From: Candidatus Nanopelagicales bacterium
GTDB lineage: Bacteria; Actinomycetota; Actinomycetes; S36-B12
DNA: 64,000 nt
Reading direction: 5' to 3'
Assembly: GCA_030827125.1 (NCBI GenBank)
Contig: JAURFD010000004.1
Location: forward strand, 124,001 to 188,000
This document shows positions 1-64,000 of the stretch, in pieces. The position numbers and the translations under genes are program-made. The notes below the pieces were generated by a model. It was not told the DNA's origin. It searched no databases and worked only from the letters and a program-made list of their open reading frames with translations. The stretch's first letter is position 1; every line of letters begins with the position of its first letter.

Positions 1-1732
1 CGGTGGCGCGAAGCCGTCACTTCGCGCAAGGCCTGCTCCCACGACTGGGCACCCGCGCGCGTCGCCACCTGGTCGAGGTCCCCCACCACCGTCATGGACA
101 GCGACGGGCAGCGGCGAGCCAGCGTGCGCCACATCATGGGTGAGAGTTCCTGCGCCTCGTCAACGACGATGTGGCCGTAGATCCACTCCCGATCCATCGC
201 GGCACGCTCTGCCACCGAGAGAACCTCGCCGGGGCCGGCATAGCGATCGATGAGTTGGTCAGCGGAGACCCCCCGCGTCCCAGTCATTTCCAGGACCGAC
301 TGGGCGTAGTCAAGTTCGGCGCGACGCTCAGCATCGGCCGTCGCCTGCCGGCGCCGGTCGGCCTCATCATCCACTCCGAGACACTCCGCGGCTTCATCGA
401 GCAAGGGCACGTCGGCCGGAGTCCAGGCCGCACCCCGGTTGCGTTGAAGCAGAGCGCGCTCGTCAACGCTGAGATTCGGGGCTGCCTGCGCCAGGCGGTC
501 CGGATCCGCCCACAGATCCGCCAGCAGGCGCTCCGGGGTGACCGGCATCCACGCGAGGTTCACCTCACGCCGTACGTCCGCAGAATCGCGCAGATCCGCG
601 ATGAGCGCCTCCCGATGGTCGCCGAGTTCGACGTGCATGGCCTCGGCGAGTTGAGCCGCGAGCATGTCCAGCAAGGTGAGCGCGAATGTTCGTCTCGCGA
701 CATTGTGCGGACGGCGCGAGGAGCGCGCCCGGTCTCGGGCCGACTGAACCATCTGCGGTGTCATCGTCAGTTCGATTCCGCCGACATCGAGGATGCGCGG
801 TGCGCTTGGGATCCGCTGACGTGCACGCACCGCACGCGAAATCACGTCGGCCATGACCCGCCGACCCTTGATCTCTGCGATCTCATCGGGCTCCCAGGCA
901 CGAGCGTCCACCCCCGGATAGAGCTGCCCGGCCGTGCGCAGCACCGCGGCCGTCTCACCGAGTGCCGGGAGCACCTGACCGATGTAGTGGAGGAATATTC
1001 GGTTCGGTCCGACGATGAGCACGCCCGAACGACCGAGCTTCTCGCGATACGTATAGAGGAGGTACGCCGCACGGTGCAGAGCCACTACCGTCTTGCCGCA
1101 CCCCGGCCCGCCTTCAACGATGAGGACGTCGTCTAGGGGCGACCGCACGATCTGGTCCTGTTCCGCCTGCATGGTGGCGACGATGTCGTGCATGCGCCCG
1201 GTCCGTCGGGCTGCGAGTGCCGCCATGAGCACACCACCGCCCTGGACATCGTCGGCCGTGAAGCCCCCCGCTCCATCGGCCAGGGCTCCGAGATCGAGTA
1301 CGTCATCTTCAAGTGCGGTGACATCGCGGCCGCTGGTCACGATGTGCCGGCGGCGCACAACGCCACGCGGGTCAGCGGCCGTGGCCTGATAGAACGGCTC
1401 CGCTGCCGGCGCGCGCCAGTCGGTGAGCATGGGCTGCTGTTCATCGTCAGCCAGGCCAAGCCGACCGATGTAGCGCTGCCCACCGTCAGCGAGGTCGAGT
1501 CGGCCGAAGCACAGACGGGTCTCGGCTGCCTCAAGCGCTGCAAGTCGGTCTGTGTAGAGGCGGACGAAGGCGTCCTGCTCGGTCAGAGCTGCCGGGGTCC
1601 CCGCGGTCTGCTCCCGTTGGGCCCGCCGTAGATCGGCTCGGGTCCGCTCTCGCAAGGTGTCGAGTCGGTCATAGAGATGGGAAACAACGGCGCGCTCAGC
1701 GTCGAGTTCACGCTCACGGCCTTCCCCCACGA
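1..1732 (-). CDS. helR: HelR/HelD-family RNA polymerase-associated ATPase (3' part outside window)
   Basis: UvrD/Rep-like superfamily 1 ATPase of the HelR/HelD group, which binds RNA polymerase and removes stalled or rifampicin-bound enzyme from DNA (family knowledge). The sequence shows a coiled N-terminus rich in Glu and Arg (residues 1-75), a Q-motif (QDQIVR, about 191), a Walker A GGPGCGKT (207-214) and a Walker B-like VVDEAQE (about 524). The C-terminal helicase motifs lie beyond base 1. I chose the GTG at 1732-1730 because GGGAGG sits 4 nt upstream and the N-terminus then matches the family (REREL..ERAVVSHLYDRL). Specific assignment as HelR rather than another HelD paralogue is inference. 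Confidence 0.88.
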
Positions 1733-1848
1733 TGCCTCCCAGAAATCACGCGAGGATCGATCATGCCGCACGTGCGAGGGGATGGCGCGATGGGGTCCGA
1801 CTCGGCTCGAAGGTCGGCGGAAGAGCAAGAACTGTGGAAGGCCAAAAA

Positions 1849-2952
1849 CTAGGGAAGCGCGAAACTCCGCGCACTCCACTCGGCCCAGTCGAAGTTCCAC
1901 ATGGCCCCGGGGCCTTCATCCCAGTCGACTTCCGGGCCGGTGGTGTGCTGGATCACCGGATCGCCTTCGAAGGCGTTGTTGAAGAACCAGATCCCGTCTT
2001 CCATCGACATGTTGGTGCAGCCATGGGAGGTCGAGGCATAGCCGAGGTTGTAGAGGTTCCACGGCGCCGCATGCAGGTACTCACCACTCGGTGTCGTGCG
2101 CAAGGCATAGGGGACCATGACGTCATACGGCTCACGCGGTCCCGGGTTGACCATGCGCTTGACCTCGTAGCGCTCCAGGATCGCCTTGATTCCCGAGGTG
2201 GTCTCCCACCCCGGCTTGCCCAGGGAGACCGGCACCCTGCGGATGGTGATGCCATCACGCTTCACCTTGCCGACGAGTTTGCTGGAATTCATCTCGAAGG
2301 TGAGGGAGCGGCCAATGCGGAACTTCACCAGGGGATCGATGGTGGCCAGGTTGTGCTCGACCCAACTGAACTTGACCTTGACATCCATGTAGGACGGCCA
2401 GAATTCCGCTGGCCGGAAGGCCATGGTGCGATCATCGGGCCAACTCCACGCAGCCAGGCCCAGCGGCTTGCTTGTTTCCACGACCGCCGCCTGCTCCAAG
2501 AGCGCCTTCTGCTCGTCGGGAACGTCGTAGGCGAACTGGACGCGGATGACAATGCCAACACCGTAGAGACCCTTGGCCTCCTCGGGATACACGTCGGACA
2601 CGTACGCCGGATCGCCATCCCAGTCCAGGACATCGATGTCCGGAGTGTTCAGGCGAATCGGCTCAGCACCGAGCTGCTCCGACGACCACGCGGGGGTGAG
2701 GTCCGCCACCGCCTCCTGGACCGGTGAGGCCGGTTCGGCAGAAATCGTGCGCGGGGTGGGCGATGGAGAGGTCGTCGAGGCAACCGCGGCTGACTCGGTG
2801 AACGGCGTCGACAGGCCGAGGAAGACTCCGGCCGAGGTGACCATGAGGGCGAGCACCACGAATCCGGAGATCACCGCGACCAAGCGCAGCGATCCCCCCG
2901 TCCGGCCCTTTTGGGCGTGTCGACCCGCCACACCCCTATCTTGCCAAACCAC
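1849..2952 (-). CDS. L,D-transpeptidase (YkuD domain), membrane-anchored
   Basis: Peptidoglycan cross-linking enzyme forming 3-3 links outside the membrane. It has one N-terminal transmembrane segment (residues 24-46), a Ser/Pro/Thr-rich linker, an Ig-like middle region (about 100-190) and a C-terminal YkuD domain with the catalytic STSHGCTNMS motif (Cys about 312). The overall layout resembles mycobacterial Ldt proteins. An alternative GTG start at 2931 lies 6 nt after a possible -10 (CAAGAT, 2943-2938), which would make the mRNA leaderless; the transmembrane anchor is kept either way. It is transcribed divergently from the Lrp-type regulator. Confidence 0.9.
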   Translation of the reverse strand: MVWQDRGVAGRHAQKGRTGGSLRLVAVISGFVVLALMVTSAGVFLGLSTPFTESAAVASTTSPSPTPRTISAEPASPVQEAVADLTPAWSSEQLGAEPIRLNTPDIDVLDWDGDPAYVSDVYPEEAKGLYGVGIVIRVQFAYDVPDEQKALLEQAAVVETSKPLGLAAWSWPDDRTMAFRPAEFWPSYMDVKVKFSWVEHNLATIDPLVKFRIGRSLTFEMNSSKLVGKVKRDGITIRRVPVSLGKPGWETTSGIKAILERYEVKRMVNPGPREPYDVMVPYALRTTPSGEYLHAAPWNLYNLGYASTSHGCTNMSMEDGIWFFNNAFEGDPVIQHTTGPEVDWDEGPGAMWNFDWAEWSARSFALP

Positions 2953-3018
2953 CGATGCCGTGTGGCTGTTGGGGCCTGCGTGGCGAAGAACTTGTTACCG
3001 CACCGTGACCTTGACCGG

Positions 3019-3480
3019 ATGTGTCAGCCTTCTGGCGTGGACGATGAGATCGATCGGCGCCTGGTGACCCTGCTGGCCCGCGATGGACGACTGTCCTACG
3101 CCGAACTCGGCCGCGAGGTCGGCATGTCGACGTCGGCGGCTCACCAGCGGGTGCGCCGCCTGGAGCAGCGCGGCATCATCGCCGGCTACCGGGCGGTCAT
3201 CGATGCCCGGGCGGTCGGCCTCCCACTCACGGCGTTCATCGATCTCACTCCGCTCGACGCCTCCGCACCGGATGACATCCCGGATCGGGTCAGGGGCATC
3301 CCCGAGGTCGAGTCGTGCTGGTCAGTGGCCGGAGCAGCGTCCTACGTGCTGCGCGTCCAGGTGGGCGAACCGGCCGACCTCGAGGACCTCCTCGCGCGCA
3401 TCCGCGCAGCCGCGGCCGTCTCCACCCGCACCACGGTCGTGCTCTCCACGGCATTCGAAGGCCGTCCTCCCGCGGTGTGA
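3019..3480 (+). CDS. Lrp/AsnC-family transcriptional regulator
   Basis: Small amino-acid-responsive DNA-binding regulator. It has an N-terminal winged helix-turn-helix (DDEIDRRLVTLLARDGRLSY, then a recognition helix around MSTSAAHQRVRRLE) and a C-terminal RAM/ligand-sensing alpha-beta domain (VESCWSVAGAASYVLRV). The start is uncertain: ATG at 3019 or GTG at 3037, with no clear Shine-Dalgarno for either; the HTH begins right after 3037. It ends 8 bp from the convergent aldolase gene. Members usually autoregulate and control neighbouring amino-acid genes; the target here is unknown, with the adjacent PLP enzyme an obvious candidate (inference). Confidence 0.87.
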   Translation: MCQPSGVDDEIDRRLVTLLARDGRLSYAELGREVGMSTSAAHQRVRRLEQRGIIAGYRAVIDARAVGLPLTAFIDLTPLDASAPDDIPDRVRGIPEVESCWSVAGAASYVLRVQVGEPADLEDLLARIRAAAAVSTRTTVVLSTAFEGRPPAV

Positions 3481-3488
3481 CCCACGCT

Positions 3489-4526
3489 TTACGCCGACAT
3501 CTCCTCCGCAATCGCGGCGACGAACGCGTCGACATCCTCTGGTGTCGTGTCCCACGAACACATCCATCGCACTTCACCGGTCGCCTCATCCCAGGTGTAG
3601 AACCGGAAGCGCTCCTGCAATCGTGCGGTGACATCGGCTGGGAGGATCGCGAAGACCGCGTTGGCATCGACCCGGCGGAGGACATCGACTCCGGGTATCT
3701 CCCGAACACCACTCGCAAGCCGCTGTGCCATGTGATTGGCATGCGAGGCGTTGCGCAACCACAGGTCATCGCTGAGCAGAGCGGCCAATTGGGCGCTGAT
3801 GAAGCGCATCTTGCTCGCCAACTGCATGTCGGACTTGCGGACGAAGGGCACCGACTGGGTCAATTCGGGATTCAGCACGACGACAGCCTCGGCACCCATG
3901 GCTCCGTTCTTGGTGCCGCCGAAGGACACGGCGTCGACGCCCACGTCGGTCGTGATCGCACGGAGCGGGACGCCCAGCGACGCCGCTGCATTCGCGATGC
4001 GAGCGCCATCGAGGTGGACCCACAGTCCGTGCTCGTGGGCGCGCCGTACGAGCGCACCGAGATGCTCGACCGAGTACGCCGTGCCGAGTTCGGATGACTG
4101 CGTCACCGACAGTGCGGCCGGCTGCGCCCGGTGCACATCGCCCATGCGGTAGATCTGCGCATCGAGTTCGTCGACGGTGAGCAATCCATCACTGGTCGGG
4201 GCCAACCAGAGCTTCAGGCCAGCCACCTTCTCCGGCGCGCCGCCCTCATCCACATGGATGTGCGCGGTGTCGGTGCAGATCACGGCCTCCCAGGACCGGC
4301 ACATCGACTGCAGGGCTACGACATTGGCGCCGGTGCCGTTGAAGACCGGAAAGACCTCAGCGGACTCGCCGAAGTGGTGCCGCACCAGGTCCCGCAGCCG
4401 CGCGGTTTCCCGATCGTCGCCGTACGCGACATCGTGTCCCTCATTCGCAGCCACCATGGCCGCGAGGACCTCCGGGTGGATCCCGGCGTAGTTGTCGCTG
4501 GCGAACCCGCGCCACGTCTGGCTCAC
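3489..4526 (-). CDS. Low-specificity L-threonine aldolase-like / beta-eliminating lyase (PLP enzyme)
   Basis: Fold-type I PLP enzyme of the threonine aldolase family (threonine to glycine plus acetaldehyde). Visible features are the N-terminal FASDNYAG signature, the PLP-binding HLDGARIANA (Asp173) and the Schiff-base lysine in SFGGTKNG (Lys206). Its length of 345 aa is normal for the family. It is the last gene of an operon DUF6421-SDR-aldolase: its start is 1 bp from the SDR stop. This association suggests a dedicated pathway rather than general glycine metabolism, so the true substrate may not be threonine (inference). Confidence 0.88.
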   Translation of the reverse strand: MSQTWRGFASDNYAGIHPEVLAAMVAANEGHDVAYGDDRETARLRDLVRHHFGESAEVFPVFNGTGANVVALQSMCRSWEAVICTDTAHIHVDEGGAPEKVAGLKLWLAPTSDGLLTVDELDAQIYRMGDVHRAQPAALSVTQSSELGTAYSVEHLGALVRRAHEHGLWVHLDGARIANAAASLGVPLRAITTDVGVDAVSFGGTKNGAMGAEAVVVLNPELTQSVPFVRKSDMQLASKMRFISAQLAALLSDDLWLRNASHANHMAQRLASGVREIPGVDVLRRVDANAVFAILPADVTARLQERFRFYTWDEATGEVRWMCSWDTTPEDVDAFVAAIAEEMSA

Positions 4527-4527
4527 G

Positions 4528-5205
4528 TCACTCCTCGGTCAGGTCGACTCGCGCCCCATTGGCAACGGTGTCGCCCTCGAGTATTCCGCGGATGGCCAAA
4601 CCCAGCGCATCGACATCGGTATAGCCGGGGAAAGCACGGTCAGGCTCGGCAGCCCGCATGTCGGCGGTCACAAGGGCCTTGACGGCAACAATGACCGCGC
4701 GGGCGGAGGAGTCTGCGAACGAGTGGGCGAGGCCACCCATCCACGACTCAGCAGCCGCCTTTGCCGTCGCATAGGCGACGTTGCCCGCGGTGGGTCGGTG
4801 CGCCGCGGTACTGGAGACCATGACGTAGGCACCCTCGCTCGCCAGCAGGGCCTCGCGGAATCCCACCGACGTGACCCGCAACGTGCCGAAGACGCCGGGC
4901 GCGATCGCATTCCAGGCTGCGAGGGCATCGCGGTCCACCGAGGACGAACCCTGCCAGCCGCCCACGAGGTGAATGACGGTGTCCACCCGACCGTAGCGAG
5001 CGACGAGGTCATCGCACATCGCGGTCACGGAGTCGATATCCAGCAGGTCAGCGGTCACCGCTTCGCCCCCGATCGCGGCTGCCAGCGTCTGCGCTTTGCT
5101 GCTCCCGCGATCCACGACGACCACCTGGTGAGTGGCGGCCAAGGCTCTGGCGACACCTCCGCCACCGATGCCCGCGCCGAGGACGACGGCGACCGGGCGC
5201 GTCAT
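4528..5205 (-). CDS. SDR-family NAD(P)-dependent oxidoreductase of the DUF6421 cassette
   Basis: Short-chain dehydrogenase/reductase of 225 aa. The N-terminal Rossmann glycine motif GAGIGGGG (residues 10-17), the Ser132 region (VSSTAA) and the catalytic YATAK (Tyr145, Lys149) are present, so it should be active. The HLVGGW segment (79-84) replaces the usual NNAG. It overlaps the DUF6421 gene by 4 bp (ATGA) and is followed after 1 bp by the aldolase-like gene, so all three are probably translated from one mRNA. The substrate is unknown. Confidence 0.87.
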   Translation of the reverse strand: MTRPVAVVLGAGIGGGGVARALAATHQVVVVDRGSSKAQTLAAAIGGEAVTADLLDIDSVTAMCDDLVARYGRVDTVIHLVGGWQGSSSVDRDALAAWNAIAPGVFGTLRVTSVGFREALLASEGAYVMVSSTAAHRPTAGNVAYATAKAAAESWMGGLAHSFADSSARAVIVAVKALVTADMRAAEPDRAFPGYTDVDALGLAIRGILEGDTVANGARVDLTEE

Positions 5206-7280
5206 GCGGCAGTCCCGGTGATCCCCCGCGTGGACTCGACCGTGTCCGCGAGGGCCTTGCGCAGGGACTCGTAGAAGACGTTGAGCGGGAACTCATCCGG
5301 CAGAACGGCGTCAACGACGGCCCGCGGCTCCTCCGGCAACTCCTGAGCGCCACGGGACCACGTCGACTGCGGGTGCGGCGGCACCAGCGCACTGACGAAC
5401 TCATAGGCCGCGAGCCAGTGGCCGAGACGGGAACGATCAATGCCTTCGCGATAGAGCCTCTCCACCTCATCGCACAGGTCATTCATCGCCGGTTGCACAC
5501 CACGCCAATCGACCCGCAGCGTGTTGTCCGTCCATCGGATCACACCGCGACGATGCAGCCAGGCGAAGACGATCTGTCCAGCGAGGCCGTCGTAGTTGCG
5601 CACACGATCACCGGTAGTGGGGAAGCGAAACAGTCGATCGAAGAGGATGCCGATGCGCACGTACGGTGCGAGAACGACACCGGACTGCTCAAGCTTCTCA
5701 GTCTCCCGGAAGGTCGCCAGGTCGCAGCGGAGCTCCTCCAGGGCGTACATCCAGTAGGGCATTCGCTGCTTGATCATGAAGGGGTCAAAGGGGAGGTCAC
5801 CGTGGCTGTGCGTCCGGTCATGGACCAGATCCCACAGCACGAAGGTCTCCTGCGCGAGGCGCTGATCACGGAGCAGCATCTCGGCCTCCGGCGGCAGCGC
5901 CAACTGAAGCCGGTCCGCAGCAGCCCGCGAAACGCGACGGAATCGGGCTGCCTCACGATCGCAGAAGATGCCGCCCCAACTGAAGGCGACGGTCTCCCGC
6001 GTGGCAACAGTCTCAGGGAAGAGGACAGCGGAGTGGGTGTCGTAGCCGGAGGTGAAGCCGAGGAATTCAATCGGGACGAACGCGGCATTGTCATACGACG
6101 TGCGCTCAAGTTCGGCGATCCACTCCGGCCATACGGTGCGGATCGCCACTGCCTCGACCTGACGATTCGGATTGCCGTTCTGGGTGTACATCGGGAAGAC
6201 GGCAACATGCTCGACGCCGTCGCGTCGGTCGAGTTCGGGGTGGAACAGGCGCAGGGAATCTAGGAAGTCCGGGACGCCGAGTCCGGCGTCGCGCCAACGG
6301 GTGAAGTCCTGAACACATGCCTGCAGATAGTCGGCCTGGTGTGGAACGACTTGTTCAAGATCGGTCAACGCGGACGTGATTTCCGCGAGCGCTTGTTCGG
6401 CGACATCACGATCGCCGACGACCGAGCCATCCTTCGCCTGCTGCTCGCGCAGCTCCTCGACGGCCGTCGTCAGCGACGCCCACGCGGGACTGGCCGTGAT
6501 AGTGCTCTCGCAGGGGACTGCTCGATGGGCCGCTGGGCCCGCGGCCGTCCAGGTGACGAGTTGCTGCCAGAGACGGGCGTGGTCGAGGTCACCGATGGAG
6601 TCGTCACCAACGAAGTCGGAGTCCGCGGTCACGGCAACACGTCCCGCGCCGGCCTCGACGCCGGCGATGACGGGCGCGAGGGCCGGCGCCGCAGTGTCGG
6701 AGGTGCGGGCGAAGACGTGGGAATCGGCCGGCACCTTGAGATAGCCGGCTCGATAGACACAAGCGGCTTCGACACCGGCGAAGATGTCACTCCCACCCGC
6801 CGCCCCGAACTCCAGCAGCGGCCAGGTCGAGACGTCGTTGAATCGATGGATCGGATCCTGGACCGTGGCATTGACCACTTCGACGCCGAAGCGCTGTGCG
6901 ATGACGTCGAGATTGTTGCCGTACTTCGCCTGCTCGGTCTCCGCGAGAATGACCAGGCCGCCGCCCTGGCGCACGAAATTTTCGATGGTGGCGATCTCGG
7001 TGTCGGCGTACCAGGGGTCACCCTCGCCGACCGTGGCCTCCCACTCGTCGGTGGAGCAGTGCGGCAGCACCAGCACGTCCACGTCGGCCAACGTCACAGC
7101 CGTAATCGGGCCGGACACATGCGCATCCACCGAGCACCCCGCGGTCCGCAGGCGTTGTGCTGCCACGACGTAGGAGGAGTCCGCGGGGTTCGCCGGACTC
7201 ATGAGGGCGGCCACATCGGCGCGAGTAGACCAGGCCTGACGGTGACTCTCGTCGACGAGGACACGCAGGAGGGGACGCAT
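5202..7280 (-). CDS. DUF6421 family protein with N-terminal glutamine-amidotransferase-like domain
   Basis: The first about 270 residues look like a class-I-glutaminase/ThuA-like fold (VLVLPHCSTDEW, ENFVRQGGGLVILAE, then RVAVTADSDFVGDD). The rest matches the uncharacterised DUF6421 family as I remember it (FPMYTQNGNPN, GYDTHSAVLFPETVA). It carries a His-rich HDRTHSHGDLPFD motif (His487, His491, His493) that could bind metal. I chose the ATG at 7280 because AGGAG lies 5 nt upstream; a GTG 6 nt earlier is possible. It heads the operon with the SDR and aldolase-like genes. Function is unknown; the family is typically nearer 450 aa, so the N-terminal domain may be an added module. Confidence 0.8.
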   Translation of the reverse strand: MRPLLRVLVDESHRQAWSTRADVAALMSPANPADSSYVVAAQRLRTAGCSVDAHVSGPITAVTLADVDVLVLPHCSTDEWEATVGEGDPWYADTEIATIENFVRQGGGLVILAETEQAKYGNNLDVIAQRFGVEVVNATVQDPIHRFNDVSTWPLLEFGAAGGSDIFAGVEAACVYRAGYLKVPADSHVFARTSDTAAPALAPVIAGVEAGAGRVAVTADSDFVGDDSIGDLDHARLWQQLVTWTAAGPAAHRAVPCESTITASPAWASLTTAVEELREQQAKDGSVVGDRDVAEQALAEITSALTDLEQVVPHQADYLQACVQDFTRWRDAGLGVPDFLDSLRLFHPELDRRDGVEHVAVFPMYTQNGNPNRQVEAVAIRTVWPEWIAELERTSYDNAAFVPIEFLGFTSGYDTHSAVLFPETVATRETVAFSWGGIFCDREAARFRRVSRAAADRLQLALPPEAEMLLRDQRLAQETFVLWDLVHDRTHSHGDLPFDPFMIKQRMPYWMYALEELRCDLATFRETEKLEQSGVVLAPYVRIGILFDRLFRFPTTGDRVRNYDGLAGQIVFAWLHRRGVIRWTDNTLRVDWRGVQPAMNDLCDEVERLYREGIDRSRLGHWLAAYEFVSALVPPHPQSTWSRGAQELPEEPRAVVDAVLPDEFPLNVFYESLRKALADTVESTRGITGTAA

Positions 7281-7337
7281 GAGCACTCCTAGAAAGAGGG
7301 AATGTCCGAAATTCTAGGGGTAATCAGGAGGATCATT

Positions 7338-7357
7338 GGACTACGGGGCAATAGTCC
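7338..7357. promoter_or_regulatory. Operator-like palindrome upstream of the DUF6421 operon
   Basis: Perfect inverted repeat GGACTA-N8-TAGTCC about 58 bp upstream of the DUF6421 start. A possible -10 (TAGAAT on the minus strand, near 7317-7312) lies between the palindrome and the gene, so a bound protein could act near the -35 region. The symmetry is seen directly; the role as an operator is inference. Confidence 0.4.
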
Positions 7358-7416
7358 GTAATATTTCCTGTCCTCCCATGACCTGACCTCCTACCCGCCC
7401 ACTGCACACCGTACGA

Positions 7417-7439
7417 TTTCCGACCGTTGTGGTTGCTTC
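7417..7439 (+). repeat. Dispersed 23-bp repeat, solo copy
   Basis: TTTCCGACCG followed by TTGTGGTTGCTTC. It matches 57856-57878 at 21 of 23 positions and, inverted, 57894-57911 at 16 of 18. It lies in the 247-bp gap between the DUF6421 operon and the lipoprotein gene. The CGACCG at its start can pair with CGGTCG just downstream to form a 6-bp hairpin. Confidence 0.5.
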
Positions 7440-7520
7440 CGGTCGTGCAGAACCCCCCACCTCAGCCGCACAATCCCCGATGCGGGCGCGCCGACCAGGA
7501 AAATGGCGGGTCGGCGCACG

Positions 7521-7526
7521 TAGGAT
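7521..7526 (+). promoter_or_regulatory. -10 box of a leaderless promoter (lipoprotein gene)
   Basis: TAGGAT ends 7 nt before the ATG at 7534 and no Shine-Dalgarno is present, so transcription should begin at or next to the start codon. Confidence 0.5.
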
Positions 7527-7533
7527 CTGCGAC

Positions 7534-7920
7534 ATGAATACGACATTCCGCATTGCTGCCGCAGCTGCTTTGGCTGCCGGCTCCCTCGCCCTCGCCGCAT
7601 GCAGCGGCTCCTCGGACTCCAGCGACTCTGCCATCGGTGGTGGCTCGGCCGAGTGCACCGAGCAGATCATGGAGACCAACGCCGAAGGTTCGGCAAAGGC
7701 CGCTGGCCTCGAACTCATCGACACCAAGAGCTACGAGTGTGAGGACGGCTGGGCCATCGTCTTCGCCATCACCAAGTCTGGTGACATTGAGCAGACGACC
7801 GCCTTCGTCTACGAGGCTGAGGGTCCGGTGTGGGCTCAAAAGCAGCTGGATTCGCTGTGCAACGGCAACCCCGATGGCGCTCCGCAGGACATCATCGATC
7901 AGGCCTGCGCCCTGCGCTAA
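7534..7920 (+). CDS. Small lipoprotein of unknown function
   Basis: 128-aa protein with a classic lipoprotein signal peptide: a positively charged start (MNTTFR), a hydrophobic stretch and the lipobox LAAC (Cys around residue 23), followed by a Ser/Asp/Gly-rich spacer. The mature part is about 100 residues with cysteines (AECTEQ, SYECEDG, SLCNGN, QACALR) that probably form disulfides. It should be attached to the outer face of the membrane. I do not recognise a named domain. The start was chosen from the signal peptide and the -10 box 7 nt upstream. Confidence 0.82.
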   Translation: MNTTFRIAAAAALAAGSLALAACSGSSDSSDSAIGGGSAECTEQIMETNAEGSAKAAGLELIDTKSYECEDGWAIVFAITKSGDIEQTTAFVYEAEGPVWAQKQLDSLCNGNPDGAPQDIIDQACALR

Positions 7921-8018
7921 CCCCACGAATCCCCACGCCGAGTGGCGGGTCGTGTCGGTCTCTCACATCACGGGAGGCTGCATGGCTCGCCGCTCGGACT
8001 TTGTGGAAGCGCGAACGA

Positions 8019-9425
8019 TCACGTCCCGTGCGGCGTCGCGGGCCATGGCATGGCCTGCTCCAGTTCGAGAGCGATCGACAACAGCCGCGCCTCCTCACCG
8101 CGCGGAGCGCCCACCTGGACGCCGATCGGCAGTCCCTGGTCCGTGCGCGCCAAGGGCAGGGAGATCGCTGGCGCGCCGGTGACATTCTGCAGAGCGGTGA
8201 ACGAAGCGAATTGCAGGATGCGCACCAGTTGATCGTGCACCGGGACGTCAGGTCCGAGGCGGCCGATGGGCGGGGCCGGATGCGACACCACCGGAGACAC
8301 CACCACGTCGAAGCGTTCGTAGATCTCCTCCGGCTCGGCAGCAACGCGCTTGAGTCGACGGATGCTGCCGGGCACTCGGGCTGCCTGCTGCACGAACATC
8401 GAACTCAAGCCCTTGGTCAGCGTCTCGGTCTGCTTGCCGTCGAATCCCTTGCCGAAGATACGGGCGCCCGTCTTTTGCATCATGAAGGACAGGAAGGCCC
8501 AGTAGCGCAGGAAGTCACGACCGAACTGCTCGTCCAGATAGGGCGGAATCTCTTCGACCTCGTGGCCGAGGGCCTCCAGGGTGCGCCCGGCCGCGAGGAC
8601 GGCCTGGCACGTCTGCTCCTCGACCGCCAGCCCCGGCACCCCCTCGGTCATGACCGCGACGCGCAGTCGAGTCCGATCGGGTCGCACCACCATGCCAACC
8701 GCGGGCAGATCCGGATTGGTGAATCTGCGCTCGGACTCGGCGAAGAAGTACGCCGTATCCCGCACTGAGCGGGTGAGCACGCCTTGATTGACGATGTGGA
8801 TAGGCAGCGATTCCAGGTCGGCGCGATCGGGGAAGCGGCCCCGGGTCGGCTTCAAGCCGACGAGCCCGCACAGGGCTGCGGGGATGCGGATGGAGCCACC
8901 GCCGTCGTTCGCGTGAGCGATGGGCAGTGCGCCGGAGGCCACCAGCGCCGCCGAGCCACCACTCGATCCGCCGGTGGAGTGCCCCACATTCCAGGGGTTG
9001 CGTGTCGCACCGTACGTCGTGGACTCAGTGGTCGGCGTGAGACCGAACTCGGGCAGCGTCGTCTTGACCAGAGGATCGAATCCGAGGCCGCGGAAGTGGG
9101 CAACAAAAGGCATGTCCTGGCCAGCCAGGGTGCTCGGTGTCGCCGCGGAACCGTGTCTCGTGGGGTAGCCGGTGAGGTCCTGGTTGTCCTTCACGGCGGT
9201 GGGAATGCCGCGGAAAGGACCCTCAGTTGCCGGATCGAGATCAACATCGCACACGACCGGGTTCAGGTCACCGGTAGCCGCTGCGATCCGGGCACGGGCC
9301 GACTCCCGCAACTCGCCTGCTGACACCTCGCGACGCGTGAGCCGGTGCAGCAACTCCATGACGTCGTCGCTGCCCAGGGCGTCATCGGCGCGGACATCGA
9401 CCTGCACTTTGCTTCGGGACTCCAC
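8019..9425 (-). CDS. Amidase (amidase signature family)
   Basis: 468-aa serine amidase hydrolysing carbon-nitrogen amide bonds. The Ser-cisSer-Lys triad is visible: Lys79 in AVKDN, the glycine/serine-rich GGSSGGS (152-158) and the nucleophile in GGGSIRIP (Ser178). Substrate is not predictable; the family includes aryl-acylamidases, 6-aminohexanoate hydrolases and GatA-like enzymes, and no gatB/gatC lies nearby, so it is not the tRNA amidotransferase subunit. The GTG start at 9425 is preceded by TACGCT (9437-9432) with a 6-nt gap and no Shine-Dalgarno, so it looks leaderless. Confidence 0.9.
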
Positions 9426-9484
9426 CGCAGCAGCGTAGCGGCGATTCTCGCCCCCTGGCCTGTTCCCGCAAGCGTCGCCGACCC

Positions 9485-10399
9485 CTACCGGCTTAGCGCC
9501 TCCGCAATTTCGGCGTTCTCGACCTCACGTGGCAACACGATGGCCGGGACGGCACTCGCACGAATCAACTTGTGCGATAGATCCCCGAGGAACACCCGCC
9601 GTACCGCACCGAGTCGACTGGAGGCGACGACGAAGAGGTCGGTCTCCTCCCAGTCGAATCGCGACATGGCTCGCTCAGCGGTGTCGCCTTGCACGACGGT
9701 CCCCCTCAGCGGGTAGTCGGTACGCGCCATGAACTGGCGCTGAGCCTCTTGCTCGTGCTCGACGAGCGTCTCCATCACGAGACGCTCCGGATCACGGCCG
9801 AGGCGGGAGCCCACGATTCGTGTCGCGCGGATGACCACGGTGAGCAGATGAACCGGAAGCGATCGGGTACGCGCGGCCTGCACCGCTGCGGACACCGCCA
9901 CCGCGGCCTCGGGGGTGTCCTGGAATCCGACGACAAGCCGGGCCAACCGTTCCGGTGCAGTCTCGCGATACCCCTCCGGGGCGAGGGCAACAGCCGACGG
10001 GCCGCCATGCAGGAGCGAATGCGCAATGGGTCCCATCGCGATGTGGCCATCGACAGCGCGTGAGCCTGGACCGAGGACGACGATCGACGCCTCGGCTTCC
10101 TCCGCGATCGTGCGCAAGCCATGCCCGACCGAGGCCGCACCGAGGACCACCTGATCGGTATCCGTGATATCCCACTCCAGCGCGAGCGATGCTGCTGCGG
10201 CACCCAGAGTGGAATCGGCGCGCTCCTCGAGGAAGGCCCGCCACTCGGCGTCAACATGGCCGATGCTCGGATAGTCGATGGTCGGCGGATGCACATAGGC
10301 CAAGGTGGTATGCGCGTCGAGCAAGCGGGACAGGACTGCGCCGAGGGCGACAGCATCTTCGCCAGATTCATCCGGGCTGACTCCCACGACGATGCGCAC
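9485..10399 (-). CDS. Universal stress protein with two UspA domains
   Basis: 304-aa cytoplasmic protein with two tandem Usp modules (about 1-145 and 150-295). The first contains IVVGVSPDESGEDAV and a degenerate nucleotide-binding end (VVLGPGSRAVDGHIAMGPIAHSLL); the second ends LGAVRRVFLGDLSHKLIRASAVPAIVLP, close to the ATP-binding G-2x-G-9x-G-S/T type but lacking the full glycine pattern. Tandem Usp proteins in actinobacteria are often induced by hypoxia or stationary phase (family knowledge). The GTG start has GGGAGG six nt upstream. Confidence 0.9.
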   Translation of the reverse strand: MRIVVGVSPDESGEDAVALGAVLSRLLDAHTTLAYVHPPTIDYPSIGHVDAEWRAFLEERADSTLGAAAASLALEWDITDTDQVVLGAASVGHGLRTIAEEAEASIVVLGPGSRAVDGHIAMGPIAHSLLHGGPSAVALAPEGYRETAPERLARLVVGFQDTPEAAVAVSAAVQAARTRSLPVHLLTVVIRATRIVGSRLGRDPERLVMETLVEHEQEAQRQFMARTDYPLRGTVVQGDTAERAMSRFDWEETDLFVVASSRLGAVRRVFLGDLSHKLIRASAVPAIVLPREVENAEIAEALSR

Positions 10400-10501
10400 G
10401 TCGCCTCCCTGATCCCGATCCGACGGACTGGTTACATTGCGCGCCCGCCGTGTCTACCGTAGACCCCACCACGGCGTTCGGTCGTGAGTCAGGAGGAGCC
10501 G

Positions 10502-11893
10502 GTGTCCCACGGGCTGTTCCGCCTCAAGCCGGTCGATCAAGCCTCCGGTGGTGGCGAACTCAAGCGCTCGATGGGGCGCATCCCCCTGCTGCTCTTCGGC
10601 GTCGGGTCGATCATCGGTAGCGGAATCTTTGTGATCCTCGGGGTCGCGATTCCCAAGGCTGGACCGGCTGTCCTGCTGTCCTTCCTGCTGGCGGCTTTCG
10701 CCGCCCTGTTGTCCGCTCTCTCCTACGCCGAACTGGCGAGCACCATTCCCGCGAGCGGGTCGTCGTACTCCTATGCCTACGTCACCCTCGGCGAGATCGT
10801 CGCCTGGGTCGTCGGCTGGATGCTCATGCTGGAGTACGGCGTTTCGGTCGCCGCGGTCTCCGTCGGTTGGGGCGAGTACCTCAACTCCTTCCTCGGCTCC
10901 TTCGGGGTGACGATCCCGGCCGAATTCTCGAATCCACCGGGCGACGGTGGCATCATCAACATTCCCTCACTCATCGTTGTCTTCGCGTGCGCCTTCCTGC
11001 TGATCCGCGGTGCGTCCGAGTCGGCCAAGATCAACGCCGTCATGGTGCTGCTGAAGATCGGCATCCTCATCTTCTTTTCGGTCGTGGCATTCACGGCGTT
11101 CGATGGCAACAACCTCACGCCATTCCTCCCCCTGGGGTTGCTCGGCGTCACCGCGGCCGCTGGGCAGGTGTTCTTCTCGTACATCGGCTTCGATGGCGTA
11201 TCTACCGCTGGCGAGGAGGCCAAAGATCCACGGCGCGACCTGCCCTTCGCCATCATTGGCAGCCTCGCCGTGGTGACGGCCCTCTACCTCATCGTCACGC
11301 TCGCCGCCTTGGGGGCTCAGCCGTGGCAGCAGGACGAGGGGCAGGGATCCGAGGCGATCCTGGCGACCATCGCCAACAACGCCGTGGGCGGATCATGGGC
11401 CGGCGACGTCATCGCCCTCGGGGCCATCATCTCGATCTTCAGCGTCGTCCTCGTCACGCTCTACGGCCAGACGCGCATCCTGTTTGCCATGGGTCGCGAC
11501 GGCCTGCTGCCCAAGGTCTTCACCCGCGTAAGTCCGCGCTCACAAACGCCGGTCGCGAACACCGTCATCGTCGCGATCGTGATTGCGTTCCCGGCCGCAC
11601 TGGTGTCGCTCGGCCAACTCGCCGAGGCCACGAGCATCGGCACCCTCGGCGCGTTCACCATCGTCAACATCGGTGTCATCGTCCTGCGCAAGAAGCACCC
11701 GGAGTTGCCGCGCGGATTCAAGACGCCACTCTTCCCCGCCCTTCCGATCCTGGGAATCGTGCTCATCATCGTGATCGTGGCCGGGCTTGAGCCCATCACC
11801 TGGCTCGTCTTTGCCGTGTGGATGCTTGTCGGGCTGGGCATCTACTTCGCCTACTCGCGACGCCACTCGCTGCTCAATTCCACATCCGAGTAA
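10502..11893 (+). CDS. APC-superfamily amino acid permease
   Basis: 463-aa polytopic transporter with about 12 transmembrane helices. The N-terminal family motif is clear (GVGSIIGSGIFVILG, about 31-45), followed by GPAVLLSFLLAA and YAELASTIPASGSSYSY; these resemble the cationic amino acid transporter (CAT/YfnA) branch. The GTG at 10502 was chosen because AGGAGG lies 5 nt upstream; an in-frame GTG at 10484 has no such site. The substrate is probably an amino acid, but which one cannot be read from the sequence. Confidence 0.9.
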   Translation: MSHGLFRLKPVDQASGGGELKRSMGRIPLLLFGVGSIIGSGIFVILGVAIPKAGPAVLLSFLLAAFAALLSALSYAELASTIPASGSSYSYAYVTLGEIVAWVVGWMLMLEYGVSVAAVSVGWGEYLNSFLGSFGVTIPAEFSNPPGDGGIINIPSLIVVFACAFLLIRGASESAKINAVMVLLKIGILIFFSVVAFTAFDGNNLTPFLPLGLLGVTAAAGQVFFSYIGFDGVSTAGEEAKDPRRDLPFAIIGSLAVVTALYLIVTLAALGAQPWQQDEGQGSEAILATIANNAVGGSWAGDVIALGAIISIFSVVLVTLYGQTRILFAMGRDGLLPKVFTRVSPRSQTPVANTVIVAIVIAFPAALVSLGQLAEATSIGTLGAFTIVNIGVIVLRKKHPELPRGFKTPLFPALPILGIVLIIVIVAGLEPITWLVFAVWMLVGLGIYFAYSRRHSLLNSTSE

Positions 11894-11898
11894 CCCCC

Positions 11899-11914
11899 GC
11901 GAGTAAGCACTCGC
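11899..11914. terminator. Hairpin after the permease gene
   Basis: GCGAGT-AAGC-ACTCGC, a perfect 6-bp stem with a 4-nt loop beginning 6 bp after the permease stop codon. There is no U-tract, which is common in high-GC actinobacteria. Confidence 0.45.
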
Positions 11915-11970
11915 TCGCAGCAATTGGGCGGATTTCGTGCGCGGGAGTGCACAGTCGGCGAGGGGGAATC

Positions 11971-12046
11971 TGGCGCGCCCGAAGGGATTCGAACCCCTAA
12001 CCTTCTGATCCGTAGTCAGATGCTCTATCCGTTGAGCTACGGGCGC
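11971..12046 (-). tRNA. tRNA-Arg(ACG)
   Basis: Full cloverleaf on the minus strand: 7-bp acceptor GCGCCCG/CGGGCGC, D-arm with AGCTC, anticodon loop CTACGGA (anticodon ACG, read as ICG), T-loop GGTTCGAATCC. The 3' CCA is encoded (TGG at 11971-11973 on the plus strand). Confidence 0.97.
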
Positions 12047-12137
12047 AGTGCGGGCATGAGTGTAGCCCGAAGGCCACCCCGGACTCGCCATCGGGTTGCC
12101 GCCCCGGCCCCGTGGAGGCCAACTCGCGGGGTTGGGC

Positions 12138-12374
12138 CTACCAGCGGTTGCGGACCTCCTCGGCCCAGCCCGAATCCCGTCGACGCGATACCGCTGACCG
12201 GTGTCATCGCTCATCCACCCGCTCCACACCCCGAACGCCTGATGCGTGTCGTTTGCGAGCACCCCCAGCTGCGTCGCATCCGACCGCACGTGCCGCGGTG
12301 TCAGGGTCAGTTCTCGCCGCCCGACCCGACGCGTCACAGAGATCCACCGGAGCGGACAGTTCGGGCAGGGCCAT
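12138..12374 (-). pseudogene. Remnant of a DUF2804 gene (internal deletion plus frameshift)
   Basis: The 386-bp gap between tRNA-Arg and the Rieske gene is not empty. Reading the minus strand from ATG 12374 gives a DUF2804-like N-terminus (ELSAPVDLCDASGR). A second frame then gives a typical DUF2804 C-terminal block (TPRHVRSDATQLG, NDTHQAFGVWSGW, GQRYRVDGI), and a one-base shift after DGI restores the family's end, GWAEEVRNRW, followed by a stop at 12138. The intact family is about 330 aa, so roughly 240 central residues are gone. Family recognition is from memory; the frame changes are visible directly. Confidence 0.6.
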
Positions 12375-12429
12375 GGGGAGAACCGTTCACAACAGGCACA
12401 GTCCACGTTCCCGAGGGATACTCCTCAGC

Positions 12430-12843
12430 ATGTCTGAGGAACTTGGTCTCACTCGACGACAGGCCCTCGCTGCCGCGGCGGCGATCTGCGGCGTCGGCGC
12501 CCTCGCGGCCGCCGGTGCGGCCCCGGCACAGGCGGCCGGTCGACTCAAAGTCCGCCTGTCGGCCTACCCCAGCTTGAAGAAGGTCGGCGGCGTGGCAAAT
12601 GTCGGTGCCCTCAGCGGGCGCCAGGTGGCCGTGGTGCGCACCGGCAAGAAGACCTACGTCGCTCTCGACCGTACGTGTCCACATGCCGGCGCCATCGTCT
12701 CAGCGAGCAGCGGCGGTTGGTCCTGTCCGGCGCACGGCTCACGCTTCGACCTTGACGGCGACCGCGTCAGCGGACCTACGCCGTCGGGCCTGCGCAAACT
12801 CCGGGCCCGGGTCAAGCGCGGCGTCCTGACGATCACGGGCTGA
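12430..12843 (+). CDS. Rieske [2Fe-2S] protein, secreted by the Tat pathway
   Basis: 137-aa small Rieske ferredoxin. The N-terminus has a twin arginine (LTRRQAL, Arg9-Arg10) followed by a long Ala-rich hydrophobic stretch ending APAQA, a Tat-type signal that may be cleaved or kept as anchor. The cluster ligands are present: Cys83 and His85 in CPHAG, and Cys99 and His102 in CPAHGS. This is the stand-alone actinobacterial type, not a bc1-complex subunit; no cytochrome genes are adjacent. A weak -10 (GATACT) ends 7 nt before the ATG, suggesting a leaderless start. Confidence 0.9.
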   Translation: MSEELGLTRRQALAAAAAICGVGALAAAGAAPAQAAGRLKVRLSAYPSLKKVGGVANVGALSGRQVAVVRTGKKTYVALDRTCPHAGAIVSASSGGWSCPAHGSRFDLDGDRVSGPTPSGLRKLRARVKRGVLTITG

Positions 12844-12864
12844 CCTCCGGTCGCCCACAAACAC

Positions 12865-12891
12865 GATGCCCCCTCACCAGGAGGGGGCATC
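12865..12891. terminator. Strong bidirectional hairpin between Rieske gene and tRNA-Ser
   Basis: GATGCCCCCTC-ACCAG-GAGGGGGCATC: a perfect 11-bp GC-rich stem with 5-nt loop, 21 bp after the Rieske stop and 7 bp from the 3' end of the opposing tRNA-Ser. Both transcripts run into it, so it probably terminates both. Confidence 0.75.
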
Positions 12892-12898
12892 GGTGCGG

Positions 12899-12989
12899 CG
12901 GAGGCGGAGGGATTTGAACCCTCGATGGGGTTTTAGCCCCAAACCCGCTTAGCAGGCGGGCGCCATAGACCGGACTAGGCGACGCCTCC
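12899..12989 (-). tRNA. tRNA-Ser(GCT)
   Basis: Class II tRNA on the minus strand: acceptor GGAGGCG/CGCCTCC, anticodon loop CTGCTAA (anticodon GCT, serine AGC/AGU codons), long variable arm, T-loop GGTTCAAATCC. CCA is not encoded. Confidence 0.96.
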
Positions 12990-13129
12990 AAGTGCAGCCC
13001 GGACAGGTTACCCGGTACATCCACGGGCGAACATCCGCGGTCCGGGGCGCACCGACCCCATGCACCGAACTACCCTCCATCCGCGATGCGGACAGGGCAG
13101 ACTTGCCTCCCGTGAACCCCGAAGACCCG

Positions 13130-13882
13130 ATGGTGTCCACCCTCGTCATTGACTGCGGCGGCGGCGGGATCAAGGCGACCGTCCTCGACGACTCCGGCAC
13201 AATGCGCGCCCACCCCGTGCGCGTCCCGACGCCGTATCCGTTGTCGACGAAACTTTTCATCAAGACCCTGGTGGAGTTGTCGAAGCAACTCCCCCACTCC
13301 ACCCATGCGACCGTCGGACTACCCGGAATGATTCGCCACGGTGTCGTCGTCGCTACCCCGCACTACGTCACCACGCGGGGTCCCCGAACCAAGGTCGACC
13401 CCAAACTCGTGAACCAGTGGCATGGCTTCGACGCTCGAGAAGCGCTGCGCGAAGCGCTCGGCATCCCCGTGATCGTGCTCAACGATGCCGAAGTCCACGG
13501 GGCGGGCGTCGTCGCCGGCAAGGGCCTTGAACTCGTCCTCACCCTCGGGACCGGGCTCGGCTGCGCACTCTTCGACGGTGGACGGCTCGCTCCCCACCTG
13601 GAGGTGTCCCAGGCGCCGGTCCGCTGGGGCCTGTCCTACGACACCTACATCGGTGAGCACGAGCGTCGCCGACTCGGTGACAGCCTGTGGTCTCGCCGGA
13701 TCGTGCGCTGCGTGGACGGACTGCGGCCGATGTTCATGTGGGACCGGCTCTACATCGGCGGCGGCAACTCTCGCCACATCACACCGTCGCAGGTCGTCAA
13801 ACTCGGTGATGACACCGTCATCGTTCCCAACGCAGCCGCGCTCGTCGGCGGCGCACGCGCCTGGCAGTTGACCGTCGACTAG
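13130..13882 (+). CDS. ROK-family sugar kinase, polyphosphate-glucokinase-like
   Basis: 250-aa ROK kinase. The N-terminal phosphate-binding loop (VIDCGGGGIKATVLD, residues 6-20), the catalytic-region NDAEVHGAG (Asn118-Asp119) and the second glycine loop LTLGTGLGCALF (137-148) are present. The length and sequence are closest to actinobacterial polyphosphate/ATP glucokinases, which phosphorylate glucose using polyphosphate or ATP. The ROK zinc-binding CXCGXXGC motif is absent, as in that subgroup. Start at ATG 13130; an in-frame GTG at 13112 is possible. Phosphoryl donor cannot be settled from sequence. Confidence 0.8.
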   Translation: MVSTLVIDCGGGGIKATVLDDSGTMRAHPVRVPTPYPLSTKLFIKTLVELSKQLPHSTHATVGLPGMIRHGVVVATPHYVTTRGPRTKVDPKLVNQWHGFDAREALREALGIPVIVLNDAEVHGAGVVAGKGLELVLTLGTGLGCALFDGGRLAPHLEVSQAPVRWGLSYDTYIGEHERRRLGDSLWSRRIVRCVDGLRPMFMWDRLYIGGGNSRHITPSQVVKLGDDTVIVPNAAALVGGARAWQLTVD

Positions 13883-14731
13883 TTAATCGCGCCGCAGGAT
13901 CGGACGGGTGAGGCAGGTCGGGCCGCCCTCGCCCTTCGAGATCTCACTCGCGGCGTAGACGTGCACCTCGCAGCCACGATCCACGAGCGCCTGCGCCGTC
14001 GCATCGTTGCCACTCGCAATCACGCAGACACCCGGTCGCACGGCCAGCACATTGCAGCCCAGGGTCAACCAGTCCTCTTCAGGCACCGAGATCCACTCCA
14101 TGCCGCGGCGCCGCAACTCCTGCAGCAGCGCTACCGGCGCCAACCGCTCAAACACCACCGCGAGGTCCTCACGCACCGGTGAGATCACACTCATGAGGTG
14201 CAGGCACCAATCCGGACCGAGGTCATGCGGAACGTCGTAGACCTCGATGCGCTGACCACGCTCGCCGAGGATGGCTGTCAACTGACGCACGGCCTCCGCA
14301 TTGGTCCGATAGGAACGGCCCACCGCCAGGGTGTCGTCGTCCAGCCAGAACATGTCGCCGCCGTCCGCGCGCGCCTCTCCGGAGAGGTGGGCGATCGTCG
14401 GCACACCCATCTCGGCGAGATCGGCCGACATGCGCTCACCCTCACCCACGCGCACGGCCTTGCCCGCACTCAACTCGACGAGGCCGTCACCAATCATGAA
14501 CGCCGGATCGTAGGTGAAGCAGGAGTCCGCGAGGCCCCGGACCGGAGGCAGGACGACCGTGGTGCTGCCCAGACGCCTCAGCATCGCCACGAAGTCCGCG
14601 TGCTGCTGGAGCAACAAGTCAACATCCAGCGGCTCCGCCCAGTGCGCCGAGACAAAATCACTCGTGGGGGCGGGTGGGCGCACCGCAACCGTGCGCAAAG
14701 GCGCGAACATGGACGTGACTCCGTACTCCAT
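13883..14731 (-). CDS. Dimethylarginine dimethylaminohydrolase / arginine-deiminase-fold hydrolase
   Basis: 282-aa guanidino-group modifying enzyme of the pentein fold. Catalytic His178 (CLHLMSV) and nucleophile Cys273 (GGPTCLTRP) are both present, together with the DGGDMFW substrate motif (123-129). It most resembles DDAH, which converts methylated arginine to citrulline plus methylamine; related enzymes act on other guanidino compounds. I chose ATG 14731 because translation from the earlier in-frame start would run into the upstream gene. It shares a short operon with the CrtO-like gene and abuts the kinase gene end to end. Confidence 0.8.
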   Translation of the reverse strand: MEYGVTSMFAPLRTVAVRPPAPTSDFVSAHWAEPLDVDLLLQQHADFVAMLRRLGSTTVVLPPVRGLADSCFTYDPAFMIGDGLVELSAGKAVRVGEGERMSADLAEMGVPTIAHLSGEARADGGDMFWLDDDTLAVGRSYRTNAEAVRQLTAILGERGQRIEVYDVPHDLGPDWCLHLMSVISPVREDLAVVFERLAPVALLQELRRRGMEWISVPEEDWLTLGCNVLAVRPGVCVIASGNDATAQALVDRGCEVHVYAASEISKGEGGPTCLTRPILRRD

Positions 14732-14741
14732 GGTGCGCAGG

Positions 14742-15212
14742 CTATCGCTGCATGCGATGGAGGAGAGCGGTGAGCCGAAGTTGGTTGTAGCGAAGGACGA
14801 GAAGGAAGACGGCGTTGAGGCAAAAGACCGCGACGGCAAAGAGTGCGGTCAACCACCAGGGGTTTAAGAAGACCAGGGGTAGCCAGGCAAACATCATCAG
14901 CCAGTGCACCCACTCGCCGCGTCGAACCTCCACCAGGTAGCTCTGCAAACTTTCGACGTCCCGTCCTGGAAGAGTCGACTTGCTCTTACCGCCGAGCCAC
15001 GACCCACCCTCGGGCAGGACTCGGACCCACCAGGTGACGCCGAGGCGGCGATATCGGTCGACGGTGTCGTATCGCGTGAGAGTCAGGGGTCCACGGTCAC
15101 GCTGCAGCCAGCGCGTCGGCCATCGCGGAGCGGAGCCCCCGATCACGATCGCGGTCACGCAGATAACGAGGATGTCGATGACGATGAGGCGGGCGAGCGC
15201 GCCCATATCCAT
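14742..15212 (-). CDS. CrtO-like acyltransferase-family membrane protein
   Basis: 156-aa protein with a membrane segment at residues 6-26, a central soluble loop and two more hydrophobic segments (about 103-120 and 122-140). The pattern WWVRVLPEGGSWLGGKSK, then VEVRRGEWVHW and FLNPWW matches the family of glycosyl-4,4'-diaponeurosporenoate acyltransferase (CrtO), which finishes staphyloxanthin synthesis in Staphylococcus. No carotenoid genes lie nearby, so the acyl acceptor is probably different. It ends 10 bp before the DDAH-like gene. Family assignment is from remembered motifs. Confidence 0.6.
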   Translation of the reverse strand: MDMGALARLIVIDILVICVTAIVIGGSAPRWPTRWLQRDRGPLTLTRYDTVDRYRRLGVTWWVRVLPEGGSWLGGKSKSTLPGRDVESLQSYLVEVRRGEWVHWLMMFAWLPLVFLNPWWLTALFAVAVFCLNAVFLLVLRYNQLRLTALLHRMQR

Positions 15213-15242
15213 CTGCCACCCCTCTCATCAGCGCCGAGCCAC

Positions 15243-15755
15243 TCAGGACTTCGGGCGCAGCACCTTGATCTGGGGCAGGGGATACAACGGTGGAGACGGC
15301 TGGTTGGCGGTCGCCGGGCCCGAGGGCACATCCCAGACATCGGTGGCACTGCCACACCACTGCTTCACCGGGACTCCGTAGACACCAGGCTTGCTGGGCC
15401 ATTTCATCTTCATGGGGAAGTACGTCGGAGCATTGAAGGCTGGCACCGAAGCAGTCAGGCGCCACACGACCTTCTTGCCGCTGGAGGTCCGCTTGACGGC
15501 GGAGTCCCAGCCCGCGACCTCGCGCGGCCTGACTCCCCGATAGTCGGTGCTGAGATAGGCGACGACCTTGTCGATGCCGAGTTGGTTCTGCAGGCATCCG
15601 TGCTGGATCTCTAGCGTGACGATCGAGGATCCACCGGCGTACGCCGGATCCCCCGACAGGTCCACGATCGCGTGCGCGGATGCGGGCAGTGCCGACACCA
15701 AGGAAATCAGAGCAGCGCCGACTGCTCCGCCCAGGGCAATCACCAGTCGTCTCAT
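15243..15755 (-). CDS. YcnI/DUF1775 domain protein, secreted
   Basis: 170-aa exported protein. The signal peptide (MRRLVIALGGAVGAALISLV..ASA) leaves a mature N-terminus beginning with histidine (HAIVDL), the residue that binds copper in YcnI-like domains. Family features follow: AGGSSIVTLEIQHGC, then AGWDSAV and a C-terminal WCGSATDVWDVPSGPA. It lacks the C-terminal transmembrane helix usual in YcnI, so it may be free. A role in copper handling or delivery is inferred from the family. TACTCT (15767-15762) ends 6 nt before the ATG, so the mRNA is probably leaderless. Confidence 0.75.
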   Translation of the reverse strand: MRRLVIALGGAVGAALISLVSALPASAHAIVDLSGDPAYAGGSSIVTLEIQHGCLQNQLGIDKVVAYLSTDYRGVRPREVAGWDSAVKRTSSGKKVVWRLTASVPAFNAPTYFPMKMKWPSKPGVYGVPVKQWCGSATDVWDVPSGPATANQPSPPLYPLPQIKVLRPKS

Positions 15756-15809
15756 GGCGCGAGAGTAGTCGTCACAACTAAGCCGGGCAGCGGCAACTGC
15801 GGCGAAACC

Positions 15810-16484
15810 CTAGACGTCGGTGATGCGGATCCCCGCGTGCGCCTTATACCGCCGGTTGATCGAGATGAGATTCGCCGTGAGCGCCTCGACCTGAGCGGCG
15901 TTGCGCAGTCGCCCTCCGTAGATGCCGCGCATGCCCGGGATGCGATCGACGAGGGCCTGGATGAGATCCGTCGCACCTCGGTCATCACCGAGGACGAGGA
16001 CGTCGGTCTCAACCTTGTCGAGGTCGGCGTCGAGGAGAAGCTGCGCTGACACGTTGTGGAAGGCGCCGATCACCGTCGACTCGGGCAGGATCTGGGCGGC
16101 CTGTTGAGCTGCCGAACCTTCCGGAACCTCGAGCACGAACGCGCCCTGCTTGTCGAAGCCGAGGGGGTTGACACAGTCCACCAGGATCTTGCCGGCGAGT
16201 TCCGTGCGCAGCGACTCCAGCAACGCCGCATGCCCATCCCACGGGACAGCGGCGATGACAATCTGCGCGCCCGTGGCACAGTCCGCGTTCGACGCGCCCT
16301 CGATCCCGTGCCCGAGTTCCTCCGCGATACCGCGCGCTCGGTCGGCATCGCGCGAGCCAATCGTGACCGGCAGACCGCTCATGGCGAATCGTCGAGCCAG
16401 TCCCCGCCCCTGATCGCCGGTGCCTCCGAGCACGCCAATCCGCGTCTCGTTGGTCAAGGTCGGTGCCGCTGGTGCCTCGGTCAC
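15810..16484 (-). CDS. npdG: NADPH-dependent F420 reductase
   Basis: 224-aa enzyme exchanging hydride between F420H2 and NADP+. The Rossmann motif GVLGGTGDQGRGLARR (about 15-30) and the NADP-binding TIGSRDADRA are characteristic, as are VPWDGHAALL, VDCVNPLGF and the C-terminal AQVEALTANLISINRRYKAHAGIRIT. The GTG start at 16484 follows GGAGAG with a 5-nt gap; any longer reading would run into the tRNA-Ser gene. Its presence implies the organism makes coenzyme F420, as many actinobacteria do. Confidence 0.92.
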   Translation of the reverse strand: MTEAPAAPTLTNETRIGVLGGTGDQGRGLARRFAMSGLPVTIGSRDADRARGIAEELGHGIEGASNADCATGAQIVIAAVPWDGHAALLESLRTELAGKILVDCVNPLGFDKQGAFVLEVPEGSAAQQAAQILPESTVIGAFHNVSAQLLLDADLDKVETDVLVLGDDRGATDLIQALVDRIPGMRGIYGGRLRNAAQVEALTANLISINRRYKAHAGIRITDV

Positions 16485-16553
16485 AGGAACTCTCCGCTCG
16501 TCATCGATGGCTGGGTCACTCCGGTCGCCGAAAAGCGCCACCGGAGCAGTGAG

Positions 16554-16643
16554 CGGAGGGAGTGGGATTTGAACCCACGGAGACGGGGATACCGCCTCAA
16601 CGGTTTTCAAGACCGTCGCCTTCGGCCGCTCGGCCATCCCTCC
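16554..16643 (-). tRNA. tRNA-Ser(TGA)
   Basis: Class II tRNA on the minus strand: acceptor GGAGGGA/TCCCTCC, D-arm GGCCGAGCGGCC, anticodon loop CTTGAAA (anticodon TGA, serine UCA/UCN codons), long variable arm, T-loop GGTTCAAATCC. CCA is not encoded. Confidence 0.97.
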
Positions 16644-16647
16644 TAGC

Positions 16648-16663
16648 CGAGTGCGCGCACTCG
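16648..16663. promoter_or_regulatory. 16-bp perfect palindrome beside tRNA-Ser
   Basis: CGAGTGCGCGCACTCG, fully self-complementary, starting 4 bp upstream of the tRNA-Ser 5' end and 49 bp after the stop of the anti-sigma-like gene transcribed toward it. It could be an operator over the tRNA start site or part of the terminator region of the upstream gene. Confidence 0.3.
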
Positions 16664-16693
16664 ACTCACCAACCCTATCCCCTGCACCTCGAA

Positions 16694-16705
16694 CCCTCGC
16701 GAGGG
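16694..16705. terminator. Short palindrome after the anti-sigma-like gene
   Basis: CCCTCGCGAGGG, a perfect 12-bp palindrome 6 bp beyond the stop codon of the minus-strand gene ending at 16712. The stem is too short to be a convincing terminator alone. Confidence 0.3.
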
Positions 16706-16711
16706 AAGCGA

Positions 16712-18088
16712 CTAGGGACCGACGAACTCCAAGGCGCTATCTGCCACCGCAATGATGACCCACGTCCCGCGATCCTCGATCGTCGCCAGTTCGTACGCCG
16801 GCAGGATGAGCAAGGTCCCGTCAGGTTGCCAGTACTGCGCCAGCGTCGATGTGGCGTCCGTGGCAATCGCCGGATCCCACCACAGTTGGACTTTGGCGGG
16901 ATCACCCGCGGGGACGTCCGACGTCACCGTGCCCGCACTATCAACGCCCGCACTATCGACGGTGGTGTCTCCTCGTGTCGTGGCGACGCCATCCTGGGCC
17001 TCCGCCATGGGATAGATCCCGCCATCACCGGTCAGGGACGGCCCGAGGGCCGCGTACTTTGGATCCGCGCTGCGCAGCACGGCCGTGCGCGCTCCGACGA
17101 TCGGATAGTCCGGGACAACTTCCAGACCGGCCGCGAAGCCGTTCGCGGAGGACAGACCCTCGCCGGTGAAGTTGAACGACCACGACAGTTGGGTGCGCTG
17201 ACCGTCCACGAGTTGCCATGCGGTGACCCACGTACTCCAGTCATCAGACATGGACTCCCACTCGATGCTGGTGTCCAAGGTGGCGTCGTCGGTGACGCCG
17301 ATCTGCGCGAGGAGTGCGCGCGCACCCTTGACGGCATCCCGCGTGGACGGCGGAGCCACGTCGGGCACACAATCCACCGGTGCCGGTTCGATGGTGGCGC
17401 CATCGCCGTCCACCGGCATCGGCTCGACGTAGCCACAGTCCCAGGTGGTGATCGTCGGGTCCCAGTAGGACCAACTCACCATGGCATCGGAACTCACCCA
17501 CACGCTGGCCGACTCGTCCGAGCCGACCCGCCAGTCACCCCACTCCTCCTTGGTCGGCTGTCCCGCGACGCCGAAGGTCGTCGCCAGGAGCGTCGCGAGG
17601 GCCTCACGGTCGACGCCGGTGCCCACGAGGCGATATCCCCGAGCCGTGCCAGCCTCATTGGGCAGGTTGGGGGACGGCAGCAGGGTGACGCCGTAGCCGG
17701 GGAAGATCTTCGACTCCACGGCGGCATCCGCCGCGGCATTCGCCGTGCCCGCTGGCCCGGCTTCGCCACCGACGGAGGCCAACGGCGGTGACGCCGCGCC
17801 CACAACAGGAATCGATTCATCGGGAGCGGTAGCTGCTGGCGCCTGCGCTACCGGGGCGGTTGACCGACCAACGGCCATACCTCCCAGGACTGCTCCGGCG
17901 AGAAGAGCGACACCCGCGGCCACGGCCCCCGCCACGACGAGAGTCCGATGACGACGCAGGGGCACGATGTTGCCCTCGCCTGCCTGCGCCACCACACGCG
18001 CTCGAACACCGCTCATGTCCGCGACGGGGATGTCGCGGGCCGGATCAGCATCCTGCAATCGATCGTGGAGATCGTCGTCGCCAGCCAT
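16712..18088 (-). CDS. Membrane protein downstream of ECF sigma factor (anti-sigma-like)
   Basis: 458-aa protein with an acidic cytoplasmic N-terminus (DDLHDRLQDADPARDIP), one transmembrane helix (about 49-72) and a large extracytoplasmic domain after an Ala/Pro-rich linker. The layout, and its position just downstream of an ECF sigma gene, fit the sigma-linked membrane proteins of actinobacteria. No zinc-binding anti-sigma motif (HXXXCXXC) is visible, so an anti-sigma role is inference. The outer part has no recognised domain; it is rich in Trp and Asp. GGAGGA precedes the ATG. Confidence 0.75.
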   Translation of the reverse strand: MAGDDDLHDRLQDADPARDIPVADMSGVRARVVAQAGEGNIVPLRRHRTLVVAGAVAAGVALLAGAVLGGMAVGRSTAPVAQAPAATAPDESIPVVGAASPPLASVGGEAGPAGTANAAADAAVESKIFPGYGVTLLPSPNLPNEAGTARGYRLVGTGVDREALATLLATTFGVAGQPTKEEWGDWRVGSDESASVWVSSDAMVSWSYWDPTITTWDCGYVEPMPVDGDGATIEPAPVDCVPDVAPPSTRDAVKGARALLAQIGVTDDATLDTSIEWESMSDDWSTWVTAWQLVDGQRTQLSWSFNFTGEGLSSANGFAAGLEVVPDYPIVGARTAVLRSADPKYAALGPSLTGDGGIYPMAEAQDGVATTRGDTTVDSAGVDSAGTVTSDVPAGDPAKVQLWWDPAIATDATSTLAQYWQPDGTLLILPAYELATIEDRGTWVIIAVADSALEFVGP

Positions 18089-18189
18089 GGTTCCTCCTCA
18101 GCCGACCTTCGCGGCTTCTACTTCGGTCTATGTCGCGAGGACGACGCATCTTGCACCGCTAGGACCACGAATTGCCGCAGAGCGCGCTC

Positions 18190-18672
18190 CTAGGACGCAG
18201 CAATCTCGTCGCGCAGTCGGGCGCGCGCCCTACTCAGGGCAGCGGCAGCCCCGCCGGTGCTGATCCCCAGGGCTGTGGCCAGTGCGTCACCGCTCAGCCC
18301 TTCCCACGCGGACAGACGGAGGATCTCTCGGTCACGTGGAGTGAGGCGCGCCCACGCCGACCGCAGGGCTAGGTCGTCGGTCACAAGCTCCGCCGGGTCG
18401 TTCTCGTCAATCCGGTCGACCTCGTCGATATCCGTGACCGGCCGCTCAGACTCCCGGCGGCGGTAGTTGGCGAGGACCCGTCGGCTCACGGCGTACAGCC
18501 ACGGCAGTTCGAAGCCCGCCGGGATGCTCTCCCGCCTACGCCACGCGATGACGAAGACGTCGGCGGTCAGGTCTTCGGCCGTCGACATCGGATCGGGCTG
18601 ATCGCCGAGGCGTCGGAGCAGGTAGCGACGTACCTGGTCGGCGTAGGCGTCGAACAGTGTTTCGAGTCTCAC
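18190..18672 (-). CDS. ECF-type RNA polymerase sigma factor
   Basis: 160-aa sigma factor with region 2 (ADQVRRYLLRR, then AEDLTADVFVIAWRR and the -10 recognition LPWLYAVSRRVLANYRRR) and region 4 (LRSAWARLTPRDREILRLSAWEGLSGDALATALGIS), which carries the HTH for -35 contact. The GTG start at 18672 was chosen because a GGAGGAGG Shine-Dalgarno lies just upstream; the in-frame extension to 18792 has none. It should be controlled by the membrane protein encoded 101 bp downstream. Confidence 0.88.
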   Translation of the reverse strand: MRLETLFDAYADQVRRYLLRRLGDQPDPMSTAEDLTADVFVIAWRRRESIPAGFELPWLYAVSRRVLANYRRRESERPVTDIDEVDRIDENDPAELVTDDLALRSAWARLTPRDREILRLSAWEGLSGDALATALGISTGGAAAALSRARARLRDEIAAS

Positions 18673-18838
18673 GCGACCTCCTCCCCTGCTGGCTATCCCG
18701 GGCATCCCGAGTCTCACCCCATGGACGCAGGCCCCAGTCTCCCGGATCCCTGTCGATTCCCTGAAAGCGGTGACACGACACGGGGGCCTCACCTACCGTC
18801 ACGACCAATCAACCCGATGGAAATGCTCGGAGGTACCT

Positions 18839-20032
18839 ATGGCACAGCACGATGTCGTCATCATCGGCGGCGGGACAGCAGGAATCAGCGTTGCGGCCCG
18901 ACTACGCAACGAAGGAGTGACCGATGTCGCGGTGATCGAACCATCGACCGTCCACTACTACCAGCCGCTGTGGACACTGGTGGGCGGAGGCGAAGCCAAC
19001 ATTGACGACACGGTCCGTCCCGAGTCGTCCGTCATGCCCAAGGGGGTCACCTGGATTCGCGGTGCGGCCACCGGTGTCGATCCGGACAAGCAGACGGTCT
19101 CGCTCGACAACGGTGAGTCGGTTGGCTACCAGTGGCTCGTCGTGGCCGCCGGCATTCAGCTGGACTGGGACAAGATCCCCGGCCTCACCGAAACACTGGG
19201 ACGCAATCGCGTGTCGAGCAACTACCGTTACGACCTGGCGCCACAGACGTGGGAGTTCATCCAGGCCACCTCGTCGGGCACCGCGGTCTTCACGATGCCG
19301 CCCGGACCGATCAAGTGCGCCGGCGCTCCTCAGAAGATCGCCTACCTCGCCTGCGATCACTGGCGTCGCCGCGGCGTCCTCGGCAACATGGACGTGCATC
19401 TCATCCTGCCGACGCCCGGCATGTTCGGTATCCCGGAGTTCGCCGCGGGACTCAAGAAGGCCGCCGACCGCTACGGCATCAAGGTTCACTTCGAGAGCAA
19501 GTTGAACTCGATTGACGGCGACAACCACAAGGCCGTCATCAGCAAGCTCGACGGGAGCGGGGAGGAGACGCTGGACTTCACCATGGCGCACATCACTCCG
19601 CCACAAAGTGCACCGGATTGGATCAAGGCCAGCCCGCTCGCGGATCCGGAGAGCCCCTTCGGCTACCTCAACGTCGACAAGCACTCGCTGCAGAGCGTGA
19701 ACTATCCCAACGTGTTTGGCCTCGGCGACTGCACGAACACCCCGAACTCCAAGACCGGCGCCGCCGTGCGCAAGCAGGCCCCGACCCTCGTCGCCAACCT
19801 CATGGCGGCACGCAAAGGGGCTGGCACTGCCAAGTCCTACGACGGCTACGCGTCCTGCCCGCTCATCACCGCCAAGGGCAAGTGCATCATGGCGGAGTTC
19901 AACTACAACATGGAGCGGACACCCACCTTCCCCGTCCTGGACATGACCAAGGAACGTTGGGACATGTACATGGTCAAGAAGCACGCGCTGCCGCGCATGT
20001 ACTGGGACTTCATGCTCAAGGGCCGGGCCTGA
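18839..20032 (+). CDS. sqr: Sulfide:quinone oxidoreductase-type flavoprotein
   Basis: 397-aa FAD enzyme oxidising sulfide and passing electrons to quinone. It has an N-terminal FAD site (VIIGGGTAGIS, 7-17), the redox cysteines of the mitochondrial-like group (Cys160 in IKCAGAPQK, Cys340 in YASCPL) and the FAD-ribityl/quinone motif GLGDCTNTPNSKT (294-306). The C-terminus is amphipathic, allowing peripheral membrane attachment. GGAGG lies 5-6 nt before the ATG. Its 3' end overlaps the opposing MobA-like gene by 17 bp. No persulfide dioxygenase or rhodanese gene is nearby. Confidence 0.85.
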   Translation: MAQHDVVIIGGGTAGISVAARLRNEGVTDVAVIEPSTVHYYQPLWTLVGGGEANIDDTVRPESSVMPKGVTWIRGAATGVDPDKQTVSLDNGESVGYQWLVVAAGIQLDWDKIPGLTETLGRNRVSSNYRYDLAPQTWEFIQATSSGTAVFTMPPGPIKCAGAPQKIAYLACDHWRRRGVLGNMDVHLILPTPGMFGIPEFAAGLKKAADRYGIKVHFESKLNSIDGDNHKAVISKLDGSGEETLDFTMAHITPPQSAPDWIKASPLADPESPFGYLNVDKHSLQSVNYPNVFGLGDCTNTPNSKTGAAVRKQAPTLVANLMAARKGAGTAKSYDGYASCPLITAKGKCIMAEFNYNMERTPTFPVLDMTKERWDMYMVKKHALPRMYWDFMLKGRA

Positions 20033-20603
20033 ACCCCAACCTCCGAGCATCCTCGGGGCGGTCGACATCGTCGGCCGCCCCGTTCTCGTCGGGTACGCCG
20101 ATCACCCCGGCGGGACGCAGGTCATCGAGGATTCGGCGTACCGACATGTTCTCGCCGCTGCCGTAGGTCGCGGTCACCCGTCGCAGCGCCGAGACGTCGT
20201 AGAGGGTGGTGATCGGCTGCTCACGACCCTGGTCATCGACCAACGTGGCGGCCACATGATCGGATGCGCCAAGCGCGTCACGCAGACGCGGTATGGCGAG
20301 GGCGCCGCGGGGACTGTCGCCCGCCAGCACCATGACCTGGTCGCAGTCGGCTGGCACGTCGCGCAGGCCGGTGATCAGCGCGGCACACGGGCCGCCCCCG
20401 GCTGGCACCTCACGGGTCCAGATCACCGTGGCGTCCACCGCGCGCTGAGGGCCTACGACGATGACGGGATCGGCGTACTCGGCGGCTCCAGTGCACACGA
20501 TGTCCAGCAGTGTGCGACCACTGTCGTCACGCAGAGCAAGCTTGTCAGCACCGAATCGTCGCGCCTGCCCACCGGCAATAACGATGGCCGCTAGTCGACC
20601 CAC
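20016..20603 (-). CDS. mobA: MobA-like molybdenum cofactor nucleotidyltransferase
   Basis: 195-aa NTP transferase fold protein adding a nucleotide to molybdopterin. The N-terminal nucleotide-binding loop (VIAGGQARRFGADKLAL, 8-24) is intact, followed by VPAGGGPCAALITGL and VMVLAGDSP. It overlaps the enoyl-CoA hydratase start region by 13 bp and is the last gene of the AtuA/carboxylase operon, an unexpected location for a cofactor gene. Substrate (GTP versus CTP) is not certain. Confidence 0.8.
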   Translation of the reverse strand: MGRLAAIVIAGGQARRFGADKLALRDDSGRTLLDIVCTGAAEYADPVIVVGPQRAVDATVIWTREVPAGGGPCAALITGLRDVPADCDQVMVLAGDSPRGALAIPRLRDALGASDHVAATLVDDQGREQPITTLYDVSALRRVTATYGSGENMSVRRILDDLRPAGVIGVPDENGAADDVDRPEDARRLGFRPGP

Positions 20604-21364
20604 GGAGGGTTCCGCTTCTCCAGGAAGGCGGACATGCCCTCCCGAGCCTCATCCGAGGTGAACAGTCCCGCGGACACCTCCGCCGCCCACGCGAATCCCT
20701 CCTGGCGCGGCATCGCTGGAATTCGGCGCAGCAACTCTTTGGTCATGCGGACCGCTTCGGGGCCTCCCCGCCGCAACTGATCCACGTAGCCCGCCACCGC
20801 GGCATCGAGGGCGTCGGGCTCCACGACACTCGTGACCAGTCCCGCCTCGAGGACGCGCTCAGCCGTCACCCGCTCGCCGGTGAGGAGCAACTCCTGCGCA
20901 TCTCGTCGATGCATGACCGCCAGACACGTGACCGAAATGATCGCGGGGGCGACGCCCACGCGGACCTCGCTGAAGGCGAATCGGGCATCGCTCGCCGCAA
21001 TCGCGATGTCGCACGCGGCGACAAGTCCGTTGCCGCCTCCCGCGACATGTCCTTGAACCCGACCAATGACGGGCTTCGGATGATCCAGCATGGCCTCGAG
21101 AACGCCGACGAGATTGCCGGTGCCGCCCGTGGCAAACCCACCCTCGGTGGCGTTGAGTGCGCCCGAGAGGTCCGCGCCCGAGCAGAAGGTGTTGCCGGAC
21201 CCGGTCAGGACGACGACGCGGACTTGCGGATCGTCCGCGGTGGCCGCGAGATGCTCGGCCAGCAGCGTCATGCCCTCGGGATCAAGGCGATTGCGCGCGT
21301 CGGGACGGTTGAGCGTGATGGTCGCCACGCCATCGGCAACACTGAGCAGGACCGCGTCACTCAT
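20591..21364 (-). CDS. Enoyl-CoA hydratase/isomerase family protein
   Basis: 257-aa crotonase-fold enzyme. Visible motifs: NRPDARNRLDPEG, the oxyanion-hole GNTFCSGADLSG (58-69), and GHVAGGGNGLVAACDIAIA (the second oxyanion-hole loop), with EVRVGVAPA following. It starts inside the stop of the acyl-CoA dehydrogenase (ATGA). By analogy with leucine or terpenoid (Atu/Liu) catabolism it may hydrate a branched glutaconyl-CoA made by the carboxylase in the same operon (inference). Confidence 0.88.
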   Translation of the reverse strand: MSDAVLLSVADGVATITLNRPDARNRLDPEGMTLLAEHLAATADDPQVRVVVLTGSGNTFCSGADLSGALNATEGGFATGGTGNLVGVLEAMLDHPKPVIGRVQGHVAGGGNGLVAACDIAIAASDARFAFSEVRVGVAPAIISVTCLAVMHRRDAQELLLTGERVTAERVLEAGLVTSVVEPDALDAAVAGYVDQLRRGGPEAVRMTKELLRRIPAMPRQEGFAWAAEVSAGLFTSDEAREGMSAFLEKRNPPWVD

Positions 21365-22518
21365 CGCTTGCCCATTCCTTCGAGCATGGTGATGATCCGC
21401 AGCATCACCTCGTCGGCGCCACCGCCAATCGACACGAGCCGGGCATCCCGGTAGTAGCGCGCCACCCACATCTCCTCGGCGTAGCCCATACCGCCGTGGA
21501 ACTGCACGCACGCGTCGGCGACCTGGCGGACGAGCCGACCGGTCTTCAGTTTGGCGACGGTGGCTTCGCGAGACACATCGTGACCTGCGAGATAGCGATC
21601 CGCTGCGTGCTGGAGGAATCCATCGACGACGTCGACCTCGGCATACAGCTCTGCCAGCTCGTACTGCAGGTACTGCTGGGCGAGTAGCGGCTTGCCGAAG
21701 GCCTCACGCTCGCGCAGATAGTCCTTCGTCCGGTCCAGGGCGCGGCGGGCACCGGCGAGCGCGATGTAGGCGCCCACCAATCGCTCGTCCTGGAACTGCG
21801 ACATCTGCTGCTGGAACCCCTGCCCGGGCTCCCCAATCGTGTTGCTCACCGGGACCCGCACACCATCGAGCACCAATTCAGCGGTGTCACTGGCCTTGTT
21901 GCCCATCTTCTTGATGGCGCGTCCGACGCTGAAACCCGGTGAATTCGTCGGAACGATGATGAGGCTCATGCCGTGGTAATCGCCCGGCCGCGAGTCGTCA
22001 TCGGTGCGGGCGAGGAGGCACAGCCAATCGGCCTGCGTTCCGTTGGTGATCCACATCTTGCGACCGGTGATGACCCAGTCGTCCCCGTCACGCACGGCGC
22101 GGGTCCGGATACCGGCGACATCGGAGCCAGCATCGGGTTCGCTCACGGCAATGGAGCACACGAGTTCACCACTTAGGGTCGGCTCCAGCCACGTTCGCTT
22201 CAGTTCATCGGATCCGTAGCGAGCCAGCGATGGGGTTGCCATCGAGGTGATGACCGCAATCGCCATGGGCACGGCCGCAAGGTCACAGCGACCCAATTCC
22301 TGCGCGAAGACATAGCTGAAGGAGTGGTCGGCACCGGATCCGCCGAACTCCGGGTCGTACTCCAGGCCGAGGGCTCCGATCGCACCCAGTTTGGGCATGA
22401 GGTCATGCGCGGGGAAGATGCCGGCTTCCTCCCAGGCGTCGGCGTTTGGGTTGATCTCTTCTTCGACCACCCGACGCACTGATTGGCGGAATTGTTCGTG
22501 TTCCGTGGTGAACTCCAT
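21361..22518 (-). CDS. Acyl-CoA dehydrogenase
   Basis: 385-aa FAD-dependent enzyme making the alpha-beta double bond of an acyl-CoA. Signature blocks are present: AVSEPDAGSDVAGIRT, VITGRKMWITNG, QYLQYELAELYAEVD, and CVQFHGGMGYAEEMWVARYYRDARL near the C-terminus. The catalytic base is likely the Glu in YAEEMW. It overlaps tetR by one base and the hydratase by 4 bp. In this operon it could oxidise a branched acyl-CoA such as isovaleryl- or citronellyl-CoA (inference). Confidence 0.92.
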   Translation of the reverse strand: MEFTTEHEQFRQSVRRVVEEEINPNADAWEEAGIFPAHDLMPKLGAIGALGLEYDPEFGGSGADHSFSYVFAQELGRCDLAAVPMAIAVITSMATPSLARYGSDELKRTWLEPTLSGELVCSIAVSEPDAGSDVAGIRTRAVRDGDDWVITGRKMWITNGTQADWLCLLARTDDDSRPGDYHGMSLIIVPTNSPGFSVGRAIKKMGNKASDTAELVLDGVRVPVSNTIGEPGQGFQQQMSQFQDERLVGAYIALAGARRALDRTKDYLREREAFGKPLLAQQYLQYELAELYAEVDVVDGFLQHAADRYLAGHDVSREATVAKLKTGRLVRQVADACVQFHGGMGYAEEMWVARYYRDARLVSIGGGADEVMLRIITMLEGMGKR

Positions 22519-23123
22519 CAGATTCCCTTCGGTGTCGATCCCAGATCTAGTGCCCCGGCCCAGATGCGGGTGAGGGTGGCGGCCGCTTGCTCCTCATCGA
22601 CGTCGTCGCGCATCCAGTGGCGCGCGAATCCCTCCACCATGACGCACAGCGCCGCGGCGGCAACCTGGGGATCGAGGTCCCGTGATGCTTCTCCGGCTCG
22701 CTGCAGGTGCGAAATCGCCGCGGCTACACGCTGGACGTGAGCCTGACGAAGTCCCGCGAGCACATCGCGGAAGGAGTCGTCGATGGCGGCCGCCTGCTCG
22801 ATGACAGAAAGCAATTTCGAATGGGCGACATAGGTGTCGAGATAACTCCGATTGGCGACGTCAATGCGCCTGACCGGGTCCGTGCCCTCAGGAACCCGCA
22901 GAGTCTCGGAAATGTCGGAGACGAGGGATTCCACGACCGCGGCAAGCACCGACTCCTTCGTGGCAAACCACGTGTAGACGGTGCCGTGGCTCACCCCGGC
23001 GGCCGCGGCGATGTCACTCATGCGGGTGGCGGCATATCCCCGCTCCTCAAAGACCTCGCGGGCGGCCGCGAGGAGGGCGTCGCGGGTACGTCGCCCTCGA
23101 TCGGTCAGTGGAACGGCGCTCAT
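22518..23123 (-). CDS. TetR-family regulator of the AtuA/carboxylase operon
   Basis: 201-aa repressor with an N-terminal TetR HTH (TRDALLAAAREVFEERGYAATRMSDIAAAAGVSHGTVYTWFATKESVL, summarised by positions 13-57) and a helical ligand domain. It sits inside the operon, overlapping atuA by 4 bp and the acyl-CoA dehydrogenase by 1 bp. The tandem palindromes at 28592-28628, over the operon promoter, are the obvious binding sites, giving autoregulation. The inducer is probably an acyl-CoA pathway intermediate (inference). Confidence 0.9.
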   Translation of the reverse strand: MSAVPLTDRGRRTRDALLAAAREVFEERGYAATRMSDIAAAAGVSHGTVYTWFATKESVLAAVVESLVSDISETLRVPEGTDPVRRIDVANRSYLDTYVAHSKLLSVIEQAAAIDDSFRDVLAGLRQAHVQRVAAAISHLQRAGEASRDLDPQVAAAALCVMVEGFARHWMRDDVDEEQAAATLTRIWAGALDLGSTPKGI

Positions 23124-24994
23124 GCCAACGACATCCCCGGCGGGGGGAGGAGTTCGGCGGGGATCGGCGCGAGGCGAGCCCGCAGATGCTCACCGAGACC
23201 CTTCGCCTGCGGGTCCACACGGGCCGTCTCCGCGACACCGCGCCCGAGGAGTCCGTGGATGATCACGTTGAGGGCATGCAGGTTCGGCAGTTGATGCACT
23301 TCGACGTCGAGAAGGGCCGCCTCGGGCAGGATCGCGCGGACCCGGTCCGGCGTCATGTAGTCAGCGAGCCACCGGTAGGCCACGTCGCGCTGGGGTACCG
23401 ATGCGGGGATCCACAATCCGACGTTGCCGTTGCCACCCTTGTCCCCGCTGCGCGCACCGACCAGCCGCCCCAGCGGCACGTGCTCGTTGAGTGGCGCGTT
23501 GTTGACGGTTTCGGGCCCGTTTTCCGTCAACAACTCGCCACTCAACGGAAGGGTGAGGGGGGACTCAGCCGGCAGATGGGCGGGGACCGGGACGGAGATC
23601 CCGTCGACCGTCACGGTGGGCCGCGCCGACCCACGCTCGACCGTGGTCGGCCAATAGACACCGTACGGCGTACCCGCGCCGGGTGGAGCGGTCGGGAACA
23701 TCCCCGGATAACTCGACAGCGTGGACTCGATCACCGACGTCGTGAACGGCTTCGCGACCGCTTCGGCCGAGTCGTCACGCACGGTGAGTCGTAGGTGCGA
23801 CTGCGCCTGCCAGGGCATCGCCGGGTCCGCCTGCGCCGTCGGCACCCAGGACACCTCGAGTTCGCGCACGGGGAGGCCAGAACGCGCGGCGCGCGCGGCC
23901 GCACTCATCCCCGGTTCCGTCGCCTCGGCCAGGGTCAGCCCGGTCATCGATCGAAGAGCCAGATTCGCCTTGGCCTCCGCGTCCAGACCGGTGACCACCA
24001 AGGTCATCGAATTGCGGAAACCACCGAGGTAGTTGGCCGCCACCTTGAGTCGCTCGGGCGGTGACTCACCACGCACCTCACTGATGCGGACCCGGTCCGG
24101 ACCCTCCTGGGTGAGCCGAATGGTGTCGAACCGGGCGGTGGCATCGGGATTGGGATACGACAGCCCCTGGATCTCGTAGAGGAGTTGCGCGGTCACCGTT
24201 CCGACCGTCACCGCTCCGCCGGTGTCCGGGTGCTTGGTGATGACCGATGAGCCGTCGTCGGCGACCTCGGCGATGGGGAAGCCCGGATATTCCAGACCGG
24301 GGATCTCGGTGAAGAACGCGTAGTTGCCTCCCGTCACCTGGGCACCGCACTCGATCGCGTGGCCGGCCACCACGGCACCGGCAAAGCGATCGAGGGCCGC
24401 CGGATCGGCATTGGCGGCGTCGGCGTACGACCAGCCATGCCACCACGCCGCCGGACCGACGACGAGGGCCGCGTCGGTGACGCGACCAGTAATCACGACG
24501 TCGGCGCCGGCCGCGAGTGCCGCCGTGATCGGCTCACCGCCGAGATAGGCGTTGGCGGTGAGGAAGGTAATCCCGTCAGGTGTCTCCCTGGTGTCAAGAT
24601 TGCGCCACTCCTCGTCGAGTTCGGCGAACGCCGGCATGAGGTCGTCACCGGTCACCACGCCGATGCTCACGGCACCTAGGCCAAGTCGGTCGACGATCTC
24701 GCTGAGTGCGTCCGCACACCCCTGCGGATCGAGCCCGCCCGCGTTGCTCACAACCCGGATGCCTCGGTCCCGGCAGGTTCCAAGAACCTGCTCCATCTGG
24801 GTGAGGAACGTCCTCGCGTAGCCCGAGCCGGCACCGTGCTTCAGTCGCTGCCGAGCCAGGATCAGCATGGTCAATTCGGCAAGCCAATCGCCGGTCAGGA
24901 CATCAAGGGGGCCACCGTCCACCATCTCCCGAGCCGCCGCGATGCGGTCGCCGAAGAACCCACTGGTATTGCCGATGATGAGGGGACGATTCAC
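23120..24994 (-). CDS. AtuA family protein (acyclic terpene utilisation, DUF1446)
   Basis: 624-aa protein that begins with the family's NTSGFFGDRIAAAREMVDGG and continues LDVLTGDWLAELTM. A central DVVITGRVTDAALVVGPAAW and the C-terminal half (GARSGDKGGNGNVGLWIP) are typical of AtuA. The family is needed for growth on citronellol/geraniol in Pseudomonas, but its biochemical activity is not established to my knowledge. It lies between the biotin carboxylase (5-bp gap) and tetR (4-bp overlap). Confidence 0.88.
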   Translation of the reverse strand: MNRPLIIGNTSGFFGDRIAAAREMVDGGPLDVLTGDWLAELTMLILARQRLKHGAGSGYARTFLTQMEQVLGTCRDRGIRVVSNAGGLDPQGCADALSEIVDRLGLGAVSIGVVTGDDLMPAFAELDEEWRNLDTRETPDGITFLTANAYLGGEPITAALAAGADVVITGRVTDAALVVGPAAWWHGWSYADAANADPAALDRFAGAVVAGHAIECGAQVTGGNYAFFTEIPGLEYPGFPIAEVADDGSSVITKHPDTGGAVTVGTVTAQLLYEIQGLSYPNPDATARFDTIRLTQEGPDRVRISEVRGESPPERLKVAANYLGGFRNSMTLVVTGLDAEAKANLALRSMTGLTLAEATEPGMSAAARAARSGLPVRELEVSWVPTAQADPAMPWQAQSHLRLTVRDDSAEAVAKPFTTSVIESTLSSYPGMFPTAPPGAGTPYGVYWPTTVERGSARPTVTVDGISVPVPAHLPAESPLTLPLSGELLTENGPETVNNAPLNEHVPLGRLVGARSGDKGGNGNVGLWIPASVPQRDVAYRWLADYMTPDRVRAILPEAALLDVEVHQLPNLHALNVIIHGLLGRGVAETARVDPQAKGLGEHLRARLAPIPAELLPPPGMSLA

Positions 24995-24999
24995 GATCT

Positions 25000-26988
25000 C
25001 TACTCCTGCTCCTCGGCGGGACGGACACTGACAACGACGGCGTGCGCATCAACCGCCTGACCGGGCTCAACGAAGACGTCGCCGACCACCCCCGCGATAT
25101 CAGCCACCACGCGGTGCTCCATCTTCATCGCCTCGAGCACGACGAGGGTCTGACCCGGAGCGACGCGGTCTCCCACCGAGACCTCAACCGAGATGATGGT
25201 CCCCGGCATTGGCGTTATCGCACCACCGGCCGCCGAACCGACGTCCTCCGTGCCGAAGCGCGGACGGATGCGCCATTGCGTTGACCACAGGCCATCGTCG
25301 ACGCAGACCAGATCGTCGTACGTCGACACCTGACAGGTACTCGCCAGCCCCTCGCGCAGGAGGAGATGGCCGTCCTGGACGAAGACTCCGGCAGCGCGCC
25401 CCGGTTCGGCATACAGATCTGCTTCCGAATCCAGCACGTTGAGCTCGAGCCCATCACGGGTGAACCACGCTGCGGCGGCGACCACCTCACCGCCGAGCCG
25501 TTCGAGCACGGTGATCTCGGGAACCGCAGGGACATTGCGCCACCCTCGGGGGACGCCATCGTCGGGCCCTTGTCCGCTGAGCGCGATCGCCGCCAGGTGC
25601 CGGTCGAGGATCTCCTCCGGGAGGCGCGGGGTGAGGACGTCGGGCTCCTGTTCGAGGAATGCCGTGGTCGTGTCCCCCGAGTGGAATCGCGGGGATTCCA
25701 GTACGGCGACGAGCGAATCCCGATTGGTGACGAGACCGTGCACACGCGCCCGTCGCAGGCTGCGCGCCAGGATGGCGGCGCACGTCGCGCGGTCGGGCGC
25801 GTGGGTGATGACCTTCGCCAGCATCGGGTCGTAGTGGGTCCCGATCACTGAACCGGACTCCACCCCTGAGTCGACGCGCACGTCGTCCGGGAACTCAAAG
25901 GCCTGCAGTGTGCCGACGCTGGGCAGATAACCGTGCGCCGGATCCTCGGCATACAGGCGCACCTCGATGGCATGGCCCGCGACATTAATCTCACTTTGCT
26001 CACGCGGGAGTTCTTCACCGCGTGCAATGCGGATCTGCCATTCGACGAGGTCAAGCCCCGTGACGAGTTCGGTGACCGGGTGTTCTACCTGAAGGCGCGT
26101 GTTCATCTCGAGGAAGGCGAAGCGCTGCTCGCCGCCCTCGGTCCACACGATGAACTCCACGGTGCCGGCGCCGACATAACCCATCCGCTCCGCCAGCGCC
26201 ACCGCCGCGGCCCGCATGTGCGCGGCGAGATCGCGATCAATCCCGGGTGATGGCGACTCCTCCACGATCTTTTGGTGTCGACGTTGAATGGAGCATTCCC
26301 GCTCACCGAGGTGGACGACACTGCCGTGGCGATCGCCAAAGACCTGCACTTCGACGTGACGCGACCGGGGCAGATAGCGCTCAAGGAAGACGGTCGGGTC
26401 GCCGAAGGAGGAGAGTGCCTCGCGTCGCGCCGACTCGATGGCCTCGGCGAAGTCGGCCGGATCGCTCACGATGCGCATGCCCTTGCCGCCGCCACCCGCG
26501 GACGCCTTGACCATAAGGGGGAAACCCACCGCCTCGGCGATCTGCTGCGCGTCCGCGTCCGCGATGTCCTCGGCCAACTCAGCGCCGGGGACCAGGGGCA
26601 GACCCGCGTCTGCGGCGATGCGCTTCGCCTCCACCTTCAGAGCCATCGCCCGAATCGACTCCGGGGTGGGACCAATCCAGGTCAGGCCCGCCGCGGTCAC
26701 CGCTTCGGCAAATCCCGGATTCTCCGACAGGAAGCCGTATCCGGGATGGATAGCGTCGGCCCCGCTGCGACGCGCCGCATCAAGGATTTGTACGACGTCG
26801 AGATACGTCTCCGCGCTCGTGGATCCGCGGAGGGCCACCGCCACATCAGCGTCGTGGACGAAGGGAGCGTCAGCATCGGGCTCGGAGTAGACCGCCACGG
26901 TCTGAAGTCCCATCGCTCGTGCGGTGCGGAAGACCCGACGGGCGATCTCGCCTCGGTTTGCGACCAGGATTCTGCGCATCACCATCAC
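25000..26988 (-). CDS. Acyl-CoA carboxylase alpha subunit (biotin carboxylase + BCCP)
   Basis: 662-aa biotin-dependent subunit. Domains in order: biotin carboxylase N ([19 protein letters not shown]), ATP-grasp ([13 protein letters not shown], and the catalytic [16 protein letters not shown]), biotin carboxylase C, a BT/linker region, and a C-terminal biotinyl domain with EAMKMEH (biotin lysine about 622). It starts within the stop of the beta subunit gene. With the paired carboxyltransferase it should carboxylate a branched acyl-CoA, for example methylcrotonyl- or geranyl-CoA; the specificity cannot be read here. Confidence 0.93.
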
Positions 26989-28589
26989 ATCCGGAAAACG
27001 CCGTACGTGTCGGTCCCCGCAACCGGAGCCGAGTGGGTGGCCGACAGGGCAAGAGTGAGCACGGTGCGGGTGTCACGTGGATCGATGACGCCGTCGTCCC
27101 AGAGCCGGCCGGTGGCGAAGAGCGCGGTCGATTGGCTTTCGACCTGCTGCTCGAACGCATCGCGCAAGGGGGCGAACGCCGCCTCATCGAATGCTTCGCC
27201 CGCCTTCTGCCGAGCGACGATGGTGAGGACACCAGCGAGTTGCTTCGGCCCCATGACGGCAATGCGGTGATTGGGCCAGGAGAAGACAAAGCGCGGGTCA
27301 TAAGCGCGACCAGACATGCCGTAGTTGCCCGCGCCGTAGGACGCACCCATCATCAGCGTGAGGTGCGGCACCGTGGAATTCGAGACCGCATTGATGAGTT
27401 TGGCGCCGTCCTTGATGATGCCGCCTTGCTCATAGCGCGTCCCCACCATGAACCCGGTGATGTTCTGTGCGAAGAGGATCGGCACATTCATGCGATTGCA
27501 CAGCTGGATGAACTGCGCACCTTTGTGGCTCTCCTCGCTGAAGAGGATTCCGTTGTTCGCGAGCACGCCGACTGCGTAGCCCCCGACATGCCCCCATCCG
27601 GTGACGAGCGTCGAGCCGTAGAGCGGTTTGAACTCCTCGAATTCGCTGCCGTCGAGGACGCGAGCAAGCACGTCACGTGCTTCGAAGGGAGTGCGGACGT
27701 CGGCGCTCGGGATGCCGAGGAGCTCCTCGGGGTCGTACAGCGGCTCGACCGGCGCGCGGTCCGGACCCGGACCGGCCTTGCGCCAGCGCAGGTGCTCGAC
27801 GATCTCTCGGCCGATGCGCAGGGCATCTGGCTCGTCGACGGCGAGGTAGTCAGCCAATCCCGACGTGCGGGCGTGCATCTCGGCCCCACCGAGTTCCTCT
27901 TCATCGGCATCCTCATCGATGGCCATCTTCACCAGGGGCGGCCCACCGAGGTAGACACGCGCCGCCTCCTTCTGCAGGACGACGTAGTCACTCATGCCCG
28001 GGACGTAGGCGCCGCCCGCGGTACTCGAGCCGAAGACGAGGGTGATGGTGGGGATGCCCGCCGCGGAGAGTTGGGTGAGGTTCTTGAAGCTCGCACCGCC
28101 GGGGACGAAGATGTCCGCCTGCTTCGGCAGGTCAGCCCCGCCGGACTCGGTGAGATTGACCAGCGGAAGTCGGTTTGCCCGCGCCACCTCCATGGCACGC
28201 AATCCCTTGGCCACCGACGTCGGACCCTGCGAGCCGCCCTTCACGGTGGGATCGTTCGCCACGACGACCACCTCGGTGCCGTGCACGCGACCGATCCCGG
28301 TCACCAGTCCGCCCCCGAGCGGATCATCGGTGCCCCAGCCCGCAAGGGGACTGAGTTCGAGGAAGGCGGAGCCGGGATCGAGCAAGAGGTTCACTCGCTC
28401 GCGAGGGAGCAGCTTGCCGCGACCACGATGGCGCGCCACTGAGCGGGCGTTCTTCTCGCTATCAGTGCTTCCACCGCCACCGATGACGCGGGCGAGAAGA
28501 TCGTCAATCTCGGCAAGCGCAGCGCGCATCGCCTCAGCATTGGCCGCGGCAACGGCCGGATCAGTGCGCGAGCGCAGGACAGGCGCCAT
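26985..28589 (-). CDS. Acyl-CoA carboxylase beta subunit (carboxyltransferase)
   Basis: 534-aa carboxyltransferase with N-domain ([29 protein letters not shown]) and C-domain ([44 protein letters not shown]). These are typical of the methylcrotonyl/geranyl-CoA carboxylase branch (family knowledge). It is the first gene of a tightly overlapping seven-gene operon. The ATG at 28589 is preceded by a -10 box with a 7-nt gap and no Shine-Dalgarno, so it is probably translated from a leaderless mRNA. Confidence 0.93.
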
Positions 28590-28591
28590 GG

Positions 28592-28628
28592 ACTTGACGC
28601 TAGTGTCAACTTGACGCTCCCGTCAAGT
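28592..28628. promoter_or_regulatory. Tandem TetR-type operators over a leaderless promoter
   Basis: Two 20-bp sites of the form ACTTGACG-N4-CGTCAAGT overlap by 3 bp: 28609-28628 is a perfect palindrome, 28592-28611 has two mismatches. On the minus strand the same DNA holds a -35 (TTGACG, 28626-28621), an 18-bp spacer and a -10 (TAGCGT, 28602-28597), ending 7 nt before the ATG. A bound repressor would cover the whole promoter. The TetR protein of the operon is the likely ligand. Confidence 0.75.
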
Positions 28629-28665
28629 CCCCGCGTGAGAGGACCCAGCGCGGGAGGATGGCAGC

Positions 28666-28938
28666 ATGAGCCACGACCAACTCAGCCAATGGACCACGGC
28701 CGCTCGGCGCGCTCTGGCCACCGACCTCGGCGTGGACGTCCCCGATGTCGACGTCCAGACCCTGCTCGACGTCGCCCGTGACGCCGCTCATGCGGTCGAT
28801 CGGCCCGCGGCGCCGATCACGACCTTCCTGCTGGGCTACGCCGCGGCACTCTCCGAGGACGCCGACGCTGTCGCTCGAGCGGCAGCCACCCTTCAGCGCC
28901 TCAGCGGTGAGTGGGACCTCGGCCTGCACCGGGAGTAG
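28666..28938 (+). CDS. DUF6457 domain protein
   Basis: 90-aa soluble protein with the compact helical pattern QWTTAARRALATDLG, LLDVARDAAHAVDRPAAP and TTFLLGYAAALSED. I recognise this as DUF6457, a domain often found fused to or next to MobA-type enzymes, so a role in molybdenum cofactor assembly is likely but unproven. It lies between the carboxylase promoter and moeA. Start signals are ambiguous: GGGAGG 8 nt upstream, or GAGGAT 6 nt upstream as a -10. Its end overlaps the kinase remnant by 38 bp. Confidence 0.7.
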   Translation: MSHDQLSQWTTAARRALATDLGVDVPDVDVQTLLDVARDAAHAVDRPAAPITTFLLGYAAALSEDADAVARAAATLQRLSGEWDLGLHRE

Positions 28939-29569
28939 TCACCGGCCACCTCGTGCAGATGCGCAACCCACCGCTGCTCACCGGTTCAGCCCACGCATCA
29001 CCGCCGGCGGCGAGCGCTGACTCCCGCACCAGCGCTAGGCCCAGGCCGCTTCCGCCGGGCACCGCTCCATCCGCGCGGACGAATCGCTCGAATACGCGCC
29101 CGCGGTCTTCCGCACTCAAGCCTGGACCATCATCTTCTACGTCGAGGCGTACGTCGTCGCGCTGACGCCAGGCCCGGACCGTGATTGAGGTCCCGGCGTA
29201 GGACAGGGCGTTGCCGATCAACTCATCGATCACGCGATCCACGGCGCCACGGGCGGCCAACACATGCAGATCTCCCTCCGCCACAACCTCGGCGATCGCG
29301 AGTCCGCGTGCCCGCACAGTTGGCTCAGCAGTCCGCACTCGATCAGCGACCACGGCACGGATATCGGTGTCCTCCACCGACTGTCCCGCGTCACTGCGCG
29401 CGAGGGCAAGGATCTGATCTATGCGACGGTTCAGGCGATCGACCTCACCGATCGCGGCGGCGGCGTCTCGCTGCACTGCTGGCTCGTCTGACACCTCCTC
29501 GATGGCTTCAAGTCGCAACCGGATGCCGGTGAGCGGCGTGCGCAGATGGTGCGAGGCATCCGCGGCCAC
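28901..29569 (-). pseudogene. Truncated sensor histidine kinase (catalytic half only)
   Basis: C-terminal half of a two-component kinase. The dimerisation/phosphoacceptor box (ASHHLRTPLTGIRLRLE, His near residue 7) and the ATPase domain boxes (DELIGNALSYAG, VEDDGPGLSAEDRGRVFERF, GGSGLGLALVRESA) are intact. Homology stops abruptly about four codons upstream (ILRRQQRVAADA). The sensor, membrane helices and HAMP domain are missing; the DNA before it belongs to a small secreted protein in another frame. The GTG at 29569 could start a soluble fragment, but a broken gene produced by deletion is more likely. Confidence 0.7.
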
Positions 29570-29955
29570 GCGCTGCTGGCGCCGCAGGATCCCGATGCCG
29601 CGTTGCCGCCCGTATCCGATGTGCCCGCGGTGGTGCGACCACCGGAGATCACCGGCACGGTCACGTCGACGGTGGCCGCGGCCGTGGGTGAGGACACGGC
29701 GAGTCGCTCCAGCGTGCGCTCGGCCTTGGCGATCTGCTTCTCCAAGGCGGCGCGCGTAGCAGCCTCGTCACCTGTCGCCGCGGGATCGACGGTGGCGGCG
29801 GCACTGGGATCGCCCGGGGTCTGGGAGGCCACGGCGGGCTTGGGAGCCTCGTTGGCCGTGGCAGCCACGGGCACGTTGGCGATGGCCACGGCCCCTCCCG
29901 CGACTGCGCCGACCGCTGCAGCTGCCGCGATGACCATCTTGCGTGTCTGCCTCAT
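29431..29955 (-). CDS. Small secreted/anchored protein with an out-of-frame kinase tail
   Basis: 174-aa reading frame starting MRQTRKMVIAAAAAVGAVAGG, a signal peptide or anchor, followed by an Ala/Pro/Thr-rich region and a short charged helix (ATRAALEKQIAKAERTLERLA). From about residue 125 on, the frame reads DNA that encodes the kinase fragment in the other frame, so the last 50 residues are not original. GGAGGAG lies just before the ATG. A duplicated CTTACC motif sits upstream. I do not recognise a domain; it was probably the target gene of the lost two-component system. Confidence 0.6.
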   Translation of the reverse strand: MRQTRKMVIAAAAAVGAVAGGAVAIANVPVAATANEAPKPAVASQTPGDPSAAATVDPAATGDEAATRAALEKQIAKAERTLERLAVSSPTAAATVDVTVPVISGGRTTAGTSDTGGNAASGSCGASSAWPRMPRTICARRSPASGCDLKPSRRCQTSQQCSETPPPRSVRSIA

Positions 29956-30023
29956 TGCTCCTCCTTGGGTTCGTGCTTCCCCTTTAGAGAACCGCTTCGC
30001 AGGCAGGTGCTGGCCAAGCCTGG

Positions 30024-30040
30024 GTAAGGCCCAGGTAAGA
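30024..30040 (-). promoter_or_regulatory. Direct repeat typical of OmpR-family response regulator sites
   Basis: GGTAAG-N5-GGTAAG on the plus strand (CTTACC-N5-CTTACC on the minus strand), half-sites 11 bp apart, the spacing used by OmpR/PhoB-type dimers. It is about 70-85 bp upstream of the small secreted protein gene. No response regulator gene is present in the window. Confidence 0.45.
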
Positions 30041-30156
30041 ACTGCGGGAATGTTGTGCGTCAATCGCGGGTGGCGGTACCGGGTATCAGACGACACACCT
30101 CGCGCCCGCACGCTTGTCGCGCCGCCGAATGGGGGCGCCGGTGGCACTCTGGACCC

Positions 30157-31389
30157 ATGCACTCTGCCGCGCTGCCCTGGGAGCAGGCTCGTCGTGTGGC
30201 GGCCGCCGCGGCGAGTCAGCGGGCCCCCCTGGCCGTGCGGATCGACGGAGCTCTCCACTGCGTACTGGCCGCCCCCGTCAGCGCCCTCACGGACCTGCCA
30301 CCCTTCCCGACCGCGGCCATGGACGGGTACGCCGTCGCCGGAATGGGTCCCTGGCACGTGACCACCGAGGAGCCGCTGCTCGCGGGTGCTGACACCCGCG
30401 ACATCCGACTGGATCCCGGCTACGCCGTACCCATCGCGACTGGCGCCGCCATGCCGACCGGAGCCGATGCAGTCCTTCGGCGCGAACACGCGGCCGTCGA
30501 AACTGCCCTGCACGGCGTTCGCCTCTACACCCTCGATCCGTTGACCGGCCTGCCCAACGACACGGGCGGTGAGGTGGTGGCCGGCACCGACGTGCGGCCG
30601 CAGGGTGAGGAGTGCGCTGTTGGTGATCCACTGATCGCCACCGGCACGCTCGTCAGCCCGGCGATCATGGGCCTGGCCGCCGCGGCCGGCTACGACGTAC
30701 TCGAGGTCATCCCTCCGCCGACCGTCGCTGTCCTCGTCCTCGGCGATGAACTCCTCGAGCGTGGCGTGCCGCGACCGGGCCGCGTGCGCGACGCCCTCGG
30801 TCCGATGATTCCGCCGTGGTTGGCGGGTATCGGTGCGCGAGCCAACCCCCCCATTCGCGTCGCCGATACGCACCGGGGCTTGCTCGACGAGATTGAGGAC
30901 TCCACCGCGGACGTCCTCATCACCACCGGGTCGACGGCCGCGGGCCCCGTCGACTTCGTCCATGACGTTCTCGATCACCTCGGGGTGCACTGGCTTGTCG
31001 ACGGAGTGCAGGTGCGTCCTGGCCACCCGATGCTGCTCGCGGTCCTTCCCGATGGCCGACCCTTCATCGGCCTGCCCGGCAATCCGCTCGCGGCGGTGAG
31101 TGGTCTGGTGACTCTCGCCGCCCCGGTCATCAATGCGATGCGTGGTGCGGACACCCGCGAGGCCCACGCTCAACTCACCGAGACCGTGAGTTCACATCCC
31201 ACGGATACTCGACTGATCCCGGTCCTGCTGCGTGATGACCTCGCGCATCCGCTGCGCTACGACGGCCCCGCCATGCTGCGCAGCCTCGCCCTCGCCGACG
31301 CGCTCGCGGTGATTCCACCCCATGGCGGTCAACTCGAAAGCAGCGTCGAAGTGCTGCCGATCCCCGGTGTCTCGCCGGGCGTCCGATAG
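30157..31389 (+). CDS. moeA: Molybdopterin molybdenumtransferase MoeA
   Basis: 410-aa enzyme inserting molybdate into adenylated molybdopterin. Family blocks are visible: LPPFPTAAMDGYAV (48-61), PIATGAAMPTGADAVL, TTGSTAAGPVDFVHDVL and GLPGNPLAAVSG. Some canonical residues differ (for example RREHAAVE where E..E.. motifs are usual), marking a divergent actinobacterial form. CACTCT ends 6 nt before the ATG and there is no Shine-Dalgarno, so it may be leaderless. The mobA-like and DUF6457 genes lie within 10 kb. Confidence 0.87.
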   Translation: MHSAALPWEQARRVAAAAASQRAPLAVRIDGALHCVLAAPVSALTDLPPFPTAAMDGYAVAGMGPWHVTTEEPLLAGADTRDIRLDPGYAVPIATGAAMPTGADAVLRREHAAVETALHGVRLYTLDPLTGLPNDTGGEVVAGTDVRPQGEECAVGDPLIATGTLVSPAIMGLAAAAGYDVLEVIPPPTVAVLVLGDELLERGVPRPGRVRDALGPMIPPWLAGIGARANPPIRVADTHRGLLDEIEDSTADVLITTGSTAAGPVDFVHDVLDHLGVHWLVDGVQVRPGHPMLLAVLPDGRPFIGLPGNPLAAVSGLVTLAAPVINAMRGADTREAHAQLTETVSSHPTDTRLIPVLLRDDLAHPLRYDGPAMLRSLALADALAVIPPHGGQLESSVEVLPIPGVSPGVR

Positions 31390-31392
31390 CGT
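31387..31392 (+). promoter_or_regulatory. -10 box overlapping the moeA stop codon
   Basis: TAGCGT, whose first three bases are the moeA stop codon, ends 8 nt before the GTG of the channel gene. It would let the channel be transcribed separately from moeA on a leaderless or nearly leaderless mRNA. Confidence 0.35.
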
Positions 31393-31400
31393 CAGGCACC

Positions 31401-32510
31401 GTGGCCGACAAGCGGCAGCGTCCCCTGCCCCTCACCGTGACAAGTGAGGCCGACAGTGAAGCGCTCAATGCGCGCATTCAACTTCCGAGCCGCTCGTGGA
31501 GCCCGGTCCGCAATATCGCCGTGCGCCTGGCCATCGCCATCGGCGCCCTAGTACTGACCGCGGTCATCGTCTATGCCGAAGGGGACTGCTACTCCGACGG
31601 GGGACAACTGGGTGCAATCACCTGGGTGGATGCGTTCTACTACGCAACGGTCAGCCTCTCGACCACCGGTTATGGCGACATTGTTCCCGTCTGCGAGTCC
31701 GCTCGCCTCGTCAATGTCTTCGTCGTAACACCTCTCCGCTTCATCTTCCTCATCGTCCTGGTCGGCACCACTATCGAGGTGCTCACTCGCAAGACCCGTG
31801 AGGACTTCCGCACAACCCGCTGGAGGCAGCGCGTGCATGATCACACCGTCATCGTCGGTTTCGGCGTCAAGGGTCGTTCCGCTGCGCGACTGCTGCTCGA
31901 CAACGGCGCATCGCCGCTGTCGATCGTGGTCGTCGCCAACGACAAGGACGCCATTCAAGAGGCCAATCGAATGGGTCTGGCCGGCGTCCTTGGCGATGCC
32001 CGCCGCGAAGATGTACTTCGGGATGCCGCGACGGAGCGTGCGTCCAAGATCATTGTCGCGACCGACGAGGACGACACGTCGGTCCTGGTAACTCTCACCG
32101 CGCGGCGGCTGGCCCCGAAGGCTGACATCGTCGCGGCAGCCCGCGAGGCCGCCAATGCACAGATTTTGCGACAGTCCGGCGCCACCAGCGTCATCCCGAC
32201 CGCAGAGTCATCCGGCCACCTCATGGCGCTGTCCCTCGTCTCACCGGTCGCGGGCACACTCATGGAGGACCTGCTCGACGCGGGACGCGGGCTTGAGATC
32301 GTGCAGCGTCACATCACCAAGGAAGAGCTGGGCATCTCACCGGAAGAGGTGGACGCGCGCGGCGAGATCGTGCTCGCGGTCGTTCGCGACGAGGTCGTGC
32401 ACCGCTTCGACACCAGCGACATTCGCATCCTGCAGAAAGGCGATGAACTCGTCGTCATCCGGCACACAGAGGAGAGCGACTACTCGGTTCAGCCCCGACC
32501 GGAGAGCTGA
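31401..32510 (+). CDS. Potassium channel with RCK/TrkA-N domain
   Basis: 369-aa two-helix K+ channel. Membrane helix 1 (about 38-60), pore loop with selectivity filter TTGYGD (88-93) and helix 2 (about 103-125) are followed by a TrkA-N/RCK Rossmann domain (HTVIVGFGVKGRSAARLLL, about 149) and a TrkA-C-like domain (RGEIVLAVVRDE, LQKGDELVVI). It resembles MthK-type channels gated by a cytoplasmic ligand. It begins 11 bp after moeA and is followed by a quinone reductase gene one base after its stop. Confidence 0.9.
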   Translation: MADKRQRPLPLTVTSEADSEALNARIQLPSRSWSPVRNIAVRLAIAIGALVLTAVIVYAEGDCYSDGGQLGAITWVDAFYYATVSLSTTGYGDIVPVCESARLVNVFVVTPLRFIFLIVLVGTTIEVLTRKTREDFRTTRWRQRVHDHTVIVGFGVKGRSAARLLLDNGASPLSIVVVANDKDAIQEANRMGLAGVLGDARREDVLRDAATERASKIIVATDEDDTSVLVTLTARRLAPKADIVAAAREAANAQILRQSGATSVIPTAESSGHLMALSLVSPVAGTLMEDLLDAGRGLEIVQRHITKEELGISPEEVDARGEIVLAVVRDEVVHRFDTSDIRILQKGDELVVIRHTEESDYSVQPRPES

Positions 32511-32511
32511 C

Positions 32512-33489
32512 ATGCACGCCGTCGTCATCTCCGAGTACGGCGAACCCGACGTCTTGCAATGGCAGGAGGTGCCGGACCCACAACCCGGCCCCGGTGAGGT
32601 GCTTGTGGACATCACGGCGAGCGCGGTGAACCGCGCCGACCTCCTTCAACGTCAAGGCTTCTATCCGCCACCGCCCGGTGCGCCGGAGTGGCCCGGCCTC
32701 GAATGCTCCGGACGGATCATTGCCCTTGGTGAAGGCGTCACCTCGCGCTCCGTCGGCGAGGAGGTCTGCTGCCTCCTCTCGGGCGGTGGCTACGCCGAAC
32801 AGGTCGCCGTTCCCGCGGGCCAGACCATGCCGATCCCCGTGGGTGTGGATGTGATCACCGCGGCGGGCCTCCCCGAGGTCGCCTGCACCGTGTGGTCGAA
32901 CCTCGTCATGGTGGCGGGACTGCAGCGCGGTGATTGGCTCCTCATTCACGGCGGAGGCAGTGGTATCGGCACCATGGCCATCCAGGTCGCGCGGGCACTC
33001 GGCGCGCGGGTCGCGGTGACGGCGGGCTCGGCGGAGAAGTTGGAGCGCTGCGCCGAGTTGGGCGCTGAGGTCCTCATCAACTACCGGGATCAGGACTTCG
33101 TCGACGTTGTCGCCGCAGAGACCGGCGGCCGCGGAGTCGACGTCATCCTCGACAACATGGGCGCGAAGTACCTCATGCGCAATGTCGAATGCCTCGCTCC
33201 CGGTGGTCGACTGGTCGTCATCGGCATGCAGGGCGGCGTACGCACTGACGTCGATCTCGGTGTGATGCTGCGGCGCAATGCGACGTTGCACACAACGTCG
33301 TTGCGAGCACGGTCACCAGAGCAAAAGGCCTACATCTGCACGGAGACCGAGCGGATGGTGTGGCCGTGGATTGCCGCGGGGATCGTGCGCCCCGTCATTG
33401 ATCGGACGTATCCCCTGCCGCAGGCAGCCGAAGCGCACCGTGCACTTGATGCCGGCGGTGTCACCGGCAAGATCCTGCTGACCCGCTAA
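32512..33489 (+). CDS. NAD(P)H:quinone oxidoreductase, zinc-free MDR family
   Basis: 325-aa medium-chain dehydrogenase/reductase of the quinone-oxidoreductase (PIG3-like) branch. N-terminal GroES-like domain (ITASAVNRADLLQRQGFYPPPPGAP) and Rossmann domain with LLIHGGGSGIGTMAIQVARALGARV (about 143-167); no zinc-binding cysteines. Probably cytoplasmic, using NADPH. The ATG follows the channel stop by one base, so the two genes are co-transcribed. Confidence 0.88.
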   Translation: MHAVVISEYGEPDVLQWQEVPDPQPGPGEVLVDITASAVNRADLLQRQGFYPPPPGAPEWPGLECSGRIIALGEGVTSRSVGEEVCCLLSGGGYAEQVAVPAGQTMPIPVGVDVITAAGLPEVACTVWSNLVMVAGLQRGDWLLIHGGGSGIGTMAIQVARALGARVAVTAGSAEKLERCAELGAEVLINYRDQDFVDVVAAETGGRGVDVILDNMGAKYLMRNVECLAPGGRLVVIGMQGGVRTDVDLGVMLRRNATLHTTSLRARSPEQKAYICTETERMVWPWIAAGIVRPVIDRTYPLPQAAEAHRALDAGGVTGKILLTR

Positions 33490-33506
33490 CCCCCTCGCCG
33501 AGTGAC

Positions 33507-34448
33507 CTAGGAGTCGAAGGGGCTGCGGTCGTCGAGGACGGCGTCGATGAGATCGGCCACGCCCTCCTCGTCGTTGGTCGGCAGGACATGGCTGGCCAGA
33601 TCCAGTACCTCCGGATGCGCATTGCCCATCGCATACGACGACCCTGCCCAGGCGAGCATCGGCAGATCGTTGGGTCCGTCACCGGCGGCCACAACATGGA
33701 GTGGGCCATGGCCCTGCGCCGCCGCCACCCGAGCGAGGGTGGTCGCCTTGGTGACGCCCGCGGCACTGAGTTCGATAAGCGAGTCGCCGTAGCCCGAGTG
33801 CGTGACCTCCAACAGGTCACCCACCGCGGCCATACCCCGTGCATACAGGTCCTCAGGATCGATCTGTACGCCGTCCCCCGGTCGAGCGAGCAACTTCACG
33901 ACGTCACCGGCGAGGACCAGTTCGTCGATGGGAGCGACGTGCGTGTCGGGTGGCACCGGCCATCGAGGCGTGTAGCCATCCGCGAGGGCGAACTCCGTCG
34001 CGTCCGCGAGCGTCGCATCGAGAACGTCGTACGACGAGCCCCCCGTCGGCGCCAAATGACCTCCCGGCCGCGCCATCTCGACGGCGAAGACCAGACCCGG
34101 GATCGCGCTGCGGAGGCGGTCAACCGCAGCCAAAGCCGAGTCGGCATCCATGGGAAACACCTCGGTGACTTGGCCATCAAACAGATCGAGAACGACCCCG
34201 CCGTTGGCAGCAATTCCCACGCCGCGGTGACCGGTCATCTCCACGATGGGCGAGATCCACCGCGGCGGTCGGCCCGTCACGATGACCAGATCTCGATCGC
34301 TCTCCGCGAGCCGATCCAGCGACTCCCGGGTCCGCGCACCCACCGAGCCGTCGGACAGCAGCAGGGTGCCGTCGAGATCGGAGGCGATGAGGCGCACGCC
34401 CTGCGGCACCGGAATGGACGGCCGACCTGGCAAAACCATGTCCCTCAT
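33507..34448 (-). CDS. HAD-superfamily hydrolase (Cof-type sugar phosphatase)
   Basis: 313-aa HAD phosphatase. Motif I DLDGTLL (nucleophile Asp24), motif II IVTGRPP, motif III lysine region (VTKATTLARVAA) and motif IV GDGPNDLPML are present, with a type IIB cap between them. Such enzymes dephosphorylate sugar phosphates or nucleotides; substrate unknown. The start could be GTG/ATG at 34448 or ATG 34439. It ends 17 bp from the convergent quinone reductase gene. Confidence 0.88.
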   Translation of the reverse strand: MRDMVLPGRPSIPVPQGVRLIASDLDGTLLLSDGSVGARTRESLDRLAESDRDLVIVTGRPPRWISPIVEMTGHRGVGIAANGGVVLDLFDGQVTEVFPMDADSALAAVDRLRSAIPGLVFAVEMARPGGHLAPTGGSSYDVLDATLADATEFALADGYTPRWPVPPDTHVAPIDELVLAGDVVKLLARPGDGVQIDPEDLYARGMAAVGDLLEVTHSGYGDSLIELSAAGVTKATTLARVAAAQGHGPLHVVAAGDGPNDLPMLAWAGSSYAMGNAHPEVLDLASHVLPTNDEEGVADLIDAVLDDRSPFDS

Positions 34449-34513
34449 GCTGTCAGGTCGGGTACCGTCCGAAGCCCCGGGTGTCCCGGCCCGGCCTACT
34501 GGAAGGCGGTGCT

Positions 34514-35887
34514 ATGGACGAGACCGTGAATCAGCACAAGTACGTGCTGAGCGAAGATCAGATTCCGACGACGTGGTACAACCTGATCGCGGATCTGCCC
34601 GAACCCCCGCCGCCGCCGTTGCATCCCGGACGCTTGGATCCCGTCGGCCCCGACGATCTTGCGCCCCTGTTCCCGATGGACCTGATCATGCAAGAGGTCA
34701 CCGGTGAGCGGTACGTCGACATCCCCGGTGGCGTGCTCGATGTCTACCGCCAGTGGCGGCCGTCGCCGCTGTTCCGCGCGCATCGACTCGAGAAGGCTCT
34801 CGGCACCCCGGCCCGCATCTACTACAAGTACGAGGGTGTCTCCCCGGCCGGCTCGCACAAGCCCAACACCTCCGTGCCCCAGGCGTACTACAACAAGAAG
34901 GAGGGCACCAAGAAGCTCACCACCGAGACCGGTGCCGGGCAGTGGGGCACCGCCCTAGCCTTTGCCTGCGCGCTCTATGACCTCGAGTGCGAGGTGTGGC
35001 AGGTGGGTGCGTCGTACGACGCCAAGCCGTACCGACGCCTCATGATCGAAACCTTCGGCGCCACGATTCACCGCTCACCCAGCGACGTGACCGCGATCGG
35101 TCGCGAGTTGGCGAAGGACCCGAAGAACTGGTCGGGGTCCCTCGGTATCGCGATCTCCGAGGCTGTCGAGGTTGCCGCGATGGATCCGGACACCCGCTAC
35201 GCCCTCGGCTCGGTGCTCAACCACGTGCTGCTGCACCAGACGATCATCGGCGAAGAGGCCCTTCTCCAGTTGGAGATGGCGGGCGACACTCCCACGCACA
35301 TCGTGGGTTGCACCGGTGGTGGATCAAACTTCGCGGGCCTGTCGTTCCCGTTCCTCCGGGAGAAGCTCGCCGGCAAGATTAATCCGCAGATCACCGCTGT
35401 CGAGCCGGCGTCCTGCCCGTCACTGACACGTGGCACCTACGCATATGACTTCGGCGACACGGCAGGCATGACGCCGCTGATGAAGATGCACACGCTGGGA
35501 CACGAGTTCATCCCCGATCCCATTCATGCGGGTGGTCTCCGCTACCACGGCATGGCTCCGCTCATCTCCCACGTCTACGAATTGGGCCTCATGGATGCGG
35601 TCGCTATCCCGCAGACCGAGTGCTTCTCCGGAGCGGTGAAGTTCGCGCGGACGGAGGGCATCGTTCCGGCGCCGGAGCCGACGCATGCAATCGCCCAGGC
35701 CATCCGCCTGGCCGAGCAGGCCAAGGAGTCCGGCGAGGAGACCGTGATCCTCACGGCGTTGTGCGGCCACGGTCACTTCGATCTCGCCGCCTACGAGCAG
35801 TACCTGGCCGGATCGATGGTCGACGAGGAACTCACCGACGCCCGGTTCGCCGAGGCGCTCGAACACCTCCCCGCCGTTCCCGTCTGA
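34514..35887 (+). CDS. TrpB-like PLP-dependent enzyme (TrpB2 type)
   Basis: 457-aa tryptophan synthase beta-like protein of the longer TrpB2 class. PLP lysine in AGSHKPNTS (Lys116) and phosphate-binding CTGGGSNFAGL (about 262) are present, with the ETGAGQWG motif. No trpA or other trp genes are adjacent, so it may act alone, for example as a serine deaminase or indole-salvage enzyme (inference from family). ATG 34514 is preceded by GGAAGG with an 8-nt gap. Confidence 0.9.
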   Translation: MDETVNQHKYVLSEDQIPTTWYNLIADLPEPPPPPLHPGRLDPVGPDDLAPLFPMDLIMQEVTGERYVDIPGGVLDVYRQWRPSPLFRAHRLEKALGTPARIYYKYEGVSPAGSHKPNTSVPQAYYNKKEGTKKLTTETGAGQWGTALAFACALYDLECEVWQVGASYDAKPYRRLMIETFGATIHRSPSDVTAIGRELAKDPKNWSGSLGIAISEAVEVAAMDPDTRYALGSVLNHVLLHQTIIGEEALLQLEMAGDTPTHIVGCTGGGSNFAGLSFPFLREKLAGKINPQITAVEPASCPSLTRGTYAYDFGDTAGMTPLMKMHTLGHEFIPDPIHAGGLRYHGMAPLISHVYELGLMDAVAIPQTECFSGAVKFARTEGIVPAPEPTHAIAQAIRLAEQAKESGEETVILTALCGHGHFDLAAYEQYLAGSMVDEELTDARFAEALEHLPAVPV

Positions 35888-35897
35888 TCCCTTCCTT

Positions 35898-35960
35898 CGT
35901 CTTCCTTGCAGTTACCGCGGGCACATCGGCCACACAATCGCGGTAACTGCAAGGAAGACG
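35898..35960. repeat. 22-bp perfect inverted repeat between convergent genes
   Basis: Arms 35898-35919 and 35939-35960 are exact reverse complements (CGTCTTCC...TTACCGCG and its complement) separated by a 19-nt loop. It starts 10 bp after the TrpB-like stop and touches the end of the opposing methyltransferase gene. It could be a bidirectional terminator, but arms this long and a loop this large are unusual, and most convergent pairs here have no such element. It may instead be a palindromic mobile or REP-like repeat. Confidence 0.85.
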
Positions 35961-35961
35961 G

Positions 35962-36531
35962 TCAAGGCCGCTGCTCGAATACGTGGCGGCGTACCCACGC
36001 GTGCATGGCCACCGCGGCTGCCGCCCCGGCATTGATACTGCGGGTGGAGCCGAACTGGCTGATCGCGAGCATCTCGCAGCACAGGTCCTGCGCGGCGGGT
36101 GACAGACCCGGACCCTCCTGGCCGAAGATCATCACGCACGCACGGGGGATGTCATAGGTCTCGATGGGGACCGACCCCTCGATGTTGTCAATACCGATCA
36201 CCAGCAACCCGGCGTCGGCGGCCCACGCGCCGAAGTCTTCGACGGTTGGGTGGTGCCGCACGTGCTGGTAGCGATCGGTCACCATCGCGCCCCGACGGTT
36301 CCACCGCCGATTCCCCACGATGTGGACCTCGGCGGCGAGGAAGGCGTTCGCCGAACGAACGACCGAGCCGATGTTGGCGTCATGCTCGAAGTTCTCGATG
36401 GCCACATGGAAGGGATGGCGACGCTCATCGAGGTCGGCGACGATCGCCTCCATCGTCCAGTTCCGGTACCGATCCACGACGTTGCGGGTGTCGCCCTGCT
36501 TGAGAAGTTCAGGGTCAAGGCGCGGATCCAT
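35962..36531 (-). CDS. TrmH/SpoU-family RNA methyltransferase
   Basis: 189-aa SPOUT-class methyltransferase that 2'-O-methylates tRNA or rRNA. The three family motifs are visible: NFEHDANIGSVVRSANAF, VMIFGQEGPGLSP and ISQFGSTRSINAGAAAAVAMHAWVR, which form the knotted S-adenosylmethionine site. TAGGGT (36543-36538) ends 6 nt before the ATG, so it is probably leaderless, divergent from dedA. The target nucleotide is unknown. Confidence 0.9.
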   Translation of the reverse strand: MDPRLDPELLKQGDTRNVVDRYRNWTMEAIVADLDERRHPFHVAIENFEHDANIGSVVRSANAFLAAEVHIVGNRRWNRRGAMVTDRYQHVRHHPTVEDFGAWAADAGLLVIGIDNIEGSVPIETYDIPRACVMIFGQEGPGLSPAAQDLCCEMLAISQFGSTRSINAGAAAAVAMHAWVRRHVFEQRP

Positions 36532-36582
36532 GCCGCGACCCTAGTGCCGTCGGATCCACACCCGACGTCGTACGCTCGAAGG

Positions 36583-37242
36583 GTGCCCGACGTGACCTTG
36601 ACCCTGCTTGCCACCGTCTCGGCCCTCGGACCGGACTGGCTCAATCCCGAAACGCTGCTCACCAGCCTGGGCGACATCGCCTTCTGGGTCGTGCTGGGCA
36701 TCATCTTCGCCGAATGCGGGCTCCTCATCGGCTTCTTCCTCCCGGGCGACTCACTGCTGTTCGTCACCGGGCTCTTCATCGCCTCCGGCTACATCTCGAT
36801 CAACATCTGGCTGGCCTGTGCCATGCTCTTCGTTGCTGCGGTCGCCGGCAATGCCGCGGGCTACGGCATCGGCTACCAAGTGGGACCGGCTCTGTTCAAA
36901 CGCGAGGATTCGCGGCTGTTCAAGAGGGCCTACGTCGACAAGACCCACGCGTTCTTTGACAAGTACGGCGGCCGCGCGATCATCCTGGCGCGGTTCGTCC
37001 CCATCGTGCGCACCTTCATCACCGCGGTGGCCGGCGTCGGGCGCATGGACTTCAAGCGTTACATGCTCTACACCGCGATCGGCGGCCTGCTCTGGGCGGT
37101 GGGAGTAACCCTCCTTGGCTACTTCCTGGGCACGATCCCCGTCGTCGCGAACAACATCGAGGTCATCCTGATCCTCATCGTGCTCATCAGCGTGGTCCCC
37201 ATTGCCTTCGAGTGGCTACGCCACCGGCGGGCGACGCGCTAA
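36583..37242 (+). CDS. DedA-family membrane protein
   Basis: 219-aa VTT/DedA protein, a family of membrane proteins now linked to lipid scrambling/flipping and undecaprenyl-phosphate recycling. Typical blocks: FAECGLLIGFFLPGDSLLFVTG, GNAAGYGIGYQVGP, KTHAFFDKYGGRAIILARFVPIVRTF and the C-terminal hydrophobic region. GTG 36583 lies 6 nt after TACGCT (36571-36576), suggesting a leaderless start; GTG 36592 is the alternative. It overlaps pyrE by 4 bp at the 3' end. Confidence 0.9.
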   Translation: MPDVTLTLLATVSALGPDWLNPETLLTSLGDIAFWVVLGIIFAECGLLIGFFLPGDSLLFVTGLFIASGYISINIWLACAMLFVAAVAGNAAGYGIGYQVGPALFKREDSRLFKRAYVDKTHAFFDKYGGRAIILARFVPIVRTFITAVAGVGRMDFKRYMLYTAIGGLLWAVGVTLLGYFLGTIPVVANNIEVILILIVLISVVPIAFEWLRHRRATR

Positions 37243-37772
37243 AGACCGAGATCCGCCAAGGAGTACACCGCGCGGTATTCCAGACCGGCCGCCCGCACCG
37301 CGTCACCGGCGCCACGATCGACAATAACCGCAACACCGACCACGTCAGCGCCGCCCTCACGCAGCGCCTCCACGGCCGTCATCACGGACGAGCCGGTTGT
37401 CGAGGTGTCCTCCACGGCCACCACGCGCCGACCTGCGACATCCGGTCCTTCAATGCGTCGCTGCAAACCGTGAGCCTTGCCTTCCTTGCGGACGACGAAG
37501 GCATCACATCGATCGCCACGGTCCGCCGCGGCATGGAGCATCGCCGTGGCGACGGGATCGGCGCCGAGGGTGAGACCCCCGGCCGCGTCGTAGCCCCAGT
37601 CCCAGGTGAGATCGAGCATCACGCGGCCGACCAGAGGCGCCGCTTCAGCATCGAGCGTCACGCGTCGCAGGTCGACGTAGTAGTCCGCTTCGCGGCCACT
37701 GGACAAGATGACCTTGCCGTGGACGACCGCCTTATCGATGATCTGCTGCCGCAACTGATCCCTGTCACTCAT
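37239..37772 (-). CDS. pyrE: Orotate phosphoribosyltransferase
   Basis: 177-aa enzyme joining orotate to PRPP in pyrimidine synthesis. The N-terminal LSSGREADYYVDLRR and the PRPP motif VVAVEDTSTTGSS (about 118-130) are intact, with the GGLTLGADPVATAM substrate loop. TAGGGT (37785-37780) ends 7 nt before the ATG and no Shine-Dalgarno is present, so it is probably leaderless. It is divergent from the small gene at 37808 with only 35 bp between start codons. Confidence 0.93.
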   Translation of the reverse strand: MSDRDQLRQQIIDKAVVHGKVILSSGREADYYVDLRRVTLDAEAAPLVGRVMLDLTWDWGYDAAGGLTLGADPVATAMLHAAADRGDRCDAFVVRKEGKAHGLQRRIEGPDVAGRRVVAVEDTSTTGSSVMTAVEALREGGADVVGVAVIVDRGAGDAVRAAGLEYRAVYSLADLGL

Positions 37773-37807
37773 GCGCCCGACCCTAGGGCAGTGCCTAGGC
37801 TGGGGAC
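37773..37807. promoter_or_regulatory. Compact divergent leaderless promoter pair (pyrE / 37808)
   Basis: 35-bp intergenic region. Mirror-image -10 boxes: TAGGGT for pyrE (37785-37780) and TAGGCT for the right-hand gene (37796-37801), exactly 10 bp apart. Gaps to the start codons are 7 and 6 nt. Each promoter's -35 region falls within the other's transcribed region, so the two should compete for polymerase. The same geometry recurs at 63727-63761. Confidence 0.6.
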
Positions 37808-38242
37808 ATGCCGGTCGGTTCCGTCGTCCTGACTCCGGGTACGCCGCCGGTGTCCTGCGACCTACCCACCCTGGACCTGTCGAGTGAGACTCCCCGAGAG
37901 TCGGACTGGATACCCGTGGTGTCCCTCACCATCAGCCGGTCAGCATCCCAACTCCCTGAACCGGTTCTCCTTGTCCTGGCCGGACATCACGCGGTGCATG
38001 CGCCCGGGCTCGGCTTCGCCCAGCGATCCGCGCGACGATCGATCGCGGGATATCTCCTCGTGGATCCGGTACTCCCATCGGCGACCGCGCAGGACTGGCC
38101 TGATGCCCCCGTCACGGTCGTCATCACGCCCGATGCGGATGACGACAGCCGGAGCGCCGGACTCGCCGCGCGCCTACGCGGCTGGGAGGTCCTCGAAACA
38201 CCGTTCGTCGAGGCTCTCGGCGCAATCGTCCACCGACCGTAG
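37808..38242 (+). CDS. Small protein of unknown function (possible alpha/beta-hydrolase-like)
   Basis: 144-aa cytoplasmic protein without signal peptide or membrane helices. The pattern LLVLAGHHAVHAPGLGFA, RSIAGYLLVDPVLPS, VTVVITPDADDDSR and LRGWEVLETPFVEAL resembles the end of a degenerate alpha/beta-hydrolase fold, but no catalytic serine elbow is visible. TAGGCT ends 6 nt before the ATG, so it is leaderless and divergent from pyrE. It is probably real, judging by its promoter and tight fit between neighbours; function unknown. Confidence 0.65.
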   Translation: MPVGSVVLTPGTPPVSCDLPTLDLSSETPRESDWIPVVSLTISRSASQLPEPVLLVLAGHHAVHAPGLGFAQRSARRSIAGYLLVDPVLPSATAQDWPDAPVTVVITPDADDDSRSAGLAARLRGWEVLETPFVEALGAIVHRP

Positions 38243-38251
38243 GCGGGTCGG

Positions 38252-39025
38252 CTACCGGGCGCGAACTTGTCCGCCGGGACGACGAGCGCCCACCGCGCGC
38301 ACCAGCGGTCTCGGCAGGTATTGCGCCGCTAGCGACAGCACCTTGTACTGAGCACCGGCCACGCTCACCGGACGCCCCCTACGGGCATCCCGCAAGGCCG
38401 TGTCTACGACCTCCTGGGCATCGAGCCACATCCACGCCGGCAGAGCCTCCATGTCCATCCCCGCACGCTGATGGAACTGCGTGTGGGTGAAGCCCGGGCA
38501 TACGGCCACGACGTTCACTCCAGTGCCCGCCAATTCGATGGACAAGCTCTCGCTGAAGACCGTGACCCATGACTTGGACGCCGAGTACGTGCCTCCGGTG
38601 ATCCAACTCGCGACACTGCTGACATTGATGATGGCGCCCGTCCCGCGCTCCACCATGGTGGGGACCACCGCATGAGTCAGCCGCATCACCGCCGTCACGA
38701 GGACGTCGAGCATGCGCTGCTCCACGTCCAGATCGCCGGTGGAGAACTTCTGCGGTACGCCGAAACCCGCGTTGTTGACGAGGATCTCGATCGGGCGCTG
38801 GCGATCCCGGAGGCGGTCCTCGACTCGGGCCAGGTCAGAGCGCTCCGCGAGGTCGGCCGTCATGGTCTCGACCTCAACGCCCAGGGCCCGCAGTCGCTCG
38901 GCGACCTCGTCCAATCGGGTCTGGTCACGGGCGACCAAGCACAGATCGTGCCCCCGCGCGGCCAGGGTTTCGGCGAAGGTGAGCCCGATGCCGGACGTCC
39001 CTCCGGTGATGAGTGCCGTCCCCAC
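38252..39025 (-). CDS. SDR-family oxidoreductase (DltE/YohF-like)
   Basis: 257-aa classical short-chain dehydrogenase. TGxxxGIG motif (ITGGTSGIG, 6-14), NNAGFG, catalytic Ser and YSASK (near residues 140-152) are all present. The C-terminal region (ARRGRPVSVAGAQYKVLSLAAQYLPR) is hydrophobic and may contact membrane lipid, as in acyl-lipid or retinol-type SDRs. GTG start preceded by AGGAGGAC. Substrate unknown. Confidence 0.88.
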   Translation of the reverse strand: MGTALITGGTSGIGLTFAETLAARGHDLCLVARDQTRLDEVAERLRALGVEVETMTADLAERSDLARVEDRLRDRQRPIEILVNNAGFGVPQKFSTGDLDVEQRMLDVLVTAVMRLTHAVVPTMVERGTGAIINVSSVASWITGGTYSASKSWVTVFSESLSIELAGTGVNVVAVCPGFTHTQFHQRAGMDMEALPAWMWLDAQEVVDTALRDARRGRPVSVAGAQYKVLSLAAQYLPRPLVRAVGARRPGGQVRAR

Positions 39026-39105
39026 CGTGTCCTCCTCAAGTCCGGGAAATCTCCCAGAAAGTTACGCGTATTCGTCTGAGTGCACCATCCCCGCCCATCC
39101 TTGCC

Positions 39106-39111
39106 TACTCT
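39106..39111 (+). promoter_or_regulatory. -10 box of a leaderless promoter (protease gene)
   Basis: TACTCT ends 6 nt before the ATG at 39118; there is no Shine-Dalgarno. Confidence 0.5.
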
Positions 39112-39117
39112 GGCCCT

Positions 39118-40539
39118 ATGTCCCGCCGCCGTGTCTTAGCTGTCTCCGCTTCGGCACTGATCCTCGCGTCCATCGGCGTGACGACACCCGCAGCCCTAGC
39201 AGACCCAGTCCGCCCCCAGGTCGTCAACGGTCGCGACCCTTCGCCGGGAGAGATTCGCTCGCTCGTGTCCGTCTCTGCAGGGGGCTACTGGTGCGGGGGC
39301 ACGCTGGTAGATCCGCTCCATGTGATCACCGCCGGACACTGCAGCGTCAACGACAACGGATCGACCTTTCGCCCCAGCCAGGTCACCGTGAGGTGGGGAA
39401 GCAGCAAATACTTTGACGAGCAGCGGACCTACGCCGTCGCGCAGGTGACCACGCATCCGGAATACGACCGCAACACCTTGGACAACGACATCGCCGTTCT
39501 CACCCTGGCTAATCCGATCAGCGGTGCCACATCGATGGCGGTGGCAAGTGTTGCCGAGTCCCAGGCCGTCCTGACCGCTAGGAACTCAGTGCGTTCCGCC
39601 GGATATGGACGGCTGTCCTTCACTGGCGCGGGCTCCGACGTCCTGCAGGTCGCCGATCTCACGGTGATGTCCGACTCGGTCTGCGGTAGCCGCAACGGCA
39701 GCGAGCGGATCGACGGAATCACCTTCTACGGGGTGGACGTCGATACGGCGCATTTCGTTTGCGCGATCGGTGTCGTGCCGGGAACGACGAGGATCATCGA
39801 CACGTGTCAGGGGGACTCGGGCGGACCTCTCTTCAGCAATGACGCGACCCCGCGCCTCGTTGGTGTTGTGAGCAGCGGCTACGGCTGTGCCGGTGTGGAC
39901 GACAACGGTCCGATGGCGGAGAAGACCCCCGGCATCTACACCCGTGTCTCGGCCTACCTGCCCTGGCTCACCTCCCAAGGGGTGGATATCGGCACCGCGG
40001 CGCCCACTCCACGCATCGTGTCGGCCGTCCCGGGTGCGGACTCGCTCCTCGTGGTCGTCACCTCCGACGGAAACGTGAATTTCGACAACTACCAGATCTA
40101 CGTCGAGAACACCGCTAGTGCGGAAGACGCCTGGTATTGCACGGTGCCGAAGGGCGAGGACTCCTGCCTCTTTGACGATCTCACCCCGGGAGCGGAGTAC
40201 GCCGTCACCGTGCGCTACGAGGGCAGCGAGGAAGTGTCCGAGCCGACCTATGTCACGATCTCGGTCGTTCCCTCCGTCACCCCTCCGGTTCGCCCTGAGA
40301 TCACGAAGGGCTGGGACATGGGCGGCGGGAAGGTCAAAATCAAGGTGCGCGTAGGCCAGCAGCCGGAGAGCACAAAAGTATGGGTGCGGTGCACGTCGAA
40401 GGTGAAGAAGGCCAACGCCACCGTCAAGAACGGCCGGGCCAACCTCAGACTCACACCGGGGGCGAAGTACTCGTGCAAGGCGATCGCTGAGAACGTGGCG
40501 GGGCGCGCAGTATCCAAGGCATTCAGATTCACGCTCTAG
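39118..40539 (+). CDS. Secreted trypsin-like serine protease with Fn3-like C-terminal modules (first of two)
   Basis: 473-aa S1A protease. Signal peptide (MSRRRVLAVSASALILASIGVTTPAALA), a short propeptide ending before VVNGRDP, and the catalytic triad His74 (TAGHC), Asp124 (NDIAV) and Ser234 (GDSGGP). An Asp seven residues before Ser234 (IIDTCQG) predicts trypsin-like cleavage after Arg or Lys. After residue 290 come two fibronectin-III-like modules (SCLFDDLTPGAEYAVTV, NLRLTPGAKYSCKAIAENVAG). It is secreted. A second, related gene starts 5 bp downstream. Confidence 0.92.
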   Translation: MSRRRVLAVSASALILASIGVTTPAALADPVRPQVVNGRDPSPGEIRSLVSVSAGGYWCGGTLVDPLHVITAGHCSVNDNGSTFRPSQVTVRWGSSKYFDEQRTYAVAQVTTHPEYDRNTLDNDIAVLTLANPISGATSMAVASVAESQAVLTARNSVRSAGYGRLSFTGAGSDVLQVADLTVMSDSVCGSRNGSERIDGITFYGVDVDTAHFVCAIGVVPGTTRIIDTCQGDSGGPLFSNDATPRLVGVVSSGYGCAGVDDNGPMAEKTPGIYTRVSAYLPWLTSQGVDIGTAAPTPRIVSAVPGADSLLVVVTSDGNVNFDNYQIYVENTASAEDAWYCTVPKGEDSCLFDDLTPGAEYAVTVRYEGSEEVSEPTYVTISVVPSVTPPVRPEITKGWDMGGGKVKIKVRVGQQPESTKVWVRCTSKVKKANATVKNGRANLRLTPGAKYSCKAIAENVAGRAVSKAFRFTL

Positions 40540-40544
40540 TCACC

Positions 40545-42020
40545 ATGTCCTCCCTCTTCCGCCCACTTCTGGGCCTTGTCCTTGCCGCCTCGGTCGCGCT
40601 ACCCATAACGGCCGCTCAAGCGCAGGCCCCAGCATCGTCCTCACCCGCTCGACCCGAGGTCGTCAACGGGATCTCCGGACCTTCGGCAGACTTCGGCTTC
40701 CTCGTGGCTCTCGGCGATCGGTCCGTTGAACGCAAATACGGCATGGAGCGCGCCCAGTTCTGCGGCGGAGCACTTACAACGAGCTCGCTGGTGATTACCG
40801 CGGCTCACTGTGTCTTGGGTCGCACCGCCAAGGAGATCGTTATCGCGTCGTTCAGCGACGGAGATCTCGGCAGCGAGTCAGGCGTCATCGTCCGAGTCGA
40901 CAGCATCACCATTCATCCGAGGTTCAATCCCGACAGTCTGAGCAACGACATCGCCGTCATTCGCCTCTCGACCAAGCTCCCCGGCACTCCCACCGTCGCC
41001 CCCGCCAACGCAGCAGAGGCTGAGGTGCTCACGGCGCCACGTGCACCGGTGAGCGTGGCGGGGTGGGGAGCGACGACCCATCGGGAGCCCTGGCGGTACC
41101 CCCCGACCTATCGCGTCGGCAGCCTCGTCGCCTTCCCCGAGAGTGCTTGCGGCGGAGGTGAAGACTTCACCGTCGATGGCGTGCACTTTCGCGGCTATGA
41201 CTCACGCGACATCAGACCCAAGGTGATGCTGTGTGCCGAGGGCGTCCGGGGAGGAGAGCCGGTCGATGCTTGCGTGGGGGATTCCGGCGGCCCATTGATT
41301 GGCGGCGAAGGCCCAGCCCGGCGTCTTGTGGGAGTCGTGAGTTGGGGGCTCAACACCTGCGCGACAACCAAGGGGGCTGGTGTCTACTCGCGCGTCTCGG
41401 CGTTCAGCGAGTTCCTCGCCGGGGCCGGTGTGCCGATCACGCCGACGCCTGGCAATGAGCCACTCCCCCCAACGATTTCACGGTGGTCCACCACCACCAC
41501 GTCGATTTCTGTGACGGTGACCGCGGCGACTCGTGGGCCGCAGCCGGACTCGTACGCCGTGTCCGCCACCGACGCACAGGGCATGGTGTCGACGTGTCAG
41601 ATGCCGGCACCCGAGCGCCCCCGCACGGCGACATGCCGAATCGACGGCCTCGCGGCGGGCGCACCGTACTCAGTGACGGCCGTCGCCATTGCCGCCGATA
41701 TGCCCTCCGCACCATCGGTCGCCCGGACTATTCGGCCGGCCGGGCTGCCAGCCCGCCCGAAGATCACCTTCGCTCAGGCAAAGAACGGGGGCGTCGCCGG
41801 ATTCATCGTGGAGAGGATCAATGGGAACGGCTCACCGCTTACCCTCCGTGAGGTGCGATGTCGAGCGGATGGATTCCGCACACGGACAGCCCCTATTGAG
41901 AAGGACGGCATCGCACTCGTATCTCGACTCACCCGCGGCGTCACCTATTCCTGCGTCGCGGTCGTCGCAAATGAGTACGGAAAGTCGATCTCTTCGCGGG
42001 TCAGCCTCCGCGCACGCTGA
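40545..42020 (+). CDS. Secreted trypsin-like serine protease with Fn3-like C-terminal modules (second of two)
   Basis: 491-aa paralogue of the preceding protease. Signal peptide (MSSLFRPLLGLVLAASVALPITAAQA), then VVNGISG and the triad His88 (TAAHC), Asp135 (NDIAV) and Ser247 (VGDSGGP); Asp241 (VDACVG) again predicts trypsin-like specificity. Two Fn3-like modules follow (CRIDGLAAGAPYSVTAVAIA, LVSRLTRGVTYSCVAVVANEYG). It starts 5 bp after the first protease and ends at 42020, abutting the reductase gene. The two differ widely in surface loops, so the duplication is old. Confidence 0.92.
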   Translation: MSSLFRPLLGLVLAASVALPITAAQAQAPASSSPARPEVVNGISGPSADFGFLVALGDRSVERKYGMERAQFCGGALTTSSLVITAAHCVLGRTAKEIVIASFSDGDLGSESGVIVRVDSITIHPRFNPDSLSNDIAVIRLSTKLPGTPTVAPANAAEAEVLTAPRAPVSVAGWGATTHREPWRYPPTYRVGSLVAFPESACGGGEDFTVDGVHFRGYDSRDIRPKVMLCAEGVRGGEPVDACVGDSGGPLIGGEGPARRLVGVVSWGLNTCATTKGAGVYSRVSAFSEFLAGAGVPITPTPGNEPLPPTISRWSTTTTSISVTVTAATRGPQPDSYAVSATDAQGMVSTCQMPAPERPRTATCRIDGLAAGAPYSVTAVAIAADMPSAPSVARTIRPAGLPARPKITFAQAKNGGVAGFIVERINGNGSPLTLREVRCRADGFRTRTAPIEKDGIALVSRLTRGVTYSCVAVVANEYGKSISSRVSLRAR

Positions 42021-42040
42021 TGAGGACTACGCTGCCCTCC

Positions 42041-43006
42041 ATGCGAGCAGCGTTCTACGAGCAGCGGGGCGACTCTGGCGTGCTCCAGATCGACGAAATC
42101 GCAACCCCGGGACCGGGCGTGGGCGAGGTGCGTGTCCGGTTGGCCGTAGCCGCGGTGAACCCCACCGACTGGAAGATGCGGTCTCGAGGCGATGATCTTC
42201 CCGCTCCGCAGATCCCTGGCATGGACGGCGCCGGCGTCGTCGAGGCCGTCGGCCCCGGCGTCGACATTGGCCGCATCGGCGAGCGCGTGTGGATCTACCA
42301 CGCGGGCTACCAGCGACGGTGGGGCACCGCGGCGCAGTTCACCGTCGTGCCTGCGCGACAAGCGGTGCACCTTCCCGACGGTGTCGAACTCGATCAGGCC
42401 GCGGCACTGGGAATCCCCTACATCACCGCATACGGCTGCCTTCTTTGTGACGGGCCGATCGAGGGGCAGACCGTCCTGATCCATGGTGGCGCTGGTGCGG
42501 TCGGCCACGCGGCGATCCAGCTGGCGCGGCGCGCTGGTGCCCACGTCATCACCACAGTCAGTTCATCGGCAAAGGGAGAGTTGGCGATCGCAGCCGGCGC
42601 CCACGTCGTTATTGACTACACAGCGCCGGATGCCACAGAAGCGGTACGCCGAGCCGCGCCCGCGGGCGTGGATCGCATCATCGAGGTAGCTCTCACACGC
42701 AACATGGACATGGATCTCGCGGTGCTGGCCCCACACGGTGTCATCGTGACCTACGCGGCCGACAATGACGATCCGACGATTCCGGTGCGTGCGCTGATGA
42801 CGAACAACGTCACGCTGCGCTTTGCCATGGTCTACGGATTCGCGCCAGCGCTCATCGCTGCCGCCGTGGCGGAGATCACCGCCGCGCTCGCGTCCGGCGA
42901 ACTCCAACCTCTGCCCTTCATCCGCTTCCCCCTGGAGGAAACGGCGGCAGCCCACGACGCCGTCGAAGGCCGCGTCGCCGCGAAGGTGCTCATCGACATC
43001 CCGTAG
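42041..43006 (+). CDS. NADPH:quinone reductase-like zinc-free MDR oxidoreductase
   Basis: 321-aa medium-chain reductase: MRAAFYEQRGDSGVLQ, VAAVNPTDWKMRS, and the nucleotide loop VLIHGGAGAVGHAAIQLARRAGA (about 146-168). No structural zinc cysteines. I chose ATG 42041 because TACGCT (42028-42033) ends 7 nt upstream, a leaderless arrangement; the ATG at 42020 overlapping the protease stop is the alternative. Confidence 0.87.
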   Translation: MRAAFYEQRGDSGVLQIDEIATPGPGVGEVRVRLAVAAVNPTDWKMRSRGDDLPAPQIPGMDGAGVVEAVGPGVDIGRIGERVWIYHAGYQRRWGTAAQFTVVPARQAVHLPDGVELDQAAALGIPYITAYGCLLCDGPIEGQTVLIHGGAGAVGHAAIQLARRAGAHVITTVSSSAKGELAIAAGAHVVIDYTAPDATEAVRRAAPAGVDRIIEVALTRNMDMDLAVLAPHGVIVTYAADNDDPTIPVRALMTNNVTLRFAMVYGFAPALIAAAVAEITAALASGELQPLPFIRFPLEETAAAHDAVEGRVAAKVLIDIP

Positions 43007-43009
43007 TCG

Positions 43010-43456
43010 TCAGCGACCCTCGCTATCCAGTTCGGTGAGGAGATCCACACGACGTTGGTGTCGGCCACCGTCAAAACCCGTTGAAAGGAATACTCCGAGC
43101 GCATGCTCGGCCTCCGCAACCGCCGTAATGCGAGCCCCGAAACAGGCCACATTCGCGTTGTTGTGCCGCCTGACGAGTTCAGCGTCCTCTGCGGTGCGCA
43201 CCACGCCGGCTCGCACACCGGGAATCTTGTTGGCCGCCATACAGATGCCCTCACCACTGCCACATACGGCGACACCGAGATCGGCATCTCCATCGGCCAC
43301 CGTGCGCCCCACAGCCGCGCCGAACACCGGATAGTCGCAGGAGTCGGTCGAGTCGGTCCCGACGTCGACGACCTCGTGCCCCTGCTCACGTAGCCACGCG
43401 TGGAGGGCATCCTTCAGCGGGAACCCCGCGTGATCGCTCCCGATGACAACCTTCAT
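43010..43456 (-). CDS. rpiB: Ribose-5-phosphate isomerase B
   Basis: 148-aa isomerase of the RpiB/LacA-B family, interconverting ribose-5-phosphate and ribulose-5-phosphate. The N-terminal VVIGSDHAGFPLKD, the catalytic CGSGEGICMAANKIPGVRAG (Cys in the actinobacterial type) and RRHNNANVACFGAR are diagnostic. The start is ATG 43456, overlapping the end of xylB by 4 bp. It completes the pentose module with xylB, rbsK and rbsD. Confidence 0.92.
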   Translation of the reverse strand: MKVVIGSDHAGFPLKDALHAWLREQGHEVVDVGTDSTDSCDYPVFGAAVGRTVADGDADLGVAVCGSGEGICMAANKIPGVRAGVVRTAEDAELVRRHNNANVACFGARITAVAEAEHALGVFLSTGFDGGRHQRRVDLLTELDSEGR

Positions 43457-44892
43457 GGTCTGCCCATCCCCTCTCGTGTCGTGCGCTCCAGGATCGCAGC
43501 ACGCCATCGCTCCTGGCGCTCCTCAACCACCGGATCAGCCGTGGGCTCAACCCTCCCATGGTCCGATCGAGGCGCGGGCGGGATGGCGAGATCGACGACG
43601 TCTCCGGCCAGGCGCGCTGCTCCGACTGCGGTCGCATCGTGGACCATTGAGGGCAACAGGCTCACCTGCAGAGCCGTGCTCACCAACCGCACATATTCGG
43701 GGTCTCGACTTCCACCCCCGAGTGCCGTAACCGGCTGCTGAGGCGCAGCGCCGGAGTCGCATACCGCGGCATAAGCCGCAGAAGCGGCGTACGCCATGCC
43801 CTCAAAGACCGACCGCAGCAGCGCCTGCCGCGTCGTTGTCAGCGAGAGGCCGGACCATGCCGCTCGCAGGTCCGGGTCAATGTACGGAGTGCGCTCCCCA
43901 GCGACGAACGGCCAGAAGAGGGGATCGTCGGGTTGGAGGCCCAGGGCGAGCGCGCTGCGCGCCTCGGTGAGATCTGCGCCAAGCCACGACAGTGCCCGTT
44001 CGAGCGCGAGCCCACCGCTCTGCACTGCTCCAAGCCGGAAGAAACCACTGCCCACCGCCCCCACGCGAGCAAACGTGTGCGTGCGCAATGTGGGATCCGG
44101 GCGGGGCTCGGCGAGAACGCTGGCGATCTGGGAGCCGGTGCCTACCGTGATGGAACCTTCTCCCGACCGCAGCCCGAGACCGTGGACAGCGCATGCCGCA
44201 TCCGCCCCTCCTAGCGCGATCGGTAGGCCCGCGAGCGGTGAGCCTCCCCGATTGACCACTCCAGCGGAGAACGACGAATTCTCGATCGGGGCGAGGAGAT
44301 CCTCGCGCACGTGACAGGCCGCGAGAGCCTGCGCACTCCACCCGCCTTCGACGAGGTCATACAGCAGGGTGCCGCTCGCGTCCGACGGTTCGGTGGCGAC
44401 GTGTCCGGTCCACTGCAGGCGTAGCCAGTCCTTGGGCTGCAGAGCCCACCGCGCACGAGCGAGTACGTCGGGCTCATGTTCGCTGAGCCATCGCAGGGTG
44501 GGCCCGGCAAACCCAGGGAAGGGAGCCGATCCCAGCCGCGCGAGCAACTCATCGTCAAGTTCTCGGCGAAGTGCCTCGGCCTGCACCACGCTACGCGAGT
44601 CGGCCCACAAGATCGCCGGCCGGAGCGGCTCGCCCGACGCATCACACAGGACGACCCCGTGCATCTGACCGCTCAACCCGACGGCGGTCGGCGGCTGAGG
44701 CAAGCCATCGATAACTGCCGCGGCAGCTTCCTCGCAGGCCGCGAGCCACCCTCGCGGATCCGACTCGGCCCAGCCCTGATGTGGGGCGTCAACACGATAG
44801 GGCCGGGTCGCTGACGCAAGGATCTGACCGTCGGCATCGACTCCGACAACCTTCACCGACTGCGTGCCCAGATCGATGCCCAAAACGGCCAT
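43453..44892 (-). CDS. xylB: Xylulokinase (FGGY family)
   Basis: 479-aa sugar kinase. The FGGY N-domain motif MAVLGIDLGTQSVKVVGVD, the SGQMHGVVLCD block and the C-terminal VTALGGGSRDPEYVRLVSTAL are those of xylulokinases. No xylose isomerase (xylA) or transporter lies nearby, so the substrate might be another pentulose. Start at ATG 44892; CAGGAT (44904-44899) ends 6 nt upstream. It is divergent from rbsK with 30 bp between start codons. Confidence 0.88.
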   Translation of the reverse strand: MAVLGIDLGTQSVKVVGVDADGQILASATRPYRVDAPHQGWAESDPRGWLAACEEAAAAVIDGLPQPPTAVGLSGQMHGVVLCDASGEPLRPAILWADSRSVVQAEALRRELDDELLARLGSAPFPGFAGPTLRWLSEHEPDVLARARWALQPKDWLRLQWTGHVATEPSDASGTLLYDLVEGGWSAQALAACHVREDLLAPIENSSFSAGVVNRGGSPLAGLPIALGGADAACAVHGLGLRSGEGSITVGTGSQIASVLAEPRPDPTLRTHTFARVGAVGSGFFRLGAVQSGGLALERALSWLGADLTEARSALALGLQPDDPLFWPFVAGERTPYIDPDLRAAWSGLSLTTTRQALLRSVFEGMAYAASAAYAAVCDSGAAPQQPVTALGGGSRDPEYVRLVSTALQVSLLPSMVHDATAVGAARLAGDVVDLAIPPAPRSDHGRVEPTADPVVEERQERWRAAILERTTREGMGRP

Positions 44893-44922
44893 GGCCCCAT
44901 CCTGCCGCGCTAGCCTCACGGG
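44893..44922. promoter_or_regulatory. Divergent promoter region xylB / rbsK
   Basis: 30 bp separate the two ATG codons. CAGGAT (44904-44899, minus) and TAGCCT (44911-44916, plus) are candidate -10 boxes 6 bp apart, each 6 nt from its start codon. Expression of the two kinases should be mutually exclusive at the single-promoter level. Confidence 0.5.
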
Positions 44923-45846
44923 ATGGGCACGGTGGTCTGTATTGGCAGCCTCAATCTCGATCTCGTGCTGCGCGTCGATCGCATGCCAGCCGTCGGTGAA
45001 ACCGTGACCGGCCATGCCCTGGAGCGCCATCTCGGAGGCAAGGGACTCAATCAGGCCATCGCCGCCGCGCGTTCCGGTGGGCAGGTCGCCCTCATCGGGG
45101 CCGTCGGGGACGATGAGGCGGCGCAGTGGATGAGGCAGGAACTCGCCGCCGATGGCATCGATGACAGCGGGGTGGCCACCGTAGAGGGGTCCAGCGGTAC
45201 CGCCCTCATTGAGGTCGACTCCTCAGGCGACAACCGCATTGTCGTCGTCGGCGGTGCCAACGCATGGCTCACCGCGGAGTACACCGTCGCCGAGGTACGC
45301 CGCTACGCGGGAGCGAGCGTGGCTCTCGCGCCGCTGGAGGTGACCCCCAGCGCCGTGGTCGGCGCCCTCGGTGCCGCGCATGACCTCGGCCTGACCACCA
45401 TCCTCAACACGGCGCCCGTGCCCCCCGAGGGAATACCTGAGCCACTGTTCACCAGCGTGGACATCATGGTGGCCAACGAGCACGAGGCAGCTCTCATCAG
45501 CGGGATGCCGGTCGAGGACGTCGAGGGCGGAGTGTCGGCCGGGCGGGCACTGTGCGAGCGCGGTATCGGCACAGTCGTCGTGACGCTGGGGCCCGCGGGC
45601 TGCATCTGGGTCACGCCCGACTCCTTCGGCCACGTACCCGCCTTCCCCGTCACCCCCATCGACACCGTGGCAGCCGGCGATGCCTTCTGCGGGGTCTTGG
45701 CCGCCTCGCTCGCCGACGGTCGTGACTGGACCGCCTGCCTGCTCCGCGCCAATGCCGCCGGAGCTCTCGCGACGACGGTCGCGGGTGCCGCACCCTCCCT
45801 GCCTACGGGCATAGCCATCGACGAACTCTGCGAGAGGAATCCATGA
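44923..45846 (+). CDS. rbsK: Ribokinase (PfkB family)
   Basis: 307-aa PfkB sugar kinase. N-terminal GSLNLDLVLRVDRMPAVGETV, the GGKGLNQAIAAAR sugar-binding loop (38-50) and the C-terminal catalytic DTVAAGDAFCGVLAA (catalytic Asp in AAGDAF) identify a ribokinase. The last codons overlap rbsD by 4 bp. TAGCCT ends 6 nt before the ATG, with no Shine-Dalgarno. Confidence 0.9.
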   Translation: MGTVVCIGSLNLDLVLRVDRMPAVGETVTGHALERHLGGKGLNQAIAAARSGGQVALIGAVGDDEAAQWMRQELAADGIDDSGVATVEGSSGTALIEVDSSGDNRIVVVGGANAWLTAEYTVAEVRRYAGASVALAPLEVTPSAVVGALGAAHDLGLTTILNTAPVPPEGIPEPLFTSVDIMVANEHEAALISGMPVEDVEGGVSAGRALCERGIGTVVVTLGPAGCIWVTPDSFGHVPAFPVTPIDTVAAGDAFCGVLAASLADGRDWTACLLRANAAGALATTVAGAAPSLPTGIAIDELCERNP

Positions 45847-46220
45847 TCTGGCATCCGCAACTGGCCGACCTCCTTGCGCGCTTCCGGCACGCCAATGCGA
45901 TAGCCATCCTCGATGCGCCGTTCCCGTCGTATCCGGACGTGGAGACTGTTGAGCTCATCGTGACGCGTGGGCTGCCCACCATCCCGCAACTTGTCGACGT
46001 CATCCTCGCCGAGCACGAGGTGAGCAGTGTCGTGATGGCTGACGAGTTCCGCACCCACGTCGACCCAGACATCCAGCAGTCGTACCTGGCACATCTGGGT
46101 GACCTGCCGGTCGACTGGGTGGCGCACACTGAGTTCAAGCGGCTGGTGGGTGAGTGCCTCGGCATTGTGCACACTGGCGATGCCGTGCCCTACAGCAACG
46201 TCATCCTGCGCTGGGGATAG
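45843..46220 (+). CDS. rbsD: RbsD/FucU-family sugar mutarotase
   Basis: 125-aa protein of the RbsD/FucU family, converting between cyclic sugar forms before phosphorylation. WHPQLADLLARFRHANAIAILDAPFPSYP carries the catalytic His and Asp region, and the C-terminal VGECLGIVHTGDAVPYSNVILRWG is diagnostic. It overlaps rbsK by ATGA. The end of the sequence (YSNVILRWG) is closer to FucU-type proteins, so the anomer/sugar specificity is open. Confidence 0.85.
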   Translation: MIWHPQLADLLARFRHANAIAILDAPFPSYPDVETVELIVTRGLPTIPQLVDVILAEHEVSSVVMADEFRTHVDPDIQQSYLAHLGDLPVDWVAHTEFKRLVGECLGIVHTGDAVPYSNVILRWG

Positions 46221-46222
46221 CC

Positions 46223-47386
46223 GTGCCGACCCGCACCCTGGTTCCCCGGATGGAGCCCTACGCCACCTCGATCTTCGGCGAGATGTCCAACCTCGCCCTG
46301 CAACTCGGGGCCATCAACCTCGGACAGGGATTCCCCGATACCGACGGCCCCGAGGAAGTCAAGGAGATCGCCCAGGCCGCCATTCGGGACGGCCGCGGCA
46401 ATCAATACCCGCCGGTCCACGGACTCCCCGACCTTCGTGCCGCGATTGCTGAGCACCAGCAGCGGTTCTACGGCCTCCGCGTCGATCCGGCCACAGAGGT
46501 CGTCGTCACCACCGGTGCCTCCGAGGCCATCCAGTCCAGTCTCTTGGCCTTTGCCGAGACCGGGGACGAGGTGATCGTCTTCGAACCCTGGTTCGATCTC
46601 TACGCGACCGGCATCGCGCTGGCGAACGCCAAGCGTGTCTCCGTGCCACTCCGCCCGCCCAATTTCCGCCCCGATGTCGACGCGCTCCGTGCAGCCATCA
46701 CTCCAGCGACCCGGGTGCTATTGCTCAACACGCCGCACAATCCCACCGGCGTCGTCTTCACCATCGATGAGTTGCAGGCTATCGCCGCGCTCGCCATTGA
46801 GCACGACCTCATCGTCATCTCGGATGAGGCCTACGAACACCTGTGGTTCGACAATCACCAGCACACCCCTATCGCCACCCTGCCCGGCATGGCCGAACGC
46901 ACGGTGACGATCGGCAGCGCTGGAAAGTCGTTCTCCTTCACCGGCTGGAAGGTCGGCTGGGCCACCGGACCGGCTCCCCTGATCCGGGCTGTCCGTGCGG
47001 TCCGCCAACATTTGTCCTACGTCTCCGGGGGACCCTTCCAGTACGCCATCGCCCACGCGCTGCGCATGCCCGACTCGTACTACGACGACTTCCGCGCGCA
47101 ACTTCAGCATCAGCGCGACATCCTCACCGACGGCCTGACCGACCTTGGTTTCACCACCGCCGGATCCGAGGGCACCTACTTCCTCACTACAGATCTGGGA
47201 CCCTTTGCCGACCTCCCGGACGGCCTCGCGGTCGCACGCGAACTGCCGAATCGAGCCAAGGTCGTCGCCATCCCTCTCCAGGTGTTCTGCGATCACGAGG
47301 GAATCGGCGAGCGCGCGCTGCGCTGGGCGTTTTGCAAGCAGCCCGCCGTGCTGCGGGAGGCGATCTCGCGTCTCGACACGGCATAG
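46223..47386 (+). CDS. PLP-dependent aminotransferase class I/II (DapC/kynurenine aminotransferase-like)
   Basis: 387-aa fold-type I aminotransferase. Typical blocks: INLGQGFPDTDGPEEV, NQYPPVHGLPDLRAAIA, LLNTPHNPTGVVF, ISDEAYEHLWFD and the PLP lysine in GSAGKSFSFTGWKVGW (about 233). This subgroup includes N-succinyldiaminopimelate aminotransferase DapC and kynurenine/glutamine aminotransferases. GTG 46223 follows rbsD by 2 bp, so it is part of the rbsKD operon. Confidence 0.87.
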   Translation: MPTRTLVPRMEPYATSIFGEMSNLALQLGAINLGQGFPDTDGPEEVKEIAQAAIRDGRGNQYPPVHGLPDLRAAIAEHQQRFYGLRVDPATEVVVTTGASEAIQSSLLAFAETGDEVIVFEPWFDLYATGIALANAKRVSVPLRPPNFRPDVDALRAAITPATRVLLLNTPHNPTGVVFTIDELQAIAALAIEHDLIVISDEAYEHLWFDNHQHTPIATLPGMAERTVTIGSAGKSFSFTGWKVGWATGPAPLIRAVRAVRQHLSYVSGGPFQYAIAHALRMPDSYYDDFRAQLQHQRDILTDGLTDLGFTTAGSEGTYFLTTDLGPFADLPDGLAVARELPNRAKVVAIPLQVFCDHEGIGERALRWAFCKQPAVLREAISRLDTA

Positions 47387-47400
47387 GACACCATGGAGTC

Positions 47401-47883
47401 ATGCCCCAGATCGAATACGTGACCCTGGCCCACCATGCCGAGGCCATCAACGGCCTGCTCTATCTCCAAGGATCGGGGTGGACCGATCTGGAGCAACCCG
47501 TCGACGCTGACGGCACGCTCGGCATGCTGCACCTTGGTATCGGCGTCAGCATCACCATTGGGTGGAATGAGACGAACCGCTCCTACCCGCTCACGATCAG
47601 TGTCGAGCACGAGGATGGCGAGCAACTCTTCACGGTCGAGGGAACGGTGGAGGCTGGACGCCCGGCTGGAGCGACCCCGGGTGCCGACATGCGCAGTGTT
47701 CTCGCGGTCAGCGGCGAAGTGCAGTTTGGTCGACCCGGCGGCTACGTCGTCCGCGCCTTCATCGGTGACAGCGATGGCGGAAGCGCCCGCAACGTGTCCT
47801 TCCGGGTTCACTACCCGCAGGGCATCGTGCCTGGGCCCCCGGCGGCATCATCGGGCGGCGGCCCCGGCGACTTCTCGCTCTGA
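47401..47883 (+). CDS. DUF6941 family protein
   Basis: 160-aa soluble beta-rich protein. MPQIEYVTLAHHAEAINGLLYLQGSGWTDL and the SITIGWNETNRSYPLTISVEHEDGEQL pattern match DUF6941 as I recall it; the end is Gly/Ser/Pro-rich. Function is unknown. It lies 14 bp after the aminotransferase gene and overlaps the opposing heparinase-like gene by 36 bp. Confidence 0.7.
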   Translation: MPQIEYVTLAHHAEAINGLLYLQGSGWTDLEQPVDADGTLGMLHLGIGVSITIGWNETNRSYPLTISVEHEDGEQLFTVEGTVEAGRPAGATPGADMRSVLAVSGEVQFGRPGGYVVRAFIGDSDGGSARNVSFRVHYPQGIVPGPPAASSGGGPGDFSL

Positions 47884-49545
47884 CGACAGGAGAAGCTGGT
47901 CGGGGACAATTCGCACCTGCCCCGTTTGACGGTCCCAGTCGAGGGATCCGCGCATCTCACTCACCACCCAGAGTGTGTCGATGCGCACCTTGGTCCCCAA
48001 AGTTCCACACTCGATTACGGCGGCGGGGCTCGCCGTACGCCAACTGCCGAAGTGCTCGACCGTTCGGACCGCGCCACGCCCGAGTACACCGGACCAGCAG
48101 GCTCCGTAGAGCAGCAGTCCGGATTCCTCATGGATCGCGGCTGGGTCGGTGCCATTGGTGCGCGGCAGCGGCGTCCACCCTGGTGCCAGGTGCCAGCGTT
48201 GGAACCACTGCTGGTCATACCTGCTGCGACCTGAGTCCTCCATACGCAGGACGCTGAGACCGCTATCGTCCACGGTGAGCGGGATGGTGATACGGCGTTC
48301 CATCCGGACGTCACGTGACTTGGCGGTGACGACGTAGGCGTCCGTGGCATCAACGGTCGACACCAGATTCGCCTTGACGCGGTCCGGCCAACGGAAGCCC
48401 TGCGGTTCGAAGGTCGAGTGGGCCGCAGCAGATTGAGCCCACGTGCGTCGCTGACCCTTGGCCTTGTCATAGAGCCCGCGATCACTGAAGATGGGCACGC
48501 CCTGGGTGAACCAGGTGGGGGCCCCTCGATCCTCGTGCCCGTGGAAACGCGGACGCTCGCCAAACCGCAGTGTGTAGTGAGTTGCCGTGTCGTCCCAGGA
48601 TCCGCGGTTGGCTGCCCAGCCTCGACCCGAGCACAGCAGTCGAGTATCGGAGGATGTAGCGATGGTGTCATCCAATCCCAGATCAGCAGCGGAGACCATC
48701 TGCTCGTTGCCATCGCCGATCGCTTCAAGAACGCCGTCAGGACGCACGAGGCGCCACGTGGCTACCTCGGCGCGCTGGACCGCTTGCCCCATGTCGACAG
48801 GGAAGGGAACCTCGTCGGCAACGCGTGCCAGGGAGCGATTCCAGAGTTTGACGTTGAGGTAGTGGTAAGAGGAGGACTGCTCAACACTCAGCCCGCACGA
48901 GGAGAACACCGCCGACGAGTCCGCTTCGAAGCGCGCGACGGCTGCCTCCCGCCAGGTTGGCCGATCGAAGACGGCGGCCGATTGGACCAGGGCGATGTTC
49001 GACATCGTCCCGTGATTGTGAATCCGGTTCAGTGGGCGACCGCGATAGCGCAGCGGATCCAGTGCTGCGGTGGCCAGTCCCTCCATCACCGGGACCAGCC
49101 GTTGATCACCGGTGATCTCATAGAGGCAGTTGACGACGCCCATGCGCAGACTGACGACCGACTGTGTCCACCCGGTGGCCCGCTGTTCATCCTGACTGGC
49201 CCAGCCCCCCGGATCCGGAATCGCACGGTCGCGCTCCACGAGAAGCTCAATGACATCGACATCCGCGTCGAGCGCTGGAATCAGCCACACCATCGAGTGG
49301 AACCGCGACGTGAAGGTGGCGTCCGCCGGGTCGTCCAGTCGCCAGTCGGACGAGTCACTACCAAGACGAATGTGCCGACCGTCAAAACCCAACACGCCCC
49401 GGCTGAGGTCCGATACGTCGGCACCGAATCGCTGCGCGGAACTCACCTCGTCGGCACACAGCCGCGGCTCCTGCGCCGAGGCGGGCACCGCCACGAGTCC
49501 CGCGGCCAGGCCTGCGACAGCGGCGATGGCAACGGCGCGGATCAT
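47848..49545 (-). CDS. Secreted heparinase II/III-like protein (second of two)
   Basis: 565-aa protein with signal peptide (MIRAVAIAAVAGLAAGLVAVPASA). An (alpha/alpha)-barrel region (about 50-310, with the conserved HNHGTMSNIALVQS) is followed by a beta-rich domain containing RPRFHGHEDRGAPTWF, the HGHxD motif of polysaccharide lyases in the heparinase II/III group. It may degrade or bind an acidic polysaccharide, possibly the cell's own exopolymer. Start at ATG 49545, overlapping its paralogue's stop by 4 bp. Confidence 0.8.
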   Translation of the reverse strand: MIRAVAIAAVAGLAAGLVAVPASAQEPRLCADEVSSAQRFGADVSDLSRGVLGFDGRHIRLGSDSSDWRLDDPADATFTSRFHSMVWLIPALDADVDVIELLVERDRAIPDPGGWASQDEQRATGWTQSVVSLRMGVVNCLYEITGDQRLVPVMEGLATAALDPLRYRGRPLNRIHNHGTMSNIALVQSAAVFDRPTWREAAVARFEADSSAVFSSCGLSVEQSSSYHYLNVKLWNRSLARVADEVPFPVDMGQAVQRAEVATWRLVRPDGVLEAIGDGNEQMVSAADLGLDDTIATSSDTRLLCSGRGWAANRGSWDDTATHYTLRFGERPRFHGHEDRGAPTWFTQGVPIFSDRGLYDKAKGQRRTWAQSAAAHSTFEPQGFRWPDRVKANLVSTVDATDAYVVTAKSRDVRMERRITIPLTVDDSGLSVLRMEDSGRSRYDQQWFQRWHLAPGWTPLPRTNGTDPAAIHEESGLLLYGACWSGVLGRGAVRTVEHFGSWRTASPAAVIECGTLGTKVRIDTLWVVSEMRGSLDWDRQTGQVRIVPDQLLLSSEREVAGAAAR

Positions 49546-51038
49546 AGGGGTGGTGTGACCGTCAGCGTTGTCGAAATGCTCGCCTTCTTGTCCCGCGCGG
49601 ACACCCGGCACTGCAGATCCCAGGCGTCCTCGGAGGTGCGCCACGCGGTAAAGGTCTCCACCGACACTGCCTTCAGCCGTGGGCAGTCAATCGTGAGCGT
49701 CGCTCCACTGGAGTGCTCGGCACCGGTCGCTGTCGGCGTCCAACCGGGAGCCAACTGCCAGTGCTGGATCCACTCCTTGGCTCCGCGACCGCGGTCACGA
49801 ACGACCAGGGTGTCGGCAGAGATCGAGATACGCCGCTGACGCGAGATGCCGTCGGCGCTGTCGGTCAAGGTGAAGCTTGTCCCCTTGCCTCGCTTGCCCT
49901 TCGTCGTCGCCTTGTAGTCGACGTAGCCCACCGGTTCGAACACTGAGTGCGCTGCCATGGACTTCGCGAAGTCGAAGCGCCGGTCACGCTTCTTGTCATA
50001 GAGACCGCGATCGGACAGCACGGGAACGTCGTACGCATACCAGGTAATGCTGCCGTGATCGCGGTGCCCGTGCCGTGCGGTCTCCGGCCCGAAGTGGACG
50101 GTGTAGTGAGTCGACGCGTCCGGTGATCCAGCGGCCCAGCCGGTGTCTGAGCACCACAGGGTGCCGCCGTTGGGTGTCATACCCGGTTCGGGCTGGCCAT
50201 CACCGATCGCCTCGAGGACGCCATCGGGTCGAACCAGGGCACCGAGTGCGAATTCGGGCTCCTCGAGCGAGACGGACAGCACACGCGCGGCGCGGTTCCA
50301 CAGCGAGACGTTGTGCTCTTGGTAGGTGCTGCTCTGCTCCCACATCATTCCGCAGTCGGAGAAGACCTCGGGCAGATCGCGGCTGAAGCGCCCGACGGCG
50401 TAGTCAATCCACTGCTCCATGTCAAACGCCCGGCCGGCCTGGACCAGGGCGATGTTCGACATCGTGCCGTGGTTGTGGACTGGCCCCCGAGGTGGTCCGG
50501 GATAGCGCTCGGGATCCATATTGGCGCCCACGAGTCGTTTGGCGATGGGGATGAGGCGCTTGTCCCGAGTCAGCGTGTAGAGGCAGGTTGCCGTCTCCAG
50601 ACGCGTACGGAATTGCCCCTGGGTCCAGCCATACGGTTTGCGTGCCTTGTTGCTCGTAGCGGACCCCGGATCGGGGAGCGCGGCATCGCGCTCGAGGAAA
50701 ACCTCGATCGCGGTTTTCGGATCGTCCAGAGCCAGCGGAACAAGCCAGTTCAAGGAGTGGAACCACAGGGCCCAGGAAGGGTCCTTGGACTTGGACGCTG
50801 CCCAGCCATCTGGAGTCAACCGAACCTTCACGCCGTCGTAAATCACCACGCGTTGGCTGGCGACCTTGCTGACGTCATAGCCGCGCGCGGAGGCCACGTT
50901 GAACGATGCGTTGCACAGCCCCGGCAGATCAACGCTGTCCGACGGCCTCGCGGCTGCCGGACTGGCCAGCAGACTCCCGGCGAGGGCTGCGGTCGCACCC
51001 ACCACGAGCACGCCACGAAGGAGGCGGGGGGTGCGCAT
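49542..51038 (-). CDS. Secreted heparinase II/III-like protein (first of two)
   Basis: 498-aa paralogue of the following gene. Signal peptide (MRTPRLLRGVLVVGATAALAGSLLASPAAA), helical barrel with HNHGTMSNIALVQAG and CGMMWEQSSTYQEHNVSLWNR, then a beta-rich domain with ETARHGHRDHGSITWYAYDVPV and SDRGLYDKK. The paired HNHGT and HGHRD motifs suggest a polysaccharide lyase of the heparinase II/III type. Start chosen at ATG 51038, where a signal peptide begins; CAGAAT ends 6 nt upstream, a possible leaderless promoter. Confidence 0.8.
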   Translation of the reverse strand: MRTPRLLRGVLVVGATAALAGSLLASPAAARPSDSVDLPGLCNASFNVASARGYDVSKVASQRVVIYDGVKVRLTPDGWAASKSKDPSWALWFHSLNWLVPLALDDPKTAIEVFLERDAALPDPGSATSNKARKPYGWTQGQFRTRLETATCLYTLTRDKRLIPIAKRLVGANMDPERYPGPPRGPVHNHGTMSNIALVQAGRAFDMEQWIDYAVGRFSRDLPEVFSDCGMMWEQSSTYQEHNVSLWNRAARVLSVSLEEPEFALGALVRPDGVLEAIGDGQPEPGMTPNGGTLWCSDTGWAAGSPDASTHYTVHFGPETARHGHRDHGSITWYAYDVPVLSDRGLYDKKRDRRFDFAKSMAAHSVFEPVGYVDYKATTKGKRGKGTSFTLTDSADGISRQRRISISADTLVVRDRGRGAKEWIQHWQLAPGWTPTATGAEHSSGATLTIDCPRLKAVSVETFTAWRTSEDAWDLQCRVSARDKKASISTTLTVTPPL

Positions 51039-51082
51039 CACTCGATTCTGCCTGAGGTCGGTGTCCCGACGCGAACTGAGGG

Positions 51083-53665
51083 TCAGCGCACTGGTTCGAC
51101 CGTGAGGCGCTCCCCATCGGGCACCGTCCCGATGCGCACGGTGTCCCCATCGTGGACCGCACCCGAGAGGATTTCCTTGGCGAGGGGGTCCCCGATGGCC
51201 GTCTGCACGAGGCGGCGTAGCGGGCGCGCCCCATAGGCCGGCTCGTAACCCTTGTTCACGAGCCACTGCAGCGCCTCGTCGGTGATGTCGAGGGTAATGC
51301 GACGGTCGGCAAGGCGACGTTGCAGATGGTCGACCTGGAGTCGAGCGATCCGCTCAAGCTCGGCCTTGTCGAGCGGGTTGAACATCACCATGGCGTCAAG
51401 CCGGTTGAGAAACTCGGGGCGGAAGTGCTGTCGGACAACAGAAAGCACCTGGTCCTTGCGTACGTCGTACGGCTCTGTCAGATCGATGAGGAACTGCGAG
51501 CCCATGTTCGAGGTGAGAATCAAGATCGTGTTGCGGAAGTCCACCGTGCGACCCTGACCATCGGTGAGACGGCCGTCGTCGAGGACCTGCAGCAAGATGT
51601 CGAACACCTCCGGGTTGGCCTTCTCGACCTCGTCGAGCAGCACCACCGAGTAGGGCCGACGACGCACGGCCTCGGTGAGCTGGCCGCCCTCTTCGTAGCC
51701 GACGTAGCCGGGTGGGGCACCGACGAGGCGTGCGACCGAATGCTTCTCGGAGTACTCGCTCATGTCGATGCGGATCATCGCTCGCTCGTCATCGAAGAGG
51801 AACTCCGCGAGGGCCTTCGCCAACTCGGTCTTGCCGACACCGGTGGGACCGAGGAAGAGGAATGATCCGGTGGGTCGGTTGGGATCGGCAATACCCGCCC
51901 GGGCGCGGCGTACCGCGTCACTGACCTCACGCACGGCCTCTGGCTGACCCACGACCCGCTGGTCGAGGTAGTCCTCCATGCGTAGGAGCTTTTCGCTCTC
52001 ACCTTCGAGCAGGCGACCCGCAGGGATGCCCGTCCACGTGGCGACGACCTCGGCGATGTCGTCTGCCGTGACCTCCTCCTGGACCATTGCGGCCTCGCGC
52101 GCATTGGTCTCGGCGGTCACGCGCTGGAGTTCCTCCTCGAACGTCGGAATCTCGCCGTAGAGGAGCTTTGATGCGGTCTCGAAATCGCCGGAGCGCTGCG
52201 CACGCTCAGCGGCGGCGCGCATATCGTCGATGAGGACCTTGAGTTCACCGATGCGGTCAAGGCCCGCCTTCTCCGCGTCCCACTTGGCGCGCAGACCCCG
52301 CAGCTCCTCATCTTTGTCAGCGATCTCCGCCCGAATCCGTTCCAGGCGCTGCTTGGACGCCTCGTCGGTCTCCTTGGCAATGGCCATCTCCTCCATGCGG
52401 AGGCGGTCCACCTGGCGCTGAAGGACGTCGATCTCCACGGGCGAGGAGTCGATCTCCATGCGCAGACGCGCGGCCGCCTCATCCATGAGGTCGATGGCCT
52501 TGTCGGGCAGGAATCGTGCGGTGATGTAGCGGTCCGACAGCGCCGCCGCGGCTACCAGGGCGGAGTCATTGATGGCCACCTTGTGATGCGCCTCGTACTT
52601 CTCCTTGATCCCGCGCAGGATGGAGATGGTGTCCTCCACGCTGGGCTGGCCGACGAAGACCTGCTGGAATCGACGCTCCAGGGCCGGATCCTTCTCGATG
52701 TATTCGCGGTACTCATCGAGGGTGGTGGCCCCGATCATGCGTAGTTCGCCGCGCGCGAGCATCGGCTTGAGCATGTTGCCAGCGTCCATCGCGGAATCGC
52801 CACCGGCACCCGCACCGACAACGGTGTGCAACTCGTCGATGAAGGTGATGATCTGTCCGTCGGACTCCTTGATCTCATCGAGGACGGCCTTCAGCCTCTC
52901 TTCGAATTCACCGCGGTACTTCGCACCGGCGACCATCGCGCCGAGATCGAGAGCGATCAGCGTCTTGCCCTCGAGGGACGTCGGGACGTCACCTTCGACG
53001 ATGCGTCGCGCGAGCCCCTCCACGACAGCGGTCTTGCCGACGCCAGGCTCGCCAATGAGCACGGGGTTGTTCTTGGTGCGACGGGAGAGGACCTGGATCG
53101 TGCGACGAATCTCTTCGTCGCGACCGATGACCGGGTCGATCTTGCCTTCGCGGGCGCGCGCGGTGAGGTCCACGCCGTACTTCTCAAGGGCCTGGAAGGT
53201 GCCCTCCGGGTCGGGACTGGTCACGCGTGCTCCTCCTCGCATCTCCTGCAGGGCCGCCACGAGCGCCTCGGGGGTCGCGCCGGCCTGCGTCAATCGTTCC
53301 CGAACACCCGGCTCGCTGGCCAGGGCAATGAGTAAGTGCTCTGTGCTGACGTAGTCATCCCCGCGCTCCGAGGCAAGTTCCTGCGCCCGATTGAGCACGG
53401 CGTAGGACTGCTGACTGAGTTGAGGGGCGGACACCGACGACCCGCTGGCACTGGGCAGTGCATCCACGGCGGCGCGGACCTCCGCCGTCAGCGCAGACCG
53501 GTCGACACCCACGGAATCGAGCAGCGCCGAGGCGATGCCCTCGCCCTGCTGGAGAAGTGAGTCCAGGATGTGCACGGGCTCGACCTGTGCGTTGCCCTTG
53601 GCCGCAGCAATGCGCACGGCGGCACCGAGTGCGTCCTGCGCCTTGGTGGTGAACTTGATGTCCAT
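51083..53665 (-). CDS. clpB: ClpB disaggregase
   Basis: 860-aa Hsp104/ClpB chaperone. Clp_N repeats at residues 1-140, first AAA+ domain with [13 protein letters not shown] (about 206), coiled-coil M domain (about 405-525, rich in Glu/Arg), second AAA+ domain with [14 protein letters not shown] (about 608) and the substrate pore loop GYVGYEEGG. With DnaK/DnaJ/GrpE it rescues aggregated protein. It is the last gene of the heat-shock operon, 58 bp after hspR. AAGGA lies 6 nt before the ATG at 53665. Confidence 0.97.
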
Positions 53666-53712
53666 CGGTGTTCCTTCGTTCTTTCTTTGCTCGTTCGTTC
53701 GTTCTCGTTCAG
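53666..53712 (-). promoter_or_regulatory. Purine-rich repetitive leader of clpB
   Basis: On the minus strand, GAAC repeats (GAACGAACGAACGAGC) and AAAGAAAGAACG run up to the Shine-Dalgarno. The low-complexity, unstructured A/G tract is odd for this high-GC genome. It may keep the clpB ribosome binding site open. Confidence 0.4.
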
Positions 53713-53723
53713 TGTTCTGAGGG

Positions 53724-54053
53724 TTAAGCGCCGCGACGGCGGTGGGGTCGCCACACGACCAGTGATGTCGACCGCTTCTCATTCGCGTAGGCGTTCACCT
53801 GATCACGCAGTCGATCGACCTCGGCCTGCAACTCCAGCACGCGACGAATGCCCTCCAGGCTGATCCCCGCCGCCGAGAGTTCGGCGATCTCGCGAAGGCG
53901 ATCGACATCCTGCGCGGAGTAGAGGCGGTTGCGGCCATTAACGCGCTTGGGCACGACAAGGCCGAGTCGGTCGTACTGACGCAGTGTCTGCGGATGCATC
54001 TGCGCAAGATCCGCGGCCACGGAGATCGTGTAGACCGGGGTGGTGTCATCCAT
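53724..54053 (-). CDS. hspR: HspR, MerR-family heat-shock repressor
   Basis: 109-aa repressor of the dnaK operon. A MerR-type HTH ([30 protein letters not shown]) is followed by a short coiled-coil dimerisation helix (about 70-95). It binds HAIR sites together with DnaK (established in Streptomyces and mycobacteria). The perfect HAIR operator at 57773-57795 is its predicted target. It is 2 bp downstream of dnaJ. Confidence 0.95.
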
Positions 54054-54055
54054 GA

Positions 54056-55219
54056 CTAGCCCTTCGCCGCGGCCAGCAGGTCCGCACGCGGATCCTCGCC
54101 AGCGGTGGCTTCGGCGTACTTCTGCAGAGCCTCACGGGCCTCGTCCGACAGGTCTGCAGGAACCCTGACCTCGACGGTCGCCAACAGGTCGCCCTTGGTT
54201 CCGTCCTTGCGCGTCACGCCTTTGCCGCGCACGCGGAAGGTACGGCCGTTGGCCGTGCCGGCAGGGATCTTGAGCGTTACGGTGCCGCCACCGGGGGTAG
54301 GGACGACGACCTGGCCGCCCAGCGTGGCCTCGGTGAAGGTGATCGGCACCGTGACCGTGAGGTTGTCGCCCTTGCGACCAAACACCGGGTGCGAAGTCAC
54401 GTGGACAACGACGTACAGGTCACCGCTCTGGCCACCGCGCTCGCCGGGGGCACCCTTGCCCTTGAGTCGGATTCGCGCACCATCCTTGACACCCGCGGGA
54501 ATGCGGGCCTGGACCGTGCGCGTGCTCAAGCCACGACCCGAACCGTGGCAGCTGGGGCAGGGGTCGTCGACGATGAGTCCCCGACCCGCGCAGGCACCAC
54601 ACGGCTCAGCAAAAGCGAAGCCGCCAGCATTGCGGGTCGTCTGGCCGGTGCCCTCACATGAGGGACACACTCGGGGGACGGTGCCCGCGCGGGCACCGGT
54701 GCCGCGACAGGCGTCGCATGCGGCCTCGCTGGCTAGCCGGAGCGGAACCGTGACGCCGTTCAACGCATCGTCGAATCCCAGCGTGATTTCGCTCTCGACG
54801 TCCTGCCCGCGACGTGGCTGAGCTCGGCGGCCAGTGCCACCGCGACCACGGCTGAAGATATTGCCGAGAATGTCGCCGAGGCCACCTTCATCGGCGCCGA
54901 AGACGTCGTTGAAGTCATATGTCGTTCCGCCACCAAAGCCGCCGGGTGATCCGAATCCGCCGCCGCCGAAGCGGCCGCCACCACCGGCGAAGAGCGTGCG
55001 TGCCTCGTCGTACTCGGCGCGCTTCTTGTCGTCAGACAGGACGTCGTAGGCTTCCGAGACCTCCTTGAACCGCTCCTCGGCCTTGGCATCACCGGGGTTC
55101 TTGTCCGGGTGAAGTTCACGGGCGAGCTTGCGGTAGGACTTCTTGATCTCGTCGGCTGAGGCGCCCTTGCTCACACCGAGGACCTTGTAGAAGTCCTTCT
55201 CCAGCCAGTCCTTGTTCAT
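54056..55219 (-). CDS. dnaJ: DnaJ co-chaperone
   Basis: 387-aa J-protein. J domain with LHPDKNPG (HPD about 36-38), Gly/Phe-rich linker (about 75-105), four zinc-binding repeats ([32 protein letters not shown]) and a C-terminal substrate domain. It stimulates DnaK ATPase and hands over clients. It lies 30 bp after grpE and 2 bp before hspR. Confidence 0.97.
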
Positions 55220-55249
55220 CGTGCCTCGTTCATGGTCTGTGTCGCCGGC

Positions 55250-55794
55250 CTAACTGTCAGCTACGGCGACGCGGGCCGGGCGCAGAATGCGACCGGCAAG
55301 CCGGTAGCCCGGCTGGTAGACCGATGCGACGATCGGTCCCTCGAGTCCCTCGCGGGTCTCACTGGTGAGCGCCTCGTGCACGGCCGGATCGAATGGCTCA
55401 TCGGCCACACCGAACATCTCCAGACCGAGTCGCGCGCACGCTCCCTCGAGTGCTTCGCCCACGGACTTGAAGGCTCCGTCGAGTTCACCGTGCTCGCGAG
55501 CACGGGCCACGTCGTCGAGAACGGGCAGCAATTCGCTCAGGACCTGGCCGATCGTCGCCTCGCGTGCCGTCTCCCGGTCCCGTTCCACGCGCTTGCGGTA
55601 GTTCGCGTACTCCGCGTGAACCCGACGAAGGTCGTCGGTGAGCTCTGCGACCTTCGCATCGTCATCGGCCACCTCTGCCTCGGTGGGTGAAGGAGCCGGC
55701 TCGGCCGGCTCCCTCACCTCGTAGGTCTCAGGATCAATGCGGCGACGGTCATGGACGCGGACGCCCTCGTGTTCGCGTTCCTCGTCCACCATGG

Positions 55795-55798
<4 letters not shown>
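55250..55798 (-). CDS. grpE: GrpE nucleotide exchange factor
   Basis: 182-aa DnaK nucleotide exchange factor. Acidic N-terminus, long helix ([25 protein letters not shown]) and the C-terminal beta domain ([24 protein letters not shown]). It overlaps dnaK by 4 bp. Confidence 0.96.
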
Positions 55799-57639
<1,841 letters not shown>

Positions 57640-57754
57640 GGATTCCTTCTTTCCTTCGGCTTTCGCCGACTTACTGTCCGACCGTTGTCGGATCTGCCTT
57701 TTCGTGGCCTGTTGGCCGTGGTCTGGGTGCCCGCCTATGACGGGACATGGTTAA

Positions 57755-57795
57755 AGTATGCCGACTCAGTTTACTTGAGTCAAATCGACTCAAGT
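57755..57795 (-). promoter_or_regulatory. dnaK promoter with perfect HAIR operator
   Basis: HAIR site ACTTGAGT-N7-ACTCAAGT (57773-57795), perfectly symmetric, matching the known HspR operator CTTGAGT-N7-ACTCAAG. On the minus strand a -35 (TTGACT, 57783-57778) and a -10 (CATACT, 57760-57755) are 17 bp apart, with the -35 inside the operator. A further GACTCA half-site at 57763-57768 suggests extra HspR contacts. Confidence 0.9.
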
Positions 57796-57848
57796 TGTCT
57801 GCCAATGGGCACTCAAGGTGATCCCCGGCCCACTCACCAGGGCACCTG

Positions 57849-57919
57849 GCTCCGGTTTCCGACCGTCGTGGGTGCTTCGCCGCGCCGGGAAGTCACCACA
57901 GCGGTCGGAAACCCGGAGC
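57849..57919. repeat. Imperfect inverted repeat containing two copies of the dispersed repeat
   Basis: Arms 57849-57875 and 57894-57919 share GCTCCGG, TTTCCGACCG and GTGG-like blocks in inverted order, with one bulge, leaving a short GC loop. Each arm carries the TTTCCGACCG core seen alone at 7417-7439. It lies between the dnaK promoter and the Fe-S oxidoreductase promoter. The 341-bp gap between dnaK and that gene otherwise holds only promoters and the dnaK leader. Confidence 0.6.
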
Positions 57920-57967
57920 TGGCCACCAACTGCCGTGCGCCCCCATGAAACGCCTACTGGCCGGTAG

Positions 57968-57973
57968 TAGCCT
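57968..57973 (+). promoter_or_regulatory. -10 box of a leaderless promoter (Fe-S oxidoreductase)
   Basis: TAGCCT ends 7 nt before the ATG at 57981; no Shine-Dalgarno. Confidence 0.5.
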
Positions 57974-57980
57974 GCCCCCC

Positions 57981-60215
<2,235 letters not shown>

Positions 60216-60283
60216 TACAGCGGGTCTCGACAGCACGGCAGGTCGAGCAGGCCAACGACTCGACCGCATGCTTGCCATCGGGC

Positions 60284-61369
60284 GTGCACACACCTAAGGT
60301 TCTCGGGCTCACCGCTGCGGTGGCCGCCCTCCTCGTCGCCTGTCAGTCCGGTCCCTCGTCATCGCAGGGCGGAAGTGTCTCGATTGAGGTGCCCGATGGT
60401 GCGGCATCAGTGTCTGGGGGGCAGGACGACATCCGGGACACGATCGCGGTCGCTGAGTTCACGCCCAGTACCGAGGTGCTAAACGTCACCGGAGACGAGA
60501 AGATCACACTGTTCTCGATCGAATTCCCGATGGGCACCGCCGGTGAGCGCCGAGTCATCCGGTCCGCCATTGTGTCGGACGACGTCGACAATCGCCTCTA
60601 CCTCGGCCAGGAAATCATCTGCAGCGGCCCGTCCGGACAAGAGGAGACGGGTATCCAAACTGGCGAGAACTTCGTCAAGGGCACCGAGCGCCAGGCGGTG
60701 ATGGCCCAGTTCACCCTCGAAGCCGACGAGGCGGGCTCATGGACCTGTGTGACGCAGGTGCGCGTGTGCGTACCCGGGCAGTGCTCGTCCAAAGACGGAA
60801 GTGGCTCGATCGATATCGCCACCATCGACGAGATCACCTACCGGCCCACCGAGCTCACCGCCAGTAATCCCCTACCTGACTGGGCATCAACCCAGCGACC
60901 GGGAAGCGACCCGCTCATCATTCAGTCAGGCTCGGCCGACTCCTTCAGTGCCACGTTTGAGGACGTACCTCTCGATCAAGGTGGCGTGATGCTCATGGGG
61001 ACCATCTCATTGTCGAACTGCATCGAGGCGTCCTACCCGTCCGAGTGCGCCAAGGTCAAAGACCGCGACCTCAAGACTGACTCGACCGTGGTGCCCACCT
61101 TCGTGATCTCCCAACTGGGTGGCGACAACTGTCCGAGCATCACCCTCAACGGCGATCAGGGTGCGCACGAACAGACCATCACCTGGCAGCAACACCACGG
61201 CACATTCTGGTTTATTTCCCCCAACATGGAGTTGGATCCGAACTGCAAGCCCCAGGTCCACGCGGACCTCACCTTCGAGGTCACTGACGGCAACGGCATC
61301 GTGGTCGAGAGGGGCACCGCCTCGAGTCCGACCTCCGTCGTCAGCATCGCCCCAGCTCGGCCGGAGTAG
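60284..61369 (+). CDS. Lipoprotein of unknown function
   Basis: 361-aa predicted lipoprotein: GTG start, short basic N-terminus (HTPK), hydrophobic stretch and lipobox LVAC (Cys about 19), then a Ser/Gly linker. The mature part is beta-rich with paired cysteines (IICSGP, SWTCVTQVRVCVPGQC, LSNCIEASYPSEC) that suggest disulfides; I do not recognise a named domain. A TTG at 60272 is an alternative start. It lies 68 bp after the Fe-S oxidoreductase. Confidence 0.72.
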   Translation: MHTPKVLGLTAAVAALLVACQSGPSSSQGGSVSIEVPDGAASVSGGQDDIRDTIAVAEFTPSTEVLNVTGDEKITLFSIEFPMGTAGERRVIRSAIVSDDVDNRLYLGQEIICSGPSGQEETGIQTGENFVKGTERQAVMAQFTLEADEAGSWTCVTQVRVCVPGQCSSKDGSGSIDIATIDEITYRPTELTASNPLPDWASTQRPGSDPLIIQSGSADSFSATFEDVPLDQGGVMLMGTISLSNCIEASYPSECAKVKDRDLKTDSTVVPTFVISQLGGDNCPSITLNGDQGAHEQTITWQQHHGTFWFISPNMELDPNCKPQVHADLTFEVTDGNGIVVERGTASSPTSVVSIAPARPE

Positions 61370-61411
61370 CAGCTTCACTCGCGCCAACGGGGACGCGCCG
61401 GAGGGGCATCA

Positions 61412-61435
61412 ACGCGCGAGGCCCTTACCGCGCGT
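61412..61435. terminator. Hairpin between the lipoprotein and phosphoribosyltransferase genes
   Basis: ACGCGCG-N10-CGCGCGT, a perfect 7-bp stem in the 87-bp convergent gap. A second hairpin (GCTCTGG-N11-CCAGAGC, 61446-61470) straddles the stop codon of the opposing gene. Confidence 0.4.
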
Positions 61436-61456
61436 CGCTCGCGATGCTCTGGCGGG

Positions 61457-61948
61457 TCAGACCCCAGAGCGGCCGGTCGTCTTCGTCAACGCCGGCACTT
61501 GGATCCACGGGAATCGAATCCAGCGCGCCGTGGTTCGCCAAGCAAGATCTGGTGGATACGTCGAGGACGGTTTGCCGTAGAGAACAGCCACGCGTACCTC
61601 GGCTTCTGCGGGAAGAAGCGCGCGGACGAAGTGCAAGGTGGCACCGGTGTCAGCGACATCGTCGGCGACGAGGACCTTGCGGCCGCCAAGATCGGCGAGG
61701 TAGGGCTCCTGCCCGATCAGTACCGGCTCCGGGAGCGTCTCCCCCGCGCCGGTGTAGAACTCCACGTTGACGTGGCGCACATCCTTGATGTCGAGTGCGT
61801 ACGCGATCCCGGCCGCCACGAAGAGTCCGCCGCGGACGACACCGAGGATGCAGTCGGGCATCCAGTCGTCGTCCACCAGATGCTGCGCGAGCCAAGTGAT
61901 CCCCTCGCCGAACTCGGCGTAGGTGAAGACTTCGAGATCGTCGCTCAC
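61457..61948 (-). CDS. Phosphoribosyltransferase domain protein
   Basis: 163-aa PRTase-fold protein. The PRPP-binding motif [15 protein letters not shown] (about 91-105) is intact, and [18 protein letters not shown] precedes it. Such stand-alone proteins include hypoxanthine/xanthine-guanine PRTases; the specificity-determining hood is too divergent to call. It overlaps dcd by 4 bp, which points to nucleotide salvage. Confidence 0.85.
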
Positions 61949-62529
61949 TCGTCACCGAGCGGAGTGACATGGAAGTTCGCAAAGGAACGGCTCGGCGTCG
62001 GACCGCGCTGATCTTGATAGCGCGAGCCGTAGACGCTGGAGCCGTACGGATGCTCCGCAGGAGATGACAGTCGGAACAGGCAGAGCTGGCCGATCTTCAT
62101 CCCGGGCCACAACTTGATCGGCAGCGTCGCGACATTGGACAACTCCAGCGTCACGTGACCAGAGAATCCGGGATCGATGAACCCGGCCGTGGAGTGGGTG
62201 AGCAGGCCCAACCGCCCGAGGGATGACTTGCCTTCGAGGCGGCCAGCAATGTCGTCGGGCAGGGTCACGACCTCGTAGGTGGAGGCAAGGACGAACTCAC
62301 CCGGATGGAGGATGAACGCCTCGTCGGCACCGGTCTCGACCTCGCGGGTGAGGTCTGGCTGCTCCTCCGCTGGGTCGATGTGGGGGTAGCGATGGTTCTC
62401 GAAGACCCGGAAGTAACGGTCCAGGCGCACGTCGACGCTGGACGGCTGGATCATGCCGGGGTCGTAGGGGTCGAGCCCCACGCGTCCAGCATCAAGTTCG
62501 GCCCGCAGGTCACGATCGGAGAGCAGCAC
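61945..62529 (-). CDS. dcd: dCTP deaminase
   Basis: 194-aa trimeric deaminase supplying dUTP/dUMP for thymidylate synthesis. [30 protein letters not shown] carries the catalytic Glu/Arg/Ser region of the family; actinobacterial members of this length are often bifunctional dCTP deaminase-dUTPases. GTG start with TAGCCT (62541-62536) 6 nt upstream and no Shine-Dalgarno, so it is probably leaderless. It overlaps the phosphoribosyltransferase gene. Confidence 0.93.
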
Positions 62530-62538
62530 GCGCCGAGG

Positions 62539-63726
62539 CTACCGAACCATGCCGGGCAGCGTGTCCTCCTCCTCATCCTCACCGGTGGAAATGCGCCCGA
62601 ATCCGCGCATCTGGCGAACGACGTACTGGATTCGACCCAGCAGAGACACCGATTCCAGGACATCGCCGGGTCGGTCAGCCGCGAGTTCATCGGCGATGCG
62701 CCGCAGCCGGGTATCGAGGAGATCAGCAAGGCGATCGACTTCGGCGACCGACTCGGAGCGCACGGGTGTACCGGCCCCGCCCAGTGTCGCCCGGGCGAGT
62801 TGCTCGAGATCAGCCATGAGGCTCGCGAAGCGCTGGGCGGTCAGCGCGGGCGCGTGACCGCCGCGGTCATATTGGAGGTTGGCCGCTCCGGAAATGCCGC
62901 GGATCTGCACGCCCATCCCGGAGAGGCGCCGGAGCCTGATCGCGTCATCTTCGAGATCCGAACGCAGTCGGCGTCCGCGCGGGTTGAAGGCGTGGCTCTC
63001 GGCGAGGGTCACCAGCTCTGTCCGCGCCTTCTCTGCAGCGGTGCGCAAATCACGACTCTGCACGACGAAGCCGTGGCTCGATCCCGCGGGAATCGGCGTG
63101 TGGTGCGACCCGCATTCAGCGGCCACGGTCGACAGCAGCTCGCAGATGTCGTCCCGATAGGACTGCAAAGCCGCCTCGAACTTCTCCGGCTTGGGACGCG
63201 ATGGCGGCAGGTAGACCGCCAGAATTCCGATGACGCCACCGATGACCACATCAATGATCCGCCAGAGGTCGCGATCCCATGAGCCAGGCCCCAGAGCGAA
63301 CACGAAGAGAACAGCGACCGGGATCTGGAACTGGCCGCCGAGTGACAGGGGAAGTCGGCTCGCCACGAGCAGCGACACCACCATCGCAATGAGGACTGAC
63401 CACCACGAGATGTCGACCCAGTTCACCCACACCGATGCAGCGAGAACTCCCCCCGCGGTGCCAAGGATCCGTTGAACGGAGAGACCGAGCGCGCTCCACG
63501 GCGATGCCCCGATCACCATCAGCGTCGTCAGGGGCGCAAAAATGCCAAATGTGCTGGGTGAAATCCACGCGCCGACCGCCCACGAAACCGTGACGGCAAC
63601 CGCAATGCGCAGCGCCTGCCAGGGCGACTTGAAGGCCGCGGGACGTTGGAGTAGCACGTCCGAGAGGCGTAGGACAGGGAGGATCTCCCGACCGTCATCT
63701 CTGTGTCGCGGACTTTCGAGGGCCAC
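62539..63726 (-). CDS. FUSC-family membrane protein (aromatic acid exporter-like)
   Basis: 395-aa protein with five to six clustered N-terminal transmembrane helices (about 38-175, e.g. GIFAPLTTLMVIGASPWSALGLSVQRILGTAGGVL) followed by a long cytoplasmic helical domain. This is a half-size FUSC/YccS-type architecture, often exporting aromatic acids. GTG start with TAGGGT (63738-63733) 6 nt upstream. It is divergent from a second FUSC gene with 35 bp between start codons. Confidence 0.85.
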   Translation of the reverse strand: MALESPRHRDDGREILPVLRLSDVLLQRPAAFKSPWQALRIAVAVTVSWAVGAWISPSTFGIFAPLTTLMVIGASPWSALGLSVQRILGTAGGVLAASVWVNWVDISWWSVLIAMVVSLLVASRLPLSLGGQFQIPVAVLFVFALGPGSWDRDLWRIIDVVIGGVIGILAVYLPPSRPKPEKFEAALQSYRDDICELLSTVAAECGSHHTPIPAGSSHGFVVQSRDLRTAAEKARTELVTLAESHAFNPRGRRLRSDLEDDAIRLRRLSGMGVQIRGISGAANLQYDRGGHAPALTAQRFASLMADLEQLARATLGGAGTPVRSESVAEVDRLADLLDTRLRRIADELAADRPGDVLESVSLLGRIQYVVRQMRGFGRISTGEDEEEDTLPGMVR

Positions 63727-63761
63727 GGACTCACCCTAGATTCCCCGGTAGGGTCGCCGGC
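63727..63761. promoter_or_regulatory. Compact divergent leaderless promoter pair (two FUSC genes)
   Basis: 35-bp intergenic region with mirror-image -10 boxes TAGGGT (63738-63733, minus) and TAGGGT (63749-63754, plus), exactly 10 bp apart, with 6- and 7-nt gaps to the GTG codons. Same size and spacing as the pyrE/37808 region. No Shine-Dalgarno on either side. Confidence 0.6.
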
Positions 63762-64000
63762 GTGCGGTGGGCTATCAACGATCCCGGGCATGTCGCTCTT
63801 CGTCGGGCGGTGCGCACCACCCTCGGGACAGCAATCGCCGTTGCCGTCGCTCTGCGCATCATGCCGAACTCGCCCGGAGTGGTACTCGCCGCTTTCGGAG
63901 TCTTCGCGCTGCTGGGCTTCGCTGACTTCGGTGGCACGCTCGGCCGACGATTCGCCGCGCTCGTCTCGACCGGGGTCGCGGGAGTGGTGCTCATCGCGAT
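63762..64000 (+). CDS. FUSC-family membrane protein (3' part outside window)
   Basis: 79 codons visible from the GTG at 63762. The N-terminus (RRAVRTTLGTAIAVAVALRIMP, then GVVLAAFGVFALLGFADFGGTLGRR) has the paired transmembrane helices and conserved DFGG region of FUSC proteins. It is the divergent partner of the gene ending at 63726, to which it is probably related by duplication. TAGGGT ends 7 nt upstream. Confidence 0.75.
   Translation, partial: MRWAINDPGHVALRRAVRTTLGTAIAVAVALRIMPNSPGVVLAAFGVFALLGFADFGGTLGRRFAALVSTGVAGVVLIA

Follow-up and report, generated by a model that had tools for sequence, protein, structure and literature searches.

A conserved actinobacterial operon of a PolE-type DUF6421 protein, a dihydropteridine reductase-like SDR and a threonine aldolase-type enzyme, with a possible role in amino-acid oxidation

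In the window, i.e. the whole stretch of 64,000 nucleotides of Candidatus Nanopelagicales DNA that was analyzed, three adjacent genes on the minus strand form an operon that is conserved well beyond this genome, and for which we hold the chances to be about even that it encodes a small amino-acid oxidation module, consisting of an Fe/pterin oxidase (the DUF6421 protein), an SDR for recycling the pterin and an aldolase acting on the product. The operon and its immediate surroundings contain the following features:

5202..7280, minus strand: DUF6421 protein, 692 aa from the ATG at 7280, with an N-terminal GIFT/ThuA-like domain and a PolE-type Fe/pterin oxidase domain (PF19985, E 1e-197)
4528..5205, minus strand: SDR, 225 aa, proposed to be a quinonoid-dihydropteridine-reductase-like pterin recycler (substrate-half profile, GGW motif, co-occurrence)
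3489..4526, minus strand: PLP-dependent threonine/phenylserine-aldolase-type enzyme, 345 aa (PF01212; match to 5vye; 103 loci)
7281..7428, minus strand: upstream region with an AGGAG ribosome-binding site (7290-7286) and a presumed promoter
2911..3480, plus strand: Lrp/AsnC-family regulator, a convergent neighbor (PF13404 and PF01037)

The tight coupling described in the initial annotation was borne out by a check of the open reading frames, with an overlap of 4 bp between DUF6421 and the SDR and a gap of 1 bp between the SDR and the PLP enzyme. Its start for DUF6421 at 7280 is likewise correct, as AGGAG precedes the ATG and the relatives begin with MRPL at this point, and its three family labels agree with Pfam, where PF19985 scored 657 bits (curated cut-off 25), adh_short 69 bits and Beta_elim_lyase (PF01212) 197 bits. 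No match to a sigma-70-type promoter was found in the upstream region. Lrp-type genes occur in 14 loci, in several differing arrangements, and the one in the window is probably an amino-acid-responsive regulator of the operon.

We know of no DUF6421 type that has been characterized except PolE. This protein, reported in October 2025, is an Fe(II)/tetrahydropterin-dependent L-isoleucine desaturase of polyoxin biosynthesis; it requires Fe and BH4 as well as O2, and QDPR raises its activity 2-3 fold in vitro (PMC12614342). The same paper puts the number of DUF6421 homologs at about 10,000, and its authors inferred unusual amino-acid pathways for the family, many members of which adjoin other amino-acid-modifying enzymes. 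The view that DUF6421 has no assigned function was thereby overtaken, PolE being a non-haem Fe/pterin oxidase of the same family. The relevant parts of the window protein, with residues counted from the GTG at 7286 (the numbering of the initial annotation runs two lower), are:

5211..6488, minus strand: PF19985 (DUF6421) catalytic domain (whole-genome HMM match G000:C44:129211-130488)
5736..5822, minus strand: predicted Fe site HDRTH-x23-E (H489, H493, E517), invariant in relatives
6537..7280, minus strand: N-terminal class-I-GATase-like (GIFT/ThuA-like) domain (weak DUF4350 match; Foldseek)

The assignment of this protein to the PolE-type Fe/pterin oxidases is strong. The DUF6421 profile matches SnPolE with an E of 4e-87, and the structural model (pLDDT 88) has SnPolE and SmPolE at Foldseek ranks 1-6 (TMt 0.77-0.81), all carrying Fe2+/pterin-dependent in their titles. 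The HDxxH-x23-E motif is kept in 111/111 relatives, and the invariant F423 and Y565 are equivalent to F140 and Y280 of SnPolE, residues mutated in solved variants. Of the three histidines named initially, His487 and His491 (H489 and H493 here) are conserved and predicted to bind the metal, while relatives have R, M or T in place of His493. The third ligand is a Glu, likewise conserved (E515 as numbered initially, E517 in ours). It is highly probable that this member, too, uses a pterin. The window protein has no match to Biopterin_H (PF00351), no phage-family match was found, and the literature search returned no text on SnPolE. The N-terminal domain of the window protein resembles that of IFT52 (TMt 0.68-0.80) and ThuA-like proteins in Foldseek, and according to the alignment it is missing from Streptomyces forms of about 465 aa.

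For the second gene, the sequence makes a good but unproven case for a dihydropteridine reductase (DHPR)-like enzyme, with two motifs of particular relevance:

4948..4968, minus strand: LVGGWQG motif (W84), found in dihydropteridine reductases as well (alignment to 8b5t/8b5u/3orf)
4759..4773, minus strand: SDR catalytic YxxxK (Y145, K149), conserved in 97/97

When a profile of the substrate half was compared with the PDB, ranks 1-7 were all DHPR chains, above every other SDR, although the weakest of them outscored the best other SDR by just 0.1 bit. As a single sequence, the same half placed DHPRs at ranks 1-3 and four more among its 27 matches, while another SDR of this genome, a FabG-like one taken through the identical procedure as a control, gave none in its best 60. 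The full-length profile and a Foldseek search of the SDR model favored generic SDRs, with no DHPR among the best matches listed, and neither the full-length searches nor the fold separates DHPRs from other SDRs. Within the family, VGG is found in 97/97 members and the W of GGW in 96/97; GGW is lacking in all other SDRs of this genome that were readable at this position in an HMM alignment. The catalytic residues, initially described as intact, are so in the window protein (Ser-Tyr-Lys), but the Ser is not a family-wide feature, with Ala in 60/97 and Ser in 31/97 members. Ala at this position is also the state in mammalian DHPR, and the Asp after beta2, found in 81/95 readable members, is an NADH-type feature. 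No text on DHPR active-site residues was found in the literature.

The distribution of the SDR bears on its substrate. It was present in 15/15 DUF6421-positive genomes versus 8/281 DUF6421-negative ones (Fisher p 8e-20). Among the 74 named loci, which are those with enough downstream sequence, 11 have DUF6421 and the aldolase without an intact SDR nearby (fragments were seen in one, L135), and the genomes of these 11 show no close SDR elsewhere. Conversely, three genomes (L218, L219, L265) have SDR-aldolase pairs lacking DUF6421, and solo GGW SDRs also occur in other places. We consider it probable that the SDR recycles the pterin. The main alternative is that it acts on a carbon substrate of the pathway, either to oxidize a beta-hydroxy amino acid or to reduce the aldehyde that the aldolase sets free, and that its DHPR-like half reflects ancestry only. 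This alternative is unlikely but stays alive because SDR-aldolase pairs without DUF6421 and DUF6421-aldolase pairs without the SDR exist, and it gains from the intact Ser-Tyr-Lys of the window protein, from the Ser in a third of the family and from the generic SDRs returned by full-length sequence and fold. It accounts poorly for a family in which most members have exchanged this Ser for Ala and yet keep the GGW Trp nearly invariant, for the singling out of DHPRs by the substrate-half profile and for an SDR in every sampled DUF6421-positive genome.

The third enzyme, judged by its aligned residues, belongs to the threonine/phenylserine-type aldolases, and retro-aldol activity is predicted for it. 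It matches a solved L-threonine aldolase, 5vye (E 1e-84), and the PLP lysine that had been noted as intact was found in all of the 103 loci:

3909..3911, minus strand: PLP lysine K206 (GGTKNG; 5vye has this motif at the aligned position)

H89, H132, D173 and R176 are similarly present in 103/103 and R320 in 102/102, matching the solved L-threonine aldolase. The coupling of an amino-acid-type PLP enzyme to a redox step, as initially suggested, is supported by the conserved cassette.

Beside the families, motifs, folds and operon conservation observed in this analysis, the following reactions are proposed. DUF6421 would bind Fe(II) through two His and one Glu, and tetrahydropterin and O2 would there give rise to an oxidizing iron species, which would attack a free L-amino acid at its side chain, by desaturation or beta-hydroxylation, the latter being thought likelier because of the aldolase next door. 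The SDR would use NADH to return quinonoid dihydropterin to tetrahydropterin, and the aldolase would split the beta-hydroxy amino acid into glycine and an aldehyde or, alternatively, run in reverse and build the substrate. For hydroxylation as the outcome, and for direction and substrate, the chances are put at somewhat below even, and it counts against hydroxylation that PolE desaturates instead (PMC12614342). Against the oxidation module as such, we count the generic full-length SDR searches, the narrow DHPR margin and the Ser kept in the window, the occurrence of SDR-aldolase pairs, solo GGW SDRs and DUF6421-aldolase pairs, and a genome without PTPS.

A biosynthetic module is a little less likely than an SDR acting on carbon. 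Here the aldolase would join glycine and an aldehyde, and DUF6421 would oxidize or desaturate the product to an unusual amino acid serving as a signal or building block, in keeping with the role of PolE in the polyoxin pathway, with the unusual amino-acid pathways inferred by its authors (PMC12614342) and with a PolE-like gene of L050 that has NRPS and halogenase genes next to it. However, genes for NRPS, ligases or export do not recur around the trio in the annotated clusters, and the Lrp-type regulator and the presence in small genomes would suit primary metabolism better. Far less probable is the metal-dependent hydrolase guessed in the initial annotation, e.g. a peptidase related to DPP III, as a distant fold similarity to DPP III was indeed seen with Foldseek, but the predicted structure has the PolE fold with SnPolE closer, HDRTH stands where DPP III has HExxGH, and PolE is an oxidase (PMC12614342).

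The conserved cassette itself is well supported, since the neighbors of DUF6421 homologs are not random, with all three genes present in 61 of the 74 named loci, and the trio initially named for Streptomyces was recovered in 8/8 genomes of family f3 in the phylum sample as well as in the named Streptomyces loci. It spans Streptomyces, Streptosporangiaceae, Nanopelagicales, Tsukamurella and Thermoleophilia. Three unrelated housekeeping genes, adjacent by chance or vertical descent, are hardly credible even though the genes can occur apart, as their order is identical in 86/86 complete trios over these five lineages with different flanking genes and the presence of the SDR tracks that of DUF6421. 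The conserved outer neighbors are GDPD, acyltransferase, GNAT and transglutaminase-like genes in Streptomyces, and DUF3105, DUF305 and response regulator genes in Streptosporangiaceae; they appear unrelated and lineage-dependent, and were therefore set aside for substrate inference.

Regarding pterin supply, PTPS for biopterin synthesis was not found in this genome and, within the order, was absent save in two genomes. Carbinolamine dehydratase is present, but occurs in 68/99 relatives irrespective of DUF6421 and is therefore uninformative as a co-occurring partner. An aromatic amino-acid hydroxylase (PF00351), as another user of DHPR, is absent from this genome; five relatives have one, none with an adjacent GGW SDR.

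Whether the system is undescribed, as initially proposed, has a divided answer: the oxygenase family was already described (PMC12614342), while no account of the trio as a unit was found. A full-text search for DUF6421 gave that paper alone, and, supplements aside, no text was found that describes the SDR as a DHPR. The new element is the DHPR likeness of the SDR, the PolE-type oxygenase being known. Tentatively, and with the odds clearly against the whole, a widespread actinobacterial route may be envisaged in which a PolE-type Fe/pterin oxygenase, served by a dihydropteridine reductase dedicated to it and running on a pterin other than biopterin, beta-hydroxylates a proteinogenic amino acid, which a likewise dedicated aldolase cleaves to glycine and an aldehyde. 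If true, this would add a new pathway of amino-acid degradation (or salvage), and the DUF6421 family would have its first partner for pterin recycling that is encoded in an operon. Should the SDR indeed regenerate the pterin, this would explain how DUF6421 enzymes are powered in the cell and favor pterin use throughout the family, and Streptomyces, Streptosporangiaceae and uncultured actinobacteria would gain a new pathway for amino acids. One class of annotations as generic SDR could then be revised by means of the GGW motif, and a row of unassigned genes becomes a directly testable small pathway.

Compared with known systems, the window DUF6421 shares PF19985, the fold and the metal motif HE/DxxHx(21-23)E with PolE (PDB 9J2E, 9J2R, 9J30, 9J33, 9J3G; PMC12614342). 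It is only 22% identical to the single PolE-like protein sampled, has I440 in place of SnPolE Y157 (a residue mutated in the L-Ile complex), carries the extra N-terminal domain and is partnered by the SDR and aldolase instead of PolF. With DHPRs (8B5T, 8B5U, 1DHR, 1HDR, 3ORF, 1OOE, 9DTW), the SDR has in common the GGW after beta4, YxxxK, a profile match over the whole length of the substrate half and, in most family members, the Asp after beta2, whereas its Rossmann half is nearer to generic bacterial SDRs, a third of the family retains the catalytic-position Ser, and it is bacterial and operon-encoded, the likeness being one of sequence. The aldolase resembles the low-specificity L-threonine/phenylserine aldolases (5VYE, 7W0I, 1V72) in being a PLP lyase of fold type I and in keeping the GGTKNG lysine along with the aligned active-site residues; its constant place in the operon, following DUF6421 and the SDR, sets it apart. 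A similar order of reactions is offered by the guanitoxin pathway, in which GntD is an iron oxygenase acting before the retro-aldol step of GntG on a beta-hydroxylated amino acid, although this oxygenase is of the alpha-ketoglutarate type, without a pterin, and of a different family from DUF6421. The retro-aldol step of GntG is described in PMC10367076; the window aldolase is not a GntG member, because it scores 107 bits against the NF041359 cut-off of 230. Finally, the aromatic amino-acid hydroxylases, a family unrelated to DUF6421, work together with PCD and DHPR much like the proposed module, i.e. by Fe/pterin oxygenation combined with pterin recycling.

The DUF6421 (PF19985), SDR and threonine-aldolase-type genes form a tightly spaced minus-strand operon, towards which an Lrp/AsnC-family regulator gene runs:

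2911-3480, plus strand: Lrp/AsnC-family regulator
3489-4526, minus strand: Beta_elim_lyase-family PLP enzyme
4528-5205, minus strand: SDR
5202-7280, minus strand: DUF6421 protein, start ATG 7280
6537-7280, minus strand: GIFT/ThuA-like (class I GATase-like) N-terminal domain of DUF6421, structural match to IFT52

The first two genes of the operon overlap by 4 bp and the last two are separated by 1 bp. The DUF6421 start was placed at 7280, since AGGAG lies just before it (7290-7286) and the DUF6421 proteins of relatives start with MRPL at the equal position; DUF6421 residues are numbered from GTG 7286 (numbers from the ATG start are lower by 2). The host genome comprises 2.6 Mb in 82 contigs, and the nearest named locus belongs to a Candidatus Nanopelagicales MAG (83% identity). 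Upstream of the operon lies an amidase gene (8019-9425), which adjoins it at nine loci within the genus, none being seen further out.

DUF6421 was found in 10 out of 11 genomes of the genus and in 15 out of 296 genomes sampled across the Actinobacteria. We compared 33 loci, taken with flanks of up to 8 kb, and 80 named loci, the latter being the best 80 of 570 and hence biased towards the query. For 74 of the named loci the downstream sequence extended over at least 2.3 kb. The complete trio was present at 61 of them; an intact SDR was missing in 11 and an aldolase within 3 kb in two, the aldolase being the most constant neighbor (72/74). In the less biased phylum sample, the SDR occurred at all 16 full-length loci and the aldolase, within 3 kb, at about 12 of these. 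Another 25 complete trios were found among the window and the non-named loci, and all 86 had the order DUF6421-SDR-aldolase, in lineages including Streptomyces, Streptosporangiaceae, Nanopelagicales, Tsukamurella and Thermoleophilia, with differing outer neighbors. The conserved cassette proposed in the initial annotation is thus a real unit, its conservation far exceeding chance. One genome carried two DUF6421 loci, one a full trio and the other DUF6421-SDR only.

The polyoxin pathway protein PolE, a DUF6421 member, desaturates L-isoleucine in a strictly Fe(II)-, O2- and tetrahydrobiopterin-dependent reaction, is boosted 2-3 fold by quinonoid dihydropteridine reductase (QDPR), and has HE/DxxHx(21-23)E as its proposed Fe and pterin site (Nature Chemistry, October 2025; PMC12614342). 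In the window protein the corresponding motif is H489-D-R-T-H493-x23-E517, and it is invariant in 111/111 relatives. Its family profile matched the SnPolE structures in the PDB (E 4e-87), and structure prediction, as proposed initially, gave a PolE-type fold (mean pLDDT 88; first Foldseek PDB matches SnPolE and SmPolE). Judged by sequence and model, it is very probably a PolE-type iron/pterin oxidase. The earlier guess of a metal-dependent hydrolase is very probably mistaken, as the hydrolase relative DPP III is more distant than PolE and its HExxGH motif is absent. Roughly residues 3-250, the N-terminal third, make up a separate domain resembling the N-terminal domain of the cilium protein IFT52 (Foldseek TMt 0.68-0.80); it is present in Nanopelagicales, Streptosporangiaceae and Thermoleophilia, and Streptomyces copies are without it. 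At another locus (L050, 7851-8972) a PolE-like DUF6421 gene adjoins NRPS and tryptophan-halogenase-type genes, probably another unusual amino-acid pathway inside a natural-product cluster.

Full-length searches with the SDR returned assorted SDRs as best solved relatives, and Foldseek of its model (pLDDT 95) was no more specific, as might be expected when the NAD-binding half shared by SDRs outweighs the rest. Restricting the query to the substrate half (about residues 70-225) brought the quinonoid dihydropteridine reductases (DHPRs) 8b5t, 8b5u and 3orf to the top of the whole PDB; the 27 matches also included 1dhr, 9dtw, 1hdr and 1ooe. A substrate-half profile from 13 diverse trio SDRs of 16 picked (omitting a run-on, a short sequence and one without a link to DUF6421) put these seven DHPRs at ranks 1-7 (52 to 41 bits), above all other SDRs, while a FabG-like SDR of the same genome, treated identically, had no DHPR among its best 60. 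Trio SDRs and DHPRs have in common a GGW after the fourth strand, found in none of the host's other SDRs alignable at that place. Among 97 readable family members, VGG, Y145 and K149 were each present in 97, the W in 96, and the classical catalytic Ser position held Ala in 60, Ser in 31 and Thr in 3. At the equivalent positions mammalian DHPR carries Trp86, Tyr146, Lys150 and Ala133. In the phylum sample, the SDR family occurred in 15/15 DUF6421-positive vs 8/281 DUF6421-negative genomes (Fisher p 8e-20); among relatives the figures were 16/17 vs 4/82, one of the 16 as fragments at contig ends only.

The trio SDR looks like a dihydropteridine reductase and is probably one. Given this likeness, the co-occurrence with DUF6421 and the published QDPR stimulation of PolE, pterin recycling is its most economical role. 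That it acts on a carbon substrate instead is possible, if distinctly less likely. This alternative draws on three genomes in which an SDR-aldolase pair occurs in the absence of DUF6421 (L218 5065-6833, L219 7710-9469, L265 1021-2780), test cases for an SDR function independent of the oxygenase; in the latter two, GGY replaces GGW. It also draws on DUF6421-aldolase pairs without an intact SDR (11 named loci and L065), in whose genomes no close SDR was found elsewhere, a state that is tolerable since PolE works without QDPR in vitro. Further points are solo GGW SDRs, a carbinolamine dehydratase that is present without tracking DUF6421, and, by search of relatives, the absence of PTPS (biopterin synthesis) from nearly the whole order. 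Stand-alone LVGGWxGG SDRs in five other actinobacterial loci (L258, L259, L260, L262, L263), with no DUF6421 or aldolase nearby, are possibly further uncharacterised bacterial dihydropteridine reductases.

The PLP enzyme is nearest to solved L-threonine aldolases (5vye, E 1e-84; 1v72, others), with the aligned active-site residues K206, H89, H132, D173 and R176 kept in 103/103 and R320 in 102/102. Since this family acts on beta-hydroxy-alpha-amino acids, and the PolE double bond (C3-C4) lies at the beta carbon, we infer that beta-hydroxylated amino acids are products or substrates of the trio DUF6421 enzymes. DUF6421 would oxidise an amino acid at the beta position, the SDR would recycle the pterin, and the aldolase would handle the beta-hydroxy amino acid, a model that is directly testable. 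What is new in the system initially called undescribed is the SDR as probable dihydropteridine reductase, as read from sequence, plus this model; the oxygenase family has been known since late 2025.

Control of the operon by an amino acid would fit the recurrence of Lrp-type genes near DUF6421 in 14 loci, be they convergent, divergent or within the operon replacing the SDR; such a gene lies between DUF6421 and aldolase in L065 (6428-9404), L092, L102, L103 and L104. Two GGA-N(5-6)-TCCGG-like repeats, spaced by about 32 bp in the aligned regions upstream of DUF6421 from several members of the genus (L057, L059, L060) and degenerate in the window (7281-7428), are a possible Lrp-type operator.

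In guanitoxin biosynthesis a retro-aldol step is carried out by the PLP enzyme GntG (PMC10367076), a precedent for the logic of the trio; the window aldolase did not qualify as a GntG member. As for PolE, F140 and Y280 of SnPolE, mutated in solved variants, correspond to the invariant F423 and Y565. The position of Y157, which was mutated in the L-Ile complex of SnPolE, is taken by an invariant Ile (I440). Together this suggests that the window enzyme shares the cofactor site of PolE but has a different substrate pocket.
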